A DNA stretch of 31,689 nt from Candidatus Aenigmatarchaeota archaeon (GTDB taxonomy: Archaea; Aenigmatarchaeota; Aenigmatarchaeia; Aenigmatarchaeales; JAHLMR01): positions 1-31,689 of the forward strand of contig JAHLMR010000006.1 in assembly GCA_018920255.1 (NCBI GenBank). The letters run 5' to 3'. Positions 1 through 31,689 of the stretch are shown piece by piece. A program made the position numbers and the translations under genes. Position 1 is the first letter of the stretch. Every line of letters starts with the position of its first letter. The notes beneath the pieces were generated by a model that saw nothing but the letters and a program-made list of their open reading frames with translations, did no database searches and was not told where the DNA came from.

Positions 1-590
1 GTTTGATTTGGCCCTGTTATTGAAATAGTTAAAAGATAAGCTCCTGGTTGTATAGATCTTGGTAATGAAATTTCTAAAGATATTGTTTTATTTTCATTAT
101 AATTTAAATATAAAGCATTTATGCTTTTTCCTTCAGATTTTGCTATTATATGATTACTTAAAGTACCTAATAGTGAAATTGAAAACCAGCCTGAAGCATC
201 TGTATTTTTTATTGTTATATCCTCAGAAGTTGTATAACCAGAATAAACATATATTGTTTCTGGTTTTATAATTTCAAATGCAAACGATTGTGATGAAAAT
301 AATAAAAGAATTAATGCAAATAAAAATATTTTTAATTCAGTTTTTTGTATTTCTTTAGATGTAGTTTGTTTTTTTAATCTTTTAATAATGTAAATTAAAA
401 TTAAAATACCTAAAATAGCTCCAATACCTTGAATTATAAAATTTGAGATGTTTTTGAAATCAGCTATTAAACTAGTTTGTCCTTCTCCGAAAGATAAAAT
501 ATTAGAAAAACTTATATATTGAACAATTAACATACCAATAAGTAAAATTGTTAATGTAATTATCATGCTTAATAATGAATCTCCATGCAT
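1..590 (-). CDS. Membrane-anchored protein with extracytoplasmic domain (C-terminus cut off by window)
   Basis: An open frame reads from an ATG at 590 leftwards off the window; 196 residues are visible. I see three hydrophobic stretches, at about residues 7-28, 51-69 and 88-105. The last is followed by a polar, beta-rich segment (FEIIKPETIYVYSGYTT...) like the start of an Ig-like or NEW3-type extracellular domain. After the second stretch comes a basic cytoplasmic-looking loop (KRLKKQTTSKE). Its start lies 43 nt after the aIF2-gamma stop. It has its own TATA-like box (611-623) about 27 nt upstream, so it may be transcribed separately. No family is recognised; a surface or adhesion role is a guess. 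Confidence 0.7.
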   Translation of the reverse strand, partial: MHGDSLLSMIITLTILLIGMLIVQYISFSNILSFGEGQTSLIADFKNISNFIIQGIGAILGILILIYIIKRLKKQTTSKEIQKTELKIFLFALILLLFSSQSFAFEIIKPETIYVYSGYTTSEDITIKNTDASGWFSISLLGTLSNHIIAKSEGKSINALYLNYNENKTISLEISLPRSIQPGAYLLTISITGPNQ

Positions 591-610
591 AATATTATTT
601 TTCTAATAGA

Positions 611-623
611 TTATTTATAAAGA
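611..623 (-). promoter_or_regulatory. TATA-like box for the gene starting at 590
   Basis: On the minus strand this reads CTTTATAAATAAT and is centred about 27 nt before the ATG at 590, the spacing expected for a leaderless archaeal transcript. Confidence 0.5.
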
Positions 624-632
624 TATTATTTT

Positions 633-1838
633 TTAAACAACAGTTCCATACCCTATTAATCTCCATCTGTCTCCAATTTTTCTAGAAATTACTACTTTAT
701 CTTCTTTTTCAGCAATAACAGGTATTTTAAGGTTTAATAAGCATGTTTTTTTCTTTATTTCTGTTACAGTTGCTATACTTCTCCCTGTACCAATGTTTAT
801 CATTAGCATTTCTCCTATCTTTAAATTTTCTATTTTTTCACCGCTCACAGTTTGTGAAAATAAATTAAAATCTATTTGAACTTTATCTTTTGGTTTTTGT
901 ATATTAATACCAGCAACATTTCCTGAAAGATTATCTGCTTTTGTTATACTAGGATCTAATGATGTCATAACTCCAAGAAGCCCACCTGGACCGGCTTCCT
1001 TTAATTCTTTTCCAGATTTTTGTAAACCAATTATTTTTGTTTTAATTGTTAACCATTTTCCATCTTTTTGTATTCCTGGAGAAATTTCTATTTCATCACC
1101 TATTTTAAATTTTCCTTGAATCAAACCGCCACCTATTACTCCTCCTTTAAGTGCTTGGATGGAAGAACCTGGTTTATTTATGTCAAAGGATCTTACTACA
1201 AACATTTTTGGTGGTTTTTCTGGATCTCTTACTGGAGTAGGTATTTTTTCTTGAATATATTTTAAAAGTATATCTATATTTATGTTATGAAGCGCTGATA
1301 CAGGAATAATAGGTGCATTTTCAGCTATACTACCTTTTAAAAATTCTTTTATTTCTTTATAATTTTCAATTGCTCTTTCTTTAGAAACAATATCTATTTT
1401 TGTTTGTACAACAATTATATTTTTTATGCCAATAATATTTAATACGTTTAAATGTTCTTTTGTTTGAGATTGAGGACATTTTTCATTTGCAGCAATTACA
1501 AAAAGTATTCCATCCATTAAACTTGCTGCTGATAATACTGTTGCCATAAGTGTTTCGTGACCTGGTGCATCAACAAAACTTACAGTTCTTTGAGGTTCTG
1601 TTTTTTCAAAACATTTTTGACAAACTTGTTTTACAGTAAATATTTTACATTTTTTACAAAAATAAATTGTAGCATCAGCATAACCAATTTTTATTGTTAT
1701 TCCTCTTTTAAGTTCTTCAGAATGTTGTGCAGTCCATTTTCCAGTTATAGCTTTAACAAGAGTGCTTTTTCCATGATCTACATGTCCTAAAGTTCCTATA
1801 TTCACTTCTGGTAAAAGTCTTTTATCAATCATTTCCAT
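633..1838 (-). CDS. eif2g: Translation initiation factor aIF2, gamma subunit
   Basis: GTPase core of the heterotrimer that carries Met-tRNAi to the small ribosomal subunit. Seen in the 401-aa product: G1 GHVDHGKS (18-25), a zinc knuckle with Cys61/64/73/76, G3 DAPGH (90-94), a G4 position that reads TKID (146-149) where the family normally has NKxD, and two downstream beta-barrel domains. Length is close to the usual ~410 aa. The ATG at 1838 directly abuts the S6e stop codon (1839-1841), so the two genes are translationally adjacent. This S6e-aIF2gamma pairing is a well-known archaeal gene order. The N-to-T change in G4 is the only odd feature; it does not suggest inactivation, because TKxD works in SRP-type GTPases. 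Confidence 0.97.
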   Translation of the reverse strand: MEMIDKRLLPEVNIGTLGHVDHGKSTLVKAITGKWTAQHSEELKRGITIKIGYADATIYFCKKCKIFTVKQVCQKCFEKTEPQRTVSFVDAPGHETLMATVLSAASLMDGILFVIAANEKCPQSQTKEHLNVLNIIGIKNIIVVQTKIDIVSKERAIENYKEIKEFLKGSIAENAPIIPVSALHNINIDILLKYIQEKIPTPVRDPEKPPKMFVVRSFDINKPGSSIQALKGGVIGGGLIQGKFKIGDEIEISPGIQKDGKWLTIKTKIIGLQKSGKELKEAGPGGLLGVMTSLDPSITKADNLSGNVAGINIQKPKDKVQIDFNLFSQTVSGEKIENLKIGEMLMINIGTGRSIATVTEIKKKTCLLNLKIPVIAEKEDKVVISRKIGDRWRLIGYGTVV

Positions 1839-2228
1839 TTAACCACTTTCTTCTTTCTTTTCAGCTGGTTTTAAAAGTGAAACAATATCCCCCTCACCTT
1901 TTATAACCTTACAATTTATTTGTGCTATAGTATTATCAATTGTATTTCCATGAACTGTTTTTCTTTTTCTTAAACCCTTTTTCCATGGTTTAAATCCTGG
2001 TCCAGAAGAAAGTAAAAGTCTTTTCCTTGCTGTTCCTATAAAATCTGGGCGCATTGGAAAACCATCTTTGTCTGATCCTCCAGTTATTTTTAATAAAAAT
2101 CCAGAAGCCCCTATTAAATTTCCATCGAATGTATCTCCAATTTTTAAATTTAAAAATGGTGTTATATCTTTTTCTATTTGAACAGATTTTCTTGTTTTAG
2201 GATCTGAAACTACAATTTTTACAGGCAT
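1839..2228 (-). CDS. rps6e: Small-subunit ribosomal protein eS6
   Basis: Ribosomal protein of the 30S subunit, 129 aa, recognised from MPVKIVVSDPKTRKS at the N-terminus, the GGSDKDGFPMRPD segment and the GxRKRKTVHGNTI stretch, all typical of archaeal S6e. The frame is open upstream to 2264, but I place the start at the ATG at 2228. There a strong GGGAGGT ribosome-binding site precedes it by about 7 nt and the protein then begins as its homologues do. A TATA-like box lies at 2301-2310, leaving a leader of roughly 50 nt, so this is a leadered transcript. The last codon touches the aIF2-gamma start. Confidence 0.96.
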   Translation of the reverse strand: MPVKIVVSDPKTRKSVQIEKDITPFLNLKIGDTFDGNLIGASGFLLKITGGSDKDGFPMRPDFIGTARKRLLLSSGPGFKPWKKGLRKRKTVHGNTIDNTIAQINCKVIKGEGDIVSLLKPAEKKEESG

Positions 2229-2300
2229 ATAACCAACCTCCCAGTTTAGATTTTCATAATTCAATCTACATTTCCGGGTAATTAAATAAAATACTAGAAA

Positions 2301-2310
2301 GTATTTAAAA
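2301..2310 (-). promoter_or_regulatory. TATA-like box for S6e-aIF2gamma
   Basis: Minus strand TTTTAAATAC. The expected start of transcription is near 2280, about 50 nt before the S6e ATG, consistent with use of a Shine-Dalgarno site rather than leaderless translation. Confidence 0.5.
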
Positions 2311-2988
2311 TTATATTAAATGAAAAATAAAAAGAAAGAAAACTAAAACTGGTTGATGAATTAAATAAATAAATAATGAATTTCTTCCTAAAAAACAAAT
2401 TTTATTAAACATTTTTTCTGCATTTTTTGGCTTAAAATTATAATAAACAAATTTACCAGAACCCATTCCAAGAAGAAAAATACCAAACCAAGGAAATAAT
2501 GGTTCATAATCAAAAGAAGAAATTTTTTGAGGAAATAACCAAAACAAGTATTGATTAGAAAAATTAAAGAAAACTCCAATGAATAAAATAATAAAACCAA
2601 ATATAAAATTAAACTTTTCAAATTTAAAAAAGAAGTATGATAAAACTATGGAAATTCCTATTAAATGCAATATTCCAAATAAAATAAAATGTTCTTTAAA
2701 TAAAAAATAGGTAATTAATGTAATTAATATCCCTATAGTAAAAATTTTGACTCCTCTTTTAAAAGTATGAAAAAAATTTTTATTTCTTTTAATACTTAAG
2801 TATGAAGAAACACCTGATATAAAAATAAACATTGCAGCAATAAATCTTGGAACAAAAAACCAATAAAAAATTGAATTATAATTTATTAAATTAAAAAATT
2901 TTAATGTAAATGAATAATTAAATAAAATCATAGATAAAACAGCTATTCCTCTTAAAAAATCTATTTGCCAAATTCTGTAATTATTCAA
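2311..2988 (-). CDS. DUF1624 / HGSNAT-like membrane acyltransferase
   Basis: A 225-aa multi-pass membrane protein. The N-terminal pattern RIWQIDFLRGIAVLSMILFN and the C-terminal NSLFIYLIHQPVL pattern are typical of the DUF1624 / heparan-alpha-glucosaminide N-acetyltransferase catalytic-like family, whose members are thought to move acyl groups across or at the membrane. Substrate is unknown. The start codon is TTG at 2988. It overlaps the aIF5B stop (2981-2983), and the next in-frame ATG would lie inside the first membrane helix, so TTG is preferred. Overlap with aIF5B implies co-transcription, although the functions look unrelated. Many DUF1624 proteins have FHxxFD after the first helix; here it is FNYSF, closer to the VNYGGG of animal HGSNAT. 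Confidence 0.75.
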   Translation of the reverse strand: MNNYRIWQIDFLRGIAVLSMILFNYSFTLKFFNLINYNSIFYWFFVPRFIAAMFIFISGVSSYLSIKRNKNFFHTFKRGVKIFTIGILITLITYFLFKEHFILFGILHLIGISIVLSYFFFKFEKFNFIFGFIILFIGVFFNFSNQYLFWLFPQKISSFDYEPLFPWFGIFLLGMGSGKFVYYNFKPKNAEKMFNKICFLGRNSLFIYLIHQPVLVFFLFIFHLI

Positions 2989-4714
2989 TTTCCCCGCCTA
3001 TAATTTTTTTAGCTAAATTTGCCTCATCCCAAAGTTCAACTTCTTCTAAAACTTTTATATCTTCTTTTGTTATTACAGATGTTAAAATATCATTTTCAAA
3101 TATATGTCTTCCAACTATTGGACCATCTATACTTATAGCAACACGTTCTCCCTTTTTTGCTTCTTGAATATTTATTCCTTCAGATTGTATAGAAGATAAA
3201 GTTCCTATTTCCTTTCCAGATTTTTGTAGCTTTATTCCTGGTTTTAAAATTCCATCTAAAATCTCAACTCCAACTATTGCTGGGTTTGATGTATGAAATA
3301 CACATCCTGGAATTAATTTTAATACAACAGGCCTTGTTATTTGGGATAGTTTTTCTTCTATTATTATTTTTTTCTTTTCTTTAATTTTTTCTTCAAATTT
3401 TTCAAAAATTTGATAAATAATATTATCATAAATTAAAGTAATTTTATTATCAGATGCCAACTTTTCAATTTCTTCAGATGGTTTCACTCCAAAGGCAAGA
3501 ATAAATTTTTTTAATGGATCTTTAATAGCTGTCATAAACATTATATCTGCTTTTGTTATTTCGCCTACATTTGCAATTTTTATTGGAATTCCTTTTTGTT
3601 TTACCATATAAATTAATGCTTCTAAACTTCCTAAAGTATCTGCTTTAAGCATAATACCTTCTTCTGATGATTCTATTTCTATTTCAGAAATTTCTGTTTT
3701 TAATTCACTTTTAAATTTTTCTATTTTACTTTCATCTGATGTTATTATTACAGAACTTCCAGCAACAGCATTTTCAAGATTTTGTGCTGCTATTTTAATT
3801 CCTGCAGCAGCATATACTTTATCAACATTTTCAAACTCTTTTTCTATTCTTATTTCTTTAAGTGGCTTTGGAACTAACAATGCTTTTATTTTTGTTACTA
3901 TAGGCTCCTTTGCACCAATAATTATCCAATCTCCAACACGTGCAATTCCATCATAAAGTATTATATCTATTGTTTTACCATGTCCTTTAAAGTCCTTAAC
4001 TTCTAAAATTGTACCAAAACCAATATCTTCACTTTTTATTTCTAATTCGTTTTTCAAAAATGCTTGTGAGAGTCCTATAAGCGTAATTAAAAGCTCTGGT
4101 ATACCCTCTCCTGTTAATCCAGATACAGGAATTATTGCAACTGTTTTTTTAAAATCTAAAACTCTATCAAATCTTTCTGAGTTAAATCCGTGCTCATAAA
4201 GCTGACCAACTATTTTATATATTTTTTCCTCTAAAATTGCTTTTGTTTTTTCTGATTGTTGAGAAAACGAATCTAAAAAACATGCATTACTTTTTTCTTT
4301 CCAGCCTTCTATTTTATCTATTTTTGTAGCAGCAACAACAAATGGAGTTTTATATTGTTTTAATATTGATATGCATTCTAATGTTTGATCTTGAACACCT
4401 TCATTAATATCAATTACTAATATTGCAATATCTGCTAAGTTTCCGCCTCTTTTTCTTATTGAATTAAAAGCAGCATGCCCAGGAGTATCTAAAAGTAAAA
4501 AACCCGGAATCTCTATATTTATTTTTAATTTATCTAAAAGATTTTTACATGTATTTTTTATAGATTCAAGAGGTAATAAAGAACAGCCTGCCCATTGTGT
4601 TATTGCACCCGCTTCTCGAGAAGCAACAGAAGTTCCTCTAATTTTGTCTAAAAGAGTAGTTTTTCCTGAATCTATATGACCCATTACTGTTATAATAGGA
4701 CAACGAATAACCAT
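2981..4714 (-). CDS. infB: Translation initiation factor aIF5B (IF2-like GTPase)
   Basis: Ribosome-dependent GTPase that promotes subunit joining during initiation. The product (577 aa from the ATG at 4714) shows G1 GHIDSGKT (12-19), switch I ITQWAG (38-43), G3 DTPGH (76-80), G4 TKID (130-133), RKRGGNLADIAILVIDINEG, then the beta-barrel and C-terminal domains seen in full-length aIF5B. Several normally fixed positions differ: DHGK is DSGK, ITQHIGA is ITQWAGC, NKID is TKID. The start at 4714 gives MVIRCPIITVMGH, which matches the family N-terminus. A GTG at 4723 is in frame, and the TATA-like box at 4745-4753 would place transcription initiation near 4723, so the leader would be about 9 nt or absent. 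Its stop overlaps the next gene's TTG. Confidence 0.96.
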   Translation of the reverse strand: MVIRCPIITVMGHIDSGKTTLLDKIRGTSVASREAGAITQWAGCSLLPLESIKNTCKNLLDKLKINIEIPGFLLLDTPGHAAFNSIRKRGGNLADIAILVIDINEGVQDQTLECISILKQYKTPFVVAATKIDKIEGWKEKSNACFLDSFSQQSEKTKAILEEKIYKIVGQLYEHGFNSERFDRVLDFKKTVAIIPVSGLTGEGIPELLITLIGLSQAFLKNELEIKSEDIGFGTILEVKDFKGHGKTIDIILYDGIARVGDWIIIGAKEPIVTKIKALLVPKPLKEIRIEKEFENVDKVYAAAGIKIAAQNLENAVAGSSVIITSDESKIEKFKSELKTEISEIEIESSEEGIMLKADTLGSLEALIYMVKQKGIPIKIANVGEITKADIMFMTAIKDPLKKFILAFGVKPSEEIEKLASDNKITLIYDNIIYQIFEKFEEKIKEKKKIIIEEKLSQITRPVVLKLIPGCVFHTSNPAIVGVEILDGILKPGIKLQKSGKEIGTLSSIQSEGINIQEAKKGERVAISIDGPIVGRHIFENDILTSVITKEDIKVLEEVELWDEANLAKKIIGGEIE

Positions 4715-4744
4715 AAATATCACTAATAGAATTTGTAAAATAAA

Positions 4745-4753
4745 GTATTTAAA
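4745..4753 (-). promoter_or_regulatory. TATA-like box for aIF5B
   Basis: Minus strand TTTAAATAC, centred about 26 nt from 4723 and 35 nt from the ATG at 4714. Confidence 0.5.
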
Positions 4754-4764
4754 AAAGAAAAAAT

Positions 4765-5535
4765 TTATGTTAATTTATATTCTCCTTTTAGCGTTATATG
4801 TGGATAAACCTTTAAACCCCTTCTTGTTATATCCATTTTAACTATTTTTGTTATTATATCCGCACCTCTTAATTTAAGAATTTCTAAAGCTCTTCCTCTT
4901 TCTCCATTTTTATAAATAACATTATATAAACATATTATTCCATCTGCAAGAAAACTTACTGCTTCTCCATGTTCTACATAAACTGCTCCAATATGTGTTG
5001 GATTTGCTGTTTCTCTTACAAGAAAAGAAGTAATTTTATGAGACTCTAAATATCTAAATAACTGTTCCATATAAATTCTAAATCTTGACTCTTCACCGGA
5101 AAATGCTGATGCTATTGCACTTAAAGAATCGATACAAACAATATCAGGATCAAATGATTTTGGTATTAAAACTGGCTGAATTTCTATTAAAAGCTCTCTT
5201 TTTGCTTCACTTAAAAGAGCTTCTACGCTTCTTGCTATATCTAGAGCATTAAACCTTTTAATTAAAAGAAGTCCTTTCTTTTCATATTTTTCTGTATCAA
5301 AACCAAAATTTTTCATATGACTTCTTAATCTTTCTTCTGGTTCTTCAAAACTCATAAATAATACTTTTTTTCCTTGTTTACAGGCATTATAAGCAAGCTG
5401 AATACAAAATATAGTTTTTCCTGAACCCGGACCTCCTTCAACAAGGATTGAAGATCCTTCAGGTATTCCACCATTTCTTATTAACTCATCAAATCCTGGG
5501 ATTAATGTTTTAAATTTAGGTGGATCAATAACCAT
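4765..5535 (-). CDS. Single-domain KaiC/RadA-like ATPase
   Basis: A 256-aa RecA-superfamily ATPase of the KaiC type: GFDELIRNGGIPEGSSILVEG start, Walker A GGPGSGKT (34-41), Walker B DIVCIDSLSAI, and a C-terminal ERGRALEILKLRG segment common in archaeal KaiC-like proteins. One KaiC domain only, so this is not a circadian-type double KaiC; archaeal single-domain members are usually linked to signalling or motility regulation, without a settled role. The ATG at 5535 has an AGAGGTGA site 7 nt upstream, inside the end of the preceding membrane-protein gene, so the two are an operon and may work together. Confidence 0.88.
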   Translation of the reverse strand: MVIDPPKFKTLIPGFDELIRNGGIPEGSSILVEGGPGSGKTIFCIQLAYNACKQGKKVLFMSFEEPEERLRSHMKNFGFDTEKYEKKGLLLIKRFNALDIARSVEALLSEAKRELLIEIQPVLIPKSFDPDIVCIDSLSAIASAFSGEESRFRIYMEQLFRYLESHKITSFLVRETANPTHIGAVYVEHGEAVSFLADGIICLYNVIYKNGERGRALEILKLRGADIITKIVKMDITRRGLKVYPHITLKGEYKLT

Positions 5536-5542
5536 ATAAATT

Positions 5543-6412
5543 TCACCTCTTCTTATTTTTAATTTCTTTTTGTTCTCTTTTTATTTTTCTTTCAATCTCT
5601 TCTAGCTCCTCTTTTATTAATGGTATTTGTCTATTTATATCTCTTATTATTTCTCCATATTTTCTAACTTTAATATTATATGTACCTTCATCTATTTTAC
5701 CCTTTTCAAAATAATCTCTTTGTACATTTGCTATTAAATTTCTAACAGAGTTTCTACGTATATATAAATTTTCTAATTTTTTCTTTAAAAGATAAACTTT
5801 TATTCTTTTATATGAAATAAAAGATAAAATAATTATTATAGCTATTGTTATAAGAATTTCCTTCCAATATGTTTTAATAAAATTTTCTAATGTTCTTGAA
5901 GTTATTTCATAAAATAGTTTTAATTTTGTTTGAATAGACTGTTGTTCTGATATTACTTTGTAAGTATCTTCAATCTCCTTTAAAGCAATCTCATACCTTT
6001 CAGAATAAAAATCTGCTCTTGCCTTTTCATAGCTTTCTAAAACTGGGGTTATATTAATTTCTGATAACTCATCTATTGTAGATTTTAAAGTTTCTAATTC
6101 GTCTTTTGTTCTGTATGCTAATGATTTTAAATTTGAAAGTTCATTTATTAAATTTTTTACTTTAGTATAATTTTGAGTTTCATTTCTAGCTACTTCTAAA
6201 TAATATTTTGAATTAAATTCTGTTTCTGCTATTAAAAGTGTATCGTTATATCTAACTACATTAAATCCATCTTCTATCATTTTTTTCATATCTTCTTTTG
6301 CTTTTAATAACTGAGATTTAACAATAAAAGCTTCACTTGTAACATTTTCAGCTAAAGTAGAAACTCCAAATACTATTAATATTAAAATACCAAACAATAC
6401 TTTATAGTTCAT
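5543..6412 (-). CDS. Signal-anchored coiled-coil membrane protein, unknown function
   Basis: A 289-aa protein with an N-terminal signal-like helix (about 4-21), a long external helical/coiled-coil part rich in E and K (about 25-180), one membrane segment near 185-204 (WKEILITIAIIIILSFIS), and a basic cytoplasmic tail of about 85 residues ending in a coiled coil. The tail stretch DYFEKGKIDEGTYNIKVRKYGE resembles short cytoplasmic domains seen in other archaeal membrane proteins; I do not recognise a named family. It starts 15 nt after the L24e stop and lies 7 nt before the KaiC-like gene. A topology of external sensor-like helices plus a cytoplasmic tail next to a KaiC ATPase suggests a membrane partner, but this is inference. 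Confidence 0.75.
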   Translation of the reverse strand: MNYKVLFGILILIVFGVSTLAENVTSEAFIVKSQLLKAKEDMKKMIEDGFNVVRYNDTLLIAETEFNSKYYLEVARNETQNYTKVKNLINELSNLKSLAYRTKDELETLKSTIDELSEINITPVLESYEKARADFYSERYEIALKEIEDTYKVISEQQSIQTKLKLFYEITSRTLENFIKTYWKEILITIAIIIILSFISYKRIKVYLLKKKLENLYIRRNSVRNLIANVQRDYFEKGKIDEGTYNIKVRKYGEIIRDINRQIPLIKEELEEIERKIKREQKEIKNKKR

Positions 6413-6427
6413 AAATAAAATAATAAT

Positions 6428-6607
6428 TTATTTATTTTTAAACTTTTTTTTGACTACCCATTTTGTTTTGTTTGATTCTCTCTTTAATTTTATTTTATTT
6501 TTTTCGCATTTTCTGCTACAGAAATATAATATTTTTCCATCACTAAATACAAACATTTTTCCTGTTCCTTCTTCTATTTCATTTTTACAGAAACTACATT
6601 TAACCAA
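6428..6607 (-). CDS. rpl24e: Large-subunit ribosomal protein eL24 (TTG start)
   Basis: A 59-aa zinc-ribbon ribosomal protein. The translation begins MVKCSFCKNEIEEGTGKMF and continues with FSDGKILYFCSRKCEKN, giving the four zinc Cys (CxxC...CxxxC) and the GTGKM...LYFCSxKCEKN signature of L24e. A W-V-V-K-K basic tail closes the protein. The start is TTG at 6607, preceded by an AAGGGGAT ribosome-binding site; there is no ATG at the right place, so ATG-only gene callers will miss it. It follows S28e by 10 nt and completes the conserved L7Ae-S28e-L24e order. Confidence 0.93.
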   Translation of the reverse strand: MVKCSFCKNEIEEGTGKMFVFSDGKILYFCSRKCEKNKIKLKRESNKTKWVVKKKFKNK

Positions 6608-6617
6608 AATTATCCCC

Positions 6618-6866
6618 TTATTTTACTTGAAGAGTACCAGCAGATTCCATTTCTGTTTCTCTTAGCATTAATATGTCTCCAATTCTTACTGGACCAAATA
6701 CGTTTCTTATTAAAATTTTTCCTGTATCCCTTCCTTCTAAAACCCTGCATCTAACTTGCATTACTCCCTTTACTCCTGTTCTACCTATTAGTTGTACTAC
6801 TTCTGCTGGAACGGCATCCTGTGGTTTTCCCTTTGCTTCTTCTTTTTTTTGAACTTGTTTTTCCAT
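6618..6866 (-). CDS. rps28e: Small-subunit ribosomal protein eS28
   Basis: An 82-aa product with [44 protein letters not shown] and [11 protein letters not shown], the core of archaeal S28e, an OB-fold protein of the 30S head. It carries about 15 extra N-terminal residues rich in K, E and Q compared with many archaeal forms, and a short SAGTLQVK tail instead of the usual xARKL ending. It sits 12 nt after L7Ae and 10 nt before L24e on the same strand, a conserved archaeal trio. Confidence 0.95.
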
Positions 6867-6878
6867 TAAATATCACAC

Positions 6879-7244
6879 TTATTTCTTTAAAGAGTTTAAT
6901 AATTTTATAACATCCTCAAACATATCTTTTGCATTACCCTCATTTATTACTGCAACTGATGCTGCAGAAACATTAATACCTGCAGCTCTCCCTAAATCTT
7001 TTTTACTTTTAACATAACCATATGGAATTTTCTTTTCTTCACAAAGCATTGGAAGATGTAATACAACTTCTTCTGGCTGAACATCTTCTGCAATGACAAC
7101 AAGCTTTGCAACAGATCTTTCTACTGCTTTTGTTGTTTCATTTGTACCAACACAAATTTTACCAGTTGATCTTATATTTTCAATTGTTTGAAGTATTTTT
7201 TCTTGAACCTCTTTTGGAACTTCAAATTTAACATATGAAGCCAT
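6879..7244 (-). CDS. rpl7ae: Ribosomal protein L7Ae (kink-turn RNA-binding protein)
   Basis: A 121-aa kink-turn binding protein that serves the ribosome, C/D and H/ACA guide RNPs and, in archaea, RNase P. Diagnostic stretches are [44 protein letters not shown] and [11 protein letters not shown] start it at the ATG at 7244 rather than the in-frame TTG at 7247, because the site GAGGTGA lies 4 nt before the ATG. A TATA-like box at 7298-7307 heads the L7Ae-S28e-L24e unit and is divergent from gltX. Confidence 0.96.
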
Positions 7245-7297
7245 CAAATCACCTCTTGGTTCATTTTATCATTATTGAAATAATGTTATTCTTAATG

Positions 7298-7307
7298 TAT
7301 TTAAAGA
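7298..7307 (-). promoter_or_regulatory. TATA-like box for the L7Ae-S28e-L24e unit
   Basis: Minus strand CTTTAAATAC, about 58 nt before the L7Ae ATG. This implies a leader of roughly 30 nt carrying the GAGGTGA site. Confidence 0.5.
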
Positions 7308-7323
7308 TTTTCATTAAAATAAG

Positions 7324-7337
7324 TTTATAAATTTAAA
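7324..7337 (+). promoter_or_regulatory. TATA-like box for gltX
   Basis: TTTATAAATTTAAA centred about 24 nt before the ATG at 7354, with no ribosome-binding site between them; this fits a leaderless transcript. Confidence 0.55.
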
Positions 7338-7353
7338 ATAAAAATTATTTTCC

Positions 7354-9030
7354 ATGGAAGATGAAATTAAAAGAAATATTTTAAAACATGCTTTATTAAA
7401 TGCTGTTGAATTTAATGGAAAAGCTAATCCAAATGCTGTTTTAGGAAAAGTTATAGCAGAAAATCCTAAATTAAAAGAAAATATAAAAGAAACTATAAAA
7501 ATTATTAATGAAATTGTTAAAGAAATAAATGCATGGGATATTAAAAAACAGAAAGAGGAATTAGAAAAATTTGGAAAAATAGAAAAACCTAAAAAAGAAG
7601 AAAGAAAAGGTCTTCCCCCTCTTCCAAATGCAATCCAAGGAAAAGTTATTACAAGATTTGCTCCTTTTCCTTCTGGTGCATTACATATAGGTAATGTAAA
7701 AGCTGCTGTTACATCATATGAATATGCAAAAATGTATAATGGAAGGTTTATAGTTAGAATAGAAGATACAGATCCAGATCCTGAAAAAGTAAATAAAGAA
7801 AATATTGAATTAATAAAACTTGATTTAGAAGCATTAGGTATAAAACCTGATTTATTTTATTTTAATTCAGAACATTTTCAAAGATATTATGAAATAGCAG
7901 AAGAGTTAATTAAAAATGGGAAAGCATACGTATGCACATGTTCTACAAGAGGAAAGAAAAAGGAAGAAAAAATTGCAATCTTAAAAGTAGAATGTGACTG
8001 TAGAAAAAATACTATAGAAAAAAATTTTGAACTTTATAAAAAAATGTTTACTGAATTTAATGAAGGAGATGCTGTTTTAAGATTAAAAACAAATATAAAT
8101 GATCCAAATCCTGCTTTAAGAGATCCTGCATTATTAAGAATAAAAAACGGGAAACATCCTATAACTGGAAAAGAATATAGAGTATACCCGCTTTATAATT
8201 TTAGTTGTGCAATAGAAGATCATGATACTAAAGTAACACATGTTTTAAGAGCGGTTGAACATACTACAAATACATTAATACAGAAAAAAATTTTTGAAGC
8301 ATTGAACTGGAATAATTTTCCATATGTTATAAATTTTGGATTTTTATATGTTGAAGAATCAAAGGTTCATAAAAGATTTATAAGAGATGGAATAGCCAAA
8401 GGAATATTTTCTGGTTGGGATGATCCAAAATTAGGACAGTATGGTTTAGTTAGAGCATTAATAAGAAGAGGTATAATGCCAGAGGCAATAAAAAATATGA
8501 TAATTGAAATGGGAATTACTCCACAAACAGTTCATTTTACTTGGGATAAATTATATACAGAAAATAGAAAAATAATAGATCCTATTTCTGAAAGATATTT
8601 TGGAGTTATAAACAAGAAAAAAATAATTTTAGATAAATTGTTAACTAAGGAAGTAAAGGCAAAAAAACATCCTTCAAAGGAAGAATTTAGAATAATTCCT
8701 TTAGAAAAAGAGATTTTTATAGAAGAAGAAGACTTTGAAAAAAATAAAGGTAAGGAAGTCAGATTAATGCATTTTTGTAATATAATTCTTCCTAAAAGAG
8801 GAAATAAGGTAAAAGTTTCAGGAATAGAATTAAAAGATATTCCAAAAATTCATTGGGTACCTGAAAAATATTCAAAGGAAGTAAAATTAATAATGCCTGA
8901 TGGAACTGAAAAAATAATTTTAGTTGAACCAGAAGTTGAAAAAGTAAAACCTGGTCAAATTATACAATTTGAAAGAGTTGGGTTTGCAAAATGTGATAAA
9001 GAAAATATTTTTTATTTTGCACATAAATAA
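7354..9030 (+). CDS. gltX: Glutamyl-tRNA synthetase, archaeal type
   Basis: Class Ib synthetase charging tRNA-Glu (and in most archaea tRNA-Gln as well, for later amidation). In 558 aa: an archaeal N-terminal helical extension (1-90), catalytic APFPSGALHIGN (HIGN at 111-114), a zinc site with Cys194/196/214/216, the GluRS/GlnRS-like ALRDPALLRI segment, the KMSKS-equivalent KVHKR (337-341; family consensus is closer to KLSKR), GWDDPKL, and a C-terminal beta-barrel anticodon domain of the archaeal/eukaryotic type. Start chosen at the ATG at 7354, whose upstream TATA-like spacing fits leaderless expression. The stop codon directly abuts the stop of the convergent MEMO gene. Confidence 0.96.
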   Translation: MEDEIKRNILKHALLNAVEFNGKANPNAVLGKVIAENPKLKENIKETIKIINEIVKEINAWDIKKQKEELEKFGKIEKPKKEERKGLPPLPNAIQGKVITRFAPFPSGALHIGNVKAAVTSYEYAKMYNGRFIVRIEDTDPDPEKVNKENIELIKLDLEALGIKPDLFYFNSEHFQRYYEIAEELIKNGKAYVCTCSTRGKKKEEKIAILKVECDCRKNTIEKNFELYKKMFTEFNEGDAVLRLKTNINDPNPALRDPALLRIKNGKHPITGKEYRVYPLYNFSCAIEDHDTKVTHVLRAVEHTTNTLIQKKIFEALNWNNFPYVINFGFLYVEESKVHKRFIRDGIAKGIFSGWDDPKLGQYGLVRALIRRGIMPEAIKNMIIEMGITPQTVHFTWDKLYTENRKIIDPISERYFGVINKKKIILDKLLTKEVKAKKHPSKEEFRIIPLEKEIFIEEEDFEKNKGKEVRLMHFCNIILPKRGNKVKVSGIELKDIPKIHWVPEKYSKEVKLIMPDGTEKIILVEPEVEKVKPGQIIQFERVGFAKCDKENIFYFAHK

Positions 9031-9873
9031 TTAATAAATTCCTATTGAGCAGTATCCAACTATCGCATCTGAATTTTTACTTACTTCAAATGAGGTAGAG
9101 TAATTTAAAACTTTTCCTGATTTAGCACCCAATGCTTTTGCTGTCCATAACATAGCTGAAATACATCCATAACCACAAATAGTTAAATTTTCATATTTAC
9201 AATCTTCAATTACTTTTTCTGGCATTATTTTTGTTATAGATTCTGCAACTTTCATATCTATTTCTTTCATTCCTTTAAGTATTTGAGAAATTTTATTTCC
9301 AAATGGCGTATATCCATAATTTAAACCATAATGAGTAAAATCTGAGCTTGCAACAATAATTATATTTTTATTAAGAGATTTAGCTGTTTCTGCTATAGAA
9401 TTTCCTAATTTTTTACATTCCGAAATTTCAAAGTCAAATGAACTTAAGCATATTGGAACTATTTTTGCTTTAGGATATAGTGTTTGAATCCATGGGATTT
9501 GAACTTCAATACTATGCTCAAATTTATGTGCTGTTTCATCAACAGAAATTCCGAATTCTTTAACCAAGTTATCTATAAATTCTTTATCTGGTTTAATAAT
9601 ACCAAGAGGTGTTTTCCATTCTTCTTTGCTTAATGCGGGGCTTACACCACGTCCATAATGATTTGGACCTATTATAACTGCAGTTTCAAATTCTTTTAAA
9701 TTTATATATGAATAAGCCAAAACTTTAGCACAAAATTCATATCCTGCATGTGGGGTAACTACACCTATTGAATTAATTTCTTTTTTAATATTTTTTATAG
9801 AATTAGTTATAATTTCTTTAATTTTAAGTTCAGAATTAGGATAAAATGATCCAGAAACAGCTGATTCTCGCAT
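9031..9873 (-). CDS. MEMO1-family protein (AmmeMemoRadiSam protein B)
   Basis: A 280-aa member of the MEMO family, structurally related to non-haem-iron extradiol dioxygenases; the archaeal role is unsettled. Seen: start MRESAVSGSFYP, PHAGY (His42), GPNHYG (His72), EHSIEVQIP (His120) and ASSDFTHYG (His181), then CGYGCISAML. These His residues line the putative metal pocket. It follows ribosomal protein S2 by 24 nt on the same strand; S2-MEMO adjacency is common in archaea. Converges on gltX with no spacer at all between the two stop codons. Confidence 0.93.
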   Translation of the reverse strand: MRESAVSGSFYPNSELKIKEIITNSIKNIKKEINSIGVVTPHAGYEFCAKVLAYSYINLKEFETAVIIGPNHYGRGVSPALSKEEWKTPLGIIKPDKEFIDNLVKEFGISVDETAHKFEHSIEVQIPWIQTLYPKAKIVPICLSSFDFEISECKKLGNSIAETAKSLNKNIIIVASSDFTHYGLNYGYTPFGNKISQILKGMKEIDMKVAESITKIMPEKVIEDCKYENLTICGYGCISAMLWTAKALGAKSGKVLNYSTSFEVSKNSDAIVGYCSIGIY

Positions 9874-9897
9874 AAAAATAAGTTAGAATAATGATAT

Positions 9898-10524
9898 TTA
9901 TTTTTTACTTTTCTTAGTTTTTTCAGTTTTCTTTTCTTTTGTTTTTTCTTGCTCCAAACCCTCAAAGTCTTCTGGTTTATATTTAAAGCCAGAAGCATCA
10001 GGAATAGATTTTCTTGCTAATAATGTTTCTAAAGCTAATAAGTAAAGAGCCATAGCAATTGATTTTTTTCCTTTATTATTTATTGGTATTATTAAATCAA
10101 TTCCATTTGTTTCATTTCCAGTACTAGTAAGTGCTATAATTGGTATTCTCATTTTTATTGCTTCTTTTACTGCTTGTTTATCTATCATTGGATCTATAAC
10201 AATTAAAACTTCTGGTTCATAAAAATCTTTTATATTTGGGTTTGTAATAGTTCCTGCTAAAAATCTTCCTTTTACAGATTTTCCATTTATAGCTTCAGCA
10301 AACTTATCAATTGCTTTAAATGCTATTGGTTTTCTAGAAACAATCATAATTCTTTTTTTATCTGATAAAAAATTTGCAGCGATTTTTATTCTTTTTTCTA
10401 TAACAGGTAAATTTATAATTGCTAAACCATCATCTCTAATTTTATAAACAAATCTTTTCATTTCTTTAGTTATTTGTTTTGTTCCAATATGCATTCCGCT
10501 TGATAAATAATTTTCATAAGCCAT
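9898..10524 (-). CDS. rps2: Small-subunit ribosomal protein uS2
   Basis: A 208-aa protein with SSGMHIGTKQITKEMKRFVYKIRDDGLAIINL, GRFLAGTITNPNIKDFYEPEVLIVIDP and ALTSTGNETNGIDLIIPINNKGKKSI, the archaeal S2 signature. The last ~25 residues are a lysine-rich tail (EKKTEKTKKSKK). The ATG at 10524 gives the family N-terminus directly. A TATA-like box about 26 nt upstream fits a leaderless message, so S2 is the first gene of the S2-MEMO unit. Confidence 0.96.
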   Translation of the reverse strand: MAYENYLSSGMHIGTKQITKEMKRFVYKIRDDGLAIINLPVIEKRIKIAANFLSDKKRIMIVSRKPIAFKAIDKFAEAINGKSVKGRFLAGTITNPNIKDFYEPEVLIVIDPMIDKQAVKEAIKMRIPIIALTSTGNETNGIDLIIPINNKGKKSIAMALYLLALETLLARKSIPDASGFKYKPEDFEGLEQEKTKEKKTEKTKKSKK

Positions 10525-10544
10525 AGATATTTATTAAAAAGTTA

Positions 10545-10556
10545 ATGTTTAAAAAG
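10545..10556 (-). promoter_or_regulatory. TATA-like box for S2-MEMO
   Basis: Minus strand CTTTTTAAACAT, centred about 26 nt before the S2 ATG at 10524. Confidence 0.5.
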
Positions 10557-10574
10557 TTAATCTTTAAGATTAAA

Positions 10575-10586
10575 ATTTAAATATTA
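10575..10586 (+). promoter_or_regulatory. TATA-like box for the small membrane protein-YchF unit
   Basis: ATTTAAATATTA centred about 25 nt before the ATG at 10605; no ribosome-binding site follows, so a leaderless message is likely. Confidence 0.5.
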
Positions 10587-10604
10587 TTATTTTTATTTAT
10601 TTTC

Positions 10605-10862
10605 ATGAATGAAATTTTTGGAATAATTGGCGGAATACTTTTAATTATAGCTTGGTTTTATGAAGCAAAAAGAGATATAAAAAGACATAAAGTAGCAATG
10701 GATTTAAAATACGTAATAATTTCTATGATTGCTACTATATTTTTACTTATTTATAGTATTTTAATAAAAAATTTAATTTTTATTTCAATAAATTTAATCA
10801 TATTAATTTTAATAACCTTTGAAATTTTATTAACAATATTTTTAATAAGGAGGAAAAAATAA
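10605..10862 (+). CDS. Small three-helix membrane protein
   Basis: An 85-aa protein with three predicted membrane helices (about 4-19, 36-54, 57-80) and basic loops. The first helix with GIIGGILLIIAWFYE is loosely like the LAB_N or PQ-loop-like small membrane proteins, but the match is too weak for a name. Its TAA stop is immediately followed by the YchF ATG, and it supplies the GGAGG site for that gene, so the two are co-expressed. Confidence 0.7.
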   Translation: MNEIFGIIGGILLIIAWFYEAKRDIKRHKVAMDLKYVIISMIATIFLLIYSILIKNLIFISINLIILILITFEILLTIFLIRRKK

Positions 10863-12059
10863 ATGCAAATAGGTTTAGTTGGAAAACCTTCAAGCGGAAA
10901 AAGTACATTTTTTAAAGCACTTACATTATCAGATGTTGCAATTGCACCCTATCCATTTACAACAATCAAGCCAAATATAGGAGTTGGATATGTAAAAATT
11001 GAATGTATTGAAAAAGAATTTAATGTAAAATGTAATCCAAGGTATGGATATTGTATTAATGGGCAAAGATTTGTACCTGTGGAAGTTATAGATGTTGCTG
11101 GCCTTGTTCCTGGGGCTCATTTAGGAAAAGGTTTAGGAAATCAATTTTTAAATGATTTAAATCAAGCAGATGCATTAATACATATAGTTGATATTTCTGG
11201 GTCCACAAATGAAAAGGGTGAACCTGTTCCACCTTTTACTTGTGATCCTTTGAATGACATAAAATTTTTAGAAGAAGAAATAGATCTATGGTATTTTGGA
11301 ATTTTAAAAAGAAATTGGAATAAAATATCGAGACAAGCAGAACAAGTAAAATTTGATATTGAAACGCTTATATCTGAACAAATGTGTGCATTTAAAGTTA
11401 AAAAAGAAATGGTTAAAAATATTATTGATAAACTTGATTTAAACAAAATAAAGCCTTCGTTATGGAAAGATGAAAAAATTTTAGAATTATCTAAAGAATT
11501 AAGAAAAGCCACAAAACCAATTTTAATTGCATGTAATAAGATTGATATTCCTGGTTCAGAAGAAAATTTTGAAAGAGCAAAAAAAGAATTTCCAAATTAT
11601 ATTTTAATTCCTTGTTCTGCTGATGCAGAGCTTGCATTAAGAATTGCAGCAAAAAATAATCTTATAGAATATATTCCAGGAGATTCTGATTTTATATATA
11701 AACAAAAAATAAAACCTGAACAAGAAAAAGCTTTAGAATTTATAAGAGAAAGAGTATTAAAAAAATTTAATTCAACAGGAATTCAACAAGCTATAAATTC
11801 AGCTGTTTTTGATTTATTAAAATATGTTGCTGTTTTTCCTGCTGGAACTTCAAAGCTTATGGATAGAGAAGGTAGAATACTTCCAGACTGCTTTTTAATG
11901 CCACCAAATTCAACTGCTCTTGATTTTGCATATAAAATTCATGAAGATATAGGAAAAAATTTTCTTTTCGCAATAGATGTAAAAACAAAAAGAAGATTGG
12001 GCGCAGATTATGTTTTAAAGCATAGAGATGCTATAGAGATAGTTTCTGCAGCCAAATAA
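10863..12059 (+). CDS. YchF/OLA1-related Obg-family GTPase, archaeal clade
   Basis: A 398-aa P-loop protein: GLVGKPSSGKSTFFKALTL (Walker A at 7-14), PYPFTTIKPNIG (G2), DVAGLVPGAHLGKGLGNQFL (G3), NKIDIPGSEEN (G4, intact NKxD), and a C-terminal TGS domain (LDFAYKIHEDIGKNF, LKHRDAIEI). Archaeal members are about 390-400 aa, longer than bacterial YchF, and are associated with ribosomes or translation stress. A GGAGG site stands about 9 nt before the ATG, within the end of the upstream small membrane-protein gene. Confidence 0.94.
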   Translation: MQIGLVGKPSSGKSTFFKALTLSDVAIAPYPFTTIKPNIGVGYVKIECIEKEFNVKCNPRYGYCINGQRFVPVEVIDVAGLVPGAHLGKGLGNQFLNDLNQADALIHIVDISGSTNEKGEPVPPFTCDPLNDIKFLEEEIDLWYFGILKRNWNKISRQAEQVKFDIETLISEQMCAFKVKKEMVKNIIDKLDLNKIKPSLWKDEKILELSKELRKATKPILIACNKIDIPGSEENFERAKKEFPNYILIPCSADAELALRIAAKNNLIEYIPGDSDFIYKQKIKPEQEKALEFIRERVLKKFNSTGIQQAINSAVFDLLKYVAVFPAGTSKLMDREGRILPDCFLMPPNSTALDFAYKIHEDIGKNFLFAIDVKTKRRLGADYVLKHRDAIEIVSAAK

Positions 12060-12064
12060 AAAAT

Positions 12065-12304
12065 TTATTTCTTTTTCTTTGATTGTTTTTCTTCTTTTTC
12101 TAATTTCCATTCATCATATTCTATCCATGCCATTAAAAGTCCAAATAATAAGAGGAATACTGGTATTGCTCCTATTAGTAATGTAATAAAAGCATTTAAT
12201 GCTACACCAGCAAACATGCCTTCATATCCTGGTATTGGAACTAAAAACCAAAGACCTATTATTGCAATTATTACTCCTATTATTGATTTTATTAATGCAT
12301 TCAT
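12065..12304 (-). CDS. Small two-helix membrane protein
   Basis: A 79-aa protein with two hydrophobic helices (about 4-27 and 36-60) and a charged tail ending EKEEKQSKKKK that is probably cytoplasmic. A perfect AAGGAGGTG site lies 5-6 nt before the ATG at 12304, unusual strength for this window. It is the last gene after FEN1-methyltransferase-glycosyltransferase and converges on the YchF gene with a 5-nt gap. Function not recognised. Confidence 0.75.
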   Translation of the reverse strand: MNALIKSIIGVIIAIIGLWFLVPIPGYEGMFAGVALNAFITLLIGAIPVFLLLFGLLMAWIEYDEWKLEKEEKQSKKKK

Positions 12305-12325
12305 GAAAGCACCTCCTTATTTTAT

Positions 12326-13054
12326 TTATATTATTTTATTTATAAATTTAATCCAAAGTCTTAAAGAATAATAACCTATTCTTAACCCATCTTTCCATGA
12401 AGCACCTTTTCTTTTTATATCAACTTTCTTTGAAATTTCTTTTATTTTTAAGCCAAATTTTCCTGCAAAAAATAATGTTTCTGTTTCTATTTCATATTTT
12501 CTTGAATTTAAATATGGTAAAATTTTTAACAATGCCTCTCTTTTAAATAATTTATAACCTGATTGAGTATCAGTAACCCATGATTTAAAATTAAAACCAA
12601 ATGAAATAAAATTTACTATAAAAAATAATAATAAGTTACCAATTATATTTATTTTACTTGTTTTTATTAAAATAATATTTATCAAACCAAATAAATTTAA
12701 TTTTCCATTCATTTTTTCTAAATATCTTGAACCATTTATTATATCATAATCATTTATAGAAGAAATAAAATTTGGAATTTCTTCTGGCTTATCCTGATAA
12801 TCTCCATCCATTGAAATTATGTAATCATAGTTTTTATTTAATGCATATTTAAAAAGCGTTCTTAATACTTCTCCTTTTCCATTTCCAGCATTCAAAATAA
12901 TTTCTGCTCCTGCTTTTTTTGCTTCTTCTGCTGTTTTATCTTTTGTTTTAATATCTATACCAACAACTACATCTACATATTTTTTTGCCTCGGAAACAAC
13001 TTTTCCAATAATATTTTCTAAATTATACGCTGGTATAACAACTACAGCATTCAT
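12326..13054 (-). CDS. Family 2 glycosyltransferase (dolichol-phosphate mannosyltransferase-like)
   Basis: A 242-aa GT-A enzyme. VVVIPAYNLENIIGKVV opens the nucleotide-sugar domain, NAGNGKGEVLRTLF matches the NxGKGxALRxG loop, and DGDYQDKPEEIP is the DxD metal/sugar-nucleotide motif. VTDTQSGYKLFKREAL and the ETETLFFAGKFGLKIKEI segment are typical of the DPM1/undecaprenyl-phosphate glucosyltransferase branch. Two hydrophobic stretches (about 122-155) may dip into the membrane. It probably transfers a sugar to a polyprenyl phosphate for surface glycans; donor and acceptor cannot be told. Starts 16 nt after the methyltransferase stop. Confidence 0.85.
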   Translation of the reverse strand: MNAVVVIPAYNLENIIGKVVSEAKKYVDVVVGIDIKTKDKTAEEAKKAGAEIILNAGNGKGEVLRTLFKYALNKNYDYIISMDGDYQDKPEEIPNFISSINDYDIINGSRYLEKMNGKLNLFGLINIILIKTSKINIIGNLLLFFIVNFISFGFNFKSWVTDTQSGYKLFKREALLKILPYLNSRKYEIETETLFFAGKFGLKIKEISKKVDIKRKGASWKDGLRIGYYSLRLWIKFINKII

Positions 13055-13070
13055 AGTATCAACAATATTT

Positions 13071-14174
13071 TTATTTTTTTAATATTAAAATACTTTCTCT
13101 TATTTGTCCTACCTTTATAGTTCTTGCTCTTGTACACCAACTTTTTCTTGCAATAAATATTTTTTCAGGTTTAAAGCCTATTTGTTTTGCATTTTCTGCA
13201 AGTATTTCATCTACTAAAACAACTTTGTCTGGAAAACAACCCCCTCCTATAACTATTATTAAATATGCATTTTCTTTACAAACCCTATACAATTCATTTA
13301 AAACTTTATTCATATCTTCAAAATATGCTTCTGCTATATCTTTATCTGTTTTTTCTCCAATATATGATCTTAATTTTGTTTCTGGAAAATCAAAAAATAA
13401 AGAAAATTCTGTTTTATAAATAGATGTATATTCAATTTTATTTAAATAAGGAGGGGAAATAATAACAAAATCAAAACTACAATCTGAAAATTCTATATTT
13501 CTCGCATCACCAAGATAAACTTCTGCTTTTGATTTATACCAATCTTCTTTTTGCATTTTAATATCTTTTAGCATTTTCCTTATTTTATATTTAAAAATTT
13601 TTCCTACAGGAGGAACAGGTCTTTTAAATATTTTAGCTATAGCACCATCTTTATATACATAAGAACATTTCATAGCAGAATCTATTAATGCTAAATAAAG
13701 AAAATTTTTTATATCATTGTCTTCAATTTCATTTATTTTTGTTTTATAAAATACTATATCTTCAATTGCATACTTTGAAAATGCTTTTTCAATCCATTTA
13801 TTTTTTGGTAATTCTTTTGGTTTTTCAAATTTCCATTTTAATGCTTCCTTTACTGTATTTTCAAGAAGTTTTATATCATAATTTCTTGTTTTAACATTTG
13901 ATACAAAACAAGCTAATGGACTTACGTCAATTCCAACAGAATTTATTCCTCTTTGTTTGCATGTAACAAGAGTAGTACCAACTCCACAAAATGGATCAAA
14001 AACAATATTATCTTTTTTAATATTAAAAGCATCAATAAAATAATCAACTAATAATTTACTAAATCCTTCTTTGTAATAAAACCAATTATGAATAGGCTCT
14101 TTTTTGTTTGGAATAAATGTAACTAGTTTTTTAAATTCTGGCGCTTCTATAATTCTCATATTTATTTTCTCCAT
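13071..14174 (-). CDS. SPPY-type DNA methyltransferase (COG0863-like), no restriction partner nearby
   Basis: A 367-aa AdoMet-dependent methyltransferase. FDPFCGVGTT (59-68) is motif I and SPPY (240-243) is catalytic motif IV in the form most common in N4-cytosine DNA methyltransferases. The N-terminal FIPNKKEPIHNWFYYKEGFS and the C-terminal CTRARTIKVGQIRESIL segments are seen in archaeal housekeeping members of this family. No restriction enzyme lies beside it; it overlaps the end of FEN1, so it may be a chromosomal maintenance methylase or act on RNA. Start is ambiguous: ATG at 14174 (AGGA 8 nt before, 13-nt overlap with FEN1) or ATG at 14159 (GGAG 9 nt before, no overlap). Confidence 0.8.
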   Translation of the reverse strand: MEKINMRIIEAPEFKKLVTFIPNKKEPIHNWFYYKEGFSKLLVDYFIDAFNIKKDNIVFDPFCGVGTTLVTCKQRGINSVGIDVSPLACFVSNVKTRNYDIKLLENTVKEALKWKFEKPKELPKNKWIEKAFSKYAIEDIVFYKTKINEIEDNDIKNFLYLALIDSAMKCSYVYKDGAIAKIFKRPVPPVGKIFKYKIRKMLKDIKMQKEDWYKSKAEVYLGDARNIEFSDCSFDFVIISPPYLNKIEYTSIYKTEFSLFFDFPETKLRSYIGEKTDKDIAEAYFEDMNKVLNELYRVCKENAYLIIVIGGGCFPDKVVLVDEILAENAKQIGFKPEKIFIARKSWCTRARTIKVGQIRESILILKK

Positions 14175-15184
14175 TGTAAAAGTCCTGTTTGTTTAACTTC
14201 TGATATTTTTTTAAGTTCTTCTAAAGTATTATTTATTCTTTCTTCTGAAAATTCAAATTCGTCAACTAGCATTTTTTTAATTTTTTCTTCTTGAAATTTT
14301 GGAAAATTAATTTTTATATTTTTTTCAACTGGTGGATTTAAGAAAAAATTATATATTTCTTCTGGGGGTACTTCCCAGTCCCATTTAACTTTTTCTTTAA
14401 ATTCCTTTATATCCTTTATTTTACTTGCTAATTCTAAGGATCTTTTTGGACCATATCCTTTTATTCCTGGATTAAAATCTGTACCTACAAGTAAGCCAAT
14501 AAAAATTAATTGATCTCTGGAAATTTTTAATGAAGAAAGCACATCTTTTAACTCTATTAGTTCTGGCTTTACTTCTATATAAACATTTTTATTTGGTATT
14601 TTTCTTTTTCCTGAAATTGAAAGATTTCTTAATAATCTTTGTGCACCAAATAATAAACTATCAGCATCTTGACTTGCAACAGCCCAAACAATATTTTCTT
14701 TACAAAGCTGTGCACATTGAGCTTCTCCTTCACTCGGAGCTTGAACAATAGGTATTCCCATGTATTGCAAAAGCTCTTTGCTTTGTTCTATTATATCCTT
14801 TGTTAAGTAAACTGCTGATTGTGCTGCACGTTTTGCTGCTTCTATGTCTCCTAATTCAATGGCTTCTCTCCATTGTTTTAATGCTTCTTCTTTTATTTCT
14901 GACCTTAACTTTGTTGTATAATGTTTAAAATCAGGTGGCTTTCCATCAAAAACCCAAATTGTTTTTATTCCAGCAGTAAGAAGTTTTGCATTTCTATAAA
15001 AAATTCCGCTTAAATGACTTGTTATTCTTCCTTTACTATCCATTAAAGGCGTTCCATCTGTCTGTCTTATAATACTTAAAAATTGATGGAGCCATAAAAA
15101 TGCATCAACAGCAAATATTCTACCTTTTAATTCTTCTATTTCTATTGTTTTTTTAGGAAAAATTTCTGAAATCTGAACTCCCAT
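14162..15184 (-). CDS. fen: Flap endonuclease 1
   Basis: Structure-specific nuclease that removes 5' flaps during Okazaki fragment maturation and repair. In 340 aa the N and I domains carry the full set of metal-binding acids: Asp27, Asp80, Glu152, Glu154, Asp173, Asp175 and Asp236. The helix-hairpin-helix GTDFNPGIKGYGPKRSLEL is intact. The C-terminus KQTGLLQWRK looks like a degenerate PCNA-binding PIP box (Q332, L335, W338), with Arg replacing the final aromatic. First gene of a unit with the methyltransferase and GT2 genes; its TATA-like box (15206-15217) lies 27 nt upstream and interlocks with the divergent promoter of the next gene. Confidence 0.97.
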   Translation of the reverse strand: MGVQISEIFPKKTIEIEELKGRIFAVDAFLWLHQFLSIIRQTDGTPLMDSKGRITSHLSGIFYRNAKLLTAGIKTIWVFDGKPPDFKHYTTKLRSEIKEEALKQWREAIELGDIEAAKRAAQSAVYLTKDIIEQSKELLQYMGIPIVQAPSEGEAQCAQLCKENIVWAVASQDADSLLFGAQRLLRNLSISGKRKIPNKNVYIEVKPELIELKDVLSSLKISRDQLIFIGLLVGTDFNPGIKGYGPKRSLELASKIKDIKEFKEKVKWDWEVPPEEIYNFFLNPPVEKNIKINFPKFQEEKIKKMLVDEFEFSEERINNTLEELKKISEVKQTGLLQWRK

Positions 15185-15189
15185 ATCAG

Positions 15190-15201
15190 TATTTAAATAA
15201 T
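15190..15201 (+). promoter_or_regulatory. TATA-like box for the diphthine-ammonia ligase gene
   Basis: TATTTAAATAAT centred about 25 nt before the ATG at 15220, lying only 6-16 nt from the start of the opposite gene. Confidence 0.55.
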
Positions 15202-15205
15202 GATG

Positions 15206-15217
15206 TTTATTTAAAAA
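15206..15217 (-). promoter_or_regulatory. TATA-like box for FEN1
   Basis: Minus strand TTTTTAAATAAA centred about 27 nt before the FEN1 ATG at 15184. It lies almost on top of the start of the plus-strand gene at 15220. Confidence 0.55.
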
Positions 15218-15219
15218 TT

Positions 15220-15888
15220 ATGAAATTTGCAGGTTTAATATCAGGAGGAAAGGATTCAATATATTCTGTTTATAAAAAAATTTCTGATGGTTGGGAATGT
15301 GTGTGCTTGATAGCAGTAGAAGGAGAAAAGGATTCTAAAATGTTTCACGTTCCAAATATACATCTTACTAAGGAAATAGCAAAGTTAATTGGAAAAAAGT
15401 TAATTTTTTATAAAGCAAAAAATTCTAAAGATGAAATAAAAAAACTTGAAAAGGCTATTTTAAAATCAAAAGAATATGGTGCTGAAGCTATTGTTTGTGG
15501 TGCTCATTCATCTAATTATCAAAGGAAAATTATTGAAAATATCTGTGAAAAAAATCAATTAAAATTAGTTTCTCCAATTTGGAATGTTAACCCAGAAAAA
15601 TATTTAAGGAATTTAATTTCTTCTAATTTTAAAATAATATTTACTGCAGTTGCAGCAGAAGGTTTTAATGAATCATGGCTTGGAAGAGAATTAGATGAAA
15701 GTGCAATAGAAGATTTGAAAAATTTAAATAAAAAATATTCTGTAAGCTTAATTGGAGAAGGCGGAGAATATGAAACGTTTGTACTAAAATGTCCTATTTA
15801 TAAAAAGGAAATAAAAATTATTAAGGCAGAAAAACATTGGGAAGGTCTTTCTGGGTGGCTTGAAATAAAGAAAGTAAAAATTATTTAA
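15220..15888 (+). CDS. Diphthine-ammonia ligase (Dph6-like, ATP-pyrophosphatase family)
   Basis: Catalyses the ATP-dependent amidation of diphthine to diphthamide on EF2. The 222-aa product begins MKFAGLISGGKDSIYSVY, with the PP-loop SGGKDS at 8-13, and carries HVPNIHLTKEIAKL, CGAHSSNYQRK, SPIWN, ESWLGRELDE and the ligand-binding GEGGEYETFVLKCPI, the full DUF71/Dph6 pattern. The ATG at 15220 follows a TATA-like box by about 25 nt, so a leaderless message is likely. Downstream it converges on the Tes gene with a 2-nt gap. Confidence 0.92.
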   Translation: MKFAGLISGGKDSIYSVYKKISDGWECVCLIAVEGEKDSKMFHVPNIHLTKEIAKLIGKKLIFYKAKNSKDEIKKLEKAILKSKEYGAEAIVCGAHSSNYQRKIIENICEKNQLKLVSPIWNVNPEKYLRNLISSNFKIIFTAVAAEGFNESWLGRELDESAIEDLKNLNKKYSVSLIGEGGEYETFVLKCPIYKKEIKIIKAEKHWEGLSGWLEIKKVKII

Positions 15889-15890
15889 AT

Positions 15891-17420
15891 TTATGCTATA
15901 TCATTTATATTTTTTCCAGGATGAAGATTTTTCCATTCTTCAACTGAAATAGAAAATTTCTTTTCAATTTCTTGTCTGTATTTTGGAAATGTATTATAAG
16001 CACAAAATGGAATTATTCTTCCATCTGGAACAACATAATGAATTACACATCTTGAAACTCTTTCAAAATCAAAATTCCATGCATCTTGAAAATGCATAGC
16101 AGATATTAAAAGTGAATTCCAATGTATTTTTGATAATGCCTCTCTTTTTCCTTTAATTAAAACTCCTATTAATAAATCTCCTAAATTAAATGATTTTGGC
16201 ATTTTTTCTTTAATAATAAATTTATTTATATCTTTAATAATTTTTGTAAATAAATACATTTTTTCAAGTTTTGATTTTGGTGGTTTTTCATTTATTTTTT
16301 TAAGATAATCTAAAAATTCATTAACCTTTAAAAATCTTGTAATTGGAATTATGTTTTTATTTTCATCTGTAAAAATATAAGTTGCCATACCACATGCTGG
16401 ATGTGCAGAAAATTGAACTTGTGGTTTATTTTTAAAAATTTCTACAAACTTTGAAATTTCCATTACTGATGGTACTGGATACCAATCATCTCTCTTAATA
16501 AAGCCTAGCTGTTTTTCTATTTCATTTATTAAATCCGGAATAGTAAATCTTTCTTTTTTTCTTTGTTCTTCAGAGATTTTTTCAATTCTTCCTACAAAAG
16601 AAATTGGCTGAAAATTAACTCCTCTTATAATATCTATATTTTCAATTGCAAATTTTATTATAGGTCCAATTTGATCTATGTTAAATCCATTTATTAAAGT
16701 TGGTACAAGTACTATTCCTAATTTTGCTGCTCTGCATTCTTTTAGAATTTCATCTTTATATTTCAAATTTTCTATATTTGTTTTTTCTGTCATTCCATTC
16801 CATTTTAAATAAATAGTATCAAGTCCTGCTTCTTTTAATTTTTTTGCAAATCCTGGCTCTTCTGCTATTCTTATTCCATTTGTTGCTATTTGTATTTGTT
16901 TAAATTCTAATTTTGCTGCTTCTTTCACTATTTCAATAATATCATTTCTTATAGTAGGTTCTCCACCTGAAAACTGAACTGCTGGACATGGTACTGGCAT
17001 TTCATCCCTTAAAACTTTTAACATTTTTTTAATGTCTTCAAAACTTGGCTCATAAACATATCCAACAGAACCTGCATGTGCAAAACAATACCAGCAAGAT
17101 AAATTACATCTGTTTGTAACATCCAAATTAGCAAGAAGTGTTCCTGATTTATGAAGTGGACATAAACCACAATCATTTGGACAATTTTCTGTATGAATAA
17201 ATGGGTTTGATACACCTCTTCCTGTTGTAAGAAAATTATATGCTTTTTTAAATAATTCGGCATCGGACCAGTATATTTCCCTAATTTTTCCATGAATTTT
17301 ACATTCTTTTTCAATCCAAATTTTTCCATTCTCTTCAAAAACTTTAGAATCTATAAATTCTATTTCATTTTTTCTTTCCTTTAAACAATTGGGACATATA
17401 CTTTTGGTCCTCATTTCCAT
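15891..17420 (-). CDS. tes: Tetraether lipid synthase (Tes) family radical SAM protein
   Basis: A 509-aa radical SAM protein of the Tes/MJ0619 family. Tes joins two archaeol-type lipids tail to tail to make membrane-spanning tetraethers. Seen: an N-terminal Cys motif (CPNC, Cys9/12, with CKIHG at 40-44), a second cluster at Cys80/84/87, the radical SAM motif CNLSCWYC (Cys105/109/112), FSGGEPT for AdoMet binding, and a C-terminal segment HYVVPDGRIIPFCAYN typical of this family. Length matches characterised Tes proteins (about 500 aa). It is the last gene of a unit with a zinc-ribbon protein and EF1beta. A paralogous function within the same family is possible, since substrate cannot be read from sequence. 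Confidence 0.82.
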   Translation of the reverse strand: MEMRTKSICPNCLKERKNEIEFIDSKVFEENGKIWIEKECKIHGKIREIYWSDAELFKKAYNFLTTGRGVSNPFIHTENCPNDCGLCPLHKSGTLLANLDVTNRCNLSCWYCFAHAGSVGYVYEPSFEDIKKMLKVLRDEMPVPCPAVQFSGGEPTIRNDIIEIVKEAAKLEFKQIQIATNGIRIAEEPGFAKKLKEAGLDTIYLKWNGMTEKTNIENLKYKDEILKECRAAKLGIVLVPTLINGFNIDQIGPIIKFAIENIDIIRGVNFQPISFVGRIEKISEEQRKKERFTIPDLINEIEKQLGFIKRDDWYPVPSVMEISKFVEIFKNKPQVQFSAHPACGMATYIFTDENKNIIPITRFLKVNEFLDYLKKINEKPPKSKLEKMYLFTKIIKDINKFIIKEKMPKSFNLGDLLIGVLIKGKREALSKIHWNSLLISAMHFQDAWNFDFERVSRCVIHYVVPDGRIIPFCAYNTFPKYRQEIEKKFSISVEEWKNLHPGKNINDIA

Positions 17421-17431
17421 TAAAAATCACT

Positions 17432-17659
17432 TTAAATTGATTTTAATGCTTCTATTAAACTATCTATTATTTCTTTTTCTGCTGGAAATCCTATTCCATT
17501 TTTAAATCTTTTTTGTCCCGAATGTGTGAAGAAACCTTTAGATATAGAAATTATTTCATTTTCTCCTTCACCTGTTTTTGCTTTTTTTCTTGCAACTTCA
17601 AGAAATTTATTGTTTTTAAATTTAATTTCTTTTGCTTCTAAAGTTTCAAATTCTACCAT
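17432..17659 (-). CDS. Conserved small protein, unknown function
   Basis: A 75-aa soluble, basic-acidic mixed protein: FLEVARKKAKTGEGENEIISISKGFF, GQKRFKNGIGFPAEKEIIDSLIEAL. The alternation of strands followed by a C-terminal helix recalls small PC4-like or other single-strand nucleic-acid-binding folds, but I cannot name a family. Start set at the ATG at 17659; the frame also allows GTG at 17668, but that GTG lies inside the AAGGTGA ribosome-binding site 5 nt before the ATG. Placed between EF1beta and Tes in a four-gene unit. Confidence 0.75.
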   Translation of the reverse strand: MVEFETLEAKEIKFKNNKFLEVARKKAKTGEGENEIISISKGFFTHSGQKRFKNGIGFPAEKEIIDSLIEALKSI

Positions 17660-17678
17660 TTTTTTCACCTTCCATTTT

Positions 17679-17930
17679 TTATATTAGCGTTGTTGATTCT
17701 ATTTCAGCATCAGCAACGCCATGAACATTTTTTATTTTTGTTTCTAAATCTCCTAATCCTTTTTTATCATCCACAATAACAAGAATTTTAAGCTGATTTA
17801 AACCAAAAGCAAGAGGCTCTATTCTATAATCTTTAATTTCTATAATTTTCTTTATTTCATCCTTAATTTCATTTAAATTAGTTTCAGGTGATTCTGGAAG
17901 TATTTTAAATAAAACAGCAACTTGTCCCAT
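17679..17930 (-). CDS. ef1b: Elongation factor aEF1-beta
   Basis: Guanine-nucleotide exchange factor for EF1-alpha. The product (83 aa from ATG 17930) reads MGQVAVLFKILPESPETNL, then IEPLAFGLNQLKILVIVDDKKG, GDLETKIKNVHGVADAEIES, matching the archaeal EF1-beta ferredoxin-like fold (usual length ~88). GTG at 17939 overlaps the TGA of the preceding zinc-ribbon gene (GTGA) and is an alternative start, but the ATG gives the conserved N-terminus. Confidence 0.92.
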   Translation of the reverse strand: MGQVAVLFKILPESPETNLNEIKDEIKKIIEIKDYRIEPLAFGLNQLKILVIVDDKKGLGDLETKIKNVHGVADAEIESTTLI

Positions 17931-17935
17931 TTGAT

Positions 17936-18100
17936 TCACGGTCCTTCAAATCCACAGTTTTTACAAATATAATGTCTTGAAAGAACTTTACATGCATGAC
18001 ATCTTACTATATTTTCCTTTCCACACGAAGGGCAATTAAATTGAACAAAGTTTTCTTCACTTATTACTTTTTTTCCACATGTGCTACATTTTAAAGACAT
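17936..18100 (-). CDS. Zinc-ribbon protein (HVO_2753 / DUF1610-like)
   Basis: A 54-aa protein: MSLKCSTCGKKVI, NCPSCGKENIVRC, HACKVLSRHYICKNCGFEGP. It has four CxxC or similar knuckles (Cys pairs near 5/8, 23/26, 34/37, 45/48), the arrangement of the short double-zinc-ribbon proteins that precede EF1beta in many archaea. Proposed role is in translation or RNA binding; not established. Its TGA stop overlaps a possible GTG for EF1beta. A TATA-like box about 25 nt before the ATG makes it the first, probably leaderless, gene of the unit. Confidence 0.9.
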   Translation of the reverse strand: MSLKCSTCGKKVISEENFVQFNCPSCGKENIVRCHACKVLSRHYICKNCGFEGP

Positions 18101-18118
18101 AAAAAAATAATCGTATAA

Positions 18119-18130
18119 AATGTATTTAAA
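18119..18130 (-). promoter_or_regulatory. TATA-like box for the zinc ribbon-EF1beta-Tes unit
   Basis: Minus strand TTTAAATACATT centred about 25 nt before the ATG at 18100. Confidence 0.55.
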
Positions 18131-18180
18131 GATTTGTTATACTATTGTTTTAAATTTTTTAATAAATATTTTCAATTAAT

Positions 18181-18254
18181 GCTCCCGTGGTCTAGCTTGG
18201 ATAGGATGGTAGCCTGCGGAGCTGCAGACCGGGGTTCGAATCCCCGCGGGAGCG
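18181..18254 (+). tRNA. tRNA-Arg (anticodon GCG)
   Basis: Cloverleaf checked by eye: acceptor GCTCCCG/CGGGAGC; D stem GTCT/GGAT with G18-G19 present; anticodon stem GTAGC/GCTGC (one G-U) with loop CTGCGGA, anticodon GCG reading CGC/CGU; 4-nt variable region; T stem CGGGG/CCCCG with loop TTCGAAT; discriminator G at 18254. No intron, and CCA is not encoded (the next bases are CTA). An A/T-rich TATA-like stretch lies near 18148-18156, about 29 nt before the 5' end, suggesting a very short leader. The Rnp4-like reading frame begins 13 nt downstream. Confidence 0.95.
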
Positions 18255-18266
18255 CTATGTGATTTT

Positions 18267-18428
18267 ATGAAAAAAATTAAAAGGATTTCACTTATAAAAC
18301 AAATTGCAAAAGAAAGAATAGAAATTCTTAAAAAAAGAGTTTCTGAAACAAATGATCCTCTCCTTAAAAGAAGATATGAAGAATTAATTAAAAAATTGCA
18401 AAAATATGCAAAATTGAAAAGAATTTAA
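18267..18428 (+). CDS. rnp4: Shortened RNase P protein component 4 (Rnp4/Rpp21) candidate
   Basis: A 53-aa basic helical protein: KRISLIKQIAKERIEILKK, then NDPLLKRRYEELIKKLQKYAKL. This matches the two N-terminal helices of archaeal Rnp4 (xIAKERIxIL ... dPxLaxRYvxLaxKI), the part that contacts Rpp29. The zinc ribbon (two CxxC pairs, about 50 residues) that should follow is absent: the frame stops at 18428, and no Cys codon pairs follow in any nearby frame. Position supports the call, since Rnp4 sits ahead of S19e-PDCD5-L39e-L31e-aIF6 in many archaea. Start at the ATG at 18267 with a weak GTGAT 4 nt before. The next gene's TATA-like box overlaps its stop codon. A different two-helix protein remains possible. 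Confidence 0.6.
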   Translation: MKKIKRISLIKQIAKERIEILKKRVSETNDPLLKRRYEELIKKLQKYAKLKRI

Positions 18429-18430
18429 AT
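18421..18430 (+). promoter_or_regulatory. TATA-like box overlapping the rnp4 stop
   Basis: GAATTTAAAT, centred about 25 nt before the ATG at 18452 and containing the TAA stop (18426-18428) of the preceding frame. Confidence 0.5.
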
Positions 18431-18451
18431 TTTTACTACTAAATAATTAGA

Positions 18452-18802
18452 ATGCAAGAAAAGAAAAAATATAGAACACAAATATTTGATAGTAATAATC
18501 CTATAATGCTTACTTATCAAATTAACCAAGCACTTGGTGGAGTAAATAACAAAAATAAAATATTCAATGAGAATTCTTTAAATGTTTATACCTTATTAAA
18601 TGATGCATTTGGTGGAAAAAAAGATGAGCATGAGATTTTAGAAGTTGATTATGGGTTTAAAATTTATTTAAGAAACGGACAAAGAATTGATCTTTATGAA
18701 CTTGAAAAAATTTTGTATCCTGAAATTGCATTTTATAAGGAAATATTAAAAGCTTTAAAGGTATATAATTTCTTAAATAAAAATTTTAAAACTAAAAAAT
18801 AA
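18452..18802 (+). CDS. Hypothetical protein, 116 aa
   Basis: Not recognised. A soluble, charged protein with no membrane segments: N-terminal KKKYRTQIFDSNNPIMLTYQINQAL, two Gly-Gly turns (ALGGV, AFGGK), a strand-rich centre (HEILEVDYGFKIYLRNGQRIDLYEL) and a helical basic C-terminus. It occupies the slot between the Rnp4 candidate and S19e, where other archaea often carry a YhbY-type RNA-binding protein, but it does not look like YhbY. Own TATA-like box at 18421-18430 suggests a leaderless single-gene message. Confidence 0.65.
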   Translation: MQEKKKYRTQIFDSNNPIMLTYQINQALGGVNNKNKIFNENSLNVYTLLNDAFGGKKDEHEILEVDYGFKIYLRNGQRIDLYELEKILYPEIAFYKEILKALKVYNFLNKNFKTKK

Positions 18803-18916
18803 CAATTGAAAATACTATAATTTAAAATTTTAGATTTAAGTAATTATTTAAGCTTTTTATATTTTCTAAACAATAACTTTTTTAAACCTTAAAATATATA
18901 AAAAAGAAGTGATTTT
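18803..18916. other. AT-rich spacer before the S19e unit
   Basis: About 114 bp without a gene. It holds a TATA-like stretch (CTTAAAATATATAAAAA near 18889-18905) and the GAAGTGAT ribosome-binding site of S19e; nothing else is evident. Confidence 0.4.
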
Positions 18917-19339
18917 ATGACAGCTAAGGATGTTCCAGCACAAAAACTTATAAATGAAGTTGCAAAGGCATTAGAAGCATATAAAGAAATTCAGCCACCT
19001 TTATGGTCAAAATTTACAAAAACTGGAGTTTGTTGTGAAAGGCCGCCTATTCAAGATAATTTTTGGTATTTAAGATGTGCAAGTATTTTAAGAAAATTAT
19101 ATATATCCAATACACCTATAGGGGTAAGAAAATTACAAACTGTTTATGGGAAACTAAGAAGAAGAGGTCATAAACCACCCCATCATAGAAAAGCTGGTGG
19201 AAAAATTATAAGATTAATGCTTCAACAATTAGAAAAAGCTGGTTTTATAACAAAAACAGAAAAACCAAAAAAAGGAAGGATAATAACTCCTAAAGGAATT
19301 AAATTTTTAGATAAAGTTTCAAATAAAATTGGTGAATGA
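18917..19339 (+). CDS. rps19e: Small-subunit ribosomal protein eS19
   Basis: A 140-aa protein with the archaeal S19e signature: TAKDVPAQKLINEVAKALE, PPLWSKFTKTGVCCERPP, FWYLRCASILRKLYI, IGVRKLQTVYGKLRRRGHKPPHHRKAGGKIIR and LQQLEKAGFI. Full length. A GAAGTGAT site precedes the ATG. First gene of S19e-PDCD5-L39e-L31e; its own end (GGTGA) forms the ribosome-binding site of the next gene. Confidence 0.97.
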   Translation: MTAKDVPAQKLINEVAKALEAYKEIQPPLWSKFTKTGVCCERPPIQDNFWYLRCASILRKLYISNTPIGVRKLQTVYGKLRRRGHKPPHHRKAGGKIIRLMLQQLEKAGFITKTEKPKKGRIITPKGIKFLDKVSNKIGE

Positions 19340-19340
19340 A

Positions 19341-19601
19341 ATGAATAATGAAAATTTAGAAATAGAAATTGCTAAGAAAACTATTTTGTCAAAAATATTA
19401 GATAAAAATGCTTATGAAAGATTATCAAGAATTAAAATTGCAAATCAAATTTTTGCAAATCAAATAGAAGCATATTTAATAAATTTATATCAATTAGGCA
19501 GGATACAACAAGTAATTTCAGATGAAAAATTCAAACAAATGCTTGATTTGCTATCAGAAAAGTTATTACAAAAACAAGAGTTTAAAATAAAAAGGAGATA
19601 G
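19341..19601 (+). CDS. PDCD5-family DNA-binding protein
   Basis: An 86-aa helical protein (from ATG 19341) with ILSKILDKNAYERLSRIKIANQIFANQIEAYLINLYQLGRIQQVISDEKFKQMLDLLSEK, the PDCD5/TFAR19 three-helix core. Archaeal members are annotated as DNA-binding. An in-frame TTG at 19329 exists, but the GGTGA site is 5 nt before the ATG and the S19e stop is 1 nt before it. The always-conserved placement between S19e and L39e supports the call. Its C-terminus and stop (AGGAGATAG) provide the site for L39e. Confidence 0.92.
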   Translation: MNNENLEIEIAKKTILSKILDKNAYERLSRIKIANQIFANQIEAYLINLYQLGRIQQVISDEKFKQMLDLLSEKLLQKQEFKIKRR

Positions 19602-19603
19602 AA

Positions 19604-19765
19604 ATGGGAGCATTTAAACATCTTGCAAAAAAATTAAGACATATTGCAGCATCAAAGAAAAAAGATGCGCCGATTTGGGCAAATATAAAAAAATTTGCAA
19701 AAAGGGCAAGAACAAGAAGAATAAGAGTACCTGCTTCATGGAAAGAAAGTAAAAGAAAATTGTGA
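19604..19765 (+). CDS. rpl39e: Large-subunit ribosomal protein eL39 (divergent)
   Basis: A 53-aa very basic protein: FKHLAKKLRHIAASKKKDAPIWANIKKFAKRARTRRIRVPASWKESKRKL. The xLAKKxR, PxW and the closing basic KxKRKL match L39e, which lines the peptide exit tunnel. The usual RRHWRR near the C-terminus reads VPASWKESK, so it is divergent. Identity rests partly on place, between PDCD5 and L31e. AGGAG stands 5-6 nt before the ATG. The stop TGA overlaps a GTG that could start L31e. Confidence 0.85.
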   Translation: MGAFKHLAKKLRHIAASKKKDAPIWANIKKFAKRARTRRIRVPASWKESKRKL

Positions 19766-19770
19766 TAAAA

Positions 19771-20181
19771 ATGCCTGAAGAAAAAATATTTATTATTCCT
19801 TTAAGAAAAATATATGAAGGGACGAGAAATTTAAGAGCTAAAAGAGGGATACAATTAGTAAAATCTTTTCTTAAAAAACACATGAAAACAGAAAAAATAA
19901 AAATAGGTAAATCTATAAATGAGGAGATTTGGAAATATGGTATGCAAAAACCACCAAAATTTTTAAGAATTCATGTTTTAAAAGATAATGATGTTGTTTA
20001 TTCTGAAATGCTTGGGGTTGAAATAAAAATACCTTCTAAAGAAGAGATAAAGAAAAAAGAAGAAAATAAAAAATTAAAAAAAGAAAAAATAAAAGAAGAA
20101 AGAAAGGAAAGGAGACAAGAAAGTATAGAAGATAAACTTAAAGCTGAAGAGGGACAAAAGAAAAAAGAGTCTGAAAAGTAG
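19771..20181 (+). CDS. rpl31e: Large-subunit ribosomal protein eL31 with long charged tail
   Basis: Residues 1-90 are L31e: EEKIFIIPLRKIYEGTRNLRAKRGIQLVKSFLKKHMKTEKIKIGKSINEEIWKYG, PPKFLRIHVLKD. The family is normally about 85-95 aa; here about 45 further residues follow, almost all E, K and R, predicted as a long helix. Start set at the ATG at 19771 with a GTGAT site 4 nt before, rather than the in-frame GTG at 19762 that overlaps the L39e stop. Last gene of the S19e unit. Confidence 0.93.
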   Translation: MPEEKIFIIPLRKIYEGTRNLRAKRGIQLVKSFLKKHMKTEKIKIGKSINEEIWKYGMQKPPKFLRIHVLKDNDVVYSEMLGVEIKIPSKEEIKKKEENKKLKKEKIKEERKERRQESIEDKLKAEEGQKKKESEK

Positions 20182-20184
20182 TAA

Positions 20185-20194
20185 ATTTAAATAT
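20185..20194 (+). promoter_or_regulatory. TATA-like box for the aIF6 unit
   Basis: TTTAAATATA centred about 26 nt before the aIF6 ATG at 20216, close to the archaeal consensus. Confidence 0.55.
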
Positions 20195-20215
20195 ATTATT
20201 TAATAAATTCTATAA

Positions 20216-20899
20216 ATGAAAAAATTTAGAATTATAAGATCAAATATTTTTGGGGATCCAAACATAGGAGTATATGGATTTGCTACAGATAAATATTGTA
20301 TACTTGGAATAGAAGATATCAAGAATATAAATAAAATAATTGAAACTCTTAATGTACCTATAAAAATTTTTCAAATAGGAAATACAAATTTTCCTGGAAT
20401 ATTTTCTGTTGGAAATTCTAATGGAATATTGGTTTCTCAAATAATTCAAAATTATGAGTTAAAAAACATTAAAAAAGAAATGAAAGAACAAGTTATAGAG
20501 GTATTAAAAACAAAATATACTGCAATAGGAAATCTTATTTTATGTAATGATAAAGGGGCATATGTTTCAGAAAAACTTAAAAGATATAAAACAAAAATCT
20601 TAGATGTGTTGGATTGTGAAGTAGTTTTTGGAAATATTGCTAATCTTGAAATAACTGGGAGTGCTGGAATAGCAACTAATAAAGGCTGTCTTTTACATCC
20701 TGATGCAAAAGAAGATGAAATTAAAAATATAGAAAATGTATTAAAAGTAAGCGTTGATGTTGGAACAGTAAACCATGGATCACCTTTTGTTAAATCTGGA
20801 ATTATAGCAAATAGTTATGGAGTTTTTGTTTCAGAAAATTCTACTGGTCCAGAATTGGGGAGAATAAGTGAGGTTTTTGGAGGGATTGATAATGAGTGA
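20216..20899 (+). CDS. eif6: Translation initiation factor aIF6
   Basis: Ribosome anti-association factor binding the large subunit. The 227-aa product has the five-fold pentein repeat pattern: FGDPNIGVYGFATDKYCILG, GILVSQIIQNYEL, TAIGNLILCNDKGAYVSEKL, NLEITGSAGIATNKGCLLHPDA and FVKSGIIANSYGVFVSENSTGPELGRI. Length is normal (about 220). The message is probably leaderless from the box at 20185-20194. Its TGA overlaps the prefoldin ATG by 8 nt. Confidence 0.96.
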   Translation: MKKFRIIRSNIFGDPNIGVYGFATDKYCILGIEDIKNINKIIETLNVPIKIFQIGNTNFPGIFSVGNSNGILVSQIIQNYELKNIKKEMKEQVIEVLKTKYTAIGNLILCNDKGAYVSEKLKRYKTKILDVLDCEVVFGNIANLEITGSAGIATNKGCLLHPDAKEDEIKNIENVLKVSVDVGTVNHGSPFVKSGIIANSYGVFVSENSTGPELGRISEVFGGIDNE

Positions 20900-21293
20900 T
20901 GTAGATAAACTTGCTTACAAATGGAATGCATTAAGATCTTATGCTGAGTTTTTACAAGAAAAAAGAAAAATAGTTGTTGAACAACTTCAAGAACTTGAAT
21001 CTGCAGAATTTGTTTTAGAACAACTTGAAAAAACAAAAAAAGGACAAAATGTTATGATAGGTCTTGGTAGTGGAAATTTTGTAGAAGGAAAATTTGAAGA
21101 TATAAACAAAATATTTGTAAGTGTTGGTGCTAATGTAATTATAAAAAAATCATTAAAAGATGCAATAGAAATAAATAAAATAAGAATAAAAAATATGGAA
21201 AATGTATTAGAAAAAATATCTGAAGAAATACAAGATATTGTTATGAAAATGAAAGAATTAGAAATACAATTACAAAAATTAAGTGAGAAGTGA
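20892..21293 (+). CDS. pfdA: Prefoldin subunit alpha
   Basis: Holdase chaperone subunit with two long coiled-coil helices around a beta-hairpin core: SDVDKLAYKWNALRSYAEFLQEKRKIV, GLGSGNFVEGKFEDINKIFVSVGANVIIKKSLKDAIE, then a helix to the end. The ATG at 20892 lies inside the aIF6 end, with GGAGGG about 8 nt before, and gives 133 aa. The archaeal order aIF6-LX-prefoldin alpha-FtsY is kept except that the LX/L18a gene is missing: aIF6 and prefoldin overlap, leaving no room. Confidence 0.93.
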   Translation: MSDVDKLAYKWNALRSYAEFLQEKRKIVVEQLQELESAEFVLEQLEKTKKGQNVMIGLGSGNFVEGKFEDINKIFVSVGANVIIKKSLKDAIEINKIRIKNMENVLEKISEEIQDIVMKMKELEIQLQKLSEK

Positions 21294-22462
21294 TGTTTGG
21301 ACTTCTAAAGAAAAAAATAAAGGAAAGTATTGAAAAAATTTCAAGCTCCTTAAAAGAAAAAATTTCAGAAAAAGAAGAAGTAGAACCTGAAAATGTTTTT
21401 GAAGTTAAAGAAGAAAAAATTTTAGAACAAATAACTGAGGAAAAAGAGATAATAAATGAAAAACAGGAAATTAAATTAGAAAGAGTAGTTGAAGAAAAAG
21501 TAGAGGAACCTGAAAAGCCTATTATAGAGAAGGAAATAAAAAAATTAGAAGAAAAAATAGAAAAGAAACCCTCTGAAAAAAAGGGAGGGATTTTAGATAA
21601 AATAAAAAAAGTAGTTACAGAAAAAGAAATAAAAGAAGAGGATATAAAAGATGTTCTTTGGGAAATGCAAATAAGTTTAATAGAAAATGATGTTGCTGTG
21701 GAAGTTGCTGAAAAAATTTGTAATGATTTAAAAAATGTTTTAGTTGGAAGAAAAATAAAAAGAAGTGAAAATATAGAAGAAATAATAAAAAATTCATTAA
21801 AAAAATCAATCATTGAGCTTCTTTCCTTTAATAATATTGATTTTGATGAGATTATAAAAACAAAAAAACCGTTTCTTATAATTTTTCTTGGTTTTAATGG
21901 TACAGGAAAAACAACAAGTATTGCAAGAATTGCTTATAGATTAAAAAGTCAAGGAAAAACTGTAATTTTTGCTGCTGGTGATACTTGGAGAGCTGCTGCA
22001 ATAGAACAACTTTCTGAACATGCAAAAATATTAAATATACCAATTATAAAACAAAAATATATGGCTGATCCTGCGGCTGTTATTTTTGATGCAAGAAAAT
22101 ATGCAGAAGCGCATAATATAGATGTTATATTAGCAGATACTGCAGGAAGAAGTCATGCAAATTTAAATTTAATGGATGAGCTTAAAAAAATTGTTAGAGT
22201 AAATAAACCTGATATGAAAATATTAGTTTTAGATGCACTTACAGGAAATGATATTTATGATCAATGTAAGTTTTTTAATGATGCTGTTGAAATAGATGGT
22301 CTTATAATTACAAAGGCAGATGTTTATGAAAAAGGTGGTGCTTTAATAAGTGCAGCGTATACTTTAAAAAAGCCTATATTATTTATAGGAACAGGACAAA
22401 ATTATCAAGATTTAAAAAAAATAAATATAGATGAAATTATAAAAAATATTTTTGGTGAGTGA
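21293..22462 (+). CDS. ftsY: Signal recognition particle receptor FtsY
   Basis: SRP receptor GTPase that docks ribosome-SRP complexes at the membrane. An acidic/lysine-rich linker region (1-~95), an N domain (GILDKIKKVVTEKEIKEEDIKDVLWEMQ...), then the G domain: GFNGTGKTT (200-208), GDTWRAAAIEQL, DTAGRSHANLNLMDELKKI, ITKADVYEKGGALIS and FIGTGQNYQDL. The start ATG at 21293 overlaps the prefoldin TGA as TGATG; GTG at 21290 is an alternative. Followed by the Nudix gene with a GTGA overlap. Confidence 0.95.
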   Translation: MFGLLKKKIKESIEKISSSLKEKISEKEEVEPENVFEVKEEKILEQITEEKEIINEKQEIKLERVVEEKVEEPEKPIIEKEIKKLEEKIEKKPSEKKGGILDKIKKVVTEKEIKEEDIKDVLWEMQISLIENDVAVEVAEKICNDLKNVLVGRKIKRSENIEEIIKNSLKKSIIELLSFNNIDFDEIIKTKKPFLIIFLGFNGTGKTTSIARIAYRLKSQGKTVIFAAGDTWRAAAIEQLSEHAKILNIPIIKQKYMADPAAVIFDARKYAEAHNIDVILADTAGRSHANLNLMDELKKIVRVNKPDMKILVLDALTGNDIYDQCKFFNDAVEIDGLIITKADVYEKGGALISAAYTLKKPILFIGTGQNYQDLKKINIDEIIKNIFGE

Positions 22463-22872
22463 ATTTGGCTAAAGGACTTCAAAGAATAATGGTAACAGCT
22501 ATAATAAAAAGAAAAAACAAATATCTTTTAGTTCAGAGAAGCAAAAATAATAAAACGTATGTTGGCTATTGGCAGTTTCCTGAAGGTGGTATAGAATATG
22601 GAGAAACTCCTTTAGATGCATTAGCAAGAGAAATAAAGGAAGAAACAAATCTTTCTTTAATAAATGCTAAGCTTCTTTGGGTTTATTCTTCAACACTATA
22701 TCCATTAAAAATTGGTTTACATATTATAAGAATTTTTTATTCATGTAAGGTAAGTGGAAAAATTACTTTATCAAAAGAATGCGAGAAATATGGTTGGTTT
22801 AATAAAAAGGAAATAACAAATCTTAAACTTATACCAGGATTAAATTGGGAAGAGTTAAAAGAAATTATTTAA
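22459..22872 (+). CDS. Nudix hydrolase
   Basis: A 137-aa pyrophosphohydrolase. The Nudix box spans residues 43-65 (GGIEYGETPLDALAREIKEE...), fitting GX5EX7REUXEEXGU except that the last Gly is Asn (TNL). The preceding YVGYWQFPEGG is typical of the NTP/Ap4A-type branch; the true substrate cannot be told. Three starts are possible: GTG at 22459 (overlapping the FtsY TGA), TTG at 22465 and ATG at 22489; residues before MVTAIIKRKNKYLLVQRS may not be translated. Last gene of the aIF6 unit. Confidence 0.88.
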   Translation: MNLAKGLQRIMVTAIIKRKNKYLLVQRSKNNKTYVGYWQFPEGGIEYGETPLDALAREIKEETNLSLINAKLLWVYSSTLYPLKIGLHIIRIFYSCKVSGKITLSKECEKYGWFNKKEITNLKLIPGLNWEELKEII

Positions 22873-22972
22873 ATAAAAACGGCGATTTTTTAGGACCTAT
22901 TGAAACGAAGTTTTCTTTATTAATCTCTTTATCCCTTTTATTAGATATATCTAAACATATAGCATATCCCAT
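22865..22972 (-). pseudogene. Short frame, probable gene fragment (35 aa)
   Basis: Reads MGYAICLDISNKRDKEI, then NKENFVSIGPKKSPFLFK, and stops inside the last codons of the Nudix gene on the other strand. An AGGTGA site (shared with the stop of the gene at 22980) lies 7 nt before the ATG, so it could be translated. GYAICLDISNKRD followed by F-x-x-IGP loosely recalls the GYxxxxDxSxRD...PLGP part of fumarylacetoacetate hydrolase-fold proteins, but the rest of that fold is missing. Its NFVSIGPK codons recur, almost unchanged, at 30445-30470. A fragment of a lost gene is the simplest reading. Confidence 0.4.
22889..22914. repeat. 26-bp dispersed repeat, copy A
   Basis: Plus strand TTTAGGACCTATTGAAACGA continuing through AGTTTT; 24 of 26 positions match 30445-30470. 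Both copies sit in non-coding or decayed sequence. Confidence 0.7.
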
Positions 22973-22979
22973 TTTTAAT

Positions 22980-23192
22980 TCACCTATTTTTTAATCCTTC
23001 TATAAAATTAGTTATAAATTCTAATTCTTCTGATGCTCCTGGTATTATACTTGAAATGACTATTGAAAAAAGAGCCAAAAACAAATCCGAAACTCCAAAA
23101 TCCGGATTAAAAGGTGCAGCAAAAACAGAAACAGGAAACAAAAGAATAAATAAAAGAATAATAACATATTTTTTAAGAACAGCCTGACTCAT
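22980..23192 (-). CDS. Small secreted or membrane-bound protein
   Basis: A 70-aa product with a signal-like N-terminus (KKYVIILLFILLFPVSVFA, cleavage plausible after Ala25), then a short polar stretch and a second hydrophobic segment (DLFLALFSIVISSIIPG) with a charged helical end. Not recognised. A TATA-like stretch about 27 nt before the ATG at 23192 suggests its own promoter. Confidence 0.6.
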   Translation of the reverse strand: MSQAVLKKYVIILLFILLFPVSVFAAPFNPDFGVSDLFLALFSIVISSIIPGASEELEFITNFIEGLKNR

Positions 23193-23225
23193 ATAAATAA
23201 TTTTAATTTAAAATTAATATAAAAT

Positions 23226-23630
23226 CTACTCCTTCCACCCATAAATTTTTCTAGCAATATCTAAAAGATATTCTGCGACAACTTCATACTTTCCTTCCCA
23301 TGCTAAAGCATCTGATATATAACCTATTTCTTGATAAATCCAACTTTTAAAAAATTGTTTTCCTCTAGAAGAGTATTTTTTATCTACCTTTTTCAAGCTT
23401 TCTTTTATGTATTCTGATACTATTTTTATTGCATCCTCCTTTGTCTTTACTAAACCTATACTTCCTTGTAACTTTAAATATTCTTGAATTTTTCCTGCTT
23501 TAATAAAAAGAAGCATTTTTGTAAATTTTGTTTCATCTTCTTTATTATTAATAAATTCACTTGAAGCTATCCTTATTAAGTGCTCTATTGTAATTTCGGT
23601 ATATTTTAAAATATTTTGTATATTTGTCAT
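23226..23630 (-). CDS. Hypothetical helical protein, 134 aa
   Basis: Soluble and predicted almost wholly alpha-helical: TEITIEHLIRIASSEFI, DAIKIVSEYIKESLKKV, RGKQFFKSWIYQEIGYISDALAWEGKYEVVAEYLLDIARKIYGW. Looks like a four- to five-helix bundle; no catalytic motif seen and no family recognised. A TATA-like box about 27 nt upstream (23651-23662) indicates a separate leaderless message. Confidence 0.65.
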   Translation of the reverse strand: MTNIQNILKYTEITIEHLIRIASSEFINNKEDETKFTKMLLFIKAGKIQEYLKLQGSIGLVKTKEDAIKIVSEYIKESLKKVDKKYSSRGKQFFKSWIYQEIGYISDALAWEGKYEVVAEYLLDIARKIYGWKE

Positions 23631-23650
23631 AAAAATAATTTAAAAGAAGA

Positions 23651-23662
23651 AATATTTAAAAA
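23651..23662 (-). promoter_or_regulatory. TATA-like box for the gene starting at 23630
   Basis: Minus strand TTTTTAAATATT centred about 27 nt before the ATG. Confidence 0.5.
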
Positions 23663-23678
23663 TTAAAAAAATAAAAAA

Positions 23679-24419
23679 TTATCTTCGTTTCTCTAAATAG
23701 ATTGCTGTTAATGATATAAGACACATTGGTATAATAACAAATAAACTAATTAAACTGCCTATTAATGGTATAAAGTTTATTACTGTATATAATATTAGAT
23801 ATATTATTGATATTAATAGTACTAATATATAATTTTTCATTACAATACTAATACTTTTCTTTATTGTTTCAATTGGCCCCAAATTATCTATTGCTATTCC
23901 ATGGAATGATAGTGCAAATAAGATTATTATTAAATATGTTACAATACTTCCTATTAATGCGGTTATTCCTATATTCATTAAATTAGTTGGCGTTGCTATT
24001 AATGATGCGCTAAGTAGTATAGTTAAAGGAGCAAATAGTATAGTTAATATTATACTAAGTATTATAGATGTTATTATTGTTGTTATTGCATTTTCTTTTG
24101 CTACACTAAACATTGATGAAAGACTTGCCTTTCCTTTAATAGAATCTGCACATAATCTTATATATCCTACAAATAAAATTAAACCAACAAGTGTTCCTAT
24201 TAACATCATTATTGATACTATACTTAAACCTGAAAATATTGAAGTCATTAATGCCTGTGGTGATGTTAAATTTGCAATTCCAATAGATGCTATTCCTGCT
24301 ACTAATCCTATTCCCATAAACACTCCTATTATTATAAAGATTACAAATAATCCTAGAATTAAACTTAACCAATTTTTTGAAAATGCATCAAATGCCTGTT
24401 TAAAATATTTTTCTACCAA
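23679..24419 (-). CDS. Multi-pass membrane protein (GPDPase-membrane/DUF4013-like)
   Basis: About 246 aa with some six hydrophobic segments, Gly/Ala/Ser-rich and full of Ile and Leu; the short amphipathic N-terminus VEKYFKQAFDAFSKNWLSLILG and the internal IRLCADSIKGKASLSSMFSVAKEN recall the archaeal membrane proteins with a glycerophosphodiester phosphodiesterase-type membrane domain. These have no known enzyme activity. Start set at TTG 24419: the in-frame GTG at 24428 lies within the GAGGTGAT site that stands 5 nt before the TTG, and the only nearby ATG is out of frame. Confidence 0.7.
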   Translation of the reverse strand: MVEKYFKQAFDAFSKNWLSLILGLFVIFIIIGVFMGIGLVAGIASIGIANLTSPQALMTSIFSGLSIVSIMMLIGTLVGLILFVGYIRLCADSIKGKASLSSMFSVAKENAITTIITSIILSIILTILFAPLTILLSASLIATPTNLMNIGITALIGSIVTYLIIILFALSFHGIAIDNLGPIETIKKSISIVMKNYILVLLISIIYLILYTVINFIPLIGSLISLFVIIPMCLISLTAIYLEKRR

Positions 24420-24484
24420 GCATATCACCTCATTAAATTTTATTTTTTTACTTATTTATAAAGATTATTGATAGAGTCCTATAT

Positions 24485-25297
24485 TTAAAATTTATAACCA
24501 AGACTTTCAAAAACTCTTTTCATAATTAAAGCATCTTTTTCTAAAAGAGGACTTTCATTTATTATTGTTATATCTAGTTTTCTTTTAATTATTTCTTTTG
24601 CTAATGGTTCAAATTCTGGTTTATTATGAGAAATTGGAAGATGATTTTTTTCATTTCCTTTTCCTATACCAGCTGCTGTCCAATTTATTGAAGAAAAGTG
24701 AGAGTGAATATGTTTAAATTTTTTAATTTTATCAAATATCTCAGAATAATCTATTTTTCCACCATTTCTAGCATAAATATGTGCAAAATCAATTACTGGC
24801 ACACAAAATTTTAATTTCTTACAAACTTCTAAAATTTCATCTATAGTTCCCCATTGACTTAATCTTCCAGTTGTTTCTAGACCTAAAATAATATTTTTAA
24901 AAGAGTTTTCTAATTTAGAAATTTCTTCAATCATTGCGTTTGTACATTCCTGTGAATTTTTTAATCCATAATATCCAGCATGAATTACAACAATACTAGC
25001 TTCCATAGCAACTCCACGTTCAGCAGATTCTCTTATCATTCTATGGCTTGCTAATATCTTTGATTTATCTTTACTTGTTAAATTAATAAAATACGGTGCA
25101 TGTATACTTAAACTTACATCAAGCTCTTTAGCAACTTTTCCAAGCTCAATAGCTGCTTTTTCTGACATTTTTACTCCACGTACAAATTCAACTTCCATTG
25201 CATTTAGACCTAATTCTGAAACTGTTTTTACCCCGCAAATACTTGTACGTTCTTTAGCAGAAAGAGGAATTCCTGCTGGTCCTATTCTTATTTTCAT
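24485..25297 (-). CDS. nfo: Endonuclease IV-like TIM-barrel protein
   Basis: A 270-aa AP-endonuclease-family-2 TIM barrel. Metal-binding positions are visible: LSIHAPYFINL, VVIHAGYYG, ILGLETTGR, PVIDFAHIYARNGG, FKHIHSHFS and ITIINESP. These match the His/Glu/Asp set of endonuclease IV, which incises at abasic sites. Length is typical (about 270-280). The ATG at 25297 follows a TATA-like box (25320-25329) by about 27 nt. Related sugar-isomerase barrels share the fold, but the HAPY...HAGY...ET pattern favours a DNA-repair enzyme. Confidence 0.85.
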   Translation of the reverse strand: MKIRIGPAGIPLSAKERTSICGVKTVSELGLNAMEVEFVRGVKMSEKAAIELGKVAKELDVSLSIHAPYFINLTSKDKSKILASHRMIRESAERGVAMEASIVVIHAGYYGLKNSQECTNAMIEEISKLENSFKNIILGLETTGRLSQWGTIDEILEVCKKLKFCVPVIDFAHIYARNGGKIDYSEIFDKIKKFKHIHSHFSSINWTAAGIGKGNEKNHLPISHNKPEFEPLAKEIIKRKLDITIINESPLLEKDALIMKRVFESLGYKF

Positions 25298-25319
25298 AAG
25301 AAATATTTGAAAATTTTGA

Positions 25320-25329
25320 AATTTAAAAT
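25320..25329 (-). promoter_or_regulatory. TATA-like box for the endonuclease IV-like gene
   Basis: Minus strand ATTTTAAATT, touching the end of the MFS transporter gene and centred about 27 nt before the ATG at 25297. Confidence 0.45.
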
Positions 25330-26636
25330 TATATTTTTCTTATAGCTTCAAAAATATGTCCAAATTTTAATAAGCCTTTCATAGGATAGATTATTATAAA
25401 ATTAATAAATGCATGATATAATTTTATCTTCTTTCCTTTTTTTAAATCCTCTATTTTAAAAAGAAGTGAAGAAAAGAATAATCTTAAGAAAAATGATAGT
25501 AAAAGTAGAAGTTGTAAACCAGTAAACCAAAGAAATGTTAAATATTCTATATTTTGTGCAACAATTCCACCTAAAAATGAACCTAAGAAAACAGCTATTC
25601 CTGAAAATATTTTAAACTGAGAAATATATCTTGTTCTCTCATTTATTGGAGATGCATAAACTAGATAATTAAACCAAGATAAATCAAAACCTGACCAAAC
25701 AAAACCAGAAAAAATATTTGCTAATATAAGATAATATGGTGATGGTGATAATACCCAGAAAAATGGTACAAATGCAATTAAAACACCACAAACACTCATA
25801 ACAGATTTTATTCCAAATCTATCTATAATCTTTCCCCAATAAAGTTGGCTTATAAATGCAGAAATAATTTCTGCAGATAATATTAATGCATAAAATTCAT
25901 AACTTACTTTCATAAACTTTAAAGCATATACAGCAAAAAATGGTGATGCAATAAAGACAGCAAAATTAATTAAGAACATATAAATTAAAAATTTTTTAAA
26001 TGGTTTAGAAAATTTTGTTATTATAATTTTTTTATATTTTTCTTTCATACTGATATTTGGAATTTTATTTAAGTAAAAATAAGAAAATATTCCAAAAATA
26101 GAAGCAATAAAAAATAATAAAGAAAAGCCATTTATTCCATTAAATAAACCTAATAGCCAGCCAGCAAAAATTGTTGCTATAAAGGAAAATAAACCTGTAA
26201 AAAAATTTCTTTTTCCAAAAAATTTTCCTGATTTTTTCATTGATACTATTCCTGATATCCAACTTGCCCATGCAGTTGCTGACAAAGAATATATTCCATT
26301 ATAACTTGTAATTAAAATTATTAGTATAGAAACAGATATTATTCCTATAAATGAAAAAAATGAAATAAAAAATGTTAGTAAAATAGAAAGAAGAAATAGT
26401 GAAATACAAATAAACTTTATGGAAAATTTTTTATTTAAACTTATAACAAGAGGTTGAAGAGTTGTACTTAATAAATTTGAAATTGAGGTTAAAATACCTA
26501 TTTCAAAATTAGATGCTCCTAAAAAAAGAGCAAAAGGTGTAGAATAATTTGAAATTATACTATAATTAAAAGATGATGCACTACCGCTTATTATAGAATT
26601 CTTTTCAATATTTTTTAAATTGCTCATAAAAATCAT
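25329..26636 (-). CDS. Major facilitator superfamily transporter
   Basis: A 435-aa integral membrane protein with about twelve hydrophobic segments. SNFEIGILTSISNLLSTTLQPLVISLNKK (loop 2-3 region with a basic turn), WASWISGIVSMKKSGKFFGKRN and FISQLYWGKIIDRFGIKSVMSVCG (the repeated G-x-x-x-D-R-x-G motif) identify an MFS carrier. Substrate unknown. Its ATG overlaps the TGA of the adenosine-specific kinase gene (ATGA), so the two are translationally coupled; a nucleoside or related substrate is a reasonable guess. ATG at 26627 is an alternative start. Confidence 0.88.
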   Translation of the reverse strand: MIFMSNLKNIEKNSIISGSASSFNYSIISNYSTPFALFLGASNFEIGILTSISNLLSTTLQPLVISLNKKFSIKFICISLFLLSILLTFFISFFSFIGIISVSILIILITSYNGIYSLSATAWASWISGIVSMKKSGKFFGKRNFFTGLFSFIATIFAGWLLGLFNGINGFSLLFFIASIFGIFSYFYLNKIPNISMKEKYKKIIITKFSKPFKKFLIYMFLINFAVFIASPFFAVYALKFMKVSYEFYALILSAEIISAFISQLYWGKIIDRFGIKSVMSVCGVLIAFVPFFWVLSPSPYYLILANIFSGFVWSGFDLSWFNYLVYASPINERTRYISQFKIFSGIAVFLGSFLGGIVAQNIEYLTFLWFTGLQLLLLLSFFLRLFFSSLLFKIEDLKKGKKIKLYHAFINFIIIYPMKGLLKFGHIFEAIRKI

Positions 26637-27115
26637 AATTTATATTTTATTTTTCTTAAAAATTCTTTTCTTTCTTTAATATCTTTTTCATTTTCTACTC
26701 CTTTTGCTTTTTCACCATCTATAACCCCTAATATACCTCTTCCTTTTCCATTATCAGCAACTATAACCTCTACTTCATTTGCTGTTGCACAATCTATTTT
26801 ACAAACTTCAGGAAGATTTTTCAAAGAATTTAAAATATTAATTGGATATGCATCTTTAATAAAGATAATAGCAGTATGTCCTGCTGCAATTTTCATTGCA
26901 GTTTCTGAAGCTAATTTTATTAATTCTTTATCTGTTCCTTCTATTCTTATTAAACAAGGTCCGCTTGCTTCACAAAAAGCTAGCCCAAATTTAATTCCTG
27001 GCACAGATTTTACAATTGCTTCATAAATATCTTCAACTGACATTATAAAATGTGTTGATAATAAAATAAAATTACAGTTTTTTGGTACTTCGATTTTAAC
27101 AGTCTTAATTTCCAT
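26633..27115 (-). CDS. Adenosine-specific kinase (DUF355 family)
   Basis: 160 aa, highly conserved with the archaeal/thermophile family first described as adenosine-specific kinase. Diagnostic stretches are HFIMSVEDIYEAIVKSVPGIKFGLAFCEASGPCLIRIEG, AAGHTAIIFIKDAYPINILNSLK, PEVCKIDCATANEVEVIVAD, GRGILGVIDG and a C-terminal LRKIKYKL. Start set at the ATG at 27115, with AAAGGTGA 6 nt before; the in-frame GTG at 27124 is part of that site. The gene starts 14 nt after the CCA end of tRNA-Trp and may share its transcript. Its stop overlaps the MFS start. Confidence 0.93.
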   Translation of the reverse strand: MEIKTVKIEVPKNCNFILLSTHFIMSVEDIYEAIVKSVPGIKFGLAFCEASGPCLIRIEGTDKELIKLASETAMKIAAGHTAIIFIKDAYPINILNSLKNLPEVCKIDCATANEVEVIVADNGKGRGILGVIDGEKAKGVENEKDIKERKEFLRKIKYKL

Positions 27116-27146
27116 ATAATTCACCTTTATGGTGGGGCCAGAGAGA

Positions 27147-27247
27147 TTTTCTGAAACTTCTTCGAAGCTTCTTTTTCAAAAAAAGAAGCTTCAGCAAGAA
27201 AAACTGTCTTTCTTGATGAACCTTCTTTTTCTAAAAGAAGGTTCTTC
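27147..27247 (-). other. tRNA-Trp T-loop insertion (101 nt) made of three hairpins
   Basis: Lies between tRNA positions 59 and 60. On the minus strand it folds into three consecutive hairpins: 27244-27218 (12 bp, left arm GAACCTTCTTTT, loop AGA), 27215-27195 (7 bp, left arm CAAGAAA) and 27192-27164 (13 bp, left arm GAAGCTTCTTTTT, loop TTG). Arms are pyrimidine-only against purine-only. Presumed to be an intron removed by the tRNA splicing endonuclease. Confidence 0.65.
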
Positions 27248-27268
27248 TTTGAACTCCCGTCTGCTGGT

Positions 27269-27311
27269 TTCTTCTTATCATCTTATCTCAAAGCTCCAAT
27301 CAAAAAACCAA
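27269..27311 (-). other. tRNA-Trp anticodon-loop intron (43 nt)
   Basis: Between positions 37 and 38. The exon/intron stretch GCTCCAGT can pair over 8 bp with ATTGGAGC inside the intron, hiding the anticodon, as in many archaeal pre-tRNAs. The 3' splice site is placed by the cloverleaf, not by a visible bulge-helix-bulge. Confidence 0.65.
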
Positions 27312-27371
27312 CTGGAGCCAGCCATCCTACCTGGCTAGACTATGGCCCCTTTTAAATTATTTAATAATTTA

Positions 27372-27385
27372 GAAATTTATATACT
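27372..27385. promoter_or_regulatory. TATA-like element between tRNA-Trp and the PHP gene
   Basis: GAAATTTATATACT. The centre is about 26 nt before the PHP ATG (plus) and about 30 nt before the tRNA-Trp 5' end (minus, read as GTATATAAATTTC), so one near-symmetric element could serve both directions. Confidence 0.5.
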
Positions 27386-27405
27386 TTAAATTTTAAAAAT
27401 ATTTT

Positions 27406-28047
27406 ATGATAAATGCAGATTTTCATATTCATACATGTCTCTCAAAATGTTCAGTTTTAAAGCCAAATGAAATTGTTGAATTAGCTTTAAAGAAAAAATT
27501 AGATGTTATAGCTATTACAGATCATAATAATATAAAAGGAGCAGAAATTGTAAAAAAAATAGCAAAAAATAAAATTCTTGTTATAAAGGGTGTTGAAATA
27601 AAAACATATGAAGGTGAAATTTTAATTCTTAATCCCTCAAAAGTTTATAAGGGTAATTTAATAGAAGTTTGTGAAGAAGCAATTAAGGATAATGCTATAA
27701 TAATAGCTCCGCATCCATTTGATTTAATGAGAAATTCAATTCGAGATAATATAATTACTATATCTAAATATTTATCTGCAATAGAAATTTTTAACTCACG
27801 TGCAATTTTTCAGATGTTTAATAAAAAAGCAATGGAAACTGCAAAAAAGTTAAAAATTCCAGGTATTGTTGGGAGTGATTCTCATACAAAATATGAAATA
27901 GGGAGAGTTAAAAATATTTTTGATTGTGAAAAAAAGGAGGAAGAGATTTTTGAAAAATTAAGAAGGGGGGAATTTAAAATTTTCTATAGGAAAAGTCCAG
28001 CTTGGGTTCATACTGTTGCTAAGTTTAGCAAGTTTATAAAAATTTGA
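27406..28047 (+). CDS. PHP-domain metal-dependent phosphoesterase
   Basis: A 213-aa PHP protein: ADFHIHTCLS (His7, His9), AITDHNN (Asp39, His40), KGVEIKTYEGEILIL (Glu64), APHPFD (His103) and GSDSHT (Asp158, His160), the complete trinuclear metal set. Related archaeal/bacterial proteins hydrolyse small phosphoesters or oligonucleotides (TrpH/RNase AM-like); the exact substrate is unknown. Leaderless start probable. Its last 90 nt overlap, tail to tail, the end of the UbiA gene. Confidence 0.9.
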   Translation: MINADFHIHTCLSKCSVLKPNEIVELALKKKLDVIAITDHNNIKGAEIVKKIAKNKILVIKGVEIKTYEGEILILNPSKVYKGNLIEVCEEAIKDNAIIIAPHPFDLMRNSIRDNIITISKYLSAIEIFNSRAIFQMFNKKAMETAKKLKIPGIVGSDSHTKYEIGRVKNIFDCEKKEEEIFEKLRRGEFKIFYRKSPAWVHTVAKFSKFIKI

Positions 28048-28989
28048 TTCAAAATCAATTATAATTTTTTCTTGAAGTATAGTAATATTTTTACTGATAG
28101 GTTCAAATGTTTTATTTAATTCATTATCTATTAGTGCTACTGATTGGGATGAACATAATAAAACTGAAAATAGGAAAATAATAAATGCAGAAATGAAAAA
28201 AAGATAGTTTCCAATTTTTATTGTTAGTAATTCTGAGAATTTTTTGGATTTATAAATATAAAATGTTATTATGGTAATTGAAAAACATCCTATTGAAATA
28301 AGAAGAAGTTTATATGGATATACAAATAAAGATAAAATAAAAAATAAAATAACTGGTATTCCTAAAAGTTTTATTTTATAATAAATTTTGTAATTATCTA
28401 AATTTTTAATATTTTTATAAAAAATATAGAAAAATAAATATACAGATGAATAAAGGAAAACTAAAAAAAATGGGAAATTTAAAAGTGAATTAGAAAGTAT
28501 AAACCAACTTGCTGAAACTTTTGATGATTGTAAAAAGAAAAAATTTAATTTACAAAGTTTTGTTTTCTTTAGTCTTGTAAAATTTGAAGAATGAAGAAAA
28601 TTAAAAAATAAGCTTAAAAAAACTGCAAAACCAAATAAAGTATTTACATAAAATGATATACTTAAACCAATAATAGAATAAATAAACATCAATGAAATAG
28701 CTGTTTCTTTTGTAATTCTTTTATTTATTAAAGGCTTTATTTTATTTTTAATTTCATCATTTTTATCTTCTTCATAATCCATTAAATCATTTAAATAGTA
28801 TATAGAATGATAAGCAAGTAGAAAACCAAATAAGCCTAAAAATAATGAAAATAAATTACTAATATTTCCATAAATTAAAAAATAATGTGCTGGTAATATA
28901 AAAAATGTAATTATATTTTTAAAAAGGTTAATTAAATATAACCTAAAATCTATTTCAGCGAGTTTCATAGCTATTTCATTAAACATCAT
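27958..28989 (-). CDS. UbiA-family prenyltransferase
   Basis: A 343-aa membrane enzyme of the UbiA superfamily, which includes the archaeal enzymes that add isoprenoid chains to lipids or quinones. The first Asp-rich motif is NDLMDYEEDKND (67-78), followed by KIKPLINKRIT; the second, usually DxxDxxxD, is weak here (KNIKNLDNYKIYYK). About eight hydrophobic segments are visible. A soluble tail of about 58 residues follows the last helix (after about 285), and its final 29 codons are antisense to the PHP gene. ATG at 28986 is an alternative start. A TATA-like box lies about 27 nt upstream. Possible link with Tes in lipid synthesis is speculative. Confidence 0.8.
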   Translation of the reverse strand: MMFNEIAMKLAEIDFRLYLINLFKNIITFFILPAHYFLIYGNISNLFSLFLGLFGFLLAYHSIYYLNDLMDYEEDKNDEIKNKIKPLINKRITKETAISLMFIYSIIGLSISFYVNTLFGFAVFLSLFFNFLHSSNFTRLKKTKLCKLNFFFLQSSKVSASWFILSNSLLNFPFFLVFLYSSVYLFFYIFYKNIKNLDNYKIYYKIKLLGIPVILFFILSLFVYPYKLLLISIGCFSITIITFYIYKSKKFSELLTIKIGNYLFFISAFIIFLFSVLLCSSQSVALIDNELNKTFEPISKNITILQEKIIIDFESNFYKLAKLSNSMNPSWTFPIENFKFPPS

Positions 28990-29010
28990 ATAAAATAAAT
29001 TTTAGAAAAG

Positions 29011-29022
29011 AATATTTAAATT
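29011..29022 (-). promoter_or_regulatory. TATA-like box for the UbiA gene
   Basis: Minus strand AATTTAAATATT centred about 27 nt before the ATG at 28989. Confidence 0.5.
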
Positions 29023-29065
29023 TTATATAAAATACGACAAAAAATATATTTAAATTCATAAATTA

Positions 29066-29141
29066 TGGAGCCCTGGGCCGGATTTGAACCGGCGACTTGC
29101 CGCTTACAAGGCGGCCGCTCTACCAGCTGAGCCACCAGGGC
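29066..29141 (-). tRNA. tRNA-Thr (anticodon TGT), CCA encoded
   Basis: Cloverleaf by eye: acceptor GCCCTGG/CCAGGGC; D stem GCTC/GAGC; anticodon stem GCCGC/GCGGC with loop CTTGTAA, anticodon TGT reading ACA/ACG/ACU; variable AAGTC; T stem GCCGG/CCGGC with loop TTCAAAT; discriminator T, as expected for archaeal tRNA-Thr; CCA at 29068-29066. No intron. 49 of its 73 body bases are G or C. It starts 26 nt after the stop of the glycosyltransferase gene. Confidence 0.97.
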
Positions 29142-29167
29142 ATAAAATATAAATCTAAATTTAAATT

Positions 29168-30283
29168 TTATAAATGTTTTTTATAGATTTCAAAATAAAT
29201 ATTTTCAAGATTATTAGTAACTTTTTCTATAAAATAATTTTCAACTGATTTATAAGCTCCGTTGGAAAGTCTATTTAATAAATTTTTATTAGAAATTAAT
29301 AATTTTATTTTTTTGCTTAAATCATTTTTATTTTTTACATATAAACCATTATAGCCATCAATTACAACATCTTTAATTCCTAATGCTGGAAAAACTATTG
29401 CAGGAATTCCAAACCTAAAAGCTTCTATAAGCACTATTGCAAATGTTTCAGTTTTTGAAGCAGAAACAAATATATCTGAAGTTCTATAAATTCTTTCAAG
29501 TTCTTTTTCAGAAACAAAGCCTGTAAATTTTACATTTTTTAATTTTAGATCTTTTACTATTTTTTCTAGTCTTTCTCTATCTGGTCCATCAGAAGTTATA
29601 ATAAGATTTATTCCTGGTTTTTCAATTTTCTTAAATTCTCTTAAAATAATATCAATAGACTTTTCTTTGCATAATCTCCCAACATGAAGTATATTTATTC
29701 CTTTATGTTTTATTTTTTTCATTTTTTTACCAGATATTGCATTTGGCAAAACAAAAATTTGTTTTTTTATACTGTTTTTCTTTAAAAGATTTTTTATAGA
29801 ATTTGTTGGAACTAATATTAAATCAGCTTTATTATAAAAATATTTTGTATACTTCCAAATTATACTTGAACTAATTTTCTTTACTGTTTTGTTTTTTTCA
29901 AACGGGCCTAAAAAATATGAAAAATATTCTGGTATAAGAGTATGATAATGAGCTATGACTGGTATTTTTAATAATTTTGCTATTAAAAGACCAGCATATC
30001 CAATTGATGCTGGAGTTTGTACATGAATTATGTCTGGTTTTATTTTTATCGTTTTCTTTAACAATCTAAATGTTATTAATGGTGCTCTAAATTCTGGATA
30101 TGGTGGAAATTTAAAAGATGGTACAGGAACGTGATACTTATCTTTTTTAATTCCTGAGGAATATGGAAAGAATATATAAACTTCATGGCCCCTATTTCTT
30201 AACTCTCTTTCAAAATCTAAAATTGAACGTACAACTCCATTTATTTGAGGTTTATATGTATCTGTGAAATATATGATTTTCAT
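29168..30283 (-). CDS. Family 4 glycosyltransferase (GT-B fold)
   Basis: A 371-aa glycosyltransferase: FTDTYKPQINGVVRSILDFERELRNRGHEVYIFFP (N-domain glycine loop region), DIIHVQTPASIGYAGL, HYHTLIPEY, ILHVGRLCKEKSIDIIL, and the donor-binding E-x7-E region SKTETFAIVLIEAFRFGIP. The arrangement is that of GT4 enzymes making glycosyl-diradylglycerols or phosphatidylinositol mannosides. It probably transfers a hexose to a membrane lipid or glycan; donor unknown. Preceded by GAGAGGA about 11 nt before the ATG, a rather distant site. No operon partner; upstream is decayed DNA, downstream tRNA-Thr. Confidence 0.88.
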   Translation of the reverse strand: MKIIYFTDTYKPQINGVVRSILDFERELRNRGHEVYIFFPYSSGIKKDKYHVPVPSFKFPPYPEFRAPLITFRLLKKTIKIKPDIIHVQTPASIGYAGLLIAKLLKIPVIAHYHTLIPEYFSYFLGPFEKNKTVKKISSSIIWKYTKYFYNKADLILVPTNSIKNLLKKNSIKKQIFVLPNAISGKKMKKIKHKGINILHVGRLCKEKSIDIILREFKKIEKPGINLIITSDGPDRERLEKIVKDLKLKNVKFTGFVSEKELERIYRTSDIFVSASKTETFAIVLIEAFRFGIPAIVFPALGIKDVVIDGYNGLYVKNKNDLSKKIKLLISNKNLLNRLSNGAYKSVENYFIEKVTNNLENIYFEIYKKHL

Positions 30284-30314
30284 AATAATTTTGTCCTCTC
30301 TTTTTGAAAATTTA

Positions 30315-30450
30315 TTAATTTTTTTCTTTTTTAAAATTGATTTCTATAAAATTTTCTCTTCCTTTAAGATATTCTTTCCAATTTACATTTTTAACTTCAG
30401 TAAATACTAATTCTCTGTCTTTTGTTTCTGAAATGAGATCGAAATTTAGG
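30315..30450 (-). pseudogene. Decayed copy of the nuclease segment found at the window's right end
   Basis: The frame reads FDLISETKDRELVFTEVKN, then VNWKEYLKGRENFIEI and a stop at 30315-30317. It has no start codon: a TAG lies just upstream. Over 30375-30443 it matches 31545-31613 at 65 of 69 positions, and the protein keeps the D...E-V-K nuclease pattern. After VNWK the two copies diverge. It is best read as the remnant of a duplicated C-terminal nuclease domain. Confidence 0.75.
30375..30443 (-). repeat. 69-bp direct repeat, copy 1
   Basis: 65 of 69 bases identical to 31545-31613 in the same orientation, 1,170 bp away. The four differences fall in two pairs (30416-30417 and 30435/30437). 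Confidence 0.9.
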
Positions 30451-30470
30451 ACCTATTGAAATGAAATTTT
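30445..30470. repeat. 26-bp dispersed repeat, copy B
   Basis: 24 of 26 bases match 22889-22914. It abuts the nuclease-derived repeat with a single base between. On the minus strand, in a different frame from the nuclease remnant, it encodes NFISIGPK, against NFVSIGPK in copy A. Confidence 0.7.
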
Positions 30471-30501
30471 TTTCATTCTATATATCTGTTGTTATATTTT
30501 T

Positions 30502-31341
30502 TCAGATTAAATATTCTTTTACATTCCATAATGTTTTATATTCTTCTAAACTTTTGAAAAACTCTTCTTTATTTTCAGCTAAAGCACTTACTATTAAATT
30601 ATAAAACAAATAATCACGATATTTTTTGTATTTCTCTTTTTGAGCTTTAGTTAATTTTTTCTTATCTAAAGGAAAATGTAAAAGAAAGAATATACCTCCA
30701 TCATCAAATACTTCTTTCTTAAGTGCAGGGGCGTTTTTTACTTCTTGAGGTAAAATTTCTAAAAATTTTGGACCGAAAATGTAAAATGCTGAATTAAATG
30801 CAGCTATTATCCAACCATCAATTACTTCATTGAAATCTGTTTCTTTAGGTAATCTTTTATGTTTTAAAATAAAATTCCAAACAGCTTCTGCACCTCCTGC
30901 ATCTTCATCTTCTAAAATACTATAAGTAGAATAGACTAATGAAGGATGAACAAGTAAATATAAATCTTTAACAAAATTAATAATTAATTTTTGATTCTTA
31001 ATTGATTTAATTTCTCCGCCTGTAATAAAAGATACTGAATTCCAATTTTTATCTTTTTCTATATAATCAGGAACAAACCAAACTTTAATTAAATCATCAA
31101 ATATTTTAAATTTTAAATATAAATTAAATGAATCTCTTTTTTTACATCTTTCACTCCAACGTTTTATTGCTTCATCTAATGTGTAATCAACATACTCATG
31201 ATTTTCATTTTCATAAACTGTACAAAACTTTCCTTTATATTTTTTAATAATCAAATCAGCTACTTTTTTAAGTACTTCTTCTGTTATTGGTACTGTTTGT
31301 TCGAAACAAACAATCAAATACTTTTCTTTTGAAACTGACAT
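30502..31341 (-). CDS. Unknown soluble protein, 279 aa (immunity-protein candidate)
   Basis: Not recognised. A soluble mixed alpha/beta protein, rich in aromatic and charged residues, without membrane segments: EKYLIVCFEQTVPITEEVLKK at the start, DEAIKRWSERCKKRDSFNLY, VWFVPDYIEKDKNW, HPSLVYSTYSILEDEDAGGAEAVWNFILK, GWIIAAFNSAFYIFGPKFLEILP, FFLLHFPLDKKKLTKAQKEKYKKYRDY. Start set at the ATG at 31341 (TTG at 31347 overlaps the previous stop); AAGGTTGAT upstream is a weak ribosome-binding site. It follows the nuclease-like gene by 2 nt, and beyond its own end lies a decayed copy of that nuclease. Toxin-immunity pairing is an inference from this layout only. Confidence 0.6.
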   Translation of the reverse strand: MSVSKEKYLIVCFEQTVPITEEVLKKVADLIIKKYKGKFCTVYENENHEYVDYTLDEAIKRWSERCKKRDSFNLYLKFKIFDDLIKVWFVPDYIEKDKNWNSVSFITGGEIKSIKNQKLIINFVKDLYLLVHPSLVYSTYSILEDEDAGGAEAVWNFILKHKRLPKETDFNEVIDGWIIAAFNSAFYIFGPKFLEILPQEVKNAPALKKEVFDDGGIFFLLHFPLDKKKLTKAQKEKYKKYRDYLFYNLIVSALAENKEEFFKSLEEYKTLWNVKEYLI

Positions 31342-31343
31342 AT

Positions 31344-31689
31344 TCAATCAACCTTATCTATTACTATTATATCAATATTATATATTGATTTAAATTCATT
31401 TAATTCTTTTAAGATGTTTTCTGGTATTTTTTCATGAGATATAAATCTATATTTAATTTTTTTATTTGTTTCAATATTTTTAAGAAAAACAAGCTGCGAT
31501 TCTATTTGAGTTTTAATTTCATCGAAAGATTTTTTGGGAAGAGATTTCCAATTTACATTTTTAACTTCAGTAAATACTAATTCTCCATCTTTTGTTTCTG
31601 AAATAATATCGAATTCTATGTTTTCTGTTTCTTTTTCTCTAATTCTTTTAATCTCTTTAATAACATTTTCATTTATTTTAATATTTTTA
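31344..31689 (-). CDS. C-terminal part of a PD-(D/E)XK nuclease-like protein (N-terminus outside window)
   Basis: 114 codons are visible up to the TGA at 31344. IEFDIISETKDGELVFTEVKN (residues 24-44 of the visible part) has Asp27, then Glu41-Val-Lys43, the D-x(13)-E-x-K layout of PD-(D/E)XK nucleases. It is followed by an amphipathic helix (FDEIKTQIESQLVFLKNIET), a strand with IKYRFISHEKIP, a helix (ENILKELNEFKSIY) and a last strand IDIIVIDKV. This order is usual for restriction-fold toxin domains and some archaeal ATPase-associated nuclease domains. What precedes it is unknown, so toxin, REase or ATPase-linked domain cannot be separated. Confidence 0.65.
   Translation of the reverse strand, partial: KNIKINENVIKEIKRIREKETENIEFDIISETKDGELVFTEVKNVNWKSLPKKSFDEIKTQIESQLVFLKNIETNKKIKYRFISHEKIPENILKELNEFKSIYNIDIIVIDKVD
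31545..31613 (-). repeat. 69-bp direct repeat, copy 2 (inside the nuclease domain)
   Basis: Covers the codons for the catalytic E-V-K region of the nuclease-like gene; 65 of 69 bases match 30375-30443. Confidence 0.9.

Follow-up and report, generated by a model that had tools for sequence, protein, structure and literature searches.

The tRNA-Trp gene of this Candidatus Aenigmatarchaeota archaeon is interrupted within its T loop by a 101-nt segment that belongs to a family of 16 similar insertions in the same genome. The insertions are very probably bulge-helix-bulge (BHB) introns that EndA and RtcB remove and whose copying from one tRNA gene to another has gone through the T arm. This reading is based on the intron family, its exact site, the register of pairing, the covariation at position 57 and the genes for EndA and RtcB, all of them found in the sequence, and from these we infer splicing itself, the bonds that are cut and the mechanism of copying.

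The window, meaning the whole stretch of 31,689 nucleotides analysed, carries tRNA-Trp(CCA) on the minus strand at 27349-27130 (220 nt). The parts of the gene, in the order of transcription and with the means by which each was located, are:

27312..27349, minus strand: tRNA-Trp exon 1, nt 1-37, 38 nt, with anticodon CCA (exon joining)
27269..27311, minus strand: intron of 43 nt at 37/38, the canonical position (ARAGORN with introns allowed)
27248..27268, minus strand: tRNA-Trp exon 2, nt 38-59, 21 nt, with 3' end TTCAAA (exon joining)
27250..27253, minus strand: 5' strand of the putative BHB helix, nt 54-57 TTCA, followed by the bulge A58 A59 / G (register test)
27147..27247, minus strand: T-loop intron of 101 nt at 59/60, one of the 16-copy family (genome search, exon joining)
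27218..27244, minus strand: hairpin 1, 12 bp (perfect-pairing search)
27195..27215, minus strand: hairpin 2, 7 bp (perfect-pairing search)
27164..27192, minus strand: hairpin 3, 13 bp (perfect-pairing search)
27149..27152, minus strand: 3' strand of the putative BHB helix, AGAA, followed by the bulge AA / T60, with 3 bp and an A-A mismatch (register test)
27130..27146, minus strand: tRNA-Trp exon 3, nt 60-76, 17 nt, with CCA encoded (exon joining)

When the 101-nt segment is cut out, the exons join into a canonical tRNA, for which the ARAGORN call is tRNA-Trp(cca) with an anticodon intron of 43 nt; when it is left in, neither ARAGORN nor Rfam calls a tRNA at the locus. The coordinates, lengths, exon joins (38, 21 and 17 nt) and encoded CCA of the original prediction, which left the strand unstated, are all correct, and the exons keep every stem, as it had held. 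The second, uninterrupted tRNA-Trp gene that it had named as a sign of a pseudo-tRNA was absent both from the RF00005 matches to E = 10 and from a search with a model of the 5' half of tRNA, in a genome that is 94.6% complete. The canonical 37/38 intron of archaeal tRNA-Trp is present here as well (43 nt), and the T-loop intron is a second and independent one. The 37/38 introns of Trp (window 27269-27311), Leu-TAA and Leu-CAA (L035, L047) have similar ends (ATGATAAGAA...), and may also be a copied family. The other two tRNA genes in the window, Arg(GCG) at 18181-18255 on the plus strand and Thr(TGT) at 29066-29141 on the minus strand, are uninterrupted.

The three hairpins of 12, 7 and 13 bp that had been described in the segment were recovered at the same lengths. 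Their arms had been called purine-only against pyrimidine-only, which is true of the inner parts of the arms; the outer 4-5 nt are mixed (GAACC/GGTTC, GAAGC/GCTTC). Since the arms were located by requiring perfect pairing, that perfection was not counted as covariation, and the variety of arm types is descriptive only. The minimum free energy of the segment is -37.6 kcal/mol, compared with -23.6 +/- 3.5 for shuffled sequences (z = -4.0), and 1 of 200 shuffles folds as well. Given that the hairpin arms resemble one another, the minimum-energy structure pairs some of them between different hairpins.

A 103-nt stretch of the Trp intron was used to search the genome, which comprises 552,063 bases on 25 contigs. 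More than a dozen strong matches were obtained, 77-92% identical to the query, and all of them lie in tRNA genes, directly after the T-loop TTCAA and before position 60. The resulting family consists of 16 introns of 53-129 nt, which form one BLAST cluster and interrupt the T loops of 16 different tRNA genes, for 11 amino acids: Trp-CCA, Leu-TAA, Leu-TAG, Leu-CAA, Lys-CTT, Met-CAT, Ser-TGA, Ser-CGA, Ser-GGA, Gly-TCC, Gly-CCC, Thr-GGT, Asn-GTT, Arg-TCT, Arg-CCT and Phe-GAA. The Met, Thr-GGT, Asn, Arg-TCT and Leu-TAG genes were identified by eye because ARAGORN misreads or misses genes with further introns. Chance is excluded as the origin of the 101-nt segment, because the family recurs at the same site in 16 different tRNA genes. 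An assembly artefact was considered and dropped, given that the copies stand in 16 different contexts on 9 contigs, and a weak match to the intron elsewhere in the window, at 24509-24548, was taken as chance.

Short introns occupy the same 59/60 site in Thr-CGT (24 nt), Cys-GCA (15 nt) and Gly-GCC (15 nt). With the 16 members of the family, they bring the tRNA genes interrupted at this bond to 19 of the 39 found by combining Rfam tRNA matches to E = 10, the home-made 5'-half model and reading. All 19 regain a normal T loop of 7 nt when the intron is removed. The original prediction had supposed that such an intron would be unusual in this kind of genome; instead it is one of 19 here, and introns in the T loop are frequent across the order.

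Because the introns are alike while the bodies of the tRNAs that carry them are not, the family cannot be put down to duplication of whole tRNA genes; similar introns in genes with unrelated bodies are what defines a transposed intron family. The hairpin core is more similar among the introns than are the 3' tails. In two pairs of genes the similarity extends into the exons. The Lys-CTT and Met genes have in common an unbroken tract extending from the variable loop (AAGGTCGCGGG) across most of the intron, and the Phe and Arg-CCT genes, about 3.6 kb apart, have in common the intron and the T stem GCGCG, a T stem that recurs in the Phe gene of one relative (G003). These shared flanks, as read from the two gene pairs, point to recombination through the T arm. 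Copies would then move between tRNA genes at the DNA level, probably through gene conversion or recombination for which the conserved T arm is the anchor.

Alternatively, true BHB introns could have spread at the RNA level, by reverse splicing, reverse transcription and recombination rather than by gene conversion of DNA. The exact reuse of one bond in unrelated tRNA bodies is what such a route would leave, but reverse splicing alone does not copy the exon sequence that flanks the intron in Lys-CTT and Met and in Phe and Arg-CCT, and spread through RNA is a possible though rather unlikely course. It is improbable that the segment is a general mobile repeat, similar to a MITE, that has tRNA T loops among its targets. 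The element is multi-copy, hairpin-rich and highly identical within the genome, as such a repeat would be; however, its strong matches all lie at the same bond in tRNA T loops, with none elsewhere, where the weak short matches (E > 1e-5) were inspected in part.

The preferred reading, BHB introns copied by way of the T arm, also covers how the segment would be removed. In the register proposed, the intron extends from after A59 to before nt 60, and nt 54-57 (TTCA or TTCG) pair with four nucleotides near the 3' end of the intron, the last of which is followed by two more intron nucleotides, leaving 3-nt bulges on both sides. In this register TTC at 54-56 is fully paired in 18 of the 19 introns of this genome, with helices of 3-4 bp, and in at most 4 when the register is slid by up to 5 nt. 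In four relatives, where the test used 40 introns from an earlier parse than the one behind the totals quoted below for relatives, 38 fit the register and at most 6 fit any other. Over the five genomes 56 of 59 introns fit, whereas no slid register suits more than 7; these counts overstate independence because introns within one genome are related. The partner of nt 54-57 is variable (AGAA, GGAA, AGAG, TGAA, CGGG, TGGG), and position 57 covaries with it: A-T 24 times, A-C 3, G-C 10 and G-T 1 (Fisher p = 6e-6), with 4 of 20,000 label shuffles reaching the observed number of pairs, although relatedness within genomes inflates these values in the same way. Between genomes, none of 1,262 pairs of introns is similar. 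The motif of the Trp intron is relaxed, with 3 bp and an A-A mismatch and no inner helix stacked directly on the bulge. The placement of a T-loop intron at 59/60 is thus the best reading of the locus, and the BHB motif that had been proposed as a check at that site can be drawn there.

In the precursor, the T stem and the short helix, formed by nt 54-57 with the last nucleotides of the intron, would flank the two 3-nt bulges. EndA would cleave both bulges and RtcB would ligate the exons to give a normal T loop, TTCAAAT, such that the hairpins would be cargo between two splice sites.

The possibility that the gene was inactivated by a repeat inserted into its T loop, leaving a disrupted pseudo-tRNA, is suggested by the failure of standard programs to call a tRNA at the locus. 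The same verdict would apply to 19 of 39 tRNA genes, and these include the sole genes found for Phe, Asn, Cys and Trp; moreover, the exons retain every stem and 18 of the 19 introns conform to the BHB register, which makes loss of function highly unlikely. Since the sole Phe, Asn, Cys and Trp genes all carry T-loop introns, those genes must be usable. The lineage apparently must splice the T loops of its tRNAs to make protein.

Interruption of the T loop is widespread in the order, with different sequences. A DNA search of 58 relatives with the Trp intron element detected no copy, and the T-loop introns that the 5'-half tRNA model located in relatives differ in sequence from the family described here. 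Among same-order relatives of other families, introns at the same site were found in 22 of 24 (G001), 12 of 19 (G005) and 6 of 21 (G003) tRNAs parsed. In G021, which belongs to the same class, 3 of 7 tRNAs parsed have them (8 unparsed), and one of these introns is hairpin-rich, 119 nt long and located in an apparent tRNA-Trp. Genome G005 has its own repeated intron families, at least three of them, which occupy four, four and two tRNAs; the parse behind the totals above adds a fifth tRNA to the first. The T-loop introns throughout G001 are short. A plausible history is that many tRNAs carried a short ancestral T-loop intron, into which hairpin cassettes would have been copied later.

Comparison with relatives also bears on whether the mature tRNA could keep the hairpins in a larger T loop, where they would have some structural role. 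They are stable and perfectly paired, as a structural element might be, but the insert varies from 15 to 129 nt at one site, the splice-motif register and the covariation at position 57 would be useless without cutting, and sister genomes of the order have plain 7-nt T loops; retention is therefore very improbable. A self-splicing group I or group II intron can be dismissed, given that 15-129 nt is too short and that an Rfam search of the window at gathering thresholds finds only tRNAs.

The genome encodes both enzymes required by the preferred reading, removal of BHB introns by EndA and RtcB. Two adjacent and different genes for EndA subunits lie at C11:57154-58214 (L006: 57154-57666 and about 57672-58214), and RtcB is also encoded. 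The genes for tRNA-Phe and tRNA-Asn, each with a T-loop intron, directly adjoin the EndA subunit genes. Alignment with the EndA of M. jannaschii (1a79) places the catalytic Tyr in both subunits, the catalytic His in the second only and Ala at the catalytic Lys in both. One subunit with and one without the catalytic His would make this an (alpha-beta)2 EndA, a two-subunit type known for broad specificity, in keeping with the earlier suggestion that such an intron may need an endonuclease of broad specificity and that the type of EndA should be checked.

The Tyr-His-Lys triad, however, is incomplete in the catalytic subunit, which has Tyr and His but Ala for Lys. The catalytic-Lys position is Ala, Ser or Thr in all 22 order-level EndA proteins aligned (2 from this genome and 20 from relatives, L213-L236); among the aligned proteins, Lys is found there only in the M. 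jannaschii reference and in a 455-aa protein of G019, a relative within the class. According to a review, the triad is conserved in the four archaeal EndA types (PMC6379350), and Ala substitutions of the catalytic Lys are reported to abolish cleavage in two other enzymes (2025 paper, PMC12397907). The absence of this Lys from EndA poses a genuine difficulty for the splicing reading. Another Lys, conserved and lying two residues beyond the His (EHTKW), may make up for it, although this is a guess.

The number of EndA genes varies within the order. The single-EndA genomes G008, G011 and G012 have no T-loop intron in 24 tRNAs parsed. Plainly recognisable tRNAs number 19, 19, 28, 20, 4, 16, 29 and 17 in the two-EndA genomes of the order versus 34, 43, 43, 28 and 29 in the one-EndA genomes, fewer in the former (one-sided Mann-Whitney p = 0.005), a comparison that is confounded by phylogeny, as all single-EndA genomes belong to one family and completeness varies, and in which G015, with two EndA matches of near-equal score on two contigs, was counted as having one gene. 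It is conceivable, if doubtful, that the hairpin introns of the T loop act as cassettes that spread themselves, homing on the T arm (GGTTCAA) common to all tRNAs, and load lineages that have a two-subunit, Lys-free EndA, such that intron load and enzyme have co-evolved.

Large-scale transposition of tRNA introns has been reported for Thermoproteales (Sugahara et al. 2008 among the sources), as described in PMC4090602 and PMC4033280; 59/60 is a listed noncanonical position of tRNA introns, and 71 introns are present in 46 tRNA genes of Pyrobaculum calidifontis (PMC8450103). The system described here is like that of Thermoproteales in that similar introns lie in different tRNA genes of one genome, a single tRNA may have several, noncanonical sites such as 59/60 are used, splice sites are of the BHB or relaxed BHB kind, and EndA has two subunits. 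In contrast to Thermoproteales, it belongs to an archaeal lineage with small genomes, 59/60 carries most of the noncanonical introns, the hairpin cassettes reach 129 nt, the intron families differ between sister genomes with no shared sequence, and EndA is without the catalytic Lys. Judging from the sister genomes, which share no intron sequence, descent from the intron families of Thermoproteales is unlikely. ARMAN-1/2 and Nanoarchaeum equitans are similar in their small genomes, in the multiple introns of their tRNAs, in their relaxed BHB motifs and in an EndA that is heteromeric or multi-unit, but have an intact Tyr-His-Lys triad, and T-loop hairpin families are not described for them (PMC4033280, PMC6379350). 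The ARMAN EndA is a three-unit fusion, whereas here the subunits are encoded by two adjacent, separate genes. In searches of open-access papers for tRNA introns in DPANN and related groups, no report of such T-loop intron families was found; that this archaeon itself belongs to DPANN is a guess based on its genome size and gene content.

These introns make gain of tRNA introns testable in a second lineage, where some sister genomes have fresh, unrelated families at one site and others have none, a division that follows EndA gene number. They would also explain the strikingly low tRNA counts returned by annotation tools for these genomes, which distort estimates of completeness and codon use. 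Cells that seemingly rely on extensive tRNA splicing, yet have an EndA free of the catalytic Lys, offer a natural way to test the three-residue mechanism that is generally accepted.

At the 5' splice site of the family, the GGTTC of the tRNA, the first GAACC of the intron and the GGTTC at the end of hairpin 1 form a series, GGTTC-GAACC-GGTTC (for example in Leu-CAA, L047), which looks like the result of a fold-back error in copying the T arm. The gene for tRNA-Leu(TAG), L042 (G000:C19:4500-4780), is best read by eye with three introns, at 30/31 (16 nt), 37/38 and 59/60. In that for tRNA-Leu(GAG), L083 (G000:C18:42429-42544), a hairpin-bearing insertion fits 53/54, between the T stem and the T loop, a position shared by none of the others. 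Extra D-loop nucleotides that resemble mini-introns near position 20/21 occur in some ten tRNA genes (Met, Thr, Asn, Glu, Pro and Val; L037, L041, L044, L050, L076, L084, L115, L116, L117 and L118), with a hairpin in L116.
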